64,000 bases of DNA from Arenimonas terrae (GTDB lineage Bacteria; Pseudomonadota; Gammaproteobacteria; Xanthomonadales; Xanthomonadaceae): positions 434,001 to 498,000 of the forward strand of contig NZ_SMDR01000001.1 of the NCBI RefSeq assembly GCF_006265115.1. The letters are read 5' to 3'. The notes beneath the pieces are model-generated. The model made no database searches. It saw nothing but the letters and a program-made list of their open reading frames with translations, and was not told the DNA's origin. Below are positions 1-64,000 of the stretch, in pieces. How positions within the stretch are numbered: position 1 is the first letter of the stretch; every line of letters starts with the position of its first letter. A program made the translations under genes and the position numbers.

Positions 1-440
1 AAGACGTCGGCCTGGCCGACCCGCGCGCCCTGCAGATGGCCATCGAAGCCTGGGCCACTTACGACCGCCTGGGCAGCCCGGAAGGCGACCTCGCCCTCGC
101 GCAGCTCGTGATCTACCTGGCCAGCTGCGCCAAATCCAACGCCGGCTACGTCGCCTTCAAGGCGGCGCAGGCCGACGTTCGCGAACACGGCACCCAGGAC
201 GTGCCGCTGCATCTGCGCAACGCGCCGACCAGGCTGATGAGGGAACTGGGCTACGGCAGCGGCTACCAGTACGACCACGACGCGCCCGACGGCATCGCCC
301 TGGACCAGACGGCGTTCCCGGACGCGATGGGTGAACGCGTGTATTACGAGCCGGTCGAACGCGGCCTCGAGATCAAGCTCAAGGAAAAACTCGACCGCCT
401 GCGCGCCGCGCGCGAAGCCGCCCAGGCGAAGAAGCGGTGA
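1..440 (+). CDS. rarA: Replication-associated recombination protein A, C-terminal part (5' end outside window)
   Basis: This is the C-terminal ~145 residues of a RarA/MgsA-type AAA+ ATPase, which acts at stalled replication forks. The reading frame is open from base 3, so the gene begins upstream and the ATPase core is not visible. The visible part starts with a segment resembling the sensor-2 region (DVGLADPRALQ). It continues with the conserved C-terminal tetramerisation region, including SNAGYVAFKAAQ, HLRNAP and GYGSGYQYDHD. It ends in a charged helix and KKR. The stop overlaps the start of the next gene by 4 bp (GTGA), so the two are probably translationally coupled. The family call is secure; nothing can be said about the missing part. 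Confidence 0.93.
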   Translation, partial: DVGLADPRALQMAIEAWATYDRLGSPEGDLALAQLVIYLASCAKSNAGYVAFKAAQADVREHGTQDVPLHLRNAPTRLMRELGYGSGYQYDHDAPDGIALDQTAFPDAMGERVYYEPVERGLEIKLKEKLDRLRAAREAAQAKKR

Positions 441-826
441 ACTGGAGCCTGCTGTGGCTGGTGATGGCCGGCGGCGCCCTCGGTGCCGGCGCCCGGCACC
501 TGATCGGCGGCTGGCTGCTGCGCCAGCTCGGCGATGGGATGCCCTGGGGCACGCTGGCGGTGAACCTGCTCGGCAGCTTCGCCGCGGGTTTCCTGCTGGT
601 GTGGCTGGAAGGCCGGGGCCCCAGCGCGCTCTACCTGCGCGCCTTTCTGATCGTCGGCGTGCTTGGCGGTCTGACCACTTACTCCGCCCTGACGCTGGAG
701 TGCCTGATGATGGCGCGTGGGGCGAAGGCCGGTGTGCTGGCGGGGTATCTCGGGCTGACGCTGGTGGGTGGGTTCTTCCTGGTATGGGCGGGCGCGCGCT
801 TGGCCGATGTCATCAAGTCGGGTTGA
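437..826 (+). CDS. crcB: Fluoride-specific ion channel Fluc/CrcB
   Basis: This 129-residue integral membrane protein with four hydrophobic segments is the normal size for a Fluc channel, which exports fluoride as a dual-topology dimer. Family marks are visible: GGALGAGARH near the N terminus (Arg20), the pore Asn in AVNLLGSF (Asn43), and GGLTTYS (77-83), where the central Na+ site and pore Thr/Ser lie. The GTG start overlaps the rarA stop and no other start is better placed. No fluoride riboswitch is expected because the gene is embedded in the rarA transcript, and I see none. A lower-GC stretch follows directly downstream. Confidence 0.93.
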   Translation: MNWSLLWLVMAGGALGAGARHLIGGWLLRQLGDGMPWGTLAVNLLGSFAAGFLLVWLEGRGPSALYLRAFLIVGVLGGLTTYSALTLECLMMARGAKAGVLAGYLGLTLVGGFFLVWAGARLADVIKSG

Positions 827-1020
827 TTTCGCATCTGTCCACGAAATCCTGGTCGATAGGATGGCGTTGGGGGTTGAGCGTAAGGCAGATGAGCACCTAG
901 GCGCCGATGGCTGGGATCAACGGCGAAGCGGCACAAGAGTCCTTCTGGCACGGCGACTGGGCTGCGGCAATCACTGGCTTAAGTTGAATCCGAAGTCCAC
1001 ATTCGCCGCCGGAGCATTTA
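827..1020. other. Lower-GC gene-free stretch after crcB
   Basis: No convincing gene is present on either strand. Base composition is visibly lower in GC than the flanking genes (32 of 60 bases are G or C at 961-1020). I see no clear terminator and no recognisable insertion-sequence end. Together with the next gene and the sequence up to 1735 it looks like inserted or decayed DNA. Confidence 0.4.
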
Positions 1021-1578
1021 TCAACCGAGAACTGAGATGGCGGTATCGAGCCAAATGGCGAGCCACGCGGCAAACAAGGAGGAGGCCAGCGCGAGGACGA
1101 AGTACCACTGAATCCGCGCGAACGTACCACGCGATGCCTCCTCCCGCGTCAGGTGTGCCCACACGGACAGGGTGATCGCACACACGTACGCGGGCAACAC
1201 TTCGTCCATCCGGACCGCTGCCAACGCCGGCGCGTCCACGACGTTGCCGACGCGGTTCATCGGCGATGCCGCAATCGCCAGTTCCCATTGGATTGCACGG
1301 GTCCAGACCCACCCCACGAAGGCAAGCACGAGGACAGCGGTCGCTGGCGCCAGGCCGCGAACGAACGACCATCGGCTTCCCCGCGACACCCGCCAAAACA
1401 CCCATGGCACGAGATAGGTTACGAACAGCATCCGTGCCAGCACGACCAGACCCATCGTCACCGGCAGGGCGACAGGCACCGGACCCTCCGCGTGCCGATA
1501 GAGCGCGGAATACAGGAGAGCGGGGAGCAATGCCCCGATGAGGAGCCCGACTGCGATCACCTTGCGCGCGCCAATCAT
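1021..1578 (-). CDS. Hypothetical multi-pass membrane protein
   Basis: This 185-residue protein has four likely transmembrane segments: about residues 7-25, 35-55, 78-97 and 128-145, with a further one near 158-178. I do not recognise the family. I chose the ATG at 1578 because a GGAG lies about 10 bases before it and the hydrophobic N terminus starts there. The frame stays open further upstream, but that extension is polar, Arg/Pro-rich and looks non-coding. The protein is rich in Ala, Val, Leu and Trp. The gene stands alone, on the opposite strand to both neighbours, in lower-GC sequence. That is consistent with recent acquisition. Confidence 0.5.
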   Translation of the reverse strand: MIGARKVIAVGLLIGALLPALLYSALYRHAEGPVPVALPVTMGLVVLARMLFVTYLVPWVFWRVSRGSRWSFVRGLAPATAVLVLAFVGWVWTRAIQWELAIAASPMNRVGNVVDAPALAAVRMDEVLPAYVCAITLSVWAHLTREEASRGTFARIQWYFVLALASSLFAAWLAIWLDTAISVLG

Positions 1579-1596
1579 CAACAGGTTTCTCCGGTT

Positions 1597-1620
1597 AATC
1601 GGGGTCAGGGTCACTTGATT
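1597..1620. repeat. Single-arm copy resembling the 4068-4132 REP-like palindrome
   Basis: The sequence AATCGGGGTCAGGGTCACTT, read on the plus strand, closely resembles the left arm of the palindrome near 4.1 kb (AATCCGGGGTCAGAGTGCAT). Here no second arm follows. It sits just upstream of the start of the minus-strand membrane gene. It could be a decayed REP/RAYT-type element end or a chance resemblance. Confidence 0.35.
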
Positions 1621-1735
1621 CGAGCTTCGGCGCAACTGAGGTGGCGGTTCAGTAGTCCAAGCCGCAACCCGCACGGAGTTGTCGCGTTCGTCGCCCGGGC
1701 GTAGGCTCAAGCCTCCTTGGGGAAGGAGACAAACC

Positions 1736-2302
1736 ATGCGTCTGCTCATCGCCGCCCTGCTCGGCGGCACCGTGCTGTTCTTCTGGGGTTTCGTGTCGCA
1801 CATGATCCTGCCCGTCGGCGAGATGGGGCACGGGCAGGCGGTCAACGAGGATGTGGTGATGGCCGCGCTCAAGGACGGGCTGCCGGCGCAGGAGGGCGTG
1901 TACCACGTGCCGGGTCTCGCGCCGGACAAGTACGAGGACGCCGCCGCCGTTGCCGCCTATTCGGCCAAGGCCACGGCCAACCCGAACGCGGTGATCTTCT
2001 ACCAGCCGGTCGGCCGCGACGGCATGGCCATGGGGCCGCAGCTGGGCAAGGAATTCGCGACCAACCTCGTCTCGGCCCTGCTGGCGGCCTGGATCCTGGC
2101 GCTGGCGCCGTTCGGTTTCGGCAAGCGCCTGGCCATCGCCACCGCGCTGGGCCTGTTCGCCTGGCTGGTGATCAGCGTGCCGTACTGGAACTGGTATCGC
2201 TTCGGTGACGCCTTCACCCTGGGCAGCCTGATCGGCACCGTGACCGGCTGGTTCCTGGCCGGCCTGCCGATGGCCTGGTGGCTGAGCCGCAAGGGCGCCT
2301 GA
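1736..2302 (+). CDS. Conserved hypothetical membrane protein
   Basis: This 188-residue protein has an N-terminal transmembrane helix (about 3-21), a soluble region of about 80 residues (25-105), and three C-terminal hydrophobic helices (about 107-126, 131-150, 162-183). The soluble part is presumably periplasmic. Trp/Tyr-rich stretches flank the membrane (VPYWNWYRFG). The start is well supported by AAGGAGA about 7 bases before the ATG; the frame is open upstream but has no comparable ribosome binding site. It resembles uncharacterised proteins of Lysobacterales, but I cannot assign a function. It stands apart from the acyl-CoA ligase gene by about 90 bp. Confidence 0.7.
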   Translation: MRLLIAALLGGTVLFFWGFVSHMILPVGEMGHGQAVNEDVVMAALKDGLPAQEGVYHVPGLAPDKYEDAAAVAAYSAKATANPNAVIFYQPVGRDGMAMGPQLGKEFATNLVSALLAAWILALAPFGFGKRLAIATALGLFAWLVISVPYWNWYRFGDAFTLGSLIGTVTGWFLAGLPMAWWLSRKGA

Positions 2303-2393
2303 CGCCCGTCGGCCTGGTCGGGGTGCGCCTGCGCCCCGGCTTGGCCCGGCGCCACCCCGCGGGTAAGGTGAAGCCTGCTCAGGGGAGGGCGCC

Positions 2394-4067
2394 ATGACCC
2401 AGCCGTTCGGCCGCAACCAGGTGTCCGTGCTCGCGCAGCCGGACTTCCGCAACGTCGCCAGCCGCGCCTTCGACGCCGGCCACACGCTGCCGCAGCTGCT
2501 GATCGACTGCTGCCAGCGCCATGGAAACCGGACCGCCTTCAGCAACCTGGGGCAATCGCTCAGCTTCGCCGACATAGACCGGCAGAGCGCCGATTTCGCC
2601 GCCTACCTGCGCCACGACCTGAAGCTGCAGCCCGGCGACCGCGTCGCGATCATGCTGCCCAACCTGCTGCAGTACCCGGTGGCGGTGCTGGGCGTGCAGC
2701 GCGCGGACCTGGTCGCGGTGCTGGTGAACCCGATGTACACCGCGCGCGAGCTCAGGCACCAGCTCGCCGACTCCGGCGCGCGCGTGCTGGCGGTGCTGGA
2801 CAACTTCGGCGCCGTCGCGCAGGAAGCGCTGCCGGGCACGCCCGTCGAACACGTCATCACCACCCGCGTCGGCGACATGCTGCGCTGGCCGAAGTCGCTG
2901 ATCGTGGACTTCATGCTCAAGCGGGTGAAGAAGATGATCCCGGCCTTCGCCATTCCCGGCGCGATCCGCTGGCCGGCGGCGCTGGCGGCGGGCAGCAAGC
3001 TTCCGCGCGTGGTGTCGTCCGCCAAGGCCACCGACACCGCGCAGCTGCAGTACACCGGCGGCACCACCGGGCTGTCGAAGGGCGCGATCCTGCCGCACCG
3101 GGCCCTGATCGCCAACGTGGCCGCGGCCGAGCAGTGTTTCGGTTACGCGATGGACCCGGCCACCGACGATTTCGTGATCTGCCTGCCGATCTACCACATC
3201 GCCGCCTACACCAACCTGCTGTTCACGATGGTGCATGGCTACCGTGCCGAGCTGGTGACCAACCCGCGCGACATCCCCGGCCTGGTCGCCACGCTGGACC
3301 GGGTGAAGCCGGCCTTCTTCTCCGGCGTGAACACCCTGTACGACGCGCTGATGAACCATCCGGATTTTGCGAAGCTCGATCTGTCCGGCCTCAAGCTCTG
3401 CCTGCAGGGCGGCACCGCGCTGCGCCGCGGCACCGCCGAACGCTGGAAGCAGCTCACCGGCAAGGACGTGGTGGAAGGTTACGGCCTGTCGGAAACCAGC
3501 GCGGCCATCACCTACAACCGCTGGGACGCGCCCAACCCGGTCGGCTCGATCGGCCTGGCCCTGGGCGAGGTCGAGATCAGCCTGCGCGACGAGAACGGGG
3601 TGGAGGTGCCGCCGGGCGAAGCCGGCGAGCTCTGCGCCCGCGGCCCGCAGATGACCACCGGCTACTGGAACCAGCCCGGTGAGACCGCGCAGGCCTTCTT
3701 CGACGGCGGCTGGTTCCGCACCGGCGACATCGCCCGCCAGGACGCGCAGGGCTATTACTTCCTGCTCGACCGCCGCAAGGACATGATCCTGGTCTCGGGC
3801 TTCAACGTCTTCCCGAACGAGGTCGAGGACGTGGTGGCCCTGCATCCGGGGGTGCTGGAAGCGGCCGTGGTCGGCATGCCCGACGAGAAGTGCGGCGAGG
3901 CGGTGCGCCTGGTGGTGGTGCGCCGCGACCCGGCCCTGAGCGAGGACGACCTGCGCACCCACTGCCGCAAGAACCTCACCGGCTACAAGCAGCCCAAGGC
4001 CATCGAGTTCCGCGAAAGCCTGCCCAAGTCCGCCGTCGGCAAGATCCTCCGCCGCGAGCTCCGCTGA
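2394..4067 (+). CDS. fadD: Long-chain fatty acid-CoA ligase (FadD-like, AMP-binding)
   Basis: This 557-residue acyl-adenylate-forming ligase activates fatty acids to acyl-CoA with ATP. The adenylation domain (about 1-430) carries the phosphate-binding loop TGGTTGLSKG (221-230), the A5 motif GYGLSETSA (about 363), and the A7 region GWFRTGDIA. The C-terminal domain has the hinge motif DRRKDMILVSGFNVFPNEVE and the catalytic Lys in GKILRREL near the end. Length and motifs fit FadD/RpfB-type long-chain ligases, but the exact chain length preferred is unknown. The ATG is preceded by a near-ideal AGGGGAGGG. That site is exactly complementary to the loop of a candidate small RNA at 32.3 kb. A REP-like palindrome abuts the stop codon. 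Confidence 0.9.
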   Translation: MTQPFGRNQVSVLAQPDFRNVASRAFDAGHTLPQLLIDCCQRHGNRTAFSNLGQSLSFADIDRQSADFAAYLRHDLKLQPGDRVAIMLPNLLQYPVAVLGVQRADLVAVLVNPMYTARELRHQLADSGARVLAVLDNFGAVAQEALPGTPVEHVITTRVGDMLRWPKSLIVDFMLKRVKKMIPAFAIPGAIRWPAALAAGSKLPRVVSSAKATDTAQLQYTGGTTGLSKGAILPHRALIANVAAAEQCFGYAMDPATDDFVICLPIYHIAAYTNLLFTMVHGYRAELVTNPRDIPGLVATLDRVKPAFFSGVNTLYDALMNHPDFAKLDLSGLKLCLQGGTALRRGTAERWKQLTGKDVVEGYGLSETSAAITYNRWDAPNPVGSIGLALGEVEISLRDENGVEVPPGEAGELCARGPQMTTGYWNQPGETAQAFFDGGWFRTGDIARQDAQGYYFLLDRRKDMILVSGFNVFPNEVEDVVALHPGVLEAAVVGMPDEKCGEAVRLVVVRRDPALSEDDLRTHCRKNLTGYKQPKAIEFRESLPKSAVGKILRRELR

Positions 4068-4132
4068 AATCCGGGGTCAGAGTGCATTTATCTTGGCCGC
4101 GTCGGCCAAATAAATGCACTCTGCCCCCGGAT
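4068..4132. repeat. REP-like imperfect palindrome between fadD and serS
   Basis: Two arms of about 30 bases (AATCCGGGGTCAGAGTGCAT on the left and its complement on the right) form an imperfect inverted repeat with a short centre. They differ by one substitution, one inserted base and a mismatch near the centre. The element starts right after the fadD stop codon. Its form and its GGGGTCAGAGTGCATTT core resemble REP/RAYT-type intergenic elements common in Lysobacterales. In RNA the hairpin could also end or protect the fadD transcript, although there is no T-run. Confidence 0.65.
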
Positions 4133-4148
4133 TGACTCGGGATTTTCG

Positions 4149-6486
<2,338 letters not shown>

Positions 6487-6576
6487 AATCGCGGCGCGGC
6501 CGCCGGGGCAGGGCGGCCGCGGATACATAGATATGTATCGCCCGCCGCAGCGCGTGGAACGGTTTTGTGGAACAAC

Positions 6577-6666
6577 GGAGAGATGGCCGAGTGGTTTAAG
6601 GCAGCGGTCTTGAAAACCGCCGAAGGGTCAAACCTTCCGTGGGTTCGAATCCCACTCTCTCCGCCA
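6577..6666 (+). tRNA. tRNA-Ser (anticodon UGA)
   Basis: The full cloverleaf is visible. The acceptor strands GGAGAGA and TCTCTCC pair perfectly, followed by discriminator G and an encoded CCA. The anticodon loop is CTTGAAA with anticodon TGA, closed by GCGGT/ACCGC. A long class II variable arm follows, then a GGTTCGAAT T-loop. The 90-base length including CCA fits tRNA-Ser. It reads UCA and other UCN codons. Confidence 0.97.
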
Positions 6667-6670
6667 TCTT

Positions 6671-7630
6671 TCAGCGCAGCGCCGTGCTCGCCGCGAGCAT
6701 CAGCAGGCTGAAACCCGCGTTCGCGGTGATCGGCGCCCACAGCGACCGCGTGCGCAGGTACAGCAGCGAGCAGACCGCGCCCAGCATCAGGCCCAACCCC
6801 CACTCGCGTTCCGACGCCGGCAGGTGGGATGCCGCGAACACGAAGCTCGACAGGGCCGCCGCGGCCCAGGGGCCGATCGCGCGTTCGGCCAGCGGGATCA
6901 GCCAGCCGCGGCAGGCGGTTTCCTCGAACAGCGGCGACAGCGCGACGAGCGCCAGCACCATGCCCACCGTCGCGGCGTCCGTGCCCGGCGCCAGGCCGGG
7001 ACGGTCGCCGGGCCAGGGCAGGCCGAAGGCGAGGTTGATGGCGGCGGCCATCGCGACCAGTGCGGGAAGGGCGGCCAGGCCCCAGGCAAGGCCGCGTGCC
7101 GCCGAACCGGCGGGGAAGGGCGCCGGCAGCGCGAACTGTTCACGGAACATCCAGAACACGCACAGCGCGACGCCGCCGGGAACTACAAGGTAAAGCAGCA
7201 GGTGCATCGCGACGAAGCGCGCGCGGCCGGCGGCGTCATCGGTGCGGGTGTCGTTGAGCAGGAAGATGTCGGTGGCGCAGATCTGCAGCCCGCCCTGTTC
7301 GGCGTGCGATTCCAGCGCGTCGCGCGCAGCCTGGGCGTCGTGCGCGCCAAGGCCGCCGAACGACAGCTCGACGGCCTCCGGCGCGCAGTCGGCGGGGCGG
7401 TAACGCGGCAAAGCCGGAATTTCCACGCGCCCATTGCGGAAATCCTGGTTCGATTCCACCTGTCGTCGCACGGCGGCGATGGCCGACGGTTCACCCTGGG
7501 CCCAGACGATAGCGCGGTCGCTGTCGCCCACGCGCATCAGCGCGGCCACGAAGACATGGGTGCAGGCCAGCAGCACGGCCGGCAGCAGCAGCGACATCGC
7601 CAACAACTGCAGTTTCCGACGCAGCGTCAT
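6671..7630 (-). CDS. CPBP-family intramembrane protease
   Basis: This 319-residue membrane protein of the CPBP/CAAX-protease (ABI) superfamily cleaves membrane-associated substrates within the bilayer. The catalytic motifs are present in the C-terminal half: EETACRGW (the EExxxR motif), then FAASHLP with the active-site His, and a third conserved region near ITANAGFSLL with the Asn. The N-terminal half is unusual: one membrane helix (about 8-32) is followed by a ~120-residue extracytoplasmic segment, and only then the hydrophobic protease core (about 140-315). The ATG at 7630 begins a hydrophobic N terminus. Substrate and role are unknown. Its 3' end lies 4 bp from the tRNA-Ser gene on the other strand. 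Confidence 0.85.
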   Translation of the reverse strand: MTLRRKLQLLAMSLLLPAVLLACTHVFVAALMRVGDSDRAIVWAQGEPSAIAAVRRQVESNQDFRNGRVEIPALPRYRPADCAPEAVELSFGGLGAHDAQAARDALESHAEQGGLQICATDIFLLNDTRTDDAAGRARFVAMHLLLYLVVPGGVALCVFWMFREQFALPAPFPAGSAARGLAWGLAALPALVAMAAAINLAFGLPWPGDRPGLAPGTDAATVGMVLALVALSPLFEETACRGWLIPLAERAIGPWAAAALSSFVFAASHLPASEREWGLGLMLGAVCSLLYLRTRSLWAPITANAGFSLLMLAASTALR

Positions 7631-7883
7631 CGGCCTTCCAGAAGGGGCTACGCGGTCATCCTAGCCTGCGAAAACCCGCCCGCGCCGATGCTGATGCAGT
7701 ATCGCTAATGGCGTTAGCGAATGGAGCCAAGCTCGGGCCCTCATGCGCGGTTCGCTCCGTCGCGACGCATGATGATCCCGCCGCCCCGGCACCGATCAAT
7801 TCCTACCCGTCCGCCAGCCAAGTGCGCTGGCTGCCGGGGCCGCCGGTCGCTAGCGTGGGGTCGTGCCAATGGGGAGCGCGAAC
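7631..7883. promoter_or_regulatory. Divergent intergenic region with several inverted repeats (CPBP gene / uvrY)
   Basis: Three inverted repeats are visible: TCGCTAA/TTAGCGA (7702-7708 and 7714-7720), TCATGCG/CGCATGA (7741-7747 and 7766-7772), and GCCCCGGCA/TGCCGGGGC (7783-7791 and 7832-7840). The last encloses GCCAGC/GCTGGC (7813-7818 and 7826-7831). They could be operators or leader structure for the response regulator. No promoter boxes stand out. Confidence 0.4.
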
Positions 7884-8528
7884 ATGATCCGAGTATTTCT
7901 GCTGGACGACCATGCGCTGGTGCGCACCGGTTACCGGCTGATCCTGCAGCAGGAAAAGGACATCGAAGTCGTTGGCGAATCCGGCAGCGGCGAAGAGGGC
8001 CTGCCGCTCATCCGCCGCATCAAGCCCGACGTCGTGCTGTGCGACCTGCACCTGCCAGGCATCAGCGGCCTGGACGTGACCGAACGCATCGTGCGCGGCG
8101 ACTCCGGTGCCCGCGTGCTGATCGTGTCGGTGCAGGAAGACGGGCCGATGCCGCGCCGGTTGATCGAAGCCGGCGCCAGCGGCTACCTGGGCAAGGGCTG
8201 CGACGCGCAGGAGCTGGTGAAGGCCATCCGCGAAGTGTTCCGCGGCCGGCGCTATCTGGCCAGTCACGTGGCCCAGCACATGGCGCTGGCGAAGATCTCC
8301 GGCGACGGTACGCCCTTCGACCTGCTGTCGCCGCGCGAGCTCGAGGTCGCGCGCATGCTGTGCCACGGCATGCGCATGGAGGAGATCGGCAAGCGCCTGA
8401 GCCTGAGCGGCAAGACGGTGGCCACGCACAAGTACCGCCTGTTCGAGAAGCTGGGCATCAAGGACACGGTGGCGCTGGCGCGGCTGGCCACGCGGCACGG
8501 CGTCTCCGATCCGGTCTACGCGATCTGA
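7884..8528 (+). CDS. uvrY: GacA/UvrY-type response regulator (LuxR/NarL family)
   Basis: This 214-residue response regulator is the normal length for GacA/UvrY. The receiver domain (1-120) has acidic residues Asp8/Asp9, phospho-acceptor Asp54 (VLCDLHLPG) and Lys104. The C-terminal LuxR-type helix-turn-helix is about 145-205 (LLSPRELEVARML, then LSLSGKTVATHKYRLFEKL). The receiver-linker layout and the PFDLLSPREL junction match GacA, which drives transcription of CsrA-titrating small RNAs in other gammaproteobacteria. I chose the ATG with GGGGAG 7 bases upstream; a GTG and an ATG lie slightly earlier in frame. Unlike the usual uvrY-uvrC arrangement, it stands alone between a CPBP gene and rne. 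No sensor kinase is nearby. Confidence 0.87.
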   Translation: MIRVFLLDDHALVRTGYRLILQQEKDIEVVGESGSGEEGLPLIRRIKPDVVLCDLHLPGISGLDVTERIVRGDSGARVLIVSVQEDGPMPRRLIEAGASGYLGKGCDAQELVKAIREVFRGRRYLASHVAQHMALAKISGDGTPFDLLSPRELEVARMLCHGMRMEEIGKRLSLSGKTVATHKYRLFEKLGIKDTVALARLATRHGVSDPVYAI

Positions 8529-8540
8529 GCGGCGCAAAAG

Positions 8541-8566
8541 GAAAGGGCGCCTTGCGGCGCCCTTTC
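8541..8566. terminator. Intrinsic terminator between convergent uvrY and rne
   Basis: A perfect 11-bp stem (GAAAGGGCGCC with its complement) closes a 4-base TTGC loop. On the minus strand it is followed by CTTTTG, giving a short U-run for rne. On the plus strand there is no T-run beyond the stem, so termination of uvrY is less certain. Confidence 0.75.
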
Positions 8567-8568
8567 GA

Positions 8569-11500
8569 TCAACCCGGCTTGCCCGGCTGGGGCGGCTCGT
8601 CGCCGCCTTCCAGCGTCCAGTTGGACGGCGGCGGGATGGCGTCCGCGTCGTCGGCCGGAGTTCCCGGCGCGGCTTCGGCGACGGGCGTTTCGCGCTTGGC
8701 CTCGTAGGGCGGCGGCGCGTCGAACACGGCCGGCTGCGTGCGCAGGAACGGGTTCACCGGGGCGGCGGGCGCCACCGGCTGCGGCTCCGGTTCGGCCGGG
8801 ATCAGGCTGGCCTGCACCGGCACGGCGGTGGCCACCGGTGCCACCGGCGTCGGGGCAGGCGAGGGCGCGGGTTCGGGCACCGGCACGGGGGTCGGAATCG
8901 GTGCTGGCGCCGGGGCCGGGGCGGGCGCCGGTTCCGGCGTCGGTGCGGGCACCGGTGTCGGCACAGGCTGCGGCTGCGGTGTCGGGGTGACCGGCGCTTC
9001 CTGCGGCGTCTGGGTCGGCACCACGGCGGCCACGACAGGCGCGATGGCCGGCATGGCCATCGGAACCGGGGTGGCGACCGGCGCAGCCGGCTTCGGCGCG
9101 GCCATGGGTGCAGGACCCAGGTCGTCGAAGTCGGACTCGGCGGCGGTCACGGTCGGCGCGGCAGCGGCACGCGGGGTGGCGGCGTCCTGCAGTTCCGGCT
9201 CTTCGTCTTCGTAGTCGGCGTCGTTGTCGGCGAGCTGGCCTTCGCCGCCCATCGCGTTCTCGGCGGTTTCCGGGCTGCCGTCCGGACGACGGCGGCGACG
9301 GCCACCGCGACGGCCGCGGCGGCGGCGGCCGCTGCCTTCGGCATTGGCGGCGTCGGTGCCCGGCGCGGCGCTGTTCTCCACGCCCGCGACCGGCTGGCCA
9401 TCGGCGTCGACAACCGGCGCGACCGGCGCTTCGCCCTCGGCCAGTTCACCGCCGCTGGCGGCGGCCTGCGCGGCCAGGCGGGCAGCGCGGGCCTCGCGGC
9501 GCTCCTGTTCGCGCTTGATGTTTTCCTGGCGCTGCTGTTCGCGGCGTTCGGCTTCCTTCTTCTGCTGCTCTTCGCGGCGGACCTGCGCCTCGAGGCGCTT
9601 GATCTCGTCGAGCTTCTTCTGCTCTTCAGTGCGCTCGGGCTTGGGCGCCTTGGCCTGCTGTTGCGGCGGCTGCTGCGGCTTGCCCTGGGCCTGCGGCTGC
9701 GCCGGCTTGTTGCCGCGTTCGCCGCGGTCACCACGCTCACCGCGGTCGCCACGATCGCGGCCACGGCCATTGCGGTCGTTGCGGTCGCGACGGCCGCCAT
9801 TGCCGCCGCGATCGTTGCGCTCGCCGCGTTCCGGGCGGGCCGGCTGCGCCGGGGCCGCCGCGGCCGGGGTTTCGTCGCCGGTGAACACGGCCATCAGGCG
9901 CGAGAAGAAGCCGCGCTTGGGCGCCGGCGCGGTATTGGCGAACACCGGGGCGGGCGCGACTTCGGGCTCGGCTTCCTCGCGCACCGGCGCCGGGTTCGGC
10001 GGGCGCACGGCGGTGACAGCCGGCAGGTCGGGCACGTTGATATGGGCCTTGGTCAGCGAGTGCACCGCCAGCTTGCGCGGCGTGGTGCGGTGGTAACTGG
10101 GCTTGCTGGTTTCTTCGCCCAGTTCGTTCTCGCGCACGCGGCTGATGTTGAAGTGCGGCGTCTCGAGCTGGTCGTCAGCGACGACCACCACGGGCGCGTC
10201 GTGCCGGGTCTCGATTTCGACCAGGGCGCGGCGCTTTTCGTTGAGCAGGTAGTTGGCGATCTCCGGCGGGGCCTGGACCAGCACCTGCCCGGTGTTCTCC
10301 TTCATCGCGTGCTCTTCGGCCAGGCGAAGGATGCTCAGCGACAGCGATTCGACGCTGCGCATGCGGCCGTGGCCTTCGCAGCGCGGGCAGACGATCTGGC
10401 TGGATTCGCCCAGCGACGGACGCAGGCGCTGGCGGCTCATCTCCAGCAGGCCGAAGCGCGAGATGCGGCCGATCTGCACGCGCGCACGGTCCTGCTTCAG
10501 GGCGTGCTGCAGGCGCTCTTCGACCAGGCGCTGGTGCTTGCCGGAGGACATGTCGATGAAGTCGATCACCACCAGGCCGCCCAGGTCGCGCAGGCGCATC
10601 TGGCGGGCAACTTCGTCGGCGGCTTCCAGGTTGGTGTTGAACGCGGTCTCTTCGATGTCGCTGCCCTTGGTGGCGCGCGAGGAGTTGACGTCGATCGCGG
10701 TCAGCGCTTCGGTCTGGTCGACGACGATGCTGCCGCCCGAGGGCAGGCGCACCTGGCGCTCGTAGGCGCCTTCGATCTGCGACTCGATCTGGTAGCGGTT
10801 GAACAGCGGCGTCGGGTCTTCGTAGAACTTGAGCTTGCGCAGGTTCTGCGGCATCACCGAGGCCATGAAGTCCTTGGCCTCGTCGTACATCTCGCGGGTG
10901 TCGACCAGGATCTCGCCGACGTCGGCGCGCAGGTAGTCGCGCAGGGCGCGGATGATCAGGCGCGATTCCTGGTAGATCAGGAAGGGCGCCGGCTTGGCCA
11001 GGGCGGCATCGGTGATCGACTTCCAGACCTGCAGCAGGTAATCGAGGTCCCACTGCAGCTCGTCGGCGGCGCGGCCGACGCCGGCGGTGCGGATGATCAC
11101 GCCCATGTCGTCGGGGATGGTCAGGGCGTCCATGGCCTCTTTCAGGGCCTGGCGGTCGTCGCCCTCGACGCGGCGCGAGACGCCGCCGGCGGTGGGCGAG
11201 TTCGGCATCAGCACCATGTAGCGGCCGGCCAGGGAGATGAACGTGGTCAGGGCGGCGCCCTTGTTGCCACGCTCTTCCTTGTCGACCTGGACCACCACTT
11301 CCTGGCCTTCGCGCAGGAATTCCTTCAGGCCGGCCTTGTTCGGGTCGACGCCGGGCACGAAGTAGTCGCGGGAGATTTCCTTCAGCGGCAGGAAGCCGTG
11401 GCGCTCGCCGCCGTATTCCACGAAAGCCGCTTCAAGCGAGGGCTCGAGGCGGACGATGCGGCCCTTGTAGATATTGGACTTCTTCTGCTCTTTCGAGGGC

Positions 11501-11592
11501 TGCTCGATGTCGATGTCGTAAAGGTTCTGGCCATCGACGATCGCCACGCGCAGCTCTTCGGCCTGCGTGGCATTGATCAACATACGCTTCAT
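8569..11592 (-). CDS. rne: Ribonuclease E
   Basis: This 1007-residue endoribonuclease cleaves single-stranded AU-rich RNA, matures rRNA and tRNA, and scaffolds the degradosome. The N-terminal catalytic half starts with the canonical [10 protein letters not shown]. It has an S1 domain (about 38-125), the DNase I-like site with acidic residues in [13 protein letters not shown] and [12 protein letters not shown], and the zinc-link CPRCEGHG near residue 400. The C-terminal ~500 residues are low-complexity. An Arg/Gly/Asp-rich RNA-binding stretch comes first ([12 protein letters not shown]), then Gln/Lys/Glu-rich coiled-coil-like sequence, a second Arg-rich block ([14 protein letters not shown]), and a long Pro/Ala tail (PAPAPAPAP). 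A long gene-free leader precedes it, as in E. coli where RNase E autoregulates through its 5'UTR. Confidence 0.97.
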
Positions 11593-11961
11593 TGTCTGGT
11601 GTCCTCACGCGCTCTTACCGCGAGGAACGCCGGGGTCCGCGCCCGATGTTTCCGACCCGGGGCGCGTTGCGCACCCAGGCCTGGCAGGAACTTCCAGCGC
11701 TTCATTACCTTGGGCGTACCCGCGGGAGCGCTTGTTGTGTTTTGTTCGGTAGAGGGGCCCGGGGCGCGCCGAGCGCGATCCGGTGTTCGCGGACCCGGGG
11801 GTTCGCGGCGATATCCGTCTGCCTTCGGCACCGGCTAACATGGTCACCCCCGTGGGGTGTGGTAGCGGTTCCTCGGGATTCGCGGGTGGGCGGCTTTCGG
11901 CCGACACCCCCAGCGAAATCAGGACGTTATCTCGCGAAGCGATTGTATAGGCGGAACCCCC
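11593..11961. promoter_or_regulatory. Gene-free divergent region: probable long rne leader
   Basis: These 369 bases lie between divergent rne and rluC and contain no gene I can support. Most of it is probably the rne 5' untranslated region. In E. coli the rne leader is about 360 nt and folds into hairpins through which RNase E controls its own mRNA. I could not identify specific equivalents of those hairpins by eye. Confidence 0.55.
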
Positions 11962-11971
11962 ATGGCGGCAA
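11942..11971 (-). promoter_or_regulatory. Putative rne promoter overlapping the rluC start
   Basis: Read on the minus strand, TTGCCG and TACAAT are separated by 18 bases. Transcription would start near 11935 and give a leader of about 343 nt. The -35 box lies inside the first codons of rluC. The overlapping plus-strand TGTATAG could serve rluC but would leave almost no leader. Confidence 0.42.
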
Positions 11972-12921
11972 ATGAAGCGTCCACCGGCGTCAGGATGGTC
12001 AAGGTCCCGGAAGACCGGGACGGCCAGCGCCTGGACAATTTCCTGCTGCTGCAGCTCAAGGGCGCGCCGCGGAGCCTGGTCTACAAGCTCGTGCGCAGCG
12101 GCCAGGTCCGCATCAACGGCAAGCGGGCCAAGGCCGACAGCCGCCTGGCCGGGGGCGACGAGGTCCGGATCCCGCCGGTGAAACTGAACGAGGCCGGGGA
12201 GGCCCGCCCGGTCCCGAAGGGGCTGCTCGACCGCCTGGCCGCCAGCATCGTGTTCGAGGACAAGGCCCTGCTGGCCGTGAACAAACCCAGCGGCCTGGCC
12301 ACCCACGGCGGCAGCGGCATCAGCCACGGCCTGATCGAGTCGCTGCGGGCCCTGCGCCCGGGCGAGCCGCTGGAGCTGGTGCACCGGCTCGACCGCGACA
12401 CCTCGGGCGTGATCATCGTCGCCAAGAAGCGCTCGGCGCTGCTGGAGCTCCAGGCGCTGATGCGCGCCGGCGAGGACGACGAAGGCCCGGGCAAGCGCTA
12501 TCTGGCGCTGCTGGTCGGCCGCGTGCCCAACGGCACGCTGACGGTGGATGCGCCGCTGCAGAAGTCGGTGCTGCAGGGCGGCGAGCGCTCCGTGCGCGTG
12601 GACCCGGCCGGCAAACCCTCGGTCAGCCACTTCAAGGTGCTCGAGCGCCGCGGTGGCCACAGTTACTGCGAAGTGCGGATCGAGACCGGGCGCACGCACC
12701 AGATCCGCGTGCACGCCGCGCACCTGGGCCATCCGGTGGCCGGTGACGACAAGTACGGCGACGAGGAAGCGAACAAGCGCCTGGCCCAGCAGGTCGGGCT
12801 GAAGCGGCTGTTCCTGCATGCCGCCTCGATCGAGTTCGCCCTCGACAAGGGCAAGATGCCCTACCTGATCAATGCGCCGCTGAGCGACGACCTCACCGCC
12901 GTGCTCGACCGCCTGGTCTGA
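11962..12921 (+). CDS. rluC: 23S rRNA pseudouridine synthase RluC
   Basis: This 319-residue RluA-family pseudouridine synthase is predicted to modify 23S rRNA positions 955, 2504 and 2580. It has an N-terminal S4 RNA-binding domain (about 19-85; RLDNFLLLQLKGAPRSLVYK). The catalytic domain carries the nucleophile Asp144 in HRLDRDTSG, followed by GKRYLALLVG and the conserved ETGRTHQIRVH. Its divergent position next to rne is the same as in E. coli and supports RluC rather than RluA or RluD. Its stop is only 6 bp from the stop of the convergent phhB. Confidence 0.94.
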   Translation: MAANEASTGVRMVKVPEDRDGQRLDNFLLLQLKGAPRSLVYKLVRSGQVRINGKRAKADSRLAGGDEVRIPPVKLNEAGEARPVPKGLLDRLAASIVFEDKALLAVNKPSGLATHGGSGISHGLIESLRALRPGEPLELVHRLDRDTSGVIIVAKKRSALLELQALMRAGEDDEGPGKRYLALLVGRVPNGTLTVDAPLQKSVLQGGERSVRVDPAGKPSVSHFKVLERRGGHSYCEVRIETGRTHQIRVHAAHLGHPVAGDDKYGDEEANKRLAQQVGLKRLFLHAASIEFALDKGKMPYLINAPLSDDLTAVLDRLV

Positions 12922-12927
12922 GCCGGA

Positions 12928-13263
12928 TTACAGCCGCTCCGCCCTGGCGGCGCAGATGAAATCGTTTTCGCTCAGCCCGCCCACGTCGTGGGTGGAATAG
13001 CGCACCACCGCGCGGTCGTAGTGCACGCCCAGGTCCGGGTGGTGGTCTTCGGCGTGGGCGACGTAGGCCAGGGCGTTCACAAAGGCCAACGTCCGGTAGT
13101 AGTCCGGGAAGCGGAAGGTCTTGCGGATGGCGGCGCCGTCCTCGACCAGGTCCCAGCCGGGCAGGGCTTCGAGGTAACGGGCGACCATCTCTTCCGACAG
13201 CCGGTGCTGGGCGCCCTTGAGCGGCTGGCAGCGGCGCGAGGCGAGTTCATTGATCGAGGTCAT
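12928..13263 (-). CDS. phhB: 4a-hydroxytetrahydrobiopterin (pterin-4a-carbinolamine) dehydratase
   Basis: This 111-residue PCD/DCoH-family enzyme dehydrates 4a-hydroxytetrahydropterin, recycling the pterin cofactor of phenylalanine hydroxylase and possibly of molybdopterin enzymes. The active-site signature is clear: [20 protein letters not shown] followed by THDVGGL. The start ATG begins [12 protein letters not shown]. Length is normal for the family. No phhA lies in the window, so a direct partner is not visible. It is divergent from nfuA with 57 bp between start codons and convergent with rluC. Confidence 0.92.
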
Positions 13264-13290
13264 GACAGCGTTCCGTGGCGGTTGGGGGAA

Positions 13291-13296
13291 AGTATA
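13291..13296 (-). promoter_or_regulatory. Putative -10 box for phhB
   Basis: The minus strand reads TATACT about 28 bases before the phhB ATG. I see no good -35 box at the right distance. The facing nfuA gene has TACAAT at 13308-13313, only 8 bases before its ATG, which would imply an almost leaderless mRNA. Confidence 0.3.
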
Positions 13297-13320
13297 GGCC
13301 GCGGGTCTACAATGCGCGCC

Positions 13321-13908
13321 ATGATCAACATCTCCGAATCCGCGCAGGGCTATTTCCAGCGCCTGCTCCAGTCCCAGGGCGGCGATGCCGTCGGCATCCG
13401 CCTCTCCGCCGTCAACCCGGGCACGCCGCGCGCCGACGCCCGCCTGGAGTTCGCCGAGCACGGCGACCTGCTGGGCGACGAGTGGGCGGTGGAATGCGAG
13501 GGCTTCACGCTTTACGTGGACGCGCCCAGCGCGCCCTTCCTCGATTCGGCCGACATCGACTTCGTCGGCAATGCCACCGGCGGCCAGCTCACCATCAAGG
13601 CGCCGCGCATCAAGGGCGACCAGCCCAAGGGCGACGCCTCGCTGGTCGAGCGCGTGCAGTGGCTGCTCGATTCCGAGGTCAATCCGCAGCTGGCGTCGCA
13701 CAAGGGTCGCGTGACGCTGGATTCGATCGACGCCAACGGCGTGGTCTACCTGCGTTTCGGCGGCGGCTGCCACGGCTGCGGCATGGCCGACGTGACGCTG
13801 AAGCAGGGCATCGAAAAATCCCTGATGGCGAAACTGCCGGAAGTCACCGCGGTGCGCGACGCCACCGACCACAGCACCGGCGATGCGCCGTATATTGCCC
13901 GCGGCTGA
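13321..13908 (+). CDS. nfuA: Fe-S cluster carrier protein NfuA
   Basis: This 195-residue protein carries and delivers 4Fe-4S clusters to apoproteins, especially under oxidative stress or iron limitation. The N-terminal domain is a degenerate A-type (IscA-like) fold without the cluster cysteines (about 1-95). The C-terminal NifU-like domain has the cluster motif [15 protein letters not shown] with Cys150 and Cys153, one residue from the E. coli positions. Start: the ATG beginning MINISESAQ; a second ATG lies 9 bases earlier. In related genomes it sits near the cytochromes and the repeat protein that follow here. Confidence 0.95.
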
Positions 13909-13948
13909 ACGGAGCCGGCGCCGCTGCGCCGCTTAACCGATTCTTTCC

Positions 13949-13981
13949 GGGGGAGGCCGTTACTCTCTCGCGGCCCTCCCC
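13949..13981 (+). terminator. GC-rich hairpin between nfuA and the Glu-Pro protein
   Basis: GGGGGAGGCCG pairs with CGGCCCTCCCC, with one bulged C, around an 11-base loop. There is no T-run after it, so it may be a weak terminator, an mRNA 3'-end stabiliser, or a structure shielding the next ribosome binding site. Confidence 0.35.
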
Positions 13982-13990
13982 ACATCCGCG

Positions 13991-15460
<1,470 letters not shown>

Positions 15461-15487
15461 ACAAGGCCCCTTGCGGGGCCTTGTTTT
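15461..15487 (+). terminator. Intrinsic terminator after the Glu-Pro protein
   Basis: A perfect 10-bp stem (ACAAGGCCCC with its complement) closes a TTGC loop and runs into TTTT. It starts directly after the stop codon. Confidence 0.85.
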
Positions 15488-15509
15488 CCAGCGCGACAGT
15501 GCGGAACGC

Positions 15510-15863
15510 TCAGCGTTCGTCGACCTTGCTCAGGTCGTGGATGTCGCCGGGCTGGCTGGCGAAGAAGGCCGCCAGGTCGTCGATGTCCTCGTCGCTCAGC
15601 CCGGCGGCGAAGCCGGCCATGACGGCATTCTTGCGCTCGCCCGACTTGTAATCGTGCAGGGCCTTGGCCAGGTATTCCGGATACTGGCCGGCCAGCTTCG
15701 GGTAGGTGTCGTCGAGGCTTTCGTTGCCGGTGGCGCCGTGGCAGGACGCGCAGGTCTTGGCCTTTTCGGCACCGGCGACGGCATCGCCCTTCGGGCCGGC
15801 GGCCAGGGCCGGGGCGGTCAGGACAAACAGGGCGAGGGCGGAGGCAGTACGCAGCATGGTCAT
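15510..15863 (-). CDS. Periplasmic monohaem cytochrome c (class I)
   Basis: This 117-residue exported cytochrome has a signal peptide (MTMLRTASALALFVLTAPALA, cleaved about residue 21). It has one haem-binding CASCH motif and a distal Met candidate in NAVMAGFAAGLSDEDIDDLA. The C-terminal helix AAFFASQ is typical of cytochrome c4/c5-like domains. It is the second of two tandem single-haem cytochromes, which together resemble the two halves of a dihaem cytochrome c4. A GTG overlapping the upstream stop is 12 bases earlier; I prefer this ATG because GAGGG precedes it and it begins the signal peptide. Role: electron carrier in the periplasm, partner unknown. Confidence 0.88.
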   Translation of the reverse strand: MTMLRTASALALFVLTAPALAAGPKGDAVAGAEKAKTCASCHGATGNESLDDTYPKLAGQYPEYLAKALHDYKSGERKNAVMAGFAAGLSDEDIDDLAAFFASQPGDIHDLSKVDER

Positions 15864-15871
15864 CGGGGCCC

Positions 15872-16198
15872 TCACTTGGCCGGCTTGAGGCTGGACAGGT
15901 AGGCGGCGATGTCCGCGATCTCCTGTTCGGAGAAGGACTCGGCCTGGGCCTGCATGGTCGGGTGCTTGCGCTCGCCGTTCTTGTAGCCGGTCAGCGCCGT
16001 CACCAGGTACTGCTCGTTCTGGCCGCCGACCTTGGGGACGCGGTAGGTCGGGTAGGCGTTCTTGTAGTCGGCGATGCCGTGGCAGCCCGTGCAGGTGTAG
16101 AACAGGGCCTTGCCCTTCTCGGCGTCGCCCTTGGCGGCGGCGGGCAGGGCGGCGACGGCAAGCACGAGGCTGGCGGCGGACAACAGGATTCGCTTCAT
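15872..16198 (-). CDS. Periplasmic monohaem cytochrome c (class I)
   Basis: This 108-residue protein has a clear signal peptide (MKRILLSAASLVLAVAALPAA). A haem-binding CTGCH follows near residue 37, then YPTYRVPKVGGQNEQYLVTAL, as in c4/c5-type domains. Met81 (HPTMQAQAESFSEQEIADIA) is the likely distal ligand. It is the first gene of a two-cytochrome operon; its stop overlaps a GTG of the second by 4 bp. The two proteins are similar along their length, suggesting tandem duplication. A TATAAT box lies about 49 bases upstream of the start. Confidence 0.88.
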   Translation of the reverse strand: MKRILLSAASLVLAVAALPAAAKGDAEKGKALFYTCTGCHGIADYKNAYPTYRVPKVGGQNEQYLVTALTGYKNGERKHPTMQAQAESFSEQEIADIAAYLSSLKPAK

Positions 16199-16246
16199 CA
16201 GGGGTTTCCGGCTCGCTAAGGGTCGGGCGGACAGCGTTAAACCGAA

Positions 16247-16252
16247 ATTATA
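16247..16252 (-). promoter_or_regulatory. Putative -10 box for the cytochrome c pair
   Basis: The minus strand carries a perfect TATAAT, which would start transcription near 16240 with a ~42-nt leader. No convincing -35 box is visible. Confidence 0.45.
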
Positions 16253-16404
16253 GCCGCAGCATCCGAAGCCCGGACAGGGGGTTGTCATCCGGGCCCGCGA
16301 CGGCCTGTCACCGATGGGCATCCAGACTTCCGGCATATGCGCATCTTCACGCCCCTCCTGTACTGTTCTATTCAACTACAACACCCCCGCCAAAGCCGAG
16401 ACCC

Positions 16405-17583
16405 ATGAAGACCTCCAGCCGCTCACCGAAGCTCCGCGCCGCCGCCCTCCTGGCCCTGGCGATCTCCCTGGCCCTGGCGGGTTGTGGCGGCCAGGCCCCC
16501 GAAGGCGAGGCCGACAAGACCGCCGAAGCCGCCGCCAAGGAAGAAGGCAAGGACGGCAAGCCGGGCGAGAAGAAGCCCGAGGCCGTGCCGGTCGAAGTCG
16601 CGGCCGTCGCCAAGCGGCCGATCTCGGCCAGCTACGCCGGCACCGCGAACCTAGAGGCCCCGGGTGAAGCCCAGGTAGTCGCCAAGACCTCGGGCGTGTT
16701 GCTGCAGCTGCTGGCCGAAGAGGGCGACCAGGTGAAGGCCGGCCAGGTGCTGGCGCGCATCGACCCTGATCGCCCGCGCCTGGAAATGGAGCGCGCCCGC
16801 GCCACCGTGCGCAAGCTCGAGAACAACTACCGCCGCTCGCAGGAGCTTCTGGCGTCCAAGCTGGTCAGCGCCGAAGCCAGCGACCAGATCCGCTACGACC
16901 TGGAAGCCGCGCGCGCCGCCTACGAGCTGGCCCAGCTCGAACTGTCCTACACCAGCATCATCGCGCCGATCGACGGCGTCATCGCCCAGCGTTCGGTGAA
17001 GCAGGGCAACCTGATCCAGCTCAACTCCTCGCTGTTCCGCATCGTCGACAACTCGCGCCTGGAGGCCGTGCTCAACGTGCCCGAGCGCGACCTGGCGACC
17101 ATGAAGCCGGGCCTCACCGTGCGCATGAGCGCCGACGCGATGCCGGGCAAGGTGTTCGAAGGCGTGATCGACCGCGTCAGCCCAGTGGTGGACGGGGGCA
17201 GCGGCACCTTCCGCGTCGTCACCGCCTTCTCCGGCGGCCAGGGCCTGCGCCCGGGCATGTTCGGCCGCATCGAGGTGGTCTATGACCAGCGCGCCGATGC
17301 GCTGACGGTGCCGCGCGCGGCGCTGCTCGAGGACGCCGGCGAGACCGCGGTGTTCGCGGTGCGCGAGGCCAAGGCCGTGCGCGTGCCGATCGAGGTCGGC
17401 CACATGAGCGGTGAGCTGGTGGAAGTGCGCAAGGGCCTGACCGAAGGCGAACAGGTCGTCACTGCCGGGAAGATCACCCTGCGCGACGGCGCCGCCGTCG
17501 AAGTGCTCAATCCGCCCGCCGGCGGTGCCGTCGACGCCGACGTCGCCCAGGTGGCCCAGAACGGCAACGGGACCTCCAACTGA
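16405..17583 (+). CDS. RND efflux periplasmic adaptor lipoprotein (AcrA/MexA family)
   Basis: This 392-residue membrane fusion protein bridges an inner-membrane RND pump and an outer-membrane channel. A lipoprotein signal with lipobox LALAGC predicts lipidation at Cys27. A charged linker (Glu/Lys/Gly/Pro-rich, about 30-65) precedes the lipoyl/hairpin region (about 75-190; TSGVLLQLLAEEGDQVKAGQ) and the beta-barrel and proximal domains (about 200-370). The frame is open upstream of the chosen ATG, but that sequence is not a signal peptide. The stop overlaps the start of the first pump gene (TGATG). Substrates cannot be read from the sequence. Confidence 0.92.
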   Translation: MKTSSRSPKLRAAALLALAISLALAGCGGQAPEGEADKTAEAAAKEEGKDGKPGEKKPEAVPVEVAAVAKRPISASYAGTANLEAPGEAQVVAKTSGVLLQLLAEEGDQVKAGQVLARIDPDRPRLEMERARATVRKLENNYRRSQELLASKLVSAEASDQIRYDLEAARAAYELAQLELSYTSIIAPIDGVIAQRSVKQGNLIQLNSSLFRIVDNSRLEAVLNVPERDLATMKPGLTVRMSADAMPGKVFEGVIDRVSPVVDGGSGTFRVVTAFSGGQGLRPGMFGRIEVVYDQRADALTVPRAALLEDAGETAVFAVREAKAVRVPIEVGHMSGELVEVRKGLTEGEQVVTAGKITLRDGAAVEVLNPPAGGAVDADVAQVAQNGNGTSN

Positions 17584-20500
17584 TGAATCTCGTCGAGTTC
17601 TCCGTCCGTCGGCGCGTCACCGTGCTGATGGTGACGCTGACCTTTGTCCTGTTCGGCGTGATCGGTCTGTCGTCGCTGCCAGTCAACCTGCTGCCGGACC
17701 TCAGCTATCCCACCCTGACCGTGCGCACGGAATACACCGGCGCAGCGCCTTCGGAAATCGAGACCCTGATCTCGGAGCCGGTCGAAGAAGCGGTGGGCGT
17801 CGTCAAAGGCCTGCGCAAGCTCAAGTCGGTGTCGCGCACCGGCCAGAGCGACGTCGTGCTGGAGTTCGCCTGGGGCACGGACATGGACCGGGCCAGCCTG
17901 GAAGTCCGCGACAAGCTCGAGTCCCTGCGCCTGCCGCTGGAGGCCAAGCAACCCGTGCTTCTGCGCTTCGACCCGACCACCGAACCGATCGTGCGCCTGA
18001 CCCTTTCGGCCAGCGACAAGGCCGGTGCGGCCGATGCCAATGCCGAACTGGTGCGCCTGCGCCGCTTCGCCGACGACGAGCTGAAGAAGCTGCTCGAGCC
18101 GGTCGAAGGCGTGGCGGCGGTCAAGGTGTCCGGTGGCCTCGAGGACGAAATCCAAGTCCACATCGACCAGCAGAAGCTGGCCCAGCTCAACCTCGGCATC
18201 GGCACGGTCATCGACCGGCTCAAGGCCGAAAACGTCAACATCTCCGGCGGCCGCATCGAAGACGGCAGCCAGCGCTATCTGGTGCGCACGATCAACCAGT
18301 TCTCCGATGTCGACCAGATGCGCGACCTGCTGATCACGGCACGCACTGCCGGCGGTGGCAACAGCGCGGCGCAGGAGGCGGCGGCCGCGGCCGCGCGCGT
18401 GGCCGCCCTGACCGGTTCGGCCGAGGCGCTTGCGGCGTCGGCGAGCGCACAGAGCGCGGCGTCGGGCTCCGGCAGCGGACCGGGTGGCGGCCAGGCGATC
18501 CGCCTGCGCGACATCGCAAGCGTCGTCCAGGGTTTCAAGGAACGCGAGGCCATCATCCGCCTCGACGGCCGCGAGGCGGTCGAGCTGGCCATCTACAAGG
18601 AAGGCGACGCCAACACTGTCACCGTGGCCGACGCCGTCAAGGAGACGATCGAGCGGATCCGCAGCCAGATCCCGGCCGACGCGGAACTGCGCACGGTGGA
18701 CGACCAGTCGGTGTTCATCCAAAGCGCGATCAGCGGCGTGCAGTTCGATGCCGTTTTCGGCGGCATGCTGGCCATCCTGATCATCTTCTTCTTCCTGCGC
18801 GACGGCTGGAGCACGTTCGTCATTTCGCTGTCGCTGCCGATTTCGCTGATCGCGACGTTCTTCTTCATGGACCAGTTCTCGCTGAGCCTGAACGTGATGT
18901 CGCTCGGCGGCCTGGCGCTGGCCACCGGCCTGGTGGTCGACGACTCGATCGTGGTTCTCGAGAGCATCGCCAAGGCGCGTGAACGCGGCCTCGGCGTTCT
19001 GGAAGCCGCGCTCACGGGCACCAAGGAAGTGAGCATGGCGGTGGTGGCGTCCACGCTGACCATCGTCGCCGTGTTCCTGCCGCTGGTGTTTGTCGAGGGT
19101 GTGGCCGGCCAGCTTTTCAAGGACCAGGCGCTGACCATCTCGATCGCGATCATGATGTCGCTGGTGGTCGCCATGACCCTGATTCCGATGCTGTCCTCGC
19201 TGAAGGCGAAGGCGCCGATGGCGTTCCCGGCCGAGCCGCCGCATCCGGACTGGCGTCCGGAGTCGCGTGTGCTCAAGCCGCTGGCGGCGGTGCGGCGCGG
19301 CACGGAGAAGGCGACCGGCGGCGTGCTGGTGGGCCTGTCCTACGCCATGGTGTCGATCTTCCGCTTCCTGCGCCGCTATGTCGGCGGCGCGATGGTGTGG
19401 ATCGCCGTTCGCGTGATGAAACCTTACGATTGGGCGGCGACGGTCTACCACCGCACCCTGCCCAAGGCGCTGGACCGCCCGGGTATGGTGCTGGGTGCGG
19501 CGGCGCTGGCCTTCGCCGCATCGCTGGCCCTGGTGCCGACGCTGGGCCTGGACCTGATTCCCCAGCTGGCGCAGGACCGCTTCGAGATGACGGTGAAGCT
19601 CCCGCCCGGCACGCAGCTGCGCGACACCGATTCGGTGGTCCGGGCCGTGCAGGAACAGCATGCCGGGGCCCCTGGAGTGAACGCCCTGTATGCGGTCAGC
19701 GGCAGCGGTACCCGCCTTGACGCCAATCCGACCGAGTCGGGCGAGAACATCGGCAAGATCACCGTGGTGATGGTGCCCGAAGGCGCCGCCGCGACCGAGG
19801 CGGCCCAGACGGCCAGCCTGCGCCAGACGATGGAGCAGCGTTTCCCCGGCGCCGAGATCAAGTTCGGACGACCGGAGATCTTCAGCTTCTCCACGCCGCT
19901 GGAAATCGAACTGCAGGGCGCCGACCTGGGCGACCTGGAGGCCGCCGGCGCCAAGCTGGTGTCGTTGATGGAGACCTCGGGCCGGTTCGTCGACATCAAG
20001 TCCACGGTCGAGGAAGGCTTCCCGGAGATCCAGATCCGCTTCGACCAGGAGCGCGCCGCGGCCCTGGGCCTGACCACGCGCCAGATCGCCGACCAGGTCG
20101 TGCGCAAGGTGCGCGGCGAGGTGGCGACCCGCTACAGTTTCCGCGATCGCAAGATCGACGTGCTGGTGCGCTCGCAGGAGTCCGACCGGGCCTCGATCGA
20201 GGACATCAAGCGCCTGATCGTCAATCCCGAGAGCGCCGCGCCCGTGACCTTGGCGGCGGTGGCCGACGTGGTCGCGACCACCGGCCCCAGCGAGATCCAC
20301 CACGCCAACCAGACCCGCGTCGCCGTGGTGTCCGCCGACCTGGCGCAGGGCGACCTGGGCAGCGCGGTGGCCGAGATCCAGGCGCTTGTGGCGGAGAATC
20401 CGCTCGGCCCGGGCGTCAGCATGCACGTCGGCGGCCAGGGCGAGGAGCTGCGCGCGTCGGTGATGTCCCTGCTGTTCGCGTTCGGACTGGCCATCTTCCT

Positions 20501-21020
20501 GGTGTACCTGGTGATGGCCTCGCAGTTCGAGTCGCTGCTGCACCCGTTCGTCATCTTGTTCACGATTCCGCTGGCGGTGGTCGGTGCCGTGCTGGCCCTG
20601 GTGCTGTCGGGCTCGAGCCTGTCGGTCGTCGTGTTCATCGGCCTGATCCTGCTGGTGGGTATCGTGGTCAAGAACGCGATCATCCTGATCGACAAGGTGA
20701 ATCAACTGCGTGAGCAGGGCGTCGGCAAGCGCGAGGCGATCATCCGCGGCGCCGAATCGCGCCTGCGGCCCATCGTCATGACCACGCTGACGGCGCTGCT
20801 GGGCTTCCTGCCGCTGGCACTCGCCACCGGCGCCGGCGCCGAGGTCCGTTCGCCGATGGCGATCACGGTTATCGGCGGCCTGGCGGTCTCGACGCTGCTG
20901 ACGCTGCTGGTGATCCCGGTCGTCTACAACCTGATGGACCGCCGCAGCGACGAAAGCTACGTGGCGCGTACCCGGCCGCTGGACCTCGGGCAGGGCGAGG
21001 CGGAGGGTTCGCACGCATGA
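17583..21020 (+). CDS. RND efflux transporter permease subunit 1
   Basis: This 1145-residue inner-membrane RND pump (AcrB/MdtB-like) has the usual duplicated layout: a first membrane helix (about 11-30), porter domains, a helix block, a second periplasmic domain and C-terminal helices. The proton-relay pair is intact in GLVVDDSIVV (Asp453, Asp454). It is longer than typical AcrB (~1050 residues). An Ala/Ser/Gly-rich insert lies near residues 260-305 (e.g. AAQEAAAAAARVAALTGSAE), and a further insert in the central cytoplasmic loop is around 540-580. It is translationally coupled to the adaptor and overlaps the second pump gene by 4 bp. Confidence 0.93.
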   Translation: MNLVEFSVRRRVTVLMVTLTFVLFGVIGLSSLPVNLLPDLSYPTLTVRTEYTGAAPSEIETLISEPVEEAVGVVKGLRKLKSVSRTGQSDVVLEFAWGTDMDRASLEVRDKLESLRLPLEAKQPVLLRFDPTTEPIVRLTLSASDKAGAADANAELVRLRRFADDELKKLLEPVEGVAAVKVSGGLEDEIQVHIDQQKLAQLNLGIGTVIDRLKAENVNISGGRIEDGSQRYLVRTINQFSDVDQMRDLLITARTAGGGNSAAQEAAAAAARVAALTGSAEALAASASAQSAASGSGSGPGGGQAIRLRDIASVVQGFKEREAIIRLDGREAVELAIYKEGDANTVTVADAVKETIERIRSQIPADAELRTVDDQSVFIQSAISGVQFDAVFGGMLAILIIFFFLRDGWSTFVISLSLPISLIATFFFMDQFSLSLNVMSLGGLALATGLVVDDSIVVLESIAKARERGLGVLEAALTGTKEVSMAVVASTLTIVAVFLPLVFVEGVAGQLFKDQALTISIAIMMSLVVAMTLIPMLSSLKAKAPMAFPAEPPHPDWRPESRVLKPLAAVRRGTEKATGGVLVGLSYAMVSIFRFLRRYVGGAMVWIAVRVMKPYDWAATVYHRTLPKALDRPGMVLGAAALAFAASLALVPTLGLDLIPQLAQDRFEMTVKLPPGTQLRDTDSVVRAVQEQHAGAPGVNALYAVSGSGTRLDANPTESGENIGKITVVMVPEGAAATEAAQTASLRQTMEQRFPGAEIKFGRPEIFSFSTPLEIELQGADLGDLEAAGAKLVSLMETSGRFVDIKSTVEEGFPEIQIRFDQERAAALGLTTRQIADQVVRKVRGEVATRYSFRDRKIDVLVRSQESDRASIEDIKRLIVNPESAAPVTLAAVADVVATTGPSEIHHANQTRVAVVSADLAQGDLGSAVAEIQALVAENPLGPGVSMHVGGQGEELRASVMSLLFAFGLAIFLVYLVMASQFESLLHPFVILFTIPLAVVGAVLALVLSGSSLSVVVFIGLILLVGIVVKNAIILIDKVNQLREQGVGKREAIIRGAESRLRPIVMTTLTALLGFLPLALATGAGAEVRSPMAITVIGGLAVSTLLTLLVIPVVYNLMDRRSDESYVARTRPLDLGQGEAEGSHA

Positions 21021-24000
21021 GCATCGTCGAACTCAGCCTGCGCCGGCCGGTGTCGGTGATCATGTTCTTCGTGTCCATGATCGTCATCGGCCTGATCGCT
21101 TCGTTCCGGCTGCCCCTCGAGCAGTTTCCGGCCTTGAACTTCCCCGGCATCTACGTCGACCTGCCGTACCCGGGGTCGACGCCGCAGGAGGTCGAACGCA
21201 GCATCGTCCGGCCGGTGGAAGAGGCCCTGTCCACCCTGGAAGGCATCAAGCGCCTCGAGGCCAACGCCCGCGCCGACGGCGGCGGCGTGTTCATCGAGTT
21301 CTCCGACTGGGGCCGCGATGTCGAAGTGCTGGCGTCCGAGGCGCGGGAGCGTATCGATGCAGTCCGCAGCGACCTGCCGGATGATTTCCAGCGCTACCAG
21401 GTCCTGAAGTTCTCGACGGCCGACGAGCCGATGCTGCGGGTCCGCCTCGGCGGCAACCGCGACCTGACCGGCGCCTACGACCTGATCGAATCGAAGCTGG
21501 CGCGCCGGCTCGAACGCGTCCCCGGCGTCGCCCGGGTTGACATCTCCGGCGCACCGCCCAGCGAAATCGAAATCGCGATCGATCCGGACCGGCTATCGGC
21601 GCATGGCCTGAGCCTCAACGAACTGGCGAGCCGCCTGCAGGCGGTCAACTTCTCGGTGTCGGCCGGCATGGTCGACGATGGCGACCGTCGCCTGCGCGTG
21701 CAGCCGATCGGCGAGCTGCGGGACCTGCGCGAACTGCGCGAACTCGTGGTCGGCGCCAACGGCCTGCGGCTCGAGCAGATCGCCGACGTGCGGCTGAAGG
21801 CGGCACGTGTGGACTTCGGCCGAAGGCTCGAAGGCCAGCCCGCCGTCGGCCTGGATATTTTCCGCGAGCGCAACGCCAACCTGGTCGAGGCCGCCAAGTC
21901 GACCATGGAGGAGATCTACCGGATCGTCGAAGAGCCCGATTTCGATGGCATCGAGATCATCCTGATCAGCGACCAGGGAAAGAACGTCACCAACTCGCTC
22001 TGGGAACTGACCGAGGCCGGCATCATCGGCCTGGTGCTGTCGGTGGCGGTGCTGTTCTTCTTCCTGCGGCATTGGCCGTCGACGCTGATGGTCAGCCTGG
22101 CGATTCCGATCTGCTTCGTGATGACCCTTGGCTTCATGCACTTCCTGGGCGTCACCCTGAACGTGCTGACCATGATGGGGCTGCTGCTGGCGGTCGGCAT
22201 GCTGGTGGACAATGCGGTGGTGGTAGTGGAAAGCATCTACCAGGAGCGCGAACGCAACCCCGGCAACCCGGCGGCGGCCTCCATCTTCGGCACCAAGAAC
22301 GTCGCCATCGCCCTGTCGGCCGGCACGCTCTGCCATTGCATCGTGTTCGTGCCCAATATCTTCGGCGAGACCAACCAGATCTCGATCTTCATGCTGCAGA
22401 TCGCGGTCACCATCACGGTGTCGCTGCTGGCTTCCTGGCTGGTGGCGATCAGCCTGATTCCGATGCTTTCAGCCCGGATGAAGACGCCGCCTGCCGCCAC
22501 GGCCCGCAGTGGCGTCATTGCCCGGATGCAGGATCGTTACGCGACCTTCCTGGCCTGGACCCTGCGCCATCGCGGCGCCAGCGTGCTGGGCATCATCCTG
22601 ATCTCGGCGGTCAGCCTGCTGCCCATCGGCTGGACCCAGAAGGACATGTTCTATCAGGAACCGACCCGCGAGTTGGAGATGTACTACCAGTGGAACGGCG
22701 CCTATTCGCTCGAGCAGGTCTCGGACGAGGTGCTGAGGGTCGAGCAGTGGCTGGATGCGAACCGCGAACGGCTGCAGATCCAGCAGATCTATTCCTGGTT
22801 CAGCGAACAGGGCTGGGCAGGCACCCGGATCACCCTGATCAGTGAGGGAAGCAAGCTGAAGGATCCTTCCGAAGTGCAGGAAGAGATCCGCAAGGGCATG
22901 CCGCGTTCCGCACGCGCCACCGTCGGCTTCCGCGGAGGCGGTCAACAGCAGGGTGGTGGCGAGGACCAGATCCAGGTGTCGCTTGTCGGCGATTCTTCGG
23001 AACAGCTCAAGGTGCTGGCCGAAAGCCTGATTCCACAGCTGGCAAGGCAGAAGGCGCTGCGCGACGTGCGCGTGGACACCGGCGACGTCAACTCAGAACT
23101 GGCGATCAGCGTCGACCGCGAGCGCGCGCTCGGCTTCGGCTTCAGCGCCGACGAGGTCGCCCGTTACGTCGGCATCGCCCTGCGCGGCACGCCGCTGCGT
23201 GAGTTCCGCCGCGGCGAGACCGAAGTGCCGGTGTGGGTCCGCTTCGACGGTTCCGAGGATTTCGGCATCGAGGACCTGTCGGCGCTGAGCCTGCGCACCC
23301 CCTCGGGCGAGAACATCCCGCTGCTGTCCGTGGTCCGTGTCAACGTCCAGTCGGCGGCAACGCAGGTGTACCGCCAGAACCGGCAGACGATGCTCAACAT
23401 CCAGGCCAATCTGGCCGATGGCACGACGCTGCCGGATGCCCGCAAGGCGATGGAGGAGGTCCTTGCCGCCGCCACGCTGCCGCCGGGCTATCGCTACGCC
23501 TTCGACGGCGCCTTCCGCCAGAACGACGAGGCCGGGGCGCAGATGATGATCAACCTGGTGCTGGCGCTGGTGATGATCTACGTGGTGATGGCGGCGGTGT
23601 TCGAATCGCTGCTGTTCCCGGCGGCGATCATGAGCAGCATCGTGTTCTCGATCTTCGGCGTGTTCTGGCTGTTCTGGATGACCGGGACGGTGTTCACGAT
23701 CATGGCCTTCATCGGCATCCTGGTGCTGATGGGCGTGGTGGTGAACAACGGTATCGTGATGGTCGAGCACATCAACATCCTGCGCCGGTCGGGAATGGAC
23801 CGGACGGCGGCCCTGGTGCAGGGCAGCCGCGACCGCCTGCGTCCGATCCTGATGACGATGGGCACGGCGATCCTGGGCATGGTGCCGATCGCGCTCAGCA
23901 GCACCCAGATGGCCGGCGACGGCCCGCCGTACTACCCGATGGCGCGCGCCATCGCCGGTGGCCTGGCGTTCTCGACCCTGGTCAGCCTGCTTTTCCTGCC

Positions 24001-24115
24001 GACGATCTACGCGATCCTGGACGACATGAGCGCTTTCGTCTCGTCGAAGTTCGGCCGGGCCCGCGAGCTTGCGCCGCTGGCGCCCTCTGCCGACGCAGCG
24101 GCGCAGGCCGAATGA
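21017..24115 (+). CDS. RND efflux transporter permease subunit 2
   Basis: This 1032-residue RND pump subunit differs clearly from the preceding one, so the complex may be a heterotrimer like MdtBC. The topology is standard. In the proton-relay helix the usual Asp-Asp pair is Asp398-Asn399 (GMLVDNAVVVVES), so this subunit lacks one of the two relay acids. A Gly/Gln-rich patch (RGGGQQQGGGEDQ, about 635-648) marks the central periplasmic domain. The ATG overlaps the previous stop (ATGA). No outer-membrane channel gene follows; a TolC-type partner must be encoded elsewhere. Confidence 0.93.
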   Translation: MSIVELSLRRPVSVIMFFVSMIVIGLIASFRLPLEQFPALNFPGIYVDLPYPGSTPQEVERSIVRPVEEALSTLEGIKRLEANARADGGGVFIEFSDWGRDVEVLASEARERIDAVRSDLPDDFQRYQVLKFSTADEPMLRVRLGGNRDLTGAYDLIESKLARRLERVPGVARVDISGAPPSEIEIAIDPDRLSAHGLSLNELASRLQAVNFSVSAGMVDDGDRRLRVQPIGELRDLRELRELVVGANGLRLEQIADVRLKAARVDFGRRLEGQPAVGLDIFRERNANLVEAAKSTMEEIYRIVEEPDFDGIEIILISDQGKNVTNSLWELTEAGIIGLVLSVAVLFFFLRHWPSTLMVSLAIPICFVMTLGFMHFLGVTLNVLTMMGLLLAVGMLVDNAVVVVESIYQERERNPGNPAAASIFGTKNVAIALSAGTLCHCIVFVPNIFGETNQISIFMLQIAVTITVSLLASWLVAISLIPMLSARMKTPPAATARSGVIARMQDRYATFLAWTLRHRGASVLGIILISAVSLLPIGWTQKDMFYQEPTRELEMYYQWNGAYSLEQVSDEVLRVEQWLDANRERLQIQQIYSWFSEQGWAGTRITLISEGSKLKDPSEVQEEIRKGMPRSARATVGFRGGGQQQGGGEDQIQVSLVGDSSEQLKVLAESLIPQLARQKALRDVRVDTGDVNSELAISVDRERALGFGFSADEVARYVGIALRGTPLREFRRGETEVPVWVRFDGSEDFGIEDLSALSLRTPSGENIPLLSVVRVNVQSAATQVYRQNRQTMLNIQANLADGTTLPDARKAMEEVLAAATLPPGYRYAFDGAFRQNDEAGAQMMINLVLALVMIYVVMAAVFESLLFPAAIMSSIVFSIFGVFWLFWMTGTVFTIMAFIGILVLMGVVVNNGIVMVEHINILRRSGMDRTAALVQGSRDRLRPILMTMGTAILGMVPIALSSTQMAGDGPPYYPMARAIAGGLAFSTLVSLLFLPTIYAILDDMSAFVSSKFGRARELAPLAPSADAAAQAE

Positions 24116-24120
24116 GTCCC

Positions 24121-24152
24121 GGCCGGGCCCCGGTCTTGCGCCGGGGCCGGCC
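24121..24152. terminator. GC-rich hairpin between convergent RND operon and TraB gene
   Basis: GGCCGGGCCCCGG pairs with CCGGGGCCGGCC, leaving one bulged base, around a 7-base loop. There is no T-run on either side. Its place between two convergent operons suggests a termination or blocking role. Confidence 0.45.
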
Positions 24153-24166
24153 CTCACCGGACACGA

Positions 24167-25378
24167 TCAGAGCTGGCTGATGAGCTTGGCGCCGGCGATC
24201 CAGACGCCGGCCGCGGTGCCCAGGCTGGTCAGGAAGAAGTTCACCAGCACCCTTGCCACCCGGTTCCGCCACCAGCCCTTCCAGTGGCCGGTGTCGTCGC
24301 GCAGGCGCAGGAAGTCGGCATAGGTCGGCTTGCGGATCCAGGCCTCCACGGCCGCGCTGACGGTGCCCGAGGCCAGGGCAGGGTGCAGCGGCGTCAGCGG
24401 CGACGACACGAAGGCTGCCAGGATGCTCAGCGGATGGCCGCCCGCGACCAGGCAGCCGATCGCGCCGCCGACCGCGGTGATCAGCGCCCAGTGCATCAGC
24501 ATCTGGCCGCCGACTTCGAAGCCGCCCTGCCACACGCCCCAGGCGAAACCGCCGAGCAGGAAGGCCACCAGGAACAGCGTGAACCAGGGGACCTGGCTGC
24601 TCGCCGGCAGGCTGTCGAGCTCGGCCAGCTGCGGTGCCGGCGGCGAGGTGTCTTCGCGCAGGTGTTCGGCCAGGCCCTTGAGGTGTCCGGCGCCGACCAC
24701 GGCCAGCACTTCGCGGCCGCCTTCGGCGCCGACCTGGCGCAGTCGCGCGGCCATGTAGCGGTCGCGCTCGGCGATCACCGCCTGGTACAGCGGCGGGCTG
24801 CCCGCGGCGAATTCGCCGAAGCTCGATTCCAGGAAATCGCCCTGCTTGAGCTTCTCGATCTCGTCGCTCTCGACCTTCTCGTCGGCGAACAGGCTGGCGG
24901 CCAGGCCCGCGATCAGCTGGGTGCGGCCCCAAAAGCCCAGGCCGCGGAAGGCGCGCTTGAGCGTGATGCCGACGTCGCGGTCGATCAGCGACAGACGCAG
25001 GCCACCTTCGTTCGCGCCCACGGCGGCGGCCCGGAGCTCGGCGCCGGGTTCGACGCCCAGCTGTTCGGCGAGGCGGCGCTGGTAGGCGGCCAGCGCGAGG
25101 TTGGCGGCGACCAGGCCGGTCTTGCCTTCGCGCAGGATCTGGAACAAGTCGAGCTTCGACAGCGCGTCCGGGTCGGTCATGGCCCGGTGGCGCTGGGCGT
25201 CGAGTTCGACCGCAATGGTGTCGTAGCGGCCCGTGGCCACCGCGGCCTCGACGGCTTCGACGCTGGCGCGCGAGACATGTGCGGTGCCGAGCAGGGTGTA
25301 GCGCACGCCGTCGCGTTCGACGATCAGGTGCGGCTGGTCGTGCAGGCCGTCGTAGCCGGCCTCGTGGGAGGTGTTCAA
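24167..25378 (-). CDS. TraB/GumN-family membrane protein
   Basis: This 403-residue protein of the TraB/PrgY family is a proposed metalloprotease-like fold. The N-terminal domain has the family signature YTLLGTAHVS, then ELDAQRHRA, GAELRAAAVGANE, and later the conserved AVVGAGHLKGL with His. The C-terminal third is hydrophobic with about four membrane helices (roughly 250-270, 282-312, 320-340 and 372-398). No ATG is available at the N terminus. The best start is a TTG overlapping the aguB stop (ATTGA), giving MNTSHEAGYDG. It is the last gene of the putrescine operon, so a role linked to polyamines is possible but unproven. Confidence 0.8.
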   Translation of the reverse strand: MNTSHEAGYDGLHDQPHLIVERDGVRYTLLGTAHVSRASVEAVEAAVATGRYDTIAVELDAQRHRAMTDPDALSKLDLFQILREGKTGLVAANLALAAYQRRLAEQLGVEPGAELRAAAVGANEGGLRLSLIDRDVGITLKRAFRGLGFWGRTQLIAGLAASLFADEKVESDEIEKLKQGDFLESSFGEFAAGSPPLYQAVIAERDRYMAARLRQVGAEGGREVLAVVGAGHLKGLAEHLREDTSPPAPQLAELDSLPASSQVPWFTLFLVAFLLGGFAWGVWQGGFEVGGQMLMHWALITAVGGAIGCLVAGGHPLSILAAFVSSPLTPLHPALASGTVSAAVEAWIRKPTYADFLRLRDDTGHWKGWWRNRVARVLVNFFLTSLGTAAGVWIAGAKLISQL

Positions 25379-26262
25379 TCGCGGTACCGCCGCAGCAGGT
25401 CCTGGTAGGCGTCGATGCGGCGATCGCGCAGGAAGGGCCAGATGCGGCGCACCTGTTCGCTGCGGGCCAGGTCGACGTCCACGACGAGGACTTCGGGTTG
25501 ATCGGTGTTGGCTTCGGCCAGGAACTCGCCCTGAGGGCCGAGCACGTGGCTGCTGCCCCAGAAGCGGATGCCCGACGCGCCCAGCGGTGAGGGCTCGTGG
25601 CCGACGCGGTTGCAGCTGAGCACCGGCAGGCCGTTGGCGACCGCGTGGCCGCGGTGGCTCAGGATCCAGGCGCCGCGCTGGCGGTCCTTTTCGTCCTGGG
25701 CGTCGTCCGGGTCCCAGCCGATCGCGGTCGGGTAGAGCAGCAGTTCGGCGCCGGCCAGCGCCATCAGGCGTGCGCCCTCGGGATACCACTGGTCCCAGCA
25801 GATCAGCACGCCGAGGCGGCCGACGCTGGTGTTGATCGGCTCGAAGCCCAGGTCGCCCGGCGTGAAGTAGAACTTTTCGTAGAAACCGGGGTCGTCCGGG
25901 ATGTGCATCTTGCGATACCGGCCGGCGATGGTGCCGTCGGTTTCGAAGACCACCGCGGTGTTGTGGTACAGCCCGGCCGCGCGGCGCTCGAACAGCGACG
26001 ACACCAGCACCACGCCGTGTTTTTTCGCCAGCGCGCCCAGGCGCTGGGTGCTGGGGCCGGGGATGGCCTCGGCCCGGTCGAACTCGGCGGTGCTTTCGTG
26101 CTGGCAGAAGTAGGCGCCGTTGTGCAGTTCCTGCAGCAGCACGAGTTTCGCGCCGCGGGCGGCGGCCTCGGCGACGCGGGCCTCGATGTTGGCGAGGTTG
26201 GCTTCGACGCTGCCGTGGTCGCGGTCCTGGACCAGGGCGACGGTGAGGGTGCGCTTGTTCAT
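25375..26262 (-). CDS. aguB: N-carbamoylputrescine amidase
   Basis: This 295-residue nitrilase-superfamily enzyme converts N-carbamoylputrescine to putrescine, CO2 and ammonia. The catalytic triad is visible: Glu45 (LQELHNG), Lys118 (RYRKMHIPDDPG) and Cys155 (LICWDQWYPE). Length and the FYEKFYFTPGDLGF segment are typical of AguB. Its ATG overlaps the stop of aguA (ATGA), and its own stop overlaps the TTG start of the next gene. It completes the two-step agmatine-to-putrescine route with AguA. Confidence 0.96.
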   Translation of the reverse strand: MNKRTLTVALVQDRDHGSVEANLANIEARVAEAAARGAKLVLLQELHNGAYFCQHESTAEFDRAEAIPGPSTQRLGALAKKHGVVLVSSLFERRAAGLYHNTAVVFETDGTIAGRYRKMHIPDDPGFYEKFYFTPGDLGFEPINTSVGRLGVLICWDQWYPEGARLMALAGAELLLYPTAIGWDPDDAQDEKDRQRGAWILSHRGHAVANGLPVLSCNRVGHEPSPLGASGIRFWGSSHVLGPQGEFLAEANTDQPEVLVVDVDLARSEQVRRIWPFLRDRRIDAYQDLLRRYRD

Positions 26263-27290
26263 GCCAGCAGGCCTTCGGGTAGTTGCATGGTGACGCAGTG
26301 CAGGCTGCCGTTCTGCCAGATCAGCGGGCGGCAGTCGATCTGGACGATCTCGCGGCCCGGGAAGGCCTGCGCGAGCACGGCGGCGGCCGCACCATCGGCG
26401 ACGTCACCGTAGGCCGGCATCAGCACGGCGCCGTTGACGATCAGGAAGTTGGCGTAGGACGCCGCCAGGCGCCTGCCTTCGTCCAGGATCGGGCGGGCCC
26501 AGGGCAGCGGGAACAGCCGGTAGGGCTGGCCGTTGGCCTGGCGCAGCGCGGCGATTTCGGCGGCCATGGCCTGCAGTTCGGCGTAGTGGCCGTCGGCCGG
26601 GTCGTCGCAGGCCTGGAAGACGATGGCATCGGGCGCGGCGAAACGGGCCAGCGTGTCGATGTGGGCGTCGGTGTCGTCGCCCTCGAGGTAGCCGTGGTCG
26701 AGCCAGAGCGTGCGCGACTGCACCAGCGATTTTTCCAGCGTCGCGGTGATCTCTTCGCGCGACTTGTCCGGGTGCCGTTCGTGCAGGCAGGTCCAGGTGC
26801 TGAGCAGGGTGCCGGCGCCGTCGGTTTCGATGCCGCCGCCCTCGAGCGCGAAGTCGATGCGCTGGTGCGCGCAGGGCTTCAGCAGGCCGGAAGCGTGCAG
26901 CTTGCCGACGATCTGGTCGTCCAGCCCGGCTTCGAACTTGCCGCCCCAGGCGGTGAAGTGGAAGTCGAGCAGGCGGAAACCGCCGCCCTCGCGCAGGGTG
27001 ATCGGGCCGGAATCGCGCAGCCAGGTATCGTCGTAGTCGACCTCGAAAAAACGCACCCGGCCCAGGTCCACGCCGACGGCTTTCAGCAGGCCGGCGGCTC
27101 GCTCGCGCAGGCCGGCGTCGGCGACGCAGACCAGCGCGGGCTGGAACCGGGTGATCGCCGCCACCAGGGCGACATAGGTCCGCTCGACACCGGCGAGGCG
27201 CTCGGCCCAGTCGGTGCCTTCATGCGGCCAAGCGAGCAGGACGGCGGATTGGGGCTCCCATTCCGCCGGGAAGCGCTGGTTGTTCGGCAT
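26259..27290 (-). CDS. aguA: Agmatine deiminase
   Basis: This 343-residue guanidino-group hydrolase converts agmatine to N-carbamoylputrescine and ammonia. Family marks: PAEWEPQSAVLLAWPH at the N terminus, the substrate-binding DTWLRDSGPI (about 91-100), ALEGGGIETDG, and the active-site Cys332 in NGSLHCVTMQLP. The usual GGG before the nucleophile loop reads NG here, a small departure. It lies 3 bp after the small periplasmic protein and overlaps aguB, so one transcript probably carries all four genes. An arginine decarboxylase to supply agmatine is not in the window. Confidence 0.96.
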   Translation of the reverse strand: MPNNQRFPAEWEPQSAVLLAWPHEGTDWAERLAGVERTYVALVAAITRFQPALVCVADAGLRERAAGLLKAVGVDLGRVRFFEVDYDDTWLRDSGPITLREGGGFRLLDFHFTAWGGKFEAGLDDQIVGKLHASGLLKPCAHQRIDFALEGGGIETDGAGTLLSTWTCLHERHPDKSREEITATLEKSLVQSRTLWLDHGYLEGDDTDAHIDTLARFAAPDAIVFQACDDPADGHYAELQAMAAEIAALRQANGQPYRLFPLPWARPILDEGRRLAASYANFLIVNGAVLMPAYGDVADGAAAAVLAQAFPGREIVQIDCRPLIWQNGSLHCVTMQLPEGLLA

Positions 27291-27293
27291 CGC

Positions 27294-27626
27294 TTACTGG
27301 ACGGGCTTGGGGCCGATCTCTTCCGGGCTGGCCTTGTTGGCCACGGCGTCGATGACGTGGCTGTGCTCGAAATAGACCGAGAAGTTCGGGTACACCCAGC
27401 GGGTGATCGGCGGGTTGTGCTTGGTGTCGTTCGGACCGGCGACCGGCGCGTGTTTGTGCTGCGGGGCGCCGAACGTGGCTTCGACCTGGCGCATGGACTG
27501 GCCGCGGGCCGGCAGGGCCTGGCCCTGTTCGGACTGGACGCGCTCGACCAGCAGGGTGTCGGCCTGGGCGGGCGCCTGCAGCAGCAGGCCGGCGGTCAGG
27601 GCGAGGGAAAGGGTCAGGGCCTTCAT
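27294..27626 (-). CDS. Small secreted hypothetical protein
   Basis: This 110-residue protein has a signal peptide (MKALTLSLALTAGLLLQAPAQA, cleaved near 22). It has no cysteines, so it is not a lipoprotein. The mature part has a short motif MRQVEATFGAP reminiscent of BamE/SmpA-like folds, then PPITRWVYPNFSVYFEHSHV. I recognise it only as a conserved protein of unknown function. GGAGG precedes the ATG by 5 bases. It is the first gene of the operon with aguA, aguB and the TraB-family gene, with a 3-bp gap to aguA. Confidence 0.75.
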   Translation of the reverse strand: MKALTLSLALTAGLLLQAPAQADTLLVERVQSEQGQALPARGQSMRQVEATFGAPQHKHAPVAGPNDTKHNPPITRWVYPNFSVYFEHSHVIDAVANKASPEEIGPKPVQ

Positions 27627-27735
27627 GGTCCACCTCCACAGGTCGTCGGGATGACGGGTAGGCCGGGGATCATCGCAAAACGCGCCGGGATGCGCCATGC
27701 CGTCCCGATTCCGGCAAGTCCGGGCCCGGAAACGG

Positions 27736-27761
27736 AAAACGCCGGCCAAGGCCGGCGTTTT
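27736..27761 (-). terminator. Intrinsic terminator of rpmJ
   Basis: A perfect 12-bp inverted repeat (AAAACGCCGGCC with its complement) with a 2-base centre ends in TTTT on the minus strand, 24 bases past the rpmJ stop. It is symmetrical and could also work on the plus strand. Confidence 0.8.
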
Positions 27762-27785
27762 CACCACCACGCGGACGGCCTGCGC

Positions 27786-27911
27786 TCAGCGCTGGCGGGC
27801 CTTGAAACGCGGGTTGGACTTGCAGATCACGAAGACCTTGCCACGACGGCGCACGACCTTGCAGTCGCGATGGCGGGTCTTCGCCGACTTCAGGGACGAG
27901 AGCACTTTCAT
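27786..27911 (-). CDS. rpmJ: 50S ribosomal protein L36, cysteine-poor (YkgO-like) type
   Basis: This 41-residue ribosomal protein begins [20 protein letters not shown] and ends [10 protein letters not shown]. It follows the zinc-free YkgO/RpmJ2 form, with only two Cys, rather than the C4-type L36 that binds zinc. In E. coli that form is the zinc-starvation paralogue. In Xanthomonads, as far as I recall, a 41-residue form like this is the regular L36. The gene is monocistronic, with its own promoter, an AAGGAA ribosome binding site and its own terminator. That fits constitutive expression. Confidence 0.95.
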
Positions 27912-27950
27912 GGCAGTTCCTTAAAGGGGTTGGGGCGATAAAGAGGCGGG

Positions 27951-27979
27951 AGTATAGACGAGTCCAAAACGGCTTGCAA
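27951..27979 (-). promoter_or_regulatory. Promoter of rpmJ
   Basis: On the minus strand TTGCAA and TATACT are separated by exactly 17 bases. Transcription would start near 27944, giving a ~33-nt leader with AAGGAA before the ATG. This is one of the best promoter matches in the window. Confidence 0.7.
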
Positions 27980-28031
27980 TACAAGCGTTTGGGTTCCGGC
28001 CGGGACGCGGGGCCCAGGGGCGGGGGCCGCC

Positions 28032-28658
28032 TCAGCGCAGGTAGGCCTGGGTCAGGGTGTTCAGGTGCACCCGTTCGGCGTCGCGCAGCAGGGGTGAGAG
28101 CAGCATCATCACCTGGACGATGCCCAGCCGGATCGCCTCGTTTTCGTCCTTGTCGCCGCGCACGCTGGCGTAATTCATCCAGAACGTGGCCACGACCAGG
28201 ATGTTGGTGGCGGTGGCGTCGACCTCGGCGGCCGAGGCCCGCATCACCCCGGCCTGGACCAGGCCGCGCATGCCGCTGGAGGCGCCGTCGGCGGCCCGCT
28301 TCAGGATCCGGGCGAAACGCAGGCGCAGGCGCCGGTTGCGGCTGAGGATGTCCACCAGGTCCCGGTACAGGAACCGGTATTCCCAGATGCATTCGAACAC
28401 CAGGTGCAGCTGTAGCCAGATGTCCTCCAGGTCCCGCAGCCGGCCCTCGGGCGACACCAGGGCCGTGTCCATGCGCTCTTCATAGCGCTGGAACAGCTGC
28501 TCGATGATGTCGTCCTTGTTGCGGAAGTGGTAGTACAGGTTGCCCGGGCTGATCTCCAGCTCGTCCGCGATGTGGTTGGTCGTGACATTGGGCTCGCCCT
28601 GTTCGTTGAACATGGCGAGCGAGGCATCGAGGATGCGCTGGCGGGTCTGCCTGGCCAT
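28032..28658 (-). CDS. TetR-family transcriptional regulator
   Basis: This 208-residue regulator has a typical TetR N-terminal helix-turn-helix (about 5-50; TTNHIADELEISPGNLYYHF) and a helical ligand-binding domain. The HTH resembles TetR regulators that control lipid or acyl-CoA genes, but this is only a resemblance. It lies 13 bp downstream of the acyl-CoA-binding protein gene on the same strand, so the two are probably co-transcribed. They are divergent from the fatty acyl-CoA reductase gene. The most likely target is that divergent promoter region. Confidence 0.9.
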   Translation of the reverse strand: MARQTRQRILDASLAMFNEQGEPNVTTNHIADELEISPGNLYYHFRNKDDIIEQLFQRYEERMDTALVSPEGRLRDLEDIWLQLHLVFECIWEYRFLYRDLVDILSRNRRLRLRFARILKRAADGASSGMRGLVQAGVMRASAAEVDATATNILVVATFWMNYASVRGDKDENEAIRLGIVQVMMLLSPLLRDAERVHLNTLTQAYLR

Positions 28659-28671
28659 CGGGGAGGCGGCG

Positions 28672-28929
28672 TCAGCCGCGCAGTTTCTTCACGAGGTCCA
28701 CGTACTTCTTCATGGCGTCCTCGGGCTTGGTGCCGGCCAGCTTCTCCCAGGCCTCGTACTTGGCGGTGCCGACGAAGTCGAAGAAGCCCGGCTTGGGGCC
28801 GCTGACGTCGCCCTCGGAGCCCTGCTTGTACAGGGCATAGAGGCGCAGCATGGTGTCGTTGTCGGGCCGGTCGGCCAGGTTCATCACGTCCTGGGCGGCT
28901 TTCTGGAACTGGTCTTTCAGGTCGGCCAT
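28672..28929 (-). CDS. Acyl-CoA-binding protein (ACBP)
   Basis: This 85-residue four-helix protein binds long-chain acyl-CoA in the cytosol. The signature segment LRLYALYKQGSEGDV, then KPGFFDFVGTAKYEAWEKL, is the classic ACBP core with the Tyr and Lys residues that contact CoA. Length is normal. I chose the ATG beginning MADLKDQF; the open frame upstream is not conserved-looking. It is divergent from the fatty acyl-CoA reductase (150 bp between starts) and followed by the TetR gene, so it may present acyl-CoA to that reductase. Confidence 0.95.
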   Translation of the reverse strand: MADLKDQFQKAAQDVMNLADRPDNDTMLRLYALYKQGSEGDVSGPKPGFFDFVGTAKYEAWEKLAGTKPEDAMKKYVDLVKKLRG

Positions 28930-29079
28930 CTTCTTGGATCCCCGGGTTGAAGCGAGGGTGATATCACGCCCCCCGGGGACGGTCAACGCGGGGTTTGTCA
29001 GGGCGATTGCGGTCTGGCAAGTTAGCCGCAAGCGGGCGGCCATCGCGGCCGTTCAAGGGTACAGGGCAGGGGAGAGGTC

Positions 29080-31068
29080 ATGAGCTATTTCGTCACCGGC
29101 GCCACCGGCTTCATCGGGCGTTATCTGGTCAGCAACCTGCTCAAGCGCAAGGGCGCGGTGCACGTGCTGGTCCGCAAGGGCTCCGAGAAGAAGCTCGACG
29201 CCATCGCCGCCCGGATGGGCTGGGACCGCAAGCGCATCGTCCCGGTCGCCGGCGACCTGTCCAAGCCCAAGCTCGGCCTGAGTCCGGCGCAGATCAAGGC
29301 GCTGTCGGGCAAGGTCCAGCACTTCTTCCACCTGGCGGCCATCTACGACATGTCGGCCGACGCCGCCTCGCAGCAGGTCGCCAACATCGACGGGACCCGG
29401 CACGCGATCGAGCTGGCGGCGGCCCTCAAGGCCGGCTGCTTCCACCACACCAGCTCCATCGCCGCCGCCGGGCTCTACCCGGGCGTGTTCCGCGAGGACA
29501 TGTTCGAGGAAGCCGAGGGCCTGAAGGACCCCTACCTGCGCACCAAGCACGAGTCCGAGGGCATCGTGCGCAAGGAGTGCAAGGTCCCGTTCCGCATCTA
29601 CCGCCCGTCCATGGTCATCGGCCATTCCAAGACCGGCGAGATGGACAAGATCGACGGACCTTATTACCTCTTCACGCTGATCAAGAAGATGCGCGAGACC
29701 CTGCCGCAGTGGGTGCCCACCCTGGGCATCGAGGGCGGCCGGCTGAACGTGGTGCCGGTGGACTTCGTGGCCGACGCGATGGACCACATCGCCCACAAGA
29801 AGGGCCTGGACGGGCAGTGTTTCCACCTGGTGGACCCGGAGCCGATGCGCTTCGGCGAGCTGATGAACACCTTCTGCCGCGCCGCCCACGCGCCCGAGAT
29901 GACCATGCGCCTGGACGCCCGCATGCTGGCCGTGGTGCCGGGCGCGGTGCGCAGCGCGGTCAGCAACCTGCCGCCGGTCAAGCGTTTCACCAACATGGTG
30001 CTGCGCGACCTGAAGATCCCGCCGGCGACGCTGGCCTTCATCACCTATCCGACCCGCTTCGACACCCGCGGGGTCGAGCGTGCGCTCAAGGGCAGCAAGA
30101 TCGCCGTGCCGGAGCTGGAAAGCTACGCCTGGCGCATCTGGGACTACTGGGAGCGCCAGCTCGACCCGGACCTGTTCGTCGACCGTTCGCTGCGCGGCAA
30201 GGTCGAGAACAAGGTGGTCGTCATCACCGGCGGCTCCTCGGGCATCGGCAAGGCCTCGGCGATCAAGGTCGCCGAAGCCGGGGCCAAGGTCATCATCGTC
30301 GCCCGTGGCGAGAAGGAGCTGCACGAGACCCGCGACGAAATCCTCGCCGCCGGCGGCAAGTGCTGGGCCTATACCTGCGACCTGACCGACATGGCCAGCT
30401 GCGACGGCCTGGTCAAGACCGTGCTGGCCGAACACAAGGCGGTGGACATCCTGGTCAACAACGCCGGCCGCTCGATCCGCCGCTCGGTGGAGGCCAGCTA
30501 CGACCGCTTCCACGACTACGAGCGCACCATGCAGCTGAACTACTTCGGCTGCCTGCGACTGATCATGGGCTTCCTGCCGGCCATGACCCAGCGCCGCCGC
30601 GGCCACATCATCAACATCAGCTCGATCGGCGTGCTGGCGAGTTCGCCGCGATTCTCCGCCTATGTGGCGTCCAAGGCCGCGCTGGATGCCTTCAGCCGCT
30701 GCGCCCAGGCCGAGTTCAGCGGCAAGAACATCGCTTTCACCACGATCAACATGCCGCTGGTGAAAACGCCGATGATCGCGCCGACCAAGATGTACGACTC
30801 GGTGCCGACGCTGACGCCGGAAGAGGCCGCCGACCTCGTGGTCAAGGCGATCATCGAGCGGCCCAGCCGCGTCGCCACCCGCATGGGCATCTTCGCCGCC
30901 ACGCTCAACGCGCTGGTGCCCAAGGCCTATGAGGTGATCATGAACACCGCCTTCGAGATGTTCCCGGACTCGGCCGCCGCCAAGGGCGACCGCAAGGCGC
31001 TCAAGGACGAGACCCCGACCAACGAGCAGGTCGCCTTCGCGGCGCTGATGCGCGGCGTGCACTGGTAA
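29080..31068 (+). CDS. Fatty acyl-CoA reductase, alcohol-forming, two-domain (Maqu_2507 type)
   Basis: This 662-residue protein joins two Rossmann-type reductase domains. The N-terminal extended SDR (about 1-370) has TGATGFIGRYL and a Tyr152-x3-Lys pair (YLRTKHESEG), and reduces acyl-CoA to the aldehyde. The C-terminal classical SDR (about 375-640) has GGSSGIGKA near 384, NNAGRSIRRS and YVASKAALDAFSR, and would take aldehyde to alcohol. Length and many segments closely match the Marinobacter 661-residue enzyme that makes fatty alcohols for wax esters, including KVPFRIYRPSMVIGHSKTGE and INMPLVKTPMIAPTK (from memory). AGGGGAG precedes the ATG. A strong terminator follows. No wax ester synthase is present in the window. 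Confidence 0.88.
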   Translation: MSYFVTGATGFIGRYLVSNLLKRKGAVHVLVRKGSEKKLDAIAARMGWDRKRIVPVAGDLSKPKLGLSPAQIKALSGKVQHFFHLAAIYDMSADAASQQVANIDGTRHAIELAAALKAGCFHHTSSIAAAGLYPGVFREDMFEEAEGLKDPYLRTKHESEGIVRKECKVPFRIYRPSMVIGHSKTGEMDKIDGPYYLFTLIKKMRETLPQWVPTLGIEGGRLNVVPVDFVADAMDHIAHKKGLDGQCFHLVDPEPMRFGELMNTFCRAAHAPEMTMRLDARMLAVVPGAVRSAVSNLPPVKRFTNMVLRDLKIPPATLAFITYPTRFDTRGVERALKGSKIAVPELESYAWRIWDYWERQLDPDLFVDRSLRGKVENKVVVITGGSSGIGKASAIKVAEAGAKVIIVARGEKELHETRDEILAAGGKCWAYTCDLTDMASCDGLVKTVLAEHKAVDILVNNAGRSIRRSVEASYDRFHDYERTMQLNYFGCLRLIMGFLPAMTQRRRGHIINISSIGVLASSPRFSAYVASKAALDAFSRCAQAEFSGKNIAFTTINMPLVKTPMIAPTKMYDSVPTLTPEEAADLVVKAIIERPSRVATRMGIFAATLNALVPKAYEVIMNTAFEMFPDSAAAKGDRKALKDETPTNEQVAFAALMRGVHW

Positions 31069-31086
31069 GCCGGCGGGGCGAAACGA

Positions 31087-31120
31087 GAAGGGCCGGCGAT
31101 TCGCCGGCCCTTCCTTTTTT
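31087..31120 (+). terminator. Intrinsic terminator of the acyl-CoA reductase gene
   Basis: A perfect 12-bp stem (GAAGGGCCGGCG with its complement), ATT loop, then a C and six T. It lies about 18 bases after the stop codon. Confidence 0.92.
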
Positions 31121-31143
31121 GCGCGGCCGACCCTCCGGTCAGC

Positions 31144-32229
31144 TCACTGGCATTGCCGCCAGCGCACCGGCACGTTCTCGCCGGCCGGCGGCTCGAGCTG
31201 CAGCCGCGAATAACGCAGCTCCTCGTATTCGGTCAGGATCGCGCAGGCGTCGTTGACGATGCCCTTGTCGATGCCGTCGCCGCTGACCATGCTGATGACC
31301 AGGGTCGATTGCGTGGACCAGATGGCGTTGTTGGCGGTCTCCAGGTCGGCCACCCGCGAGGCGGCGACCAGACGGCGCTGGGTGCGCTCCTGGTCGGTAA
31401 GCTTGGCGACTTCGGCCAGCTCCTCCAGCGCAGCGTTGGCGGCGCGCGAGGCTTCGTCCTGGAACTGCGGCGAGGCCGGGGCCGCCGGGGCGGGGGCTTC
31501 GACCGGTGGCGCGGGTGCGGTCGCGGTCGCCGGAGCTTCCGCGCCGGCTGCCGGCACGGACGCCGTCGGTGCGGCGGGGGTCGGCGCGGCAGGCGCCGCC
31601 ACGACGGGCGGCTCCGGCGCTCCGGCCGGCTGCAGGGCGCTGCCCAGGCCGAACACGACCAGGCCCAAGGCCAGGCTGAGGATGCCGCCGATACGCTGGC
31701 CGTGGCTGATCTGGCGCGCCGCGTGCGCCCGGATGTCCTCGATCAGCGCGGCAGGTGCGAACGGCTCGACCTGGGGCCAGAGACTGCGGCCGTCGATCAG
31801 GTCCACGTCATAGCGGCGGGCCAGGTCGCGCGCGAAGCCTTCCGCGCTGCCCAATGTCACCAGGACGCCGCTGGTGGCGCCCTGCAGCTGGACTGCGTTG
31901 GCGAAGTCGCGCACGTTGGCTTCGCCCAGGCGGTAGGCGGTGCCGTGCTTGTAGCTGAGCAGGCAGCGTTCGTCGCCCTTGACCAGCAGGAACTCGGTGC
32001 CGCCGTCGCCGGGCTGCCGGCTCGAGGGGGCTTCCACATAGCCCTTCTCGCCCATGGCCTGGAGCACCAGCCCGGCGCACTCGCGCCACTTCATGCCTGC
32101 GAGCGCGGCGATGCCGGCGCTGGTTTCGGCCTTGCGGCGCCGGTGCACGCCGAACCACCAATGGCTCAGAAGGAACGCGCCGAGGGCGGCCACGACCGCG
32201 GCCACCAGGGGACTCAGACCGAACATCAA
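31144..32229 (-). CDS. Membrane-anchored restriction-endonuclease-like (Mrr-type) protein
   Basis: This 361-residue protein has a membrane helix at 5-25, then a domain resembling the Mrr/PD-(D/E)xK nuclease fold (about 45-150). Its elements are MKWRECAGLVLQAMGEKGY, GDGGTEFLLV (the acidic residues), CLLSYKHG (the Lys strand), and GVLVTLGSAEGFARDLARR. A second membrane helix (about 178-198) is followed by a long Ala/Pro-rich linker (200-260) and a C-terminal domain of ~100 residues with two Cys. The fold assignment rests on the motif pattern and is moderate. Such proteins are common, uncharacterised and not part of a restriction system here. Function is unknown; DNA cleavage is not shown. Confidence 0.62.
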   Translation of the reverse strand: MMFGLSPLVAAVVAALGAFLLSHWWFGVHRRRKAETSAGIAALAGMKWRECAGLVLQAMGEKGYVEAPSSRQPGDGGTEFLLVKGDERCLLSYKHGTAYRLGEANVRDFANAVQLQGATSGVLVTLGSAEGFARDLARRYDVDLIDGRSLWPQVEPFAPAALIEDIRAHAARQISHGQRIGGILSLALGLVVFGLGSALQPAGAPEPPVVAAPAAPTPAAPTASVPAAGAEAPATATAPAPPVEAPAPAAPASPQFQDEASRAANAALEELAEVAKLTDQERTQRRLVAASRVADLETANNAIWSTQSTLVISMVSGDGIDKGIVNDACAILTEYEELRYSRLQLEPPAGENVPVRWRQCQ

Positions 32230-32291
32230 GCAACTCCGACAGGACAGGCGACTGGCTCAGGATAACGCGGAATGGGGTGGGCCCAGGTCCC

Positions 32292-32323
32292 AAAAAGCGA
32301 AGGCCCGGCGTTAGCCGGGCCTT
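32292..32323 (-). terminator. Intrinsic terminator downstream of the phasin gene
   Basis: Ten base pairs (AAGGCCCGGC with its complement) close a 4-base loop and are followed on the minus strand by CGCTTTTT. It ends the phasin transcript and the candidate small RNA embedded in its 3' region. Confidence 0.85.
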
Positions 32324-32400
32324 GCCTGGAGAAGATGTCCGCCAGCCGGAAGCCGCAAGGGGAGGGAGCGAACGGACTTCTGTTACTGGCTGGCGGACAT
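32292..32400 (-). ncRNA. Candidate 3'UTR-derived small RNA with C-rich loop (phasin 3' end)
   Basis: Ten bases after the phasin stop codon the minus strand forms a long stem-loop. A perfect 13-bp outer stem (ATGTCCGCCAGCC at 32400-32388 with its complement at 32347-32335) is followed by inner helices GAAG/CTTC and CCG/CGG. These present a 17-base apical loop containing CGCTCCCTCCCC. Eleven bases later comes a Rho-independent terminator with a T5 tail. The ~109-nt size, structured body, exposed C-rich anti-Shine-Dalgarno loop and terminator are typical of regulatory RNAs. I see no separate promoter, so release by RNase cleavage of the phasin mRNA is the likelier route. Expression is not shown. 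Confidence 0.5.
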
Positions 32401-32410
32401 GAACCGTGGA

Positions 32411-32995
32411 TCAGTTGTTCGGAGCGACCGGCTTCGGCGCCTTGGGCAGCGCCGGCTTGCGCACGGCCTTGGCCTTCTTGGCGGCGGGCTTGCGGGCCGG
32501 GGCCGGCTTGCGCGAGGCCGGCGCCTTGGCGGCCTTCCTGCGGGACGGCGCCGAGCCCGAGAGCTTGCGCAGTTCGCCGTTGAGTTCGTTGACGCGGCTG
32601 GTCAGGTCGGCCAGGTCCTCGCGGCTGGGCACGCCCAGACGGTTGAGGGCGCGCTGCACGCGGGTCTCGAACACGGTCTCGAGGCGGTCCCAGGTGTCGA
32701 CGGCGCGCTCGCGCACCACGCCCACGCGGTCCTCGACGGCGTCGCGCACGGCGTCGACCTTGCCGGTGGCGATCTTGCGGGTGGTCTGCTCGATGTTCAT
32801 GCCTTCCTTGACCAGGGCTTCGAACAGCTTCGAGCCTTCGCCCTGGGCGCGGGTGAAGGCGCCGACGCCGGCCATCCAGATCTGCTGGGCGGAATCGACG
32901 ATCGAACGCGACATCTGCTCGGCCTTGGCCTGCAGGTCGGCATTCGGCTTGCCGGCCGACGACTTGGCGCGGACGCTCTTCTTGAGTTTGGCCAT
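32411..32995 (-). CDS. Phasin-family polyhydroxyalkanoate granule-associated protein
   Basis: This 194-residue protein has a helical phasin core (about 20-135). QQIWMAGVGAFTRAQGEGSK is the family signature, followed by amphipathic coiled-coil-like sequence. The C-terminal tail (about 150-194) is made of Lys/Ala/Pro/Arg repeats (RKPAPARKPAAKKAKAVRKP), as in PhaF-type phasins, where it binds DNA and helps granule segregation. The chosen ATG begins MAKLKKSVRAKSS; upstream open frame is non-coding in character. It lies downstream of the patatin gene on the same strand. No PHA synthase is present in the window. Confidence 0.88.
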   Translation of the reverse strand: MAKLKKSVRAKSSAGKPNADLQAKAEQMSRSIVDSAQQIWMAGVGAFTRAQGEGSKLFEALVKEGMNIEQTTRKIATGKVDAVRDAVEDRVGVVRERAVDTWDRLETVFETRVQRALNRLGVPSREDLADLTSRVNELNGELRKLSGSAPSRRKAAKAPASRKPAPARKPAAKKAKAVRKPALPKAPKPVAPNN

Positions 32996-33101
32996 TGGAA
33001 CGTAACTCCGGTTCAAGGATGGTTGGGCAAGGGCCCGAGTGGCGCCAATCTGCGGCGGTTGTCTAGAGCATTCACACCAACCCCGATGCGGGTTGGCGGG
33101 T

Positions 33102-34364
33102 TCAGCGGCGACGCGCGGCGGCGCGGCGGCGGCGGTTCGGGTGGCGGTCGCGAACGAGTGCGTCGACATCGTCCAGCGCGCGCCGCAGTCGGGCCGTGGT
33201 CTCGGTGGCGCGCGGCGGAATGCCCAGGCCGTCCATGATCGAAGCCGACGGGTCGTCGAGGACTTCGTCGCGCAGGCGCAGGCCGTGTTTGGCCAGCACC
33301 GGCGCCAGTTCGGCGCGACGCTTGCGCAGGTCGCCCAGGGTCGAGCGGAAGGCGTGCTCGCAGACGCGCTGGCGCGACGAATAGCTGAAGACGTTGGTGA
33401 AGAACATCTCGCCGTCGTCCTCGTTCGGCTCGAACACCACCTGGTCGGTGTCCGGGTACTGCTGCGCGTACTTCTCCAGCCCGACCTGCATGCGCGACTG
33501 CAGCAGGGTGCGGAAGGTCTGCGACAGCACCACCGGCAGGCCGCCCTCGGACAGCTTGTCCATGCCTTCGGGCGGCTGGCCGCCGCGGCTGGCGTTGAAG
33601 GGCACGAAGGGGTTGATGCCCAGCATCAGGTCGATGCCGTGGTCGAGGATGACCGAGGCGTGCATGGTCCGGCGCAGGGCGCCGTCGACGAAGTGGTGGC
33701 CGCGGATGTCCACCGGCGGGTACAGGCCCGGCAGGGCCGAGCTGGCCTGCACCGCGCGCGAGATCGGCACGTCGTCCCAGTCCTTGCTCCCGAAGCGGAC
33801 CGGCTGGCCGCTGTCGAGGTCCACGGCGACCACGTAGAGCTTGGAGGCAAGCTCACGGAAATCGTTGCTGCGACCGCGGATGGTGAAGACCTGGCGGAGG
33901 AAATGCTCGATGCCGCGGTTGTCGAACAGCCCGGTCGGGATGGCGCCGCCGAAGCGGCTGATCAGCTCGCTCAGGTGCGAGCCGGTCGGATCGGTCAGCA
34001 CGCCCTTCCACCAGTCGAAGGCGAGGCGGGGCAGGGCCGAGGCGCGGCGGAAGTACTCGAGGAAGGCCGGGCGCAGGAAGATCTCCGGACGGAACTTCAC
34101 CTGGTCGCTGTCGCCGGTGATGAAGATGCGGCACATCTCGGCGGTGTCGAGCCGGTTGGCCAGGCCGGCCGCCAGGAAGGCGCCCGAGCTGACGCCGACG
34201 TAGACCTCGAGCCGGGTCAGGTCCAGGCCCTCGATCGCCACATCCAGGGCGCGCAGGGCGCCGAGCTCGTACATGCCGCCGATCGGGCCGCCGCCGGCGA
34301 TGGCCAGGCCGATCCGGCCCTGGCTGGCTTCCCGGCGCTTCCGGGCGGGCTGCAGAACTAGCAT
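33102..34364 (-). CDS. Patatin-like phospholipase
   Basis: This 420-residue patatin-fold acyl hydrolase has the oxyanion hole loop AGGGPIGGMYELGALRAL (about 23-40), the nucleophile elbow GVSSG (Ser59) and the catalytic Asp in VDGALRR near residue 225. It is predicted to release fatty acids from phospholipids or related esters. The C-terminal ~25 residues are Arg-rich (RDRHPNRRRRAAARRR), which is unusual and could bind nucleic acid or anionic surfaces. The start is the ATG at MLVLQPARKRR, with a TTGTCC-N16-TACAAT promoter just upstream; GGAG is rather far (13 bases). The phasin gene follows after 106 bp on the same strand, which suggests a link to storage-granule lipids. Confidence 0.88.
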   Translation of the reverse strand: MLVLQPARKRREASQGRIGLAIAGGGPIGGMYELGALRALDVAIEGLDLTRLEVYVGVSSGAFLAAGLANRLDTAEMCRIFITGDSDQVKFRPEIFLRPAFLEYFRRASALPRLAFDWWKGVLTDPTGSHLSELISRFGGAIPTGLFDNRGIEHFLRQVFTIRGRSNDFRELASKLYVVAVDLDSGQPVRFGSKDWDDVPISRAVQASSALPGLYPPVDIRGHHFVDGALRRTMHASVILDHGIDLMLGINPFVPFNASRGGQPPEGMDKLSEGGLPVVLSQTFRTLLQSRMQVGLEKYAQQYPDTDQVVFEPNEDDGEMFFTNVFSYSSRQRVCEHAFRSTLGDLRKRRAELAPVLAKHGLRLRDEVLDDPSASIMDGLGIPPRATETTARLRRALDDVDALVRDRHPNRRRRAAARRR

Positions 34365-34396
34365 ATTGTCGGGGACACTCCATCGAAGGCGCGGCG

Positions 34397-34424
34397 ATTG
34401 TAGCCCGCCCACCCGTCCGGACAA
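34397..34424 (-). promoter_or_regulatory. Putative promoter of the patatin gene
   Basis: Read on the minus strand, TTGTCC and TACAAT are 16 bases apart. The start point would be near 34390, giving a ~26-nt leader. Confidence 0.48.
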
Positions 34425-34476
34425 GCGTGAAGCCGCGTATTCCCCAAACCCGTCACTGCCGTTGCCGGAGCGCCCG

Positions 34477-35247
34477 GTGAGCCACGCCTTCCAGCGCCAC
34501 CGGCTGGCGCAGCGGCTGGCCTGGCAGCAGGCCCTGCACGATCCTGAACGTGAACCGCGCAACCGGCTGGCGACCCTGCCGATGCTGCGCGCCTGGCAGA
34601 CCCGCCGCCTGGCCGACAGCTTCCGGGACTTCCTGGCCGATCCGCGCATGCGCCCGGCCGCGGAGTTCTTCCTGACCGACCTGTACGGCGAGCGCGACTT
34701 CTCGGCCCGCGACCGCGATGTCGCGCGGATCATGCCGCTGATGTCGCGGCTGCTGCCCGACAGCCTGCTGGTGGCCGCGACGGATGCGATCGAGCTGGCC
34801 GTGCTCAGCCACGCCTTCGATCTGCGCATGGCCGCGGCGCTGGCGGAGCGCCGCAGCCCCGCCGCGGCGATCACCGTCGAACACTATGGCCAAGCCTACC
34901 GGGCGGTCGGCTGCCCGCGGCTGCGGCGGCACCAGATCGAGCTGATCCTGGGCGTGGGCTGGACGCTGGACGCGGCGGTACGCAAGCACGGTGTCTTCAA
35001 ACTGCTGCGCAGCTCGCGGCTGCCGGCGCGTCTGGCCGGGCTGTCGGAGCTGCAGGGCTTCCTGGAGCGCGGCTTTGCGGCCTTCGAGGCGCTGGGCGGC
35101 GCCGGCGACTTCCTGGAAGCGATCGGCCGGCGCGAGCGCGAAGTCTCGCGGCGGCTGTTCGCCGGTGAGCCCGATCCCTTCGGGGCCGGGCCTAGCCGAA
35201 CTCCTGGTCGAGGAAGCGGTGGATCTCGCGCTCGATCGGGCCCTTGA
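34477..35247 (+). CDS. FFLEELY-motif protein
   Basis: This 256-residue, mostly helical, cytosolic protein belongs to the uncharacterised FFLEELY-motif family found in Lysobacterales and relatives. Here the motif reads AAEFFLTDLYGERDFSARD (about 61-79). The start is a GTG (MSHAFQRHRL) with GGAG 6 bases upstream. The last ~20 residues (PFGAGPSRTPGRGSGGSRAR) are low-complexity, and their coding DNA overlaps the 3' end of the opposing PHA-system gene by 56 bp. Its neighbours (patatin, phasin, PHA-system protein) suggest a role around storage-lipid granules, but the function is unknown. Confidence 0.8.
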   Translation: MSHAFQRHRLAQRLAWQQALHDPEREPRNRLATLPMLRAWQTRRLADSFRDFLADPRMRPAAEFFLTDLYGERDFSARDRDVARIMPLMSRLLPDSLLVAATDAIELAVLSHAFDLRMAAALAERRSPAAAITVEHYGQAYRAVGCPRLRRHQIELILGVGWTLDAAVRKHGVFKLLRSSRLPARLAGLSELQGFLERGFAAFEALGGAGDFLEAIGRREREVSRRLFAGEPDPFGAGPSRTPGRGSGGSRARSGP

Positions 35248-35467
35248 TCGCCATCAGCAGGAAACCCAGGGTCGCGGTGACGTGGATCTCCTTGCCGCTG
35301 ACGGCGATGTGGCCGTCGACGCCGCCGCGGGAGAACTCCATCGTGTTGCCGTTCCAGCCGTATTCGACGTCGAACTTCTCGGCGATGTGCTCGGCCACGC
35401 GCTCGACGGCGGCGCGGGCTTCCTTGAGCGGCCGCGTGTGCTTGCGGCGAATATCGATGTTGGACAT
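35192..35467 (-). CDS. Polyhydroxyalkanoic acid system family protein
   Basis: This 91-residue protein has the pattern of the small PHA-system family (PHA_gran_rgn), often encoded next to phasins and PHA genes. It begins MSNIDIRRKHTRPLKEARAA, continues with DVEYGWNGNTMEFSRGGVDG and the strand IHVTATLGFLLMAIKGPIER. Its biochemical role is not established. The 3' end overlaps the convergent FFLEELY gene by 56 bp. GGAGG precedes the ATG. It is divergent from the FHA-domain gene. Confidence 0.85.
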   Translation of the reverse strand: MSNIDIRRKHTRPLKEARAAVERVAEHIAEKFDVEYGWNGNTMEFSRGGVDGHIAVSGKEIHVTATLGFLLMAIKGPIEREIHRFLDQEFG

Positions 35468-35565
35468 GGCGCCCTCCTCGGCGGCCTATTCTGCGTTGCT
35501 TTGCCGTATCCACCAAGGGTGCGCCGGTGACCGGCCATGTTAGATTCGCCGCCGGAGGTTCCTGG

Positions 35566-36441
35566 ATGCAGCTGACGTTTCCCAACGGCGAACACGCCAA
35601 TGTGGCCCTGCAGGGCGAGGTCACCGTGGGCAGCCGCGGCGGCAACCGGGTGTGCCTGGCTGGCAGCGGCCTGGCGCCGCACCACGCCAGTTTCCTGCAG
35701 GATCGCCGCGGCCTGTGGCTGCGGGTGCCCGCCGACGCCCATGGCGTGCACTTGAATGCGCGGCCGGTGCGCCGCCTGGCGCAGTTGCGGCCGGGCGATC
35801 TGGTTTGCCTGGACAAGCTGCGGCTGGTGGTGCGGGCCGACGAGGAGCCGGCAATCGACCGCCGCATCCCGACCGGCCAGCCGGCCGCCATGAACGAGGC
35901 GCAGCGGGTTTCCGCGGCCCGGGTCGTGCTGCGTGGGCTGTCGGGCCAGCATTTCGGCCGCACCTATACGCTGACCGAACCGCGGCTGCTCGGTCGGGCC
36001 GGCTCGGCCGACATCCGGCTCGACGACGCGGCGGTGGCCGAGCGCCATGCCATGATCGAGCTGCACACCGACCGCGTCGTGCTGCGCGCCCTGGGCAACG
36101 ACAGCAGCCTGGTCAACGGCGTGCCGGTGCGCGACGCGGTGCTTTCACCCGGCGACCAGCTGGCGATCGACCAGCACCGCTTCGTGCTCGAAGCGCCGGG
36201 CCTGCCGCTGCGCGGCCAGCTCAACGCCGCCAAGCCCGCCGTCGCGACCCACACCCAGACCATGAAGGCGGTGCGTGTGCCGGTGGCTGCCGATCCGGCG
36301 CCGGCGCCGCAGCCGACTCCCGCGCCGCGTGGGCCGGCGCCGCGGGATCCCGGCTCGCTGTGGTGGCTGATCGCCGCAGCGACCGTGCTGGCGGCGGCGC
36401 TTACCGCCCTGCTGGTCTACGCCCCGCGCATCGGCGGCTGA
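35566..36441 (+). CDS. Double FHA-domain membrane protein
   Basis: This 291-residue protein has two forkhead-associated domains, which usually bind phosphothreonine. The first (about 1-90) is divergent: the pattern VTVGSRGGNRVCL with SGLAPHHASF keeps the GSR-like and His positions. The second (about 105-190) is clearer, with RLLGRAGSADIRL, VAERHAMIE and NDSSLVNGVPV. A Pro-rich linker and one C-terminal membrane helix follow (about 264-285), so the FHA domains face the cytoplasm. The start is the ATG preceded by GGAGG at 7 bases; a GTG lies 13 codons earlier. No kinase gene is nearby. Its 3' end overlaps that of msrQ on the other strand by 25 bp. Confidence 0.85.
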   Translation: MQLTFPNGEHANVALQGEVTVGSRGGNRVCLAGSGLAPHHASFLQDRRGLWLRVPADAHGVHLNARPVRRLAQLRPGDLVCLDKLRLVVRADEEPAIDRRIPTGQPAAMNEAQRVSAARVVLRGLSGQHFGRTYTLTEPRLLGRAGSADIRLDDAAVAERHAMIELHTDRVVLRALGNDSSLVNGVPVRDAVLSPGDQLAIDQHRFVLEAPGLPLRGQLNAAKPAVATHTQTMKAVRVPVAADPAPAPQPTPAPRGPAPRDPGSLWWLIAAATVLAAALTALLVYAPRIGG

Positions 36442-37034
36442 ACCGGCGCTGCCGGGCGGCGCAGCCGCCACCAGAGCCGGAGGCCGAGCAGCAGGGCAAG
36501 CACGGCCGCGTAGATCAGCGGTTCGCGCAGGTCCGACTTCACCAGCCACAGGTAATGCAGCACGGCCAGCACGCCGGCGACGTAGACCAGCCGGTGCAGC
36601 TGGCCCCAGCGCCGTCCCAGGCGGCGGATCCAGCCGCGGGTGGACGTCAGCGCCAGCGGCAACAGCAGCAACCAGGCGCTGAAGCCGACCGTGATGTAGG
36701 GCCGCTTGGCGATGTCCTCGAAGATCTGCGTCCAGAAGCCGCCCAGATCCAGCACCAGGTAGATCGACAGGTGCAGGCAGGCATAGAAGAAGGCGTACAG
36801 CCCGACCAGGCGCCGGAACCGGATCGGCCAGGGCTGGCCCAGCAGTCGCCGCAGCGGCGTCATCGCCAGGCTCAGCAGCAGCAGGCCCAGGGCCCAGTCG
36901 CCGGTGCCGTGGGTTAGCGCCGCGACGGGGTCGGCTCCCAGGCTGTCGTTGACGGCGCCCCGCACCAGCGCAGCGAGTGGCCACAGCGCCAGCACGTGCG
37001 CGGCCGCCTTCAGCCCGACCCAGCGCCAGTCCAC
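36417..37034 (-). CDS. msrQ: Protein-methionine-sulfoxide reductase haem-binding subunit MsrQ
   Basis: This 205-residue inner-membrane b-type cytochrome passes electrons from the quinone pool to MsrP. It has about six hydrophobic helices with the conserved haem His positions in FFYACLHLSIYLVL and GQLHRLVYVAGVLAVLHYLW. RPYITVGFSAWLLLLPLALT is typical of YedZ. The start is a GTG (MDWRWVGLK), 8 bp beyond the msrP stop; no ATG is well placed. Order msrP-msrQ is the standard operon. The 3' end overlaps the FHA gene. Confidence 0.92.
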   Translation of the reverse strand: MDWRWVGLKAAAHVLALWPLAALVRGAVNDSLGADPVAALTHGTGDWALGLLLLSLAMTPLRRLLGQPWPIRFRRLVGLYAFFYACLHLSIYLVLDLGGFWTQIFEDIAKRPYITVGFSAWLLLLPLALTSTRGWIRRLGRRWGQLHRLVYVAGVLAVLHYLWLVKSDLREPLIYAAVLALLLGLRLWWRLRRPAAPVQPPMRGA

Positions 37035-37042
37035 CCGCCCGC

Positions 37043-38017
37043 CTAGAACCACTTGCGCAGGTCCATGCCGGAGTAGAGCGAGGCCACCTGGGCCGCGTAG
37101 CCGTTGAAGGGCAGGGTGGCGATGCGTTCGGCGAAGAGCTTGCTGGCGCTGCCGGCGATGCGCCGTTCGCTGCGCTGGCTCCAGCGCGGGTGGTCCACGT
37201 CGGGGTTCACGTTGGAATAGAAGCCGTATTCCGAGGGCTGCGCCTGGTTCCAGCTGGTGACCGGCATCTGTTCGGTGAAGTCGATGCGCACGATCGACTT
37301 GATCGACTTGAAGCCGTATTTCCAGGGCACCACCAGCCGCAGCGGCGCGCCGTTCTGGTTCGGCAGCGGCTTGCCGTAAAGGCCCGTTGCGAGCAGGGTC
37401 AGCGGATGCATGGCCTCGTCGATGCGCAGGCCTTCCCGGTAGGGCCACTCCAGCGCCGGGTAGCGCAGGCCCGGCATCTGTTCGGGGTCGGCCAGGGTGG
37501 TGAAGGCCACGTACTTGGCGCGCGACGTCGGCTTGAAGCGCTTGAGCAGGTCGCCCAGGGGTACCCCCTGCCAGGGGATGACCATGGACCAGCCTTCGAC
37601 GCAGCGCAGCCGGTAGATGCGGTCCTGCGCCACCTGCGGCTTGAGGAAATCCTCGAGCGGGAAGGTGCCGGTCAGTTCCGCCTCGCCGCCGACGACGACC
37701 GACCAGGGCGCGGGGCGGAGGCTGTGGGCGTACTTGGCCGGGTCGGCCTTGCCGGTGCCGAACTCATAGAAGTTGTTGTAGCTGGTGACGTCCTGTTCCC
37801 GCGTGAGTTCGTCGCCGGCGCGGAAGCCGTCGCCGCTGTCGCCGGTCGGCGCGGTCGCCGCCGCGGCCGGCGCGCCGCCCTCGCCGGCATCGGCACAGCC
37901 GGCCAGGGCCAGCAGCGGGCTGGCCAGTCCCAGTCCCATCAGCTGGCGGCGGGCGCGGTAGACCGCCTCGGGGGTGATCTGTGAAGAGGGGATGGCGGGG
38001 TCTGTGCGGTCGGTCAC
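37043..38017 (-). CDS. msrP: Protein-methionine-sulfoxide reductase catalytic subunit MsrP
   Basis: This 324-residue periplasmic molybdoenzyme repairs oxidised methionines in envelope proteins. The Mo-pterin ligand is Cys139 ([11 protein letters not shown]). Other family segments are [36 protein letters not shown] and [13 protein letters not shown]. The N terminus has twin arginines ([10 protein letters not shown], Arg23-Arg24) for Tat export and, directly after, LALAGC, a lipobox-like sequence with Cys41. That could make this MsrP a Tat-exported lipoprotein. An Ala/Gly/Asp-rich linker follows. The start is a GTG. It forms an operon with msrQ. Confidence 0.94.
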
Positions 38018-38057
38018 GGGCGGGCTCCGGGGTCCCTTGCGGGGGGGATTCGATGGC

Positions 38058-38063
38058 TATACT
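38058..38063 (+). promoter_or_regulatory. Putative -10 box for the PAS-GGDEF-EAL gene
   Basis: TATACT lies 28 bases before the start codon. A poor -35 candidate (TTGCGG) sits 15 bases upstream of it, in the gap after the divergent msrP start. Confidence 0.35.
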
Positions 38064-38091
38064 CGGCCAGAGTGAGCCAGGGGGAAAAAGG

Positions 38092-41000
38092 ATGCGCCTG
38101 GTCGAGGCGTTCGAAGCTTCGGAAAGCGTCGTGGCCGTCCTGCGGGTCGGCGATGGCGTGTTCCTGGGCGTGAACGCCGCCTTCGAGCGTAGCACCGGCT
38201 ACCGTCGCGACCAGGTGATCGGCCGCATCCCGGTGGAGATCGGCCTGTGGCCAGACCCGGAGTTCCGCGCCCGCATCTGGAGCGTGCTGCGCGCCGAACG
38301 GCGGGTCGCGGAAATGCCGATGCGCCTGGCCTGCGCCGACGGGCGCGTGCGCCCGGGTCACCTGAGCGTCGAGTTCGCCCTCGACCAGGGCGAGACGGTC
38401 GTCTTCTGCCTGCTGCATTTCCTGCCGGATCAGGTCGTGGTGCCGGACCCCGAACCCGACCATGCGCTCTACCGTTCGCTGTATCTCGCCGCCTCCGAGG
38501 GCATCTACCGCAGCCTGCCCGGCGGTGGCTTCCTCGACGTCAACCCGGCCCTCGCGCGGATCTTCGGTTACGACACGCCGCAGCAACTGCTGCTGGAGCT
38601 CTCGCGCGACGCCAGCCGCGTCTATGTCGATCCGGATCAGGCCGCGCGACTTCACCAGCGCCTGCGGGCCGGTGGTCGCCTGGAGCGCGAGCGCGCCCAG
38701 ATCCGGCGTCGCGACGGCAGCATCATCTGGATCAGCGAGAACGCCCGCGCTATCCGCGACGAGCGCGGCGAGGTGCTGTTCTTCGAGGGATCGCTGGTCG
38801 ACATCACCGCCCAGGTCGAAGCGGAACAGGCGCTGCGCCAGTCGCAGGCCCTCTACCAGGTGCTGGTCGAGAACAGCCGCGACGGCGTTTTCCTGATCCA
38901 GCACGGCCGGGTGCTGTTCGCCAACGAGGCGATGGCCCGCATCCTGGGCTACGAGCCCGGCGAGGTCACCGGCATGGAGTACATGCGCCTGGTGGACGAA
39001 AAGGACCGCGCCGCGCAGGCCGGGCGCCGCGCCGAACGCGAGGCCGGCTCCCGCGAGCCGCAGGTCTACGAGATCCACCTGCGCCGCAAGGATGGGCGCC
39101 GCATCCTTTGCGAAGTCCGCGCCGACGCCGTCCAGTACCAGGACGATGTCGCCTCGACCGGCACCCTGCGCGACGTCACCGAGGAGCGCCAGCGCCAGCG
39201 CGCGATCGCCGAGGCCGAGCAGCGCTACCGCGAGCTGTTCGAACATTCGCCGGCCGGGCTGTTCCGCACCGGCCTGGACGGGCAGATCATGGAAGTGAAC
39301 CGGGTGCTGGCCGGCATCCTGGGCTACGACAGCGTCGACCAGCTCAAGGCCGAGGTCGCCGACATGATGGACCTGTACGCCGAACCGGGCGAGCGCCGCC
39401 TGCTGGTCGAGCGTGCGCTGCGCGAGGGCTCCTTCAGCCACTACGAGACCCGGGTCCGCACCCGCGGCGGGCGCCTGAAATGGGTCAGCGCCAGCGTGCT
39501 GCTTATCCGCGACGAGCACGGGCAGCCGGCCCACTTCACCGGCTCGGTGCTCGACATCGACGAGCGCCACGAGATGCAGCTGGCGCTGCAACGTTCCGAG
39601 AACAAGTACCGCGCCCTGGTCGAACACAGCCAGGTCGGCGTGTTCGTGATGCGCGGAGACCATTACACCTATGCCAACCGGGCGTTCGCGCACCTGCTGG
39701 GTTACGGGGAGTCGGAGCTGGAGGGGCGCGACTACCGCGAGATCATGGCACCCGAAGCCATTCCGCAGTCCGAGCAGCGCGACCGCCAGCGCCAGGCCGG
39801 CGAGCCGGTCCCGTCCGATTTCGGTACCTGCCTGCTGCACCGCGACGGCCGCCGCATCTATGTGCGCGTCAGCATCGGGCCGATGCGGCTGGACGGCGTC
39901 GAGCACCTCACCGGCACCGTGCTCGACATCACCCGGCAGCGCGAGGCCGAAGAGCGCCTGCGCTTCCACGCCACCCACGACCCGCTGACCGGCCTGCCCA
40001 ACCGCATGCTGTTCAACCAGAAGCTGGCCGAGGCCATGCTGCAGTCGGCGCAGGCCTCGGACCGGCGTCGTCGGCATTACGCGGTGCTGTTCCTGGACCT
40101 GGACGGCTTCAAGTGGGTCAACGACAGCCTCGGCCACGGCGCCGGCGACCGGCTGCTGGTCGAGATCGCCCGCCGGCTCGAGGACAACCTGCTGCGCGAC
40201 GTGCTGATCGCCCGCTACGGCGGCGACGAGTTCACCCTGCTGCCGGACGGCGACTGCGGCCACGACCGCGCGGTGGAGATCGCGCGGCGGGTGCTGAAGC
40301 TGTTCGAGCAGCCCTTCGAGCTCGGTGGCCAGCAGGTGTTCTCGTCGGCCAGCCTGGGCATCGTGATCGGCTCGCGCGAATACGAGTCGCCCGACCAGGT
40401 GCTGCGCGACGCCGACACCGCGATGTACCGGGCCAAGGCCGCCGGCAAGTCGGGCTTCGTGATCTTCGACGAGGCCATGCATCAGGAGGCGCTGAGCCGC
40501 CTTCAGCTGGAGACCGACTTCCGCCTGGCCTTCGAGCGCTCCGAATTCCGCCTGCACTACCAGCCGATCATGGAGCTGGCCACCGGCCGCCTGGTCGGCG
40601 CCGAGGCCCTGGTGCGCTGGCGGCACCCGCTGCGCGGCCTGCTGCCGCCCGGCGATTTCCTGGCGGTGGCGGAGGAAACCGGCCTGATCGTCGAAATGGA
40701 TGCCTGGGCCCTGCGCGAGGCCTGCCGGCAGCTCGCCGCCTGGCGCGACGCCTATCCGGAGTTCGCCGGACTGAGCATGAACGTCAATGTCGACGAGCGG
40801 CAGATGGTGTCGGCCGAGATCGTCGAGGAAGTCTTCAGCCTGCTGCAGCGGCACCGCCTGCCGCCGGCCAGCCTGCGCCTGGAGGTGACCGAGACCGCGT
40901 TCCGCGCGGGCAGGGGGCAGGCCGAACAGCGCCTGCTGTCGCTCAAGGCGCTGGGCGTGGGCCTGGTGGTGGACGATTTCGGCACCGGCTACTCCTCGCT

Positions 41001-41283
41001 CGAGTCCTTCGCGGCCTCGCCCTTCGATGCGCTGAAGATGGACCAGCTGTTCATCCGCGACATCGAGACCAACCCGCGGCACCGCGCCATCGTGCGCACC
41101 ATCACCGGTTTCGCCGAGGACCTGGGCCTGGCGCTGACCGCCGAGGGCATCGAAACCGAGGGCCAGCTCGCGCTGCTCAAGTCGGTGGGCTGCCAATACG
41201 GGCAGGGGTATCTGTTCGCGCGCGCGCTGCCGCCGGACGAGTTCGAGCAAATGCTCTTGGCAGGTTCGCGCATCGTCGGCTGA
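38092..41283 (+). CDS. Multi-PAS GGDEF-EAL cyclic-di-GMP regulator
   Basis: This 1063-residue cytosolic signalling protein has about five PAS-type sensor domains in a row (roughly 5-115, 125-245, 250-375, 378-500, 503-622), each ending in a DIT/DVT-type junction. A diguanylate cyclase domain (about 629-790) carries an intact YGGDEF (710-714). An EAL phosphodiesterase domain (about 805-1055) carries EALVRW (838-843), NVNVDERQM, DDFGTGYSSL, KMDQLFI and TAEGIETEG. Both catalytic sites look complete, so it could make or break c-di-GMP. The RxxD inhibitory site before GGDEF is absent. I see no membrane helices. The start is the ATG beginning MRLVEAFEAS; another ATG lies 39 bases upstream. Confidence 0.93.
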   Translation: MRLVEAFEASESVVAVLRVGDGVFLGVNAAFERSTGYRRDQVIGRIPVEIGLWPDPEFRARIWSVLRAERRVAEMPMRLACADGRVRPGHLSVEFALDQGETVVFCLLHFLPDQVVVPDPEPDHALYRSLYLAASEGIYRSLPGGGFLDVNPALARIFGYDTPQQLLLELSRDASRVYVDPDQAARLHQRLRAGGRLERERAQIRRRDGSIIWISENARAIRDERGEVLFFEGSLVDITAQVEAEQALRQSQALYQVLVENSRDGVFLIQHGRVLFANEAMARILGYEPGEVTGMEYMRLVDEKDRAAQAGRRAEREAGSREPQVYEIHLRRKDGRRILCEVRADAVQYQDDVASTGTLRDVTEERQRQRAIAEAEQRYRELFEHSPAGLFRTGLDGQIMEVNRVLAGILGYDSVDQLKAEVADMMDLYAEPGERRLLVERALREGSFSHYETRVRTRGGRLKWVSASVLLIRDEHGQPAHFTGSVLDIDERHEMQLALQRSENKYRALVEHSQVGVFVMRGDHYTYANRAFAHLLGYGESELEGRDYREIMAPEAIPQSEQRDRQRQAGEPVPSDFGTCLLHRDGRRIYVRVSIGPMRLDGVEHLTGTVLDITRQREAEERLRFHATHDPLTGLPNRMLFNQKLAEAMLQSAQASDRRRRHYAVLFLDLDGFKWVNDSLGHGAGDRLLVEIARRLEDNLLRDVLIARYGGDEFTLLPDGDCGHDRAVEIARRVLKLFEQPFELGGQQVFSSASLGIVIGSREYESPDQVLRDADTAMYRAKAAGKSGFVIFDEAMHQEALSRLQLETDFRLAFERSEFRLHYQPIMELATGRLVGAEALVRWRHPLRGLLPPGDFLAVAEETGLIVEMDAWALREACRQLAAWRDAYPEFAGLSMNVNVDERQMVSAEIVEEVFSLLQRHRLPPASLRLEVTETAFRAGRGQAEQRLLSLKALGVGLVVDDFGTGYSSLESFAASPFDALKMDQLFIRDIETNPRHRAIVRTITGFAEDLGLALTAEGIETEGQLALLKSVGCQYGQGYLFARALPPDEFEQMLLAGSRIVG

Positions 41284-41348
41284 GCAACTTCCGAGGCGCG
41301 GTTCCGCCGTGCTAGCCTGCCAACGCGCACTTCCCCCGAGGTTTTCCG

Positions 41349-42434
41349 ATGTCGCGAGCCTTCAATTTCAGCGCCGGCCCGGCCGCGCTGCCCGAGCCCG
41401 TTTTGCGCCAGGTCCAGGCCGAACTGCTGGAGTGGCAGGGTGAACGCGCCTCGGTGATGGAGGTCAGCCACCGCGGCCAGGCCTTCGTCGACTGCGCCGC
41501 CGCCGCCGAGCGCGACCTGCGCGAGCTGATGGCCATTCCCGACGACTACCACGTGCTGTTCCTGCAGGGCGGCGCGACCACGCTGTCGGCCCTGCTGGCG
41601 CTGAACCTGGCCGGCCCGCAGCAGACCGCCGACTTCGTGCTGACCGGCCACTGGGGCGAAAAGGCGCTGGAGAACACCCGGCCCTCGATGAAGGTGCACG
41701 TCGCCGCCAGCGGCAAGGACGGCAATTACACGTCCATCCCCGACCGCGCCGGCTGGCAGCTCACCCCGGGCGCGGCCTTCGTGCACTACACGCCGAACGA
41801 GACCATCCATGGCGTCGAATTCCACGACATCCCGGACGTCGGCGGCGTGCCGCTGGTGGCCGACATCTCCTCCAACTTCCTGTCCCGCCCGCTGGACGTG
41901 AGCCGCTTCGGCGTGCTCTACGGCGGCGCCCAGAAGAATCTCGGTCCTTCGGGCCTGGCCATCGCCATCGTGCGCAAGGACCTGCTGGGCAAACACGGCC
42001 GCGACCTGCCGCCGATCTTCGAGCTGCAGAACCAGGCCAAGAACGATTCGATGTTCAACACGCCGCCGACCTTCGCCTGGTACGTGCTGGGCCTGGTGCT
42101 GCGCTGGCTCAAGGCGGAAGGCGGTGCCGCCGCGATCGGTGCCCGCAACGCCCGCAAGGCGGCAAACCTGTACGCGGCCATCGACGGCTCGGGCGGGTAT
42201 TACCGCAACGCCGTGGCGCCGGCCGCGCGTTCGCAGATGAACGTTCCTTTCTTCCTGCCCGACGCCGCGCTCGACAAGCCCTTCCTCAAGGAAGCCGAGG
42301 CCGCCGGCCTGCTGGGCCTCAAGGGCCACCGCGCCGTCGGCGGCATGCGCGCGTCGATCTACAACGCCATGCCCGAGGTCGGCGTGCAGGCCCTGGTCGA
42401 TTTCATGGCGGATTTCGCCCGGCGGAACGGCTGA
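41349..42434 (+). CDS. serC: Phosphoserine aminotransferase
   Basis: This 361-residue PLP enzyme of serine and vitamin B6 synthesis uses 3-phosphohydroxypyruvate and glutamate. It begins with the canonical FNFSAGPAALPEPVL. The PLP Lys is Lys196 in YGGAQKNLGPSG. The phosphate-binding residues appear in the standard VEVSHR-like (MEVSHRGQAF) and NETIHGVEF segments. Length is normal. It opens the serC-pheA-hisC-aroA-cmk-rpsA-ihfB run common to many Gammaproteobacteria; only 3 bp separate it from pheA. Confidence 0.96.
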   Translation: MSRAFNFSAGPAALPEPVLRQVQAELLEWQGERASVMEVSHRGQAFVDCAAAAERDLRELMAIPDDYHVLFLQGGATTLSALLALNLAGPQQTADFVLTGHWGEKALENTRPSMKVHVAASGKDGNYTSIPDRAGWQLTPGAAFVHYTPNETIHGVEFHDIPDVGGVPLVADISSNFLSRPLDVSRFGVLYGGAQKNLGPSGLAIAIVRKDLLGKHGRDLPPIFELQNQAKNDSMFNTPPTFAWYVLGLVLRWLKAEGGAAAIGARNARKAANLYAAIDGSGGYYRNAVAPAARSQMNVPFFLPDAALDKPFLKEAEAAGLLGLKGHRAVGGMRASIYNAMPEVGVQALVDFMADFARRNG

Positions 42435-42437
42435 ACG

Positions 42438-43628
42438 ATGGCCACGCGCAAGCCCGTTGGCGGCAAGCCCGCCGCAAGGAAGGCGGCGGCCGGGAAGCCT
42501 GCCGCCAGGAAGCCTGCCGCCAGGAAGCCCGCGGCGGCGGTTCCGGCCGCGCCGTTGGTGCTGTCGGAAGTGCGTGAGCGCATCGACGGCATCGACCGCC
42601 AGATCCAGGGCCTGATCGCCGAGCGCGCGCGCTGGGCCCAGCAGGTCGGCAAGGCCAAGGGGCCGCTGAAGGCCGCCGTCGACTATTACCGGCCCGAGCG
42701 CGAGTCGCAGGTGCTGCGCCAGGTGCTGGACCGCAACGACGGCCCGCTCAGCGACGAGGTGCTGCTGCGCCTGTTCCGGGAAATCATGTCGGCCTGCCTG
42801 GCCCAGCAGGAGCCGCTGAAGGTCGGCTTCCTGGGGCCGGAGGGCACGTTCTCGCAGCAGGCGCTGCACAAGCACTTCGGCCATTCGGCCAAGGGCCTGC
42901 CGCTGGCCAGCATCGAGGAGGTGTTCCAGGAGGTCGAGGCCGGGCATGCCGATTTCGGCGTTGTGCCGGTCGAGAACTCGGGGCAGGGCACCATCCAGTC
43001 CACGCTGGACATGTTCCTGACCTCGCCGCTGAAGATCTGCGGCGAGGTCGAGCTGGCTGTGCACCAGCACCTGCTGTCCCGCACCGGCCGGCTGGAGGAC
43101 ATCGAGCGCGTGTATTCGCACCCGATGTCCCTGGCCCAGTGCAAGGCCTGGCTGCGCCAGCACCTGCCCAAGGCCGAGAAAATCCCGGTCGCCAGCAATG
43201 CCGAGGCTGCACGACGCGCGCGCACCGCCGACGATGCCGCCGCGATCGCCGGCGAGAGCGCCGGCCACGTGTATGGCCTGAAGGTGGTCGCCGGCCCGAT
43301 CGAGGACCGCCCCGACAACACCACGCGCTTCCTGGTGCTGGGCCGCGAGCTGTTCTCGCCCAGCGGCCACGACCGCACATCGCTGCTGGTCTACGTGCGC
43401 GACCAGCCTGGCGCGCTCTACAACGTGCTCAGCCCGTTCGCCCGGCACGGCGTCAGCATGAACCGCATCGAATCCCGGCCCTCGCACACGGGCCGCTGGC
43501 AGTACGCCTTCTTCATCGACGTCAGCGGCCACGTGCAGGACGCTCCCGTGGCGCGCGCACTGTCCGAACTGGGTGACTACGCCGCCGACGTGAAGGTGCT
43601 GGGTTCCTACCCGGTCGCCCTGCTCTGA
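42438..43628 (+). CDS. pheA: Bifunctional chorismate mutase/prephenate dehydratase (P-protein)
   Basis: This 396-residue enzyme takes chorismate to phenylpyruvate for phenylalanine synthesis. After an unusual basic tail (1-38, Lys/Arg-Pro-Ala-Ala repeats), the AroQ chorismate mutase helices run about 40-125 (EVRERIDGIDRQIQGLIAER). Prephenate dehydratase is about 130-305 (VGFLGPEGTFSQQAL; VPVENSGQGTIQSTLD; TTRFLVL). A C-terminal ACT domain for Phe feedback has ESRPSHTGRWQYAFFID. The tail resembles the C-terminal tails of histone-H1-like proteins and phasins and is not part of the usual P-protein. The start ATG is 3 bp after serC, so the tail is translated unless a non-ATG start further in is used. 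Confidence 0.95.
   Translation: MATRKPVGGKPAARKAAAGKPAARKPAARKPAAAVPAAPLVLSEVRERIDGIDRQIQGLIAERARWAQQVGKAKGPLKAAVDYYRPERESQVLRQVLDRNDGPLSDEVLLRLFREIMSACLAQQEPLKVGFLGPEGTFSQQALHKHFGHSAKGLPLASIEEVFQEVEAGHADFGVVPVENSGQGTIQSTLDMFLTSPLKICGEVELAVHQHLLSRTGRLEDIERVYSHPMSLAQCKAWLRQHLPKAEKIPVASNAEAARRARTADDAAAIAGESAGHVYGLKVVAGPIEDRPDNTTRFLVLGRELFSPSGHDRTSLLVYVRDQPGALYNVLSPFARHGVSMNRIESRPSHTGRWQYAFFIDVSGHVQDAPVARALSELGDYAADVKVLGSYPVALL
42495..42524 (+). repeat. Tandem 15-bp repeat in the pheA 5' end
   Basis: Two perfect copies of AAGCCTGCCGCCAGG, encoding Lys-Pro-Ala-Ala-Arg, lie side by side. Imperfect copies flank them on both sides. Confidence 0.9.
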
Positions 43629-43629
43629 C

Positions 43630-44751
43630 ATGGACGAGCAGGCCTTCGCCGCGCTGGCGCAGCCGGGCATCCGCGGCCTGCGGGCCTACGATCCCGGCCT
43701 GGACTTGGTGGCGCTGCGCCGGGCTGCCGGCGCCGGTGGCCTGGTCGAGCTGGGTTCGAACGAAAACGGCCTCGGGCCCAGTCCGGCCGCGCGCGCGGCG
43801 CTGATCGCCTGCCTCGACAGCCTGCACCGCTATCCGGATCCGCTGGGCGGTGACCTCAAGCGCGCCCTGGCCGCGCACCATGGGCTGGGCGTCGAGCGCT
43901 TCCTGCTCGGCAACGGCTCGCACGAGCTGCTGATGATGCTGGCCCAGGTGTTCGCGGGGCCGGGGCTGGAGGTGCTGGCTTCGCGCTACGGGTTCGCGGT
44001 ATACGCGCTGGCTGCCCAGGCGGCGGGGGCGACGCTGCGGCTCGCCGAGCCGAACCCGGCCGGGCATGCAATGCCGCGGGGCCACGACCTGGTGGCGCTG
44101 GCCGCGGCGGTCGGCCCGGCAACGCGCCTGGTCTACCTGGCGAATCCCAACAACCCCACCGGCACCTGGTTCCCCACCGCCGACCTGGCCGCCTTCCTGG
44201 CGCGGATTCCGGCCGACGTGCTGGTCGTCGTGGACGAGGCCTACCTGGAATACGTCACCGATCCGTACCTGGTGTCGGCGGCTGGCCTGCTGGACCGGCA
44301 TCCGAACCTGGTGGTCACCCGCACTTTTTCGAAGGCGTACGCGCTGGCGGGACTGCGGGTGGGCTACCTGATGGCGGCACCGGGACTGGTGGCCGTGATG
44401 GAGCGGGTGCGCGAATCCTTCAACGTCAACGGGCCCGGCCTGGCGGCCTGCGAGGCCGCACTGGGCGACGCGCCGCACCTGGCCCGGGTGCGGCGCGAAA
44501 ACGCCGGCGAACGCGAGGCCCTGGCCGACGCACTGCAGGCGCGCGAGCTGGCGGTCGCGCCCTCGCAGACGAACTTCCTGCTGGTGGATTTTGGCCGCGA
44601 GGCGGGCCCGGTCGAAGCTGGCCTGGTGGCGCGCGGAGTCGTGCCGCGACCCATGGGCGGTTACGGCCTGGCGACCTGCCTGCGCCTGACCGTCGGCAGC
44701 CGGGACGAGAACCGCCGGCTGCTGCAGGCGCTGGACGAGGTGCTGGCATGA
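43630..44751 (+). CDS. hisC: Histidinol-phosphate aminotransferase (HisC2 type)
   Basis: This 373-residue class I/II PLP aminotransferase has the PLP Lys235 in RTFSKAYALAGLRVGYL, preceded by NPNNPTGTW and VVVDEAYLEY. The N-terminal substrate segment ELGSNENGLGPSP is typical of HisC. Its place between pheA and aroA is that of hisC2 copies, which may also accept aromatic amino acids (tyrosine or phenylalanine) besides histidinol phosphate. Which substrate dominates cannot be told here. It starts one base after the pheA stop and overlaps aroA (ATGA). Confidence 0.93.
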   Translation: MDEQAFAALAQPGIRGLRAYDPGLDLVALRRAAGAGGLVELGSNENGLGPSPAARAALIACLDSLHRYPDPLGGDLKRALAAHHGLGVERFLLGNGSHELLMMLAQVFAGPGLEVLASRYGFAVYALAAQAAGATLRLAEPNPAGHAMPRGHDLVALAAAVGPATRLVYLANPNNPTGTWFPTADLAAFLARIPADVLVVVDEAYLEYVTDPYLVSAAGLLDRHPNLVVTRTFSKAYALAGLRVGYLMAAPGLVAVMERVRESFNVNGPGLAACEAALGDAPHLARVRRENAGEREALADALQARELAVAPSQTNFLLVDFGREAGPVEAGLVARGVVPRPMGGYGLATCLRLTVGSRDENRRLLQALDEVLA

Positions 44752-46070
44752 GCGCGGGGCGCGAGGACTGGCTGGCCGGCGCGGGTGCGCCGCTGCGCGG
44801 CGAGATCGTCGTGCCGGGCGACAAGTCGGTGTCGCACCGCGCGATCATGCTGGCAGCCCTGGCCGAGGGCTCCAGCCGCATCACCGGATTCCTGGAGGGC
44901 GAGGACACCCGGGCGACCGCGGCGATCTTCCAGCGACTGGGCGTCGGCATCGAGGCCGATGGCGCCGAGCGCATCGTGCGGGGTGTCGGCCTGCATGGGC
45001 TGCGGGCGGCCTCCGGGCCGCTGGACTGCGGCAATGCGGGAACCGGCATGCGCCTGCTCGCCGGGCTGCTCGCGGGCCAGCGCTTCGCCAGCGAGCTGGT
45101 CGGCGACGCGTCGCTGTCGCGACGGCCGATGGGGCGGGTTATCGAACCGCTGCGCCGCATGGGTGCGAGCATCGAGTCGGCGCCTGGCGGCCTTCCGCCG
45201 TTGAGAATTCACACGAACAATAGCCTTCAGGCCATTGATTTTGAAACACCCGTGGCCAGTGCCCAAGTAAAGTCCGCGGTCCTGCTGGCGAGCCTGTACG
45301 CCAGCGGCGAAACCTTTGTGCGCGAGCCGCACCCGACCCGTGACTACACCGAACGCATGCTCGCCGCCTTCGGCTGGCCCATCGCCTTTGGCCCCGGCTG
45401 GGCGCGGCTCGGCGGTGGCCACCGGCTGCGGGCAACGGACGTGGACGTGCCCGCCGATTTTTCGTCGGCGGCGTTTTTCCTGGTGGCCGCTTCGGTCGTG
45501 CCGGGCTCCGACCTGCGGCTCCGCCGGATCGGCATGAACCCGCGCCGCACCGGCCTGCTGGCCGCGCTGCGCCTGATGGGCGCCGACATCAGCGAAGAGG
45601 CCGCGGGCGAGCAGGGCGGGGAGCCGGTGGCCGATCTCCGGGTCCGTCACGCCCGGCTGCGCGGCATCGCCGTGCCCGAGGCGCTGGTGCCGGACATGAT
45701 CGACGAGTTCCCGGCGCTGTTTGCCGCCGCCGCCCTGGCCGAGGGCAGGACGGTGGTGAGCGGCGCCGCCGAACTGCGGGTCAAGGAATCGGACCGGATC
45801 GCGGTGATGGCGGCGGGCCTCCGTGCCCTTGGCGCACGCATCGCCGAAACCCCCGACGGCGCCGTGATCGAAGGGGGGCGCCTGACCGGCGGCGAGGCTG
45901 ACAGCCAGGGTGACCACCGTATCGCGATGAGCCTGGCCATCGCCGGCCAGTGCGCGGCGGGCGAAGTCCGGATCGGCGACTGCGCCAATGTCGCCACCTC
46001 GTTCCCGGGCTTCCTGGCCCTGGCGCAGTCCGTCGGCTTCGGCCTGCGGCCGGCGCAGGCGATCGTCTAG
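44748..46070 (+). CDS. aroA: 3-phosphoshikimate 1-carboxyvinyltransferase (EPSP synthase)
   Basis: This 440-residue shikimate-pathway enzyme joins shikimate-3-phosphate and PEP. Family segments: [20 protein letters not shown] (PEP/S3P Lys), [68 protein letters not shown] and [10 protein letters not shown]. The loop reads [11 protein letters not shown], as in class II-like, naturally glyphosate-tolerant synthases, though tolerance would need testing. A ~50-base AT-richer patch (about 40% GC, 45201-45250) lies in the middle of an otherwise GC-rich gene without breaking the frame. It overlaps the hisC stop and ends 11 bp before cmk. Confidence 0.97.
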
Positions 46071-46081
46071 AATCCCCGCCC

Positions 46082-46774
46082 ATGCCCCGCATTCCCGTCC
46101 TGACCATCGATGGCCCTTCCGGCTCCGGCAAGGGCACCATCAGCCGGGCCGTGGCGGAGCGCCTGGGCTGGCATTACCTCGATTCGGGCGCCCTGTACCG
46201 GGCCGTGGGCCTGGCGGCTGCCTGGGAGAGCCTGGACCTGAGCGATCCGGAGGCCGTGGCCCAATGCGCCGCCCGGACCGACATCCGCTTCGAGACCCAG
46301 GGGGCAGGGGAGCCGCACGTGATCGTGAACGGCAAGGACGCCACCCGCCAGCTGCGGACCGAAACCGCCGGCGCCGCGGCCTCCGCCATCGCCGCCCACC
46401 CCCCGGTCCGGGCCGCCCTGGTGGATCTGCAGCACCGTTTTCGCCGTTCTCCGGGCCTGGTGGCCGACGGCCGGGACATGGGTACGGTCATCTTCCCGGA
46501 CGCCCCGTACAAGGTGTTCCTGACCGCCAGTGCCGAGGAAAGGGCGCAAAGGCGCTATAAGCAGTTGAAGGAAAAAGGAGTTTCGGTTAATCTCGCCGGC
46601 CTGCTGCACGAAATCGCCGCTCGCGACGAGCGCGATGCCGGACGTGCCGTGGCGCCCCTGAAACCCGCCGAAGACGCGGTGATCGTGGACTCCACCGGTA
46701 CGCCCATCACCGAGGTGATCGAGCGCGTGCTGGCGGTGCTGCCGGAAAAACTCCGTCCGCCCCGCCAGGCGTAA
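46082..46774 (+). CDS. cmk: Cytidylate kinase
   Basis: This 230-residue nucleoside monophosphate kinase phosphorylates CMP and dCMP. The P-loop [10 protein letters not shown] is at 10-19. It is followed by [29 protein letters not shown] and [16 protein letters not shown], all typical of Cmk. The start ATG ([11 protein letters not shown]) is 11 bp after aroA. In this run cmk precedes rpsA, the standard gammaproteobacterial order. Confidence 0.97.
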
Positions 46775-46821
46775 TCACCGCCCCGGTGCATCCGCTCCGA
46801 CAGGGCGCGGCTTCCGAAGCA

Positions 46822-46861
46822 GGAAACCCAAGGTCCCGCGCCATGAAGGCGCGGAGTTTCC
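46822..46861 (+). promoter_or_regulatory. Hairpin in the rpsA leader
   Basis: CCGCGCC (46836-46842) pairs with GGCGCGG (46848-46854) around an ATGAA loop; GGAAA and TTTCC outside it can also pair. It lies between cmk and rpsA, where S1 in enteric bacteria represses its own translation through leader hairpins. Similar function here is inferred from position. Confidence 0.4.
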
Positions 46862-46934
46862 ATCCACGCGCGCAAGCGCTTACAGGTGGGCCGCAGCCGA
46901 GCTGCGTCCCGTGTGTCCAACCGAGTATCCAACA

Positions 46935-48617
46935 ATGACTGAATCTTTCGCTGAACTGTTCGAACAGAGCCAGACCGCGCTCAACAAGCTCAAGCCGGGC
47001 GCGATCGTCTCCGGCACCGTGGTCGAGATCCGCTCCGACGTGGTCGTCATCAATGCCGGCCTGAAGTCCGAGGGCATCATCCCGATCGAACAGTTCCGTA
47101 ACGAAGCCGGCGAGCTCGAAGTCGGCGTGGGCGACACCGTCAAGGTGGCCCTCGAGTACCTCGAGAACGGCTTCGGCGAGACCGTGCTTTCGCGCGAGAA
47201 GGCCAAGCGCGCCATGGTGTGGGACGAACTCGAGGCTTCCATGGAAGCCGGCGAGATCGTCACCGGCCGCATCTCCGGCAAGGTCAAGGGCGGTTTCACC
47301 GTCGACATCCGCGACGTCCGCGCGTTCCTGCCGGGTTCGCTGGTCGACGTGCGCCCGGTCCGCGACCCGGGCTACCTCGAGGGCAAGGAACTCGAGTTCA
47401 AGATCATCAAGCTCGACCGCAAGCGCAACAACGTCGTGGTCTCCCGCCGTGCGGTGGTCGAGTCCGAGTCGAGCGTCGAGCGCGAGCAGCTGATGGAGCG
47501 CCTGCAGGAAGGTGCCGTGATCAAGGGTGTCGTCAAGAACCTGACCGACTACGGCGCGTTCGTGGACCTGGGCGGCATCGACGGCCTGCTGCACATCACC
47601 GACATGGCCTGGAAGCGCGTGCGCCACCCGTCCGAAGTCGTGAACGTGGGCGAAGAGCTCGACGTGCGCGTGCTGAAGTTCGACCGCGAGCGCAACCGCG
47701 TTTCGCTGGGCCTCAAGCAGCTGGGCGACGATCCGTGGGACAACATCGCCCGCCGTTACCCGACCGGTTCGCGCCTGTTCGGCAAGGTCTCCAACGTCAC
47801 CGATTACGGCGCGTTCGTCGAGATCGAGCCGGGCGTCGAAGGCCTGGTGCACGTGTCCGAGATGGACTGGACCAACAAGAACGTCAACCCGTCGAAGGTC
47901 GTCCAGCTGGGCGACGAGCTCGAGGTGATGGTGCTGGACGTGGACGGCGAGCGTCGCCGCATCTCGCTGGGCATCAAGCAGTGCACCCCGAACCCGTGGG
48001 AAGCCTTCTCGGCCCTGTTCAAGAAGGGCGACAAGGTGTCCGGCCAGATCAAGTCGATCACCGACTTCGGCATCTTCATCGGCCTGGACGGCGGCATCGA
48101 CGGCCTGGTGCACCTGTCCGACATCTCCTGGAACACCACCGGCGAAGACGTCGTCCGCAACTTCAAGAAGGGCGACAACCTGGAAGCCGTCGTGCTGGCC
48201 GTGGACCCGGAGCGCGAGCGCATCTCGCTGGGCGTCAAGCAGCTCGAGCAGGATCCGGTCGGCCAGTACATGGCCACCACCCAGAAGGGCACCATCGTCA
48301 CCGGTACCGTGAAGGAAGTGGACGCCAAGGGCGCCACCATCGAGCTCGATGGCGGCATCGAGGGCTACATCCGCGCCAACGACATCGCCAAGGAGCGGGT
48401 CGAGGACGCGACGCAGTACCTCAAGGTCGGCGACAAGGTCGAAGCCAAGTTCACCGGCATGGACCGCAAGGGCCGCGTCATGCAGCTCTCGATCCGCGCC
48501 AAGGACGAGGCCGAGCTGCAGGAGACGATGGCGGAGGTCAACAAGTCCTTCGACGCGTCTTCCGGCACCACCAAGCTGGGCGCCCTGCTGCGTGAGCAGC
48601 TGAACAAGGGCGAGTAA
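46935..48617 (+). CDS. rpsA: 30S ribosomal protein S1
   Basis: This 560-residue protein has six tandem S1 (OB-fold) domains, the full gammaproteobacterial form. It binds mRNA and helps load structured or weak-leader transcripts on the 30S subunit. Repeats are easy to see: [60 protein letters not shown] and [20 protein letters not shown]. The start ATG ([11 protein letters not shown]) is canonical. A ~160-bp leader with a hairpin precedes it, and a 12-bp GC stem-loop follows its stop before ihfB. Confidence 0.97.
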
Positions 48618-48631
48618 GCGCACTACCGGCC

Positions 48632-48660
48632 GCGTGGCCCGGGCGAACCCCGGGCCACGC
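48632..48660 (+). terminator. Stem-loop between rpsA and ihfB
   Basis: A perfect 12-bp stem (GCGTGGCCCGGG with its complement) closes a 5-base loop. No T-run follows, so it more likely stabilises the rpsA 3' end or partially terminates than fully stops transcription before ihfB. Confidence 0.5.
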
Positions 48661-48695
48661 CGCCACCCTTCAAGAACTCCGAGGGACTGCCCGGA

Positions 48696-48995
48696 ATGAC
48701 CAAGTCCGAATTGATCGAGGTGCTTTCGCGTCGCCAGGCCCATCTGAAGGCCGACGACGTGGACCTGGCCGTCAAGACCCTGCTCGAGATGATGAGCGGC
48801 GCGCTGACCCAGGGCGAGCGTATCGAGATCCGCGGCTTCGGCAGTTTCTCCCTGCATTTCCGTCCGCCGCGCCTGGGCCGCAACCCCAAGACCGGCGACT
48901 CCGTGGCCCTGCCCGGTAAGTACGTCCCGCATTTCAAGCCCGGCAAGGAGCTGCGCGACCGCGTCAACGCCAGCCTGGCGACCCCGGAAGGCTGA
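48696..48995 (+). CDS. ihfB: Integration host factor subunit beta
   Basis: This 99-residue DNA-bending protein pairs with IhfA. The family signature [20 protein letters not shown], then [20 protein letters not shown], shows the beta arms and the Pro that intercalates DNA. Length and position after rpsA match the standard arrangement. Start: the ATG at [10 protein letters not shown]. Confidence 0.97.
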
Positions 48996-49050
48996 GCTTC
49001 CGGCCCGGCATCGGCTAAGCTTGCCGCGACCCGGTTCTGGACTTCCGCGG

Positions 49051-49317
49051 ATGCGACTGATCAAAGCCCTTCTCGCCCTGCTTTTTGTCGCACTGGGCGT
49101 GCTGTTCGGCGCGCTCAACCGCGATCCGGTGAGCATCGATCTCGGATTCGTCACCCTCGAGGCCTTCAGCCTCGGCTTCAGTCTGCTGCTGGCGGTGCTG
49201 GCTGGCGCTCTGCTGGCCGGCCTGGTGCTGACCGCGAGCGTGATCTGGCCCCTGCAGCATCGCCTGCGGCGCGCCCAGGGCGCGATCGAGCCCAAGGGCA
49301 GCGACACCCATGAATGA
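49051..49317 (+). CDS. lapA: Lipopolysaccharide assembly protein A (LapA/YciS)
   Basis: This 88-residue inner-membrane protein with two helices (about 4-22 and 41-66) has the LapA motif FGALNRDPVSIDL between them. LapA works with LapB to control LPS synthesis. I chose the ATG at MRLIKALLAL; a TTG is open 10 codons upstream. Its stop lies inside the start of lapB (8-bp overlap), so the pair is coupled, as usual. Confidence 0.9.
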   Translation: MRLIKALLALLFVALGVLFGALNRDPVSIDLGFVTLEAFSLGFSLLLAVLAGALLAGLVLTASVIWPLQHRLRRAQGAIEPKGSDTHE

Positions 49318-50482
49318 ACTGGCCTGGCTGCTCCTGCTGCTGCCCGTGGCGGCCGGCGGCGGATGGCTGGCCGGACGCCGCGGCGGCGAGCGCAAGGGCG
49401 GCGCGCGCGTGTCGCGCCTGTCCAACACCTATTTCCGCGGCCTGAACTACCTGCTCAACGAACAGCAGGACAAGGCGATCGAGGTGTTCCTGCAGATCGC
49501 CGCAGTCGACAAGGACACGGTGGAGACGCAGTTCGCGCTGGGCCACCTGTTCCGCCGCCGCGGCGAGGTCGACCGCGCGATCCGCCTGCACCAGAGCCTG
49601 GTCGCGCGCAACGGACTGAGCGACGAGCAGAAGACGCGCGCCGTGCTTGCCCTGGGCGAGGACTACATGCGTGCCGGCCTGCTCGACCGGGCCGAGACCC
49701 TGTTCACCGACCTGGTGCGCATGGGCGTGCTGGCGCCGCAGGCGCTGCGACACCTGATCTCGATCTACCAGGCCGAACGCGACTGGGGCAAGGCGATCGA
49801 GCACGCGCGCCAGTTCGAGAACGCCAGCGGCGAACCGATGGGCAAGCTGATCGCCCAGTTCCACTGCGAGCTGGCCGAGAAGGCGCGTCTGGCCGGCAAG
49901 CTCGCCGAAGCCCGGCACCACATCGCCGAGGCCTACGCCGCCGACAGCCATTCGGTGCGTGCCGGCCTGGCCGAAGGCCAGATCGAACTCAGCGACGGCA
50001 ACGATGCCGCCGCCATCCGCGCCTTCGAACGGGTCGCGCGCCAGGACATCGAGTTCCTGCCCGAGATCCTCGATCCGCTGCTGCGCTGCTACGAGCGCCG
50101 CGGCGAGAACGCGCGTGCCCGCGGCTTCCTGCTCGAGATGATCGAGCACTACCCGGGCGTATCCCCGGTGCTGGCGCTCACGCGCATGATCGAACAGGAG
50201 CAGGGCGGGCAGCCGGCCCTCGCCTTCCTGTCGGCGCAGCTGCAGCAGCGCCCGTCGGTGCGCGGCGAGGCCGCCTTCATCGACCTGAGCCTGAAGGAGG
50301 GCGGGAACGACGCCGGCGCCACCCTCAAGACGCTCAAGCAGATCACCGACCAACTGGTCGTGCGCACGCCCGGCTACCGGTGCCAGCGCTGCGGCTTCGG
50401 CGCCCGCGCGCACCATTGGCAGTGCCCGGGCTGCAAGTCCTGGGGCAGCATCAAGCCCGTGCACGGCGCGGTGAACGAATGA
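49310..50482 (+). CDS. lapB: Lipopolysaccharide assembly protein B (LapB/YciM)
   Basis: This 390-residue adaptor recruits FtsH to degrade LpxC and so sets LPS level. An N-terminal membrane helix (about 2-18) is followed by tetratricopeptide repeats (about 35-330; FRGLNYLLNEQQDKAIEVFL). A C-terminal rubredoxin-type metal site has two Cys pairs, YRCQRCGFG and QCPGCKSWG. The order lapA-lapB after ihfB is conserved. It overlaps the next gene (ATGA), linking LPS control to O-antigen initiation genes. Confidence 0.95.
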   Translation: MNELAWLLLLLPVAAGGGWLAGRRGGERKGGARVSRLSNTYFRGLNYLLNEQQDKAIEVFLQIAAVDKDTVETQFALGHLFRRRGEVDRAIRLHQSLVARNGLSDEQKTRAVLALGEDYMRAGLLDRAETLFTDLVRMGVLAPQALRHLISIYQAERDWGKAIEHARQFENASGEPMGKLIAQFHCELAEKARLAGKLAEARHHIAEAYAADSHSVRAGLAEGQIELSDGNDAAAIRAFERVARQDIEFLPEILDPLLRCYERRGENARARGFLLEMIEHYPGVSPVLALTRMIEQEQGGQPALAFLSAQLQQRPSVRGEAAFIDLSLKEGGNDAGATLKTLKQITDQLVVRTPGYRCQRCGFGARAHHWQCPGCKSWGSIKPVHGAVNE

Positions 50483-51486
50483 CGCTGGCGGTCGTTCCCT
50501 CGCCCTGGCTGCCGGCGGTCCTGGCGGCTGGCGTGTCCTTCGTGGCCGCCGACGCCTGGCGCCGCTTCGCGCTGCATCGTCAGCTGCTGGATGCGCCGGG
50601 ACCGCGCCGCCTGCACCAGCAGCCGACGCCACGGGGCGGCGGCATCGCCATCGCACTCGTGCTGCTGGCGGCGGCGGCCTGGCTGGGGCAGGGCGTGGCG
50701 GCGTTTTTCGTCGGCCTGGTGGTGACCGCCGGTGCCGGCCTGGTGGATGACCTGCGCAATCTGTCCGCGCTTCCCAAACTTCTGCTGCAAGGGCTGGGCG
50801 CGCTGCCGCTGGCCTGGGCCTGGCCGTTGGCACCGGAGCTGTTGGGGACGGGTGGCGGTTTCGCGGCGGCGCTGCTGCTGGTGCTGGTGCTGGTGAACTT
50901 CTGGAACTTCATGGATGGCAGCAACGGCCTGGCGGCCAGCCAGGCTCTGCTGGTTGGCGTGGGCCTGGCCGGACTGACCGGACTGGCTAGCCCGGCGGGC
51001 TGGCTGGGCCTGATGCTGGCGGCGGCCTGCCTGGGCTTTCTGCCGCACAACCTGCCGAAGGCGCGACTGTTCCTGGGGGACGTGGGCAGCCATGCGCTCG
51101 GCTTCGCGGTCGCGGGGCTGTCGCTGCATGCGCTGTCGCGTTCCGACGCCGGCTTCTGGCCGCTGCTGCTGCTGCCATCGACGATGCTGCTCGATGCCGG
51201 CTTGACCCTGCTGGGGCGCCTCCTGCGCCGCCAGAAGGTCTGGCAGGCGCACCGCGAACACCTTTACCAGCGCGCCGTGGCGCATGGATGGAGCCATTCG
51301 CGCATCTGCGCCGTCTACTTCGCGTGGAGCGGTCTGGCGTTGCTGCTTGCCTGTTGCCTGGCGCCGGCCTCCGAAGCGACCCAGGCGGTGGCGACGCTCG
51401 CCTGGCTGGTCGCCGGTGCGGCGCTTTATTTCTGGGCGGGCCGCTTCTGGCCCCGTCGCGAGAACCTGATGGAGTCTGTTGGATGA
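50479..51486 (+). CDS. Undecaprenyl-phosphate sugar-1-phosphate transferase (WecA/WbpL family)
   Basis: This 335-residue polytopic membrane protein (about ten helices) of the MraY/WecA family starts O-antigen or other glycan chains on undecaprenyl phosphate. Conserved sites: HQQPTPRGGGIAI, VDDLRNLSALPKLLLQ, NFMDGSNGLAASQ, FLGDVGSHALGF and the C-terminal AHREHLYQR. The Mg-binding Asp residues are present. The following gene is a WbpM-like dehydratase, the same pair as wbpL-wbpM in Pseudomonas. That suggests an N-acetylated 6-deoxyhexose (FucNAc- or QuiNAc-type) as the first sugar. It overlaps both neighbours by 4 bp. Confidence 0.9.
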   Translation: MTLAVVPSPWLPAVLAAGVSFVAADAWRRFALHRQLLDAPGPRRLHQQPTPRGGGIAIALVLLAAAAWLGQGVAAFFVGLVVTAGAGLVDDLRNLSALPKLLLQGLGALPLAWAWPLAPELLGTGGGFAAALLLVLVLVNFWNFMDGSNGLAASQALLVGVGLAGLTGLASPAGWLGLMLAAACLGFLPHNLPKARLFLGDVGSHALGFAVAGLSLHALSRSDAGFWPLLLLPSTMLLDAGLTLLGRLLRRQKVWQAHREHLYQRAVAHGWSHSRICAVYFAWSGLALLLACCLAPASEATQAVATLAWLVAGAALYFWAGRFWPRRENLMESVG

Positions 51487-53357
51487 AGCTCACCCCCGGC
51501 GCGTCGTCCGTGCTTCCGCGCCTGCTGATCGTCTTGCATGACCTGGCGATGATCGCCATGGTCTGGATCGCCCTGCGCTGGCTCGCCAGCGTCGCGGGCG
51601 CGCCGCCGGCGCCGGCGCTGGCCGCGGAGTTGATCGTGGCGGTGGGTATCCAGGGCGGGGTGCTGCGCCTGGTCGGCCTTTACCAGGGCCTGTGGCGCTT
51701 CGCGAGCCTGCCGGACCTGGCCAATCTGGTGCGTGCGGCGCTGCTGGGCGTGCTGCTGATCGTCGCCGTGCTGTTCCTGCTGGGCATGCTGGACGAAGTG
51801 CCGCGAAGGGTGCTGTTCCCCTATCCCGTCGCGCTGGTGGTGGCCCTGGGCCTGCCGCGCCTGCTGTACCGCCTGTGGAAGGACTACCGGCAATCCGCGC
51901 ACCGGCAGGATGCGATCCGCGTCCTGGTGCTGGGCGCCGGGCGTACCGCCGAAACCCTGCTGCGCGATCTGCGCAGCGATGGCCGCTACCAGCCGGTCGG
52001 CCTGCTCGATGACCAGCGTGCGCTCAAGGGCGTCAAGGTCCAGGGCGTACCGGTGCTGGGCACGCTGGACGAGTTGCCCTACATCGCCCAGGAAACCGCG
52101 CCAAAGCTGCTCGTGATCGCCATGCCCTCGGCCAATGCGGCCGAGATGCAGCGGGTGGTGTCGCTGTGCGACGAGGCGGGGGTGCCGTTCCGCACCGTGC
52201 CCCGGCTCTCGGACATGCTGTCGGGCAAGCCGCAGCGGCTGGAGCTGAGCGAGGTGCGCATCGAGGACCTGCTGGGCCGCAAGCCTGTCGAGTTCGATGC
52301 CGCCTTCGGTTCGGTGACCGGCAAGCGCGTGCTGGTCACCGGCGCCGGCGGCTCGATCGGTTCGGAGCTGGCGCGCCAGTGCGCCGCCGCGGGCGCCGCC
52401 TCGGTGCTGCTGTTCGAGCGCGCCGAACTGCCGCTGGACCAGATTTCCGCCGAACTCGAGCGCGACCATCCCGGCGTCAAGGTCAAGGCGATGCTGGCCG
52501 ACTGCGGCGACCCGACGGCTTGCCGGATCGCGCTGGCCGACGGCATTGACTTCGTCTTCCACGCCGCCGCCTGCAAGCAAGTGCCGATGCTGGAGGCCCA
52601 GGTGCGGGAGGCGCTGCGCAACAACGTCGCCGCCACGGTCACCCTGGCTCGCGCCTGCCGCGAGGCGAATGTCGCCAATTTCCTGCTGATCTCGACCGAC
52701 AAGGCCATCTGCCCGGTCAACGTGCTGGGCGCCAGCAAACGGTTCGCCGAGATCGCCTGCCAGGCCGAGCTGGCCGACAGCCCGGTGCGGCTGGCGGTGG
52801 TGCGTTTCGGCAACGTGCTCGATTCGGCCGGCAGCGTGGTGCCGCTGTTCCGCCGTCAGATCGCCGAGGGTGGGCCGGTGACGGTCACCCACCCCGAGGT
52901 GACGCGCTACTTCATGACGATTCCCGAAGCCTGCCAGCTGATCCTGCACTCGGTTAACCTGGTGAACGAACGCTGCGCCGTCTATGCGCTCGACATGGGC
53001 CGCCCGGTCGCGATCCGCGAGCTGGCCGAGCAGATGATCCGCCTCAGCGGCAAGCGGCCCGGCATCGACATCGACGTCAGCTACATCGGCCTGCGCCAGG
53101 GCGAGAAGCTGCACGAGATCCTGTTCCATCCGCAGGAGCGCTACCAGCGCACGCGCCATCCGCGCATCCTGCAGGCGGAACTGCGCGAGGTGCGGGCCGA
53201 GGAGGTCCGGCAGATGCTCGCCGATCTCAATTCGCTGCTGCAGCGCCCGGACGCCGAAGACGCGCTGTTCGACCTGATGCATCGCGCGGTGCCCGATTAC
53301 GCGCCGCACGAAGCCGCCGCGCCTTCGTCCCGATCGAGGCCGGTCCCGCCGGCTTGA
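51483..53357 (+). CDS. WbpM/CapD-like nucleotide-sugar 4,6-dehydratase
   Basis: This 624-residue protein has four N-terminal membrane helices (about 10-135), a CoA-binding-like Rossmann domain (about 145-260), and a catalytic SDR domain (about 280-560). It is predicted to convert UDP-GlcNAc to the 4-keto-6-deoxy sugar. The cofactor motif is VTGAGGSIGSELA. The active-site stretch reads LISTDKAICPVNVLGASKRF. Where short dehydratases have Tyr and WbpM-type enzymes have Met, Leu appears, an unusual variant of the SxK triad. Length and layout fit WbpM. The start overlaps the transferase stop (ATGA). Confidence 0.9.
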   Translation: MKLTPGASSVLPRLLIVLHDLAMIAMVWIALRWLASVAGAPPAPALAAELIVAVGIQGGVLRLVGLYQGLWRFASLPDLANLVRAALLGVLLIVAVLFLLGMLDEVPRRVLFPYPVALVVALGLPRLLYRLWKDYRQSAHRQDAIRVLVLGAGRTAETLLRDLRSDGRYQPVGLLDDQRALKGVKVQGVPVLGTLDELPYIAQETAPKLLVIAMPSANAAEMQRVVSLCDEAGVPFRTVPRLSDMLSGKPQRLELSEVRIEDLLGRKPVEFDAAFGSVTGKRVLVTGAGGSIGSELARQCAAAGAASVLLFERAELPLDQISAELERDHPGVKVKAMLADCGDPTACRIALADGIDFVFHAAACKQVPMLEAQVREALRNNVAATVTLARACREANVANFLLISTDKAICPVNVLGASKRFAEIACQAELADSPVRLAVVRFGNVLDSAGSVVPLFRRQIAEGGPVTVTHPEVTRYFMTIPEACQLILHSVNLVNERCAVYALDMGRPVAIRELAEQMIRLSGKRPGIDIDVSYIGLRQGEKLHEILFHPQERYQRTRHPRILQAELREVRAEEVRQMLADLNSLLQRPDAEDALFDLMHRAVPDYAPHEAAAPSSRSRPVPPA

Positions 53358-53413
53358 GCGGGCACATTCCCGGCGGCGGGAATTGCTGACATCCTTGGCG
53401 CCAGGCGATACCG

Positions 53414-54712
53414 GTGATGGTCATGGATGTCCCCAGCTTCTACCGCGCATCGGCGCAGTCGGACGCCCGCTTCGCGCCCCTGTCCGGGTGCCGGGAGGCG
53501 GCGGTCTGCGTCGTCGGCGCCGGGTTTGCGGGCCTCAATACCGCCCTGGGCCTGGCCGAGCGCGGCCTTCGCGACGTGGTGCTGCTCGATGCCGACACGG
53601 TCGGGCACGGCGCGTCCGGGCGCAACGGTGGCTTCGTCTTCGGTGGGTTCTCGCGCGGCGAGGAAGCGCTGCTGGCCGAGCTGGGTCCGGAGCGCGCGCG
53701 TGCGCTCTATCAGGGCACCCAGGACGCGGTGGAACTGATCCGCCGCCGCATCTCTCGCCATGGCATCCGCTGCCAGCACACGGACGTCGGCGTGCTCTGG
53801 GCGAACTGGTTCCGCGATCCCGCGCCGCTGCGCGCCCGCCAGCGCCTGCTGGCGCAGCACTTCGGCGTGCAGTGGGACTGGATCCCTGCCGCCGAGCTCG
53901 CCGAACGGGTCCGCACCCGCCGCTATGGAGACGGGCTGTTCGAGCGCAATGCACTGCACTTCAACCCTCTGGATTACGCCCGCGGCCTGGCGACCCTGGC
54001 TTCGGGCCTGGGCGCGGCGGTGCATGAGCAGTCGCCGGCCGTGGCGCTGGAGCGCGACGGCGCCGGCTGGCGCGTACGCACGCCCGAGGGCGAGGTGCGG
54101 GCGCGGCAGGTGGTGCTCGCCTGCGGTGGTTACCTGGCGGGCCTGCGCCGCGACGTGGATGCCGGCGTGCTGCCGATCGCCACCTACGTGATGGTGACCG
54201 AACCGCTGGGCGCGCGCCTGGACGAGGCGATCCGCACCCGCGCAGCGGTCTACGACAGCCGCTTCGCCTTCGACTATTACCGGCCGCTGCCGGACGGCCG
54301 CATCCTCTGGGGTGGGCGCATCTCGGTGCGGGACCGCTCGCCGCAGGCGGTGAAGCGGCTGCTCTATCGCGACATGATGAAGGTTTTCCCGCAGCTCGAA
54401 GGCGTCGGCGTCGACTACGCCTGGTCGGGCCTGATGAGCTATGCGCGGCACCAGATGCCGCAGATCGGCCGCGTGGACGAGGGCCTGTGGCTCGCCCAGG
54501 CCTTTGGGGGTCACGGCGTGGCGCCGACGACGATGGCCGGCGAGTTGCTGGCCGCCGCCATCGCCGGGGACGACCCGCGCTGGCGCGAGTTCGGCCACTA
54601 CGGCCTGGTGTCGGCGCTCAAGCCTGCGGGATTCCTCGGCGCCCAGCTCAGCTACTGGTGGTACCAGGCGCAGGACGCGTGGAAGGACCGACGGGAGCGG
54701 TGGAAGGCATGA
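53414..54712 (+). CDS. FAD-dependent oxidoreductase (DAO/PuuB-like)
   Basis: This 432-residue protein of the D-amino-acid oxidase superfamily has the FAD-binding [19 protein letters not shown] (about 33-51), [19 protein letters not shown] typical of the PuuB/OrdL branch, and the C-terminal FAD contact [18 protein letters not shown]. It oxidises amines or amino acids such as gamma-glutamylputrescine in characterised relatives; the substrate here is not known. Three starts cluster (GTG, ATG, ATG within four codons) and the exact one is uncertain. csaA overlaps its stop by 4 bp. Confidence 0.87.
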
Positions 54713-55056
54713 GTGCGCCAGCAGGCGGCGAGATCAGCTGGGCCGACTTCGAGAAGGTGCAGCTCTGCGCCGGCACCGTGCTGCGGGTCGAGGAATTCCC
54801 CGAGGCGCGCAAGCCGGCGTGGAAACTCTGGGTGGACTTCGGGCCGCACGGCGTGCGCAAGACCAGCGCGCAGGTGAAGGCGCTCTACGCCGCGGACGAC
54901 CTGATCGGCCGGCAGATCGTCGGCGTGCTGAACTTCCCGCCCAAGCAGGTCGGGCCGTTCCGCTCCGAGTTCCTGCTCACCGGCTTTCCGACCGACCAGG
55001 GCGTGGTGATCACCACGCTCGAACGCCCCGTGCCGGACGGCACCCGGATGGCCTGA
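54709..55056 (+). CDS. csaA: tRNA-binding/chaperone-like protein CsaA
   Basis: This 115-residue OB-fold tRNA-binding domain protein (as at the C terminus of MetG) is a reported export chaperone in Bacillus. Segments: [58 protein letters not shown]. Length is typical. It is coupled to the preceding oxidoreductase (ATGA overlap) without an obvious functional link. A bidirectional terminator separates it from fadA. Confidence 0.93.
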
Positions 55057-55083
55057 GGCGGCGCCGGGGCGGGAATCCGGCAC

Positions 55084-55114
55084 AAAAAAAACGGGCCCCG
55101 AAGGGCCCGTTTTT
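55084..55114. terminator. Bidirectional intrinsic terminator between csaA and fadA
   Basis: A 12-bp perfect stem (AAAAACGGGCCC with its complement) with a CGAA loop is flanked by an A-run on one side and a T-run on the other. It can stop transcription from both convergent operons. Confidence 0.93.
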
Positions 55115-55133
55115 CCTGCTTCCGCAGGCCGCG

Positions 55134-56333
<1,200 letters not shown>

Positions 56334-56355
56334 GGGATTGTCCTTGGGCGCCGGG

Positions 56356-58725
56356 TCAGTTGCGAAGCGGCTTGCCGTTCTTGAGCATGTAGGCGATGCG
56401 TTCCTGGGTCTTGGGCATCTGGGCCAGGGCGACGAAATGTTCGCGCTCGAGCTTGAGCAGCCAGTCCTCGTCGACGATCGCGCCGCGGTCCACTTCGCCG
56501 CCGCACATCACGGTGGCGATGCGCTTGCTGACCTCGTAGTCGTGGGCGGAGATGAAGCGGCCCTCGAGCATGTTCTCCAGCATCATCCGGAAGGTGGCGA
56601 TGCCGACGTCGCCGGCGACCTGCACCTGGCGGGCGGGCAGGGGCGGGCGGTAGCCCGACTCGGCCAGGGCCCGGGCCTGGGCCTTGGCCACGTAAAGTAG
56701 CTCGTACTGGTTGAACACCACCACGTCGCTGTCGCGGGCCAGCTTCATTTCCTTGGCCTCGAGCGCGGACGCCGACACCTTGCCCATCGCGATCGTCTCG
56801 AAGTAGGGCTTGAGCGCGGCGAACACGTCGCCGCCCGGACCGGCGGCGGCGGAGGCGCGCACGGCGATCTCCTTCAGGCCGCCACCGGCCGGCAGCAGGC
56901 CGACGCCGGCCTCGACCAGGCCGATGTAGCTCTCCAGGCCGAACACGGTGCGGGCAGAATGCATCTGGAACTCGCAGCCGCCGCCCAGGGCCAGGCCGCG
57001 CACGGCGGCGACCACGGGCACCAGGGCGTACTTGATGCGCTGGCTGGTGGCCTGGAAGGTCGCCACCATCGCCTCGAACTCGGCGAGCTTGCCGGCCTGC
57101 AGCGAAGCCATGGCGCCCGACAGGTCGGCACCGGCCGAGAAGGGTTCCTTCGGCTGCCAGATCACCAGGCCGCGGAAGTCCTTCTCGGCGACGTCGATGG
57201 CCTGCTGCACGCCGGCCAGCACGCCGTCGCCGACGGTGTTCATCTTGGTCTTGAAGCTCAACACGGCGATGCCGTCGCCGTCGTGCCACATGCGCACCGC
57301 GTCGGTCTCGAACACGGTGTCGCCCGGGGCGGCGCGTTCGCCCAGCACCGGGTCGGGGAAACGCTGGCGGTTGTACACGGCCAGGTTCGAGCGCGGCAGC
57401 TTGTCGTTGCGCACCGGGCTGAAGCTGCCCTCGGCGGCGTGCACGCCCTCGCGGCCGTCGAACACCCAGTCCGGCAGCGGCGCGCTGGACATGGCCTTGC
57501 CGGCCACGATGTCCTCGGCGATCCACTCGGCCACCTGCTTCCAGCCGGCGGCCTGCCAGGTCTCGAACGGGCCCAGGCTCCAGCCGTAGCCCCAGCGGAT
57601 GGCCAGGTCGACGTCGCGCGCGGTCTCGGCGATCGAGGCCAGGTGGTAGGCGCTGTAGTGGAACAGGTCGCGGAACACCGACCACAGGAACTGCGCCTGC
57701 GGGTGCGCGCTGGCGCGCAGCTGGGCGAACTTCTCGGCCGGGTTCTTGTTCTTCAGGATCGCGACCACCTCGGCCGCCGCCTCGCCGCTGGCGGGACGGT
57801 AGTCCTGGGCCTTGAGGTCCAGCACCACGATGTCCTTGCCCTTCTTCATGAAGATGCCGGCGCCGGTCTTCTGGCCAAGCGCGCCCTTGGCGATCAGCGC
57901 CTGCAGCCAGTCCGGGGCCTTGAAGTACTTGTGCCAGGGATCGTCCGGCAGGGTGTCGGCCATGGTCTTGATGACGTGGGCCATGGTGTCGAGGCCGACC
58001 ACGTCGGAGGTGCGGTAGGTCGCCGATTTCGGGCGGCCGAGCAGGGGGCCGGTGAGCGCGTCCACCTCGTCGAAACCCAGGCCGAACTGGCCGGTGTGGT
58101 GCAGGGTCGAGAGGATGGAGAAGACGCCGATGCGGTTGCCGATGAAGTTCGGCGTGTCCTTGGCGTAGACCACCCCCTTGCCCAGGGTCGTGACCAGGAA
58201 AGTCTCAAGTCCTTCAAGGACTTCCCGGTCAGTCTTCACGCAGGGGATCAACTCGGCCAGGTGCATGTAGCGCGGCGGGTTGAAGAAATGCACGCCGCAG
58301 AACCGGTGGTGAAGCGATTCCGGAAGAACCTCCGCCAAGCCATTGATCGACAAGCCGGAAGTGTTGGACGCCAGGATCGCATGCGGGGCCACATAGGCCT
58401 CGATGCGGTCGTACAGCGCCTTCTTCCAGTCCATGCGCTCGGCGATGGCCTCGATGATCAGGTCGCAGTCCTTGAGCAGGTCCAGGTGCTGGTCGTAGTT
58501 GGCCGCGGTGATCGCGGCCGCCTTGGACTTGCTGGCGAAGGGTGCCGGCGAGAGCTTGCCCAGGTTGGCGATCGCCTTGTCGACGATGCCGTTGGGCGGG
58601 CCTTCCTTGGCGGGAAGGTCGAACAGGACGGTGTCGACGTCGGCGTTGACGAGGTGGGCGGCGATCTGCGCGCCCATCACGCCGGCGCCGAGCACGGCCA
58701 CCTTGCGGATGCGGAGTTGCGGCAT
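56356..58725 (-). CDS. 3-hydroxyacyl-CoA dehydrogenase/enoyl-CoA hydratase (FadN/FadB-like)
   Basis: This 789-residue multifunctional beta-oxidation enzyme has the dehydrogenase first. NAD binding is KVAVLGAGVMGAQIAAHL (about 8-25), followed by ASNTSGLSI, GVHFFNPPRYM and KDTPNFIGNRIG, with C-terminal dehydrogenase domains to about residue 430. The enoyl-CoA hydratase/isomerase domain is at the C-terminal end (about 480-720; FSAGADLSGAMASLQAG, ALGGGCEFQMHSART, VGLLPAGGGLKE). This order is the reverse of E. coli FadB and matches FadN-type proteins. fadA follows and a PsrA-like regulator precedes in the same direction, so the three genes look like one operon. Confidence 0.93.
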   Translation of the reverse strand: MPQLRIRKVAVLGAGVMGAQIAAHLVNADVDTVLFDLPAKEGPPNGIVDKAIANLGKLSPAPFASKSKAAAITAANYDQHLDLLKDCDLIIEAIAERMDWKKALYDRIEAYVAPHAILASNTSGLSINGLAEVLPESLHHRFCGVHFFNPPRYMHLAELIPCVKTDREVLEGLETFLVTTLGKGVVYAKDTPNFIGNRIGVFSILSTLHHTGQFGLGFDEVDALTGPLLGRPKSATYRTSDVVGLDTMAHVIKTMADTLPDDPWHKYFKAPDWLQALIAKGALGQKTGAGIFMKKGKDIVVLDLKAQDYRPASGEAAAEVVAILKNKNPAEKFAQLRASAHPQAQFLWSVFRDLFHYSAYHLASIAETARDVDLAIRWGYGWSLGPFETWQAAGWKQVAEWIAEDIVAGKAMSSAPLPDWVFDGREGVHAAEGSFSPVRNDKLPRSNLAVYNRQRFPDPVLGERAAPGDTVFETDAVRMWHDGDGIAVLSFKTKMNTVGDGVLAGVQQAIDVAEKDFRGLVIWQPKEPFSAGADLSGAMASLQAGKLAEFEAMVATFQATSQRIKYALVPVVAAVRGLALGGGCEFQMHSARTVFGLESYIGLVEAGVGLLPAGGGLKEIAVRASAAAGPGGDVFAALKPYFETIAMGKVSASALEAKEMKLARDSDVVVFNQYELLYVAKAQARALAESGYRPPLPARQVQVAGDVGIATFRMMLENMLEGRFISAHDYEVSKRIATVMCGGEVDRGAIVDEDWLLKLEREHFVALAQMPKTQERIAYMLKNGKPLRN

Positions 58726-58758
58726 GGGAAAAGCTCCGTGGGAGGAGGAGGGGGTGGG

Positions 58759-59382
58759 TCAGCCGTCGGCGCGCAGGCCGGCGGCGGCGAAGCGGATCAG
58801 GGTCTGGGCGGCCTTCTCGCAGTGGGCCTTCTCGGACACGCCGGTGGGCCGCTTGATCAGGCCGAAATCGGCCATGGCGTAGGTCAGGGCGCCGGCGGTG
58901 AAGTCCAGGCGCCAGTACAGGTCTTCCTTGGCCAGGGCCGGCACCGCGGCGCCGATGGCCTTGGCGAACTCGCGCAGCACGTGGCCATAGTTGTCGGACA
59001 GGAACTTGCGCAGGCGGTCGTTCTTCTCGGCGAAGGCGCGGGCCAGCACGCGCACGAAGGCCGAGCCGCCGTGGCGGTCGATGGTCAGGGCCAGGGGCGG
59101 TTCGATGAAGGCGGCCAGGATGGCCTCGAGGTCGCCGGGGCGCTCTTCCTGGGCCTTGCGCAGCTGGGCCAGGCGGCGCTCGCTCATCTCGTCCATGCGG
59201 CGGCGGAAGACCTCGTTGACCAGGTTCTCCTTGCTGCCGAAGTGGTAGTTCACCGCCGCGATGTTGACGTCGGCCCGGCTGGTCACCTGGCGCAACGAGG
59301 TGCCGGCGAACCCGTGCTGGGCGAAGAGCTCCTCGGCCGCGCCGAGGATGCGTTCCTTGGTGTTGAAGTGGGTCGTCGTCAT
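58759..59382 (-). CDS. TetR-family regulator, PsrA-like
   Basis: This 207-residue regulator has an N-terminal helix-turn-helix whose text (TKERILGAAEELFAQHGFAG, TSLRQVTSRADVNIAAVNYH, FGSKENLVNEVF) is close to Pseudomonas PsrA, a repressor of fatty-acid degradation released by long-chain acyl ligands. It is the first gene of the probable operon with fadB-type and fadA genes, as expected for autoregulated control of beta-oxidation. Two copies of ATTCAAACGG upstream are candidate operator half-sites. The assignment to PsrA rests on HTH similarity from memory and context. Confidence 0.87.
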   Translation of the reverse strand: MTTTHFNTKERILGAAEELFAQHGFAGTSLRQVTSRADVNIAAVNYHFGSKENLVNEVFRRRMDEMSERRLAQLRKAQEERPGDLEAILAAFIEPPLALTIDRHGGSAFVRVLARAFAEKNDRLRKFLSDNYGHVLREFAKAIGAAVPALAKEDLYWRLDFTAGALTYAMADFGLIKRPTGVSEKAHCEKAAQTLIRFAAAGLRADG

Positions 59383-59398
59383 GGCCTGCCAGCGTTCG

Positions 59399-59462
59399 AT
59401 TCAAACGGGTGTTGGCGAGTGTACTCCGGCCGGGCCGGCCGTCAAATGGCCAATTCAAACGG
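59399..59462. promoter_or_regulatory. Two ATTCAAACGG repeats, candidate PsrA-type operator region
   Basis: ATTCAAACGG occurs at 59399-59408 and 59453-59462, upstream of the TetR gene. The first copy continues CAAACGGGTGTTGG. This is close to the reported PsrA pattern G/CAAAC-N(2-4)-GTTTG/C, with one mismatch in the right half. Confidence 0.42.
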
Positions 59463-59565
59463 CTGACGGAACCCTTCGTCCCGGCACCGGGCCCAGGGCA
59501 GGGTGGAGCATGCTGCTGGAAATATTCAGGGAAATGCGCTAAACCCTCGTTCGTGCGGGGTTTTG

Positions 59566-59574
59566 TGCTAGATT
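59566..59574 (+). promoter_or_regulatory. Putative extended -10 promoter for ndk
   Basis: TGCTAGATT reads as an extended -10 (TGn followed by TAGATT). Transcription would start near 59581, about 32 bases before the ndk ATG. No clear -35 box is seen, which extended -10 promoters can tolerate. Confidence 0.4.
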
Positions 59575-59612
59575 TACGGGCTTCCGAAACCCCTAAACCA
59601 CGGAGTTAGACC

Positions 59613-60038
59613 ATGGCGCTGGAGCGCACCATTTCCATCATCAAACCCGACGCGGTCGCCAAGAACGTCATCGGCGAGATCTACGCCCGCTTCGAGAAGG
59701 CCGGCCTGAAGGTCGTCGCCGCCAAGATGAAGCACCTCTCGCGCAAGGAAGCCGAAGGTTTCTACGCCGTGCACCGCGAGCGTCCGTTCTTCAACGCGCT
59801 GGTCGAGTTCATGATCTCCGGCCCGGTGATGATCCAGGTGCTGGAAGGCGAGAACGCGGTGCAGAAGAACCGCGACCTGATGGGCGCCACCAACCCGAAG
59901 GAAGCCGCCGCCGGCACGATCCGCGCCGATTTCGCGCAGTCGATCGACGCCAACGCCGTGCACGGTTCCGACAGCCTCGAGAATGCCGCGATCGAAACCG
60001 CGTATTTCTTCGCCGCCACCGAGCTGTGCCCGCGCTGA
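59613..60038 (+). CDS. ndk: Nucleoside diphosphate kinase
   Basis: This 141-residue enzyme balances NTP pools by a phospho-His intermediate. The active His is His117 in the canonical NAVHGSDS. The N terminus [20 protein letters not shown] is typical. GGAG precedes the ATG by 7 bases. It opens the ndk-rlmN-pilF-rodZ order found in many Gammaproteobacteria. Confidence 0.98.
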
Positions 60039-60050
60039 GCGGATGACGTC

Positions 60051-61248
<1,198 letters not shown>

Positions 61249-61259
<11 letters not shown>

Positions 61260-62037
61260 GCCCATGCGTCTTCTTGCCTTCGTCGCGCTGGTCGCGATCG
61301 CGGGCTGTGCCAGCACCAGCGGTGGCGGCACGACGCAGTCGACGGGCAGCGCCGGCGGCACCCACACGACGATGAGCAACAAGGGTCTGGCCAACCTCAA
61401 CCTGGCCCACAACTACATGAACTCGGGCAAGCTCGACTACGCCATGGACCGCGCGAACCGTGCCCTGCGCAGCGACCCGAATTCGCCCGACGTGCAGATC
61501 GTGATGGGCCTGATCCGCGAGAAGCTGGGCGACAACGAGCGCGCCGGCCAGCACTACGCCCAGGCGGTGAAGCAGGCGCCGGAAGCCGGCCACGTGCTCA
61601 ACGTGAATGCGGTCTGGCTTTGCCGCCAGGGAGCGGTGGAGGAGTCCGACGCGCTGTTCAGCCGCGCAGTCAGGGATCCGTTCTACAAGGCCAAGCAGCA
61701 GGCGTATTTCAATGCCGGCAAATGCGCGCTGCAGGGCGGGCGGCTGGAGCGGGCCGAACAGTATCTGCGCCAGGGCGTCGAGTTGGCGCCGCAGGACCCG
61801 CTGCTGCTCGCCCAGCTGGCCGAGGTGAAGTTCCGCCAGGGGGATTTCATGGCGGCGCGGGCCTTCTTCCAGCGGCGCGAATCGCTGGGCGCGCCCAGCG
61901 CCGAGTTGCTCGACCTCGCAGTGCGCATCGAACAGGGTGCCGGCGATACCGTCGCCGCGGACCGCTATCGTCGCCGCCTCAACGAACAGTTTCCGAACTA
62001 CACGCCGCCCGCCGCGGAGGGGACGCGTCAGCCATGA
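61249..62037 (+). CDS. pilF: Type IV pilus biogenesis lipoprotein PilF/PilW
   Basis: This 262-residue outer-membrane lipoprotein (pilotin) helps assemble the PilQ secretin. The lipobox is VAIAGC (Cys20). Tetratricopeptide repeats fill most of the rest ([60 protein letters not shown]). The first ATG has GGGAG 6 bases upstream; another ATG lies five codons in. A Ser/Gly/Thr-rich linker follows the lipobox. Its place after rlmN is conserved. It implies the organism has type IV pili. Confidence 0.92.
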
Positions 62038-62894
62038 GCAGTGAAGGTACGCAGGAGGTCCTGTTCCAGGACCCGATCGGTATTCGCCTGCGGCAGGGCC
62101 GCGAAAAGGCGGGTCTCAGCCTCGAGCAGGCCGGCCAGCAGCTGAAGCTGCCGGTCGCCATCGTCGAAGCCATGGAGCGCGACGACTGGCAGCGGCTGGG
62201 CGCGCCGATCTACGTGCGCAGCTACCTCGGCAGCTACCTGCGCCTGGTCGGGCTGCCGGCGGCGCTGGCCGAGCAGGTCGCGCAGGACAAGCCGACGCCG
62301 CAGTTGGTCAGCCTGGGCGGCAGCTCGCGGGTGCGCCATGCGCTCAACCATTCGATGCGCAACGTCGTCTATCTGGTCATGACCGCGGTGCTGGTGCTGC
62401 CGGTGGTCCTGGTCGTGCGTCATTACCAGTCGGCGCGGCCGGCCGAAGAACTCACGCTCGAGCCGCAGGCGACCCTGGTTACGGCAGCTCCACTCGCCGC
62501 CGAACCGTCGCCGCCGTCCGTGACCGACGTGCCGGCGCTGGCAGCCACCGCCGAGTCCGCGACGACCGAGGCGGCCGGTCCGGCGCCCGTGATGGCGTCG
62601 ATGGCTCCCTTCCAGAAGTCCGAAGCCTCGAGCGACCTGCTGCTGCGCTTCTCCGGCGAGAGCTGGGTGGACGTGGTCGATGCCCGCGGCCTGCGGGTCG
62701 AACGCGGCCTGGTCGCGGCGGGTAGCGAGCGCCGTTACGCCCCGGGTCAGGTTGCACGCATCACGCTCGGCAACGCCGAAGCGGTGCAGGTGAGTTTTGC
62801 CGGTGCGGCGGTCGATCTGACGCCTTACCGCGCCGCGAACGTCGCCCGCTTTGCGGTATCCTCTAGCGGCGAACCCGCTCCCGCCGGCAACTGA
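62034..62894 (+). CDS. rodZ: Cytoskeletal membrane protein RodZ
   Basis: This 286-residue bitopic protein couples MreB to the cell-wall machinery. An N-terminal helix-turn-helix_25 domain (about 14-80; LRQGREKAGLSLEQAGQQLK; YVRSYLGSYLRLVGL) is followed by a basic stretch and one membrane helix (about 112-130). A Pro/Ala/Thr-rich periplasmic linker leads to the DUF4115 domain (about 205-280; LLLRFSGESWVDVVDARGLR). The ATG overlaps the pilF stop. In E. coli ispG follows; here the yfgM-like gene follows directly. Confidence 0.93.
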   Translation: MSSEGTQEVLFQDPIGIRLRQGREKAGLSLEQAGQQLKLPVAIVEAMERDDWQRLGAPIYVRSYLGSYLRLVGLPAALAEQVAQDKPTPQLVSLGGSSRVRHALNHSMRNVVYLVMTAVLVLPVVLVVRHYQSARPAEELTLEPQATLVTAAPLAAEPSPPSVTDVPALAATAESATTEAAGPAPVMASMAPFQKSEASSDLLLRFSGESWVDVVDARGLRVERGLVAAGSERRYAPGQVARITLGNAEAVQVSFAGAAVDLTPYRAANVARFAVSSSGEPAPAGN

Positions 62895-62965
62895 TCCGGC
62901 GGCACCGCGCGCCACATAGCCACCTCCACCCGCCTGCGCCCCGCGCGGGCCCGAAGAAGCATCGA

Positions 62966-63616
62966 ATGGACCAGATCGACGAATACGAACAGGGCGAACG
63001 CGTCCGCACCTGGCTGCGCAACAACGGCTCCTCGCTGATCGGCGGCGTCGCCCTCGGCCTGGCCTGCCTGGCTGGCTGGCAGTGGTGGCAGAGCCAGCAG
63101 GACCAGAAGCTGGTGGTCGCGGCCAGCGAATACGCCGCGTTCAACAAGGCCGTCGAGGCCAGGCAGGACGACAAGGTCGCCGCCCACGCGGCGGCCCTGC
63201 GGCAGAACCATCCGGACACGCCGTACCCGGCCCTGGCCGCGCTGCGCCAGGCCGATGCGCTGCACGCGCAGGGTAAGGACGAAGAAGCGGTGAAGGTTCT
63301 GGATGCGGTCGCGGGCGAGCACCTCGACCCGGCCCTGGTCGAGCTGGCGCGCCTGCGCGCCGCCCGGCTGCAGGTCGCGGCCGGCAAGGCCGAAGACGCC
63401 ATCAAGCGCCTCGACACCTTGGACGAGCCGGCCTTCGCCGCCGTCGCCGCCGAAATCCGCGGCGATGCCGAGATGGCCCTGGGCCGTCGCGACGCCGCCC
63501 GTGCCGCCTATGAAAAAGCGCTGGCCTCGCTCGACGTTGGTTCGCCCACGCGATCCATGGTCGAGATGAAACTCACCGACGCGGGCGGCTCGCCGACCGC
63601 TCAGCCGGAGATCTGA
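62966..63616 (+). CDS. yfgM: YfgM-like SecYEG ancillary/periplasmic chaperone protein
   Basis: This 216-residue inner-membrane protein has one N-terminal helix (about 20-40; LIGGVALGLACLAGWQWW) and a tetratricopeptide-like periplasmic domain. It begins DEYEQGERVRTWLRNNG, the typical YfgM entry. YfgM associates with SecYEG and PpiD and aids periplasmic folding. It sits directly before bamB, as in other Gammaproteobacteria. Confidence 0.93.
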   Translation: MDQIDEYEQGERVRTWLRNNGSSLIGGVALGLACLAGWQWWQSQQDQKLVVAASEYAAFNKAVEARQDDKVAAHAAALRQNHPDTPYPALAALRQADALHAQGKDEEAVKVLDAVAGEHLDPALVELARLRAARLQVAAGKAEDAIKRLDTLDEPAFAAVAAEIRGDAEMALGRRDAARAAYEKALASLDVGSPTRSMVEMKLTDAGGSPTAQPEI

Positions 63617-63620
63617 CCGC

Positions 63621-64000
63621 ATGTCGTTCCGCATCGTGCTACTCGCCCTGATCCTGGTCTTCGCCACCGGCTGCAGCACCATCAAGGGCTGGTTCGGCGA
63701 CAGCAAGGGCAAGGCCCTGGAACCGGCCGAACTCACCGATATCGCCAGCCCGATCGCCGTGGACCGCGCCTGGAGCCTCAACCTGGGCGACGGCCGCGAG
63801 AAGCTGGGTCTGCGCCAGAAGGTCGCGGTCGAGGGCGAACGCCTGTACGTGTCCAACGACGATGGCCAGGTGCTGGCCATCAACGCCGGCACCGGCGATG
63901 TGATCTGGGACTCCCAGGCCGTGAAGACCGGCAAGACCGGCAACCGCCTGCTGTTCTGGCGCCGCAAGACGATCGAGGCCGGCCTCAGCGGAGGTCCCGG
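63621..64000 (+). CDS. bamB: Outer membrane assembly lipoprotein BamB, N-terminal part (3' end outside window)
   Basis: The visible 126 residues begin MSFRIVLLALILVFATGC, a lipoprotein signal with Cys18. The first beta-propeller blades follow (VAVEGERLYVSNDDGQVLAI, NAGTGDVIWDSQAVK, with TGKTGNRLLFW and LSGGPG). BamB is a subunit of the BAM complex that inserts outer-membrane proteins. The frame is open to the window edge, so the gene continues. It starts 4 bp after yfgM. Confidence 0.95.
   Translation, partial: MSFRIVLLALILVFATGCSTIKGWFGDSKGKALEPAELTDIASPIAVDRAWSLNLGDGREKLGLRQKVAVEGERLYVSNDDGQVLAINAGTGDVIWDSQAVKTGKTGNRLLFWRRKTIEAGLSGGP

Follow-up and report, generated by a model that had tools for sequence, protein, structure and literature searches.

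A putative sX5 orthologue accompanying the phasin gene of Arenimonas and its relatives, and its proposed action through a C-rich anti-Shine-Dalgarno loop

Ten nucleotides past the stop codon of a phasin gene, the minus strand of the Arenimonas terrae window (the whole stretch of 64,000 nucleotides analysed here) carries a hairpin with a C-rich loop, and a terminator follows it, which raises the question of whether the hairpin is simply the 3' end of the phasin message or an RNA that acts on other messages. The phasin gene (32411..32995, minus strand; stop codon TGA at 32413-32411), here the putative host transcript, was recognized by Pfam PF05597 (E 6.8e-45) and by the NCBIfam model TIGR01837 for PHA granule-associated proteins (124.8 bits against a cut-off of 94.7). 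The hairpin (32335..32400, minus strand) has a perfect 13-bp outer stem formed by ATGTCCGCCAGCC and GGCTGGCGGACAT (32400-32388 with 32347-32335), above which lie an internal loop, an inner 4+4-bp helix in which the helices GAAG/CTTC and CCG/CGG are found, and an apical loop of 17 nt (32372-32356) containing CGCTCCCTCCCC; the anti-Shine-Dalgarno-like loop core, CCCTCCCC, occupies 32359..32366 on the minus strand. After a gap of 11 nt comes a separate Rho-independent terminator (32292..32323, minus strand), which consists of a 10-bp stem (32323-32300), CGC, and T5 (32296-32292). This layout, from the 10-base gap through the stem, inner helices, 17-base loop and 11-base gap to the T5, had been given by an earlier note on this DNA and proved exact to the base. 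Its predicted folding energy is -32.5 kcal/mol for the hairpin alone, compared with -17.6 +/- 3.0 kcal/mol for shuffled sequences (z -4.9; 0 of 200 shuffles equally low), and hairpin and terminator folded together give a z of -5.25. The hairpin occurs as a single copy in the 3.31 Mb genome.

The phasin gene sits within a lipid-related gene neighbourhood (window 28672-34874), which includes a patatin-like phospholipase gene upstream of it. Beyond phasin, 29080-31065 encodes a fatty-acyl-CoA-reductase-like domain (PF07993) fused with a short-chain dehydrogenase, and 28672-28932 a small protein that by appearance is a putative acyl-CoA-binding protein. A block of the form GGTGTGAA-N-CTCTAGACA (about 33085-33060, minus strand), located upstream of phasin and kept in many relatives, probably serves as the promoter of that gene and contains no PhaR-like box, and TTCCGCGTTATCCT (about 32273-32258, minus strand), conserved among Arenimonas relatives between the terminator and an Mrr-type nuclease gene (31144-32229), is probably the promoter of the nuclease gene.

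To assess conservation independently of the RNA itself, which was not used as a query, the sequence past the stop codons of phasin homologues was read in relatives, and the hairpin was present 3' of phasin in most of them. Across 25 distinct copies, the 11 inner pairs of the outer stem were never broken and CCCTCCCC was never altered. A covariance model made from these 25 copies, to which the window hairpin scores 79 bits, was used for searches of genomes of the order and the class. It found matches in at least 115 of the 397 genomes searched in the order, one place each and including other families; these genome counts are minimum values, given that the searches relied on fast filters and that some divergent copies (G361, G263 and G103) were afterwards spotted by eye. 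Among 369 genomes sampled across the class, matches were restricted to members of the order, with none in the sampled gammaproteobacteria outside it. Of the 125 matches, all but one are located downstream of phasin (one of these 124 overlaps the end of its reading frame), the sole exception being a weak match within a reading frame. Among 94 distinct copies, from a model that favours CCCTCCCC-loop copies and in an alignment fitted to the model structure, two-sided changes affect 10 of the 13 pairs in the outer stem and 7 of the 8 inner ones (17 of 21 overall), the covariation score is 0.267 (0.138 for shuffled alignments, no more than 0.080 for slid structures), and CCCTCCCC is identical in all 94, whereas the inner stem, spacing and flanks vary. 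The phasin-led set, which was neither selected by the model nor fitted to the structure, agrees on the conservation of stem and loop. The conservation of the hairpin is therefore not due to chance, and its outer stem is maintained by compensatory changes; as its distribution among relatives shows, the hairpin is an old companion of the phasin gene across the order. The structured RNA with a C-rich loop that the earlier note had proposed is thus borne out, and the loss of stem and loop in phasin-keeping relatives that would have spoken against it is clearly not what is seen.

The hairpin is not a new kind of RNA. A default Rfam scan gave no match to it at the gathering cut-off, because its score of 37.2 bits falls below the required 50; a permissive scan of the short region identified it as sX5 (RF02224; E 1.3e-7, 32332-32381), a family already known from Xanthomonas, with the match spanning the whole model (positions 1-49 of 49). 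Nine relatives score 54.8-82.5 bits against RF02224 at the same position after phasin, the copies of two relatives equal the Rfam sX5 consensus in every letter, and an A. daejeonensis-type copy (L003) scores 45.7 bits. Given relatives that score up to 82.5 bits at the same place, the window hairpin is a divergent sX5 orthologue, although it is not a member by the Rfam cut-off. It shares with sX5 the full 49-position match, the loop, the 3' arm and the post-phasin place seen in relatives, and differs in its sub-threshold score, in having one C fewer in the loop, and in lying 10 nt past a stop codon with no promoter of its own and a second terminator behind. The earlier note was largely right, and its guess at the class of the RNA was a good one. 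Genus labels of the G-numbered genomes were themselves deduced from the Rfam match. The 49-nt Rfam sX5 begins about 20 nt within the hairpin (1500-1548 in the relative L112) and therefore does not agree with a transcript start at the hairpin base. In addition, its structure line omits the outer stem for which covariation gives support, because RF02224 lacks the 5' arm of that stem, and the RF02224 model should gain a 5' extension. No function for sX5 and nothing relevant on sX5 or on the loop sequence was found in the literature searched, outside which the presumed original dRNA-seq report lies; relative to the literature searched, the additions made here are the order-wide link to phasin, an outer stem missing from the Rfam model and, as described below, two architectures and a promoter with a PhaR-like box.

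How the RNA would be produced seems to differ among genera. At 51 of 125 loci, which belong to Xanthomonas-like genera and related ones, the hairpin is preceded by a conserved block made up of TGTTGC-N3-GC and then (N)ACAAT, the latter with its end 4-7 nt from the hairpin, a spacing that suits a sigma-70 promoter (TTGCAA, 17 nt, NACAAT) with its start at the hairpin base. Taken one by one, the hexamer matches are weak (shuffle p of about 0.01-0.17 per locus), so the promoter call rests on conservation and fixed spacing. The block is found in 0 of 19 Arenimonas copies, and examination of the window sequence upstream of the hairpin likewise revealed no promoter, as the earlier note had remarked. 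In Arenimonas, the hairpin lies 4-39 nt past the phasin stop, mostly 4-14 nt, and a second terminator is common. The hairpin thus occurs in two architectures, with a stand-alone promoter in 51 relatives and as a 3' UTR element in Arenimonas. Since no promoter precedes it in the window, the phasin transcript must be the source of the RNA there, unless the RNA is never released, and the missing promoter, the 10-nt gap and the separate terminator make processing from the phasin mRNA the likeliest route in Arenimonas; the RNA would be transcribed with phasin, end at the following terminator, and then be cut free or act while attached. Release from the phasin mRNA, as the earlier note proposed, thus holds as the likeliest route for Arenimonas but not for the 51 relatives with a promoter of their own.

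These architectures bear on one alternative, namely that the hairpin is a cis element whose sole task is to terminate the phasin message or to stabilize it. The hairpin almost always stands at the phasin 3' end, and at least five T occur in the 10 nt after the stem in 82 of 103 non-Arenimonas copies (compared with 3 of 19 in Arenimonas), so that it can act as a terminator in those T-rich copies. However, termination has no need of an 8-nt loop that is invariant across the order, the Arenimonas copy already has a separate terminator behind it, a promoter precedes the hairpin in 51 relatives, and where spacers of 150-395 nt separate phasin from the hairpin, the promoter block stays with the hairpin and both are intact. 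We therefore consider a purely cis-acting 3' end element unlikely.

The promoter block may also connect the RNA with polyhydroxybutyrate (PHB) metabolism. A palindrome, TGTTGC-N3-GCAACA, overlaps the hairpin promoter and contains TGCN3GCA, resembling a PhaR box; TGTTGC-N3-GC is present in 50 of the 51 relatives having the promoter and absent in Arenimonas. In Bradyrhizobium, the PhaR sites at phaP1, TGCGACGCA and TGCGTTGCA, have the form TGCN3GCA, and TGC-rich motifs have been reported for other PhaR proteins (PMC10888616). Away from the hairpin, the strict palindrome occurs in five copies in 1.26 Mb of compared sequence, all just before PHB genes (two before a Phasin_2 gene, one before phaE and one before each of two phaB genes), an association that is supportive and not a fair genome-wide test, because many of the loci were chosen for their PHB genes, although the Phasin_2 gene had been reached by searching with a pattern unrelated to them. 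Before a Phasin_2 gene, a tandem pair of TGTTGC/TGCTGC-N3-GCAACA palindromes (L201:1966-2020) is likely a PhaR operator in this order. A PhaR box before phasin itself was rejected, the palindrome being found there in 12 of 118 cases, about the frequency expected by chance, and none was found near phaR of the window genome. PhaR was found in every one of 53 genomes examined, those that have the RNA and those that lack it alike, and its presence therefore does not discriminate between them. On the strength of the palindrome and its placement, a PhaR-type repressor probably covers the hairpin promoter in Xanthomonas-like relatives, where the RNA would be made from its own promoter. With transcription either linked to phasin or covered by PhaR, the RNA would be expected to rise as PHB granules form under either architecture.

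As to what the RNA does, we favour, with slightly better than even confidence, an sX5 orthologue of ~66 nt with an invariant CCCUCCCC loop, derived in this organism from the phasin transcript, that lowers the translation of other messages by anti-Shine-Dalgarno pairing. The single-stranded CCCUCCCC loop would pair with the G-rich Shine-Dalgarno regions (GGGGAGGG) of these messages and so reduce their translation. Such pairing in trans is the best mechanism at present, although unproven, and is preferred because the nearest precedent is sX13, a Xanthomonadaceae sRNA whose C-rich apical loops repress G-rich messages, as determined by experiment, with no need of Hfq (PMC3771888). The two RNAs differ in that sX13 has three stem-loops, lies downstream of polA and has no link to phasin (PMC3771888). 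Its layout is not seen here, where one C-rich hairpin stands beside phasin. Alphaproteobacterial cuckoo RNAs comprise two hairpins with CCUCCUCCC anti-Shine-Dalgarno loops beside a small protein gene. They resemble the present hairpin in combining an anti-Shine-Dalgarno loop with a small-protein gene neighbour and differ in motif, hairpin number and the identity of that neighbour; a cuckoo RNA identity was rejected on motif and hairpin number.

The G-rich complement able to pair with the loop, GGGGAGGG, was used to look for candidate targets. The pattern GGGGAGGG-N2-14-ATG has 21 sites in the window genome compared with 2 for the reversed pattern, which is not a well-matched control; GGAGGAGG, tried as a control Shine-Dalgarno pattern, was poor, lying mostly away from gene starts. 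Genuine gene starts among the 21 sites include those of the proton-pumping pyrophosphatase hppA (PF03030), a wax ester/diacylglycerol acyltransferase (WS/DGAT, PF03007), and an AMP-binding, fatty-acid-CoA ligase-like gene (window 2394), whose site GGGGAGGGCGCCATG (2382..2396, plus strand) is predicted to form 9 pairs with the loop. In addition, the start of a transhydrogenase 4TM subunit gene (PF12769) carries a site in 4 of 4 Arenimonas genomes examined. These four genes are the candidate targets in the window genome. In other genera, GGGAGGGG precedes hppA in 3 of 4 genomes, and by inspection also secreted-protein-like and transporter-like frames that recur between genera. The duplex of hppA with the loop averages -17.3 kcal/mol in 32 genomes of the order compared with -10.9 kcal/mol in 27 other gammaproteobacteria, and the 8-mer of the hppA site occurs in 13 of 32 and 0 of 27, respectively, so that the site is conserved within the family and rare in other gammaproteobacteria. 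Of the candidate targets, hppA is the best conserved. G-rich sites are, of course, also simply ribosome-binding sites. In genomes of the same family with no hairpin found by the model, some of them also with no phasin, the G-rich site before hppA often persists, however (as in G302, G029, G275, G172 and G350). The motif is therefore maintained by more than this RNA, and its conservation was not counted as proof; hppA is a plausible target, though an unproven one.

Instead of an anti-Shine-Dalgarno sequence, the C-rich loop might be bound by a protein or titrate a second RNA as a sponge. In favour of this, a part of the stem, CCGCCA, is nearly invariant beyond what pairing needs, no candidate target is tied to the presence of the RNA, and intergenic repeats with GGGGAGGG occur in relatives. 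We know of no protein partner, which counts against this reading. Moreover, the closest studied RNA, sX13, acts by pairing and without Hfq (PMC3771888), and we judge either role improbable. Palindromic intergenic repeats of the form CCCTCCCCTT-N-AAGGGGAGGG were observed in Lysobacter-like and Arenimonas sequences (L177, L187, L226 and L227), and their transcripts could compete for the C-rich loop.

Another possibility is a cis feedback like that of the Staphylococcus aureus icaR 3' UTR, in which a C-rich motif (UCCCCUG), similar to the present one and likewise located in a 3' UTR, pairs with the Shine-Dalgarno region of its own message (PMC3868564). Loop and phasin message are indeed one molecule in Arenimonas, yet GGGAGGG occurs in only 2 of 116 phasin leaders, which lack the stretch complementary to the loop, the mean duplex is only about 3 kcal/mol better than with shuffled leaders, like a weak Shine-Dalgarno sequence, and relatives with their own promoter would make the RNA as a separate molecule, so that repression of the phasin message itself is very improbable.

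Anti-Shine-Dalgarno pairing with other messages therefore remains the preferred reading. A broader, more tentative possibility, to which we give less than even weight, is that the PHB response has sX5 as its RNA branch, which would be expressed in Xanthomonas-like species from a promoter that PhaR holds until granules form, or as part of the phasin message in Arenimonas, and would lower the expression of uptake and energy genes via their ribosome-binding sites. The order-wide tie to phasin, together with the PhaR-like box in relatives, suggests for this RNA a role in carbon storage that is open to direct test, and because a single RNA is seen both as a stand-alone gene and as a 3' UTR element, ideas on how sRNAs arise from mRNAs can be tested as well.
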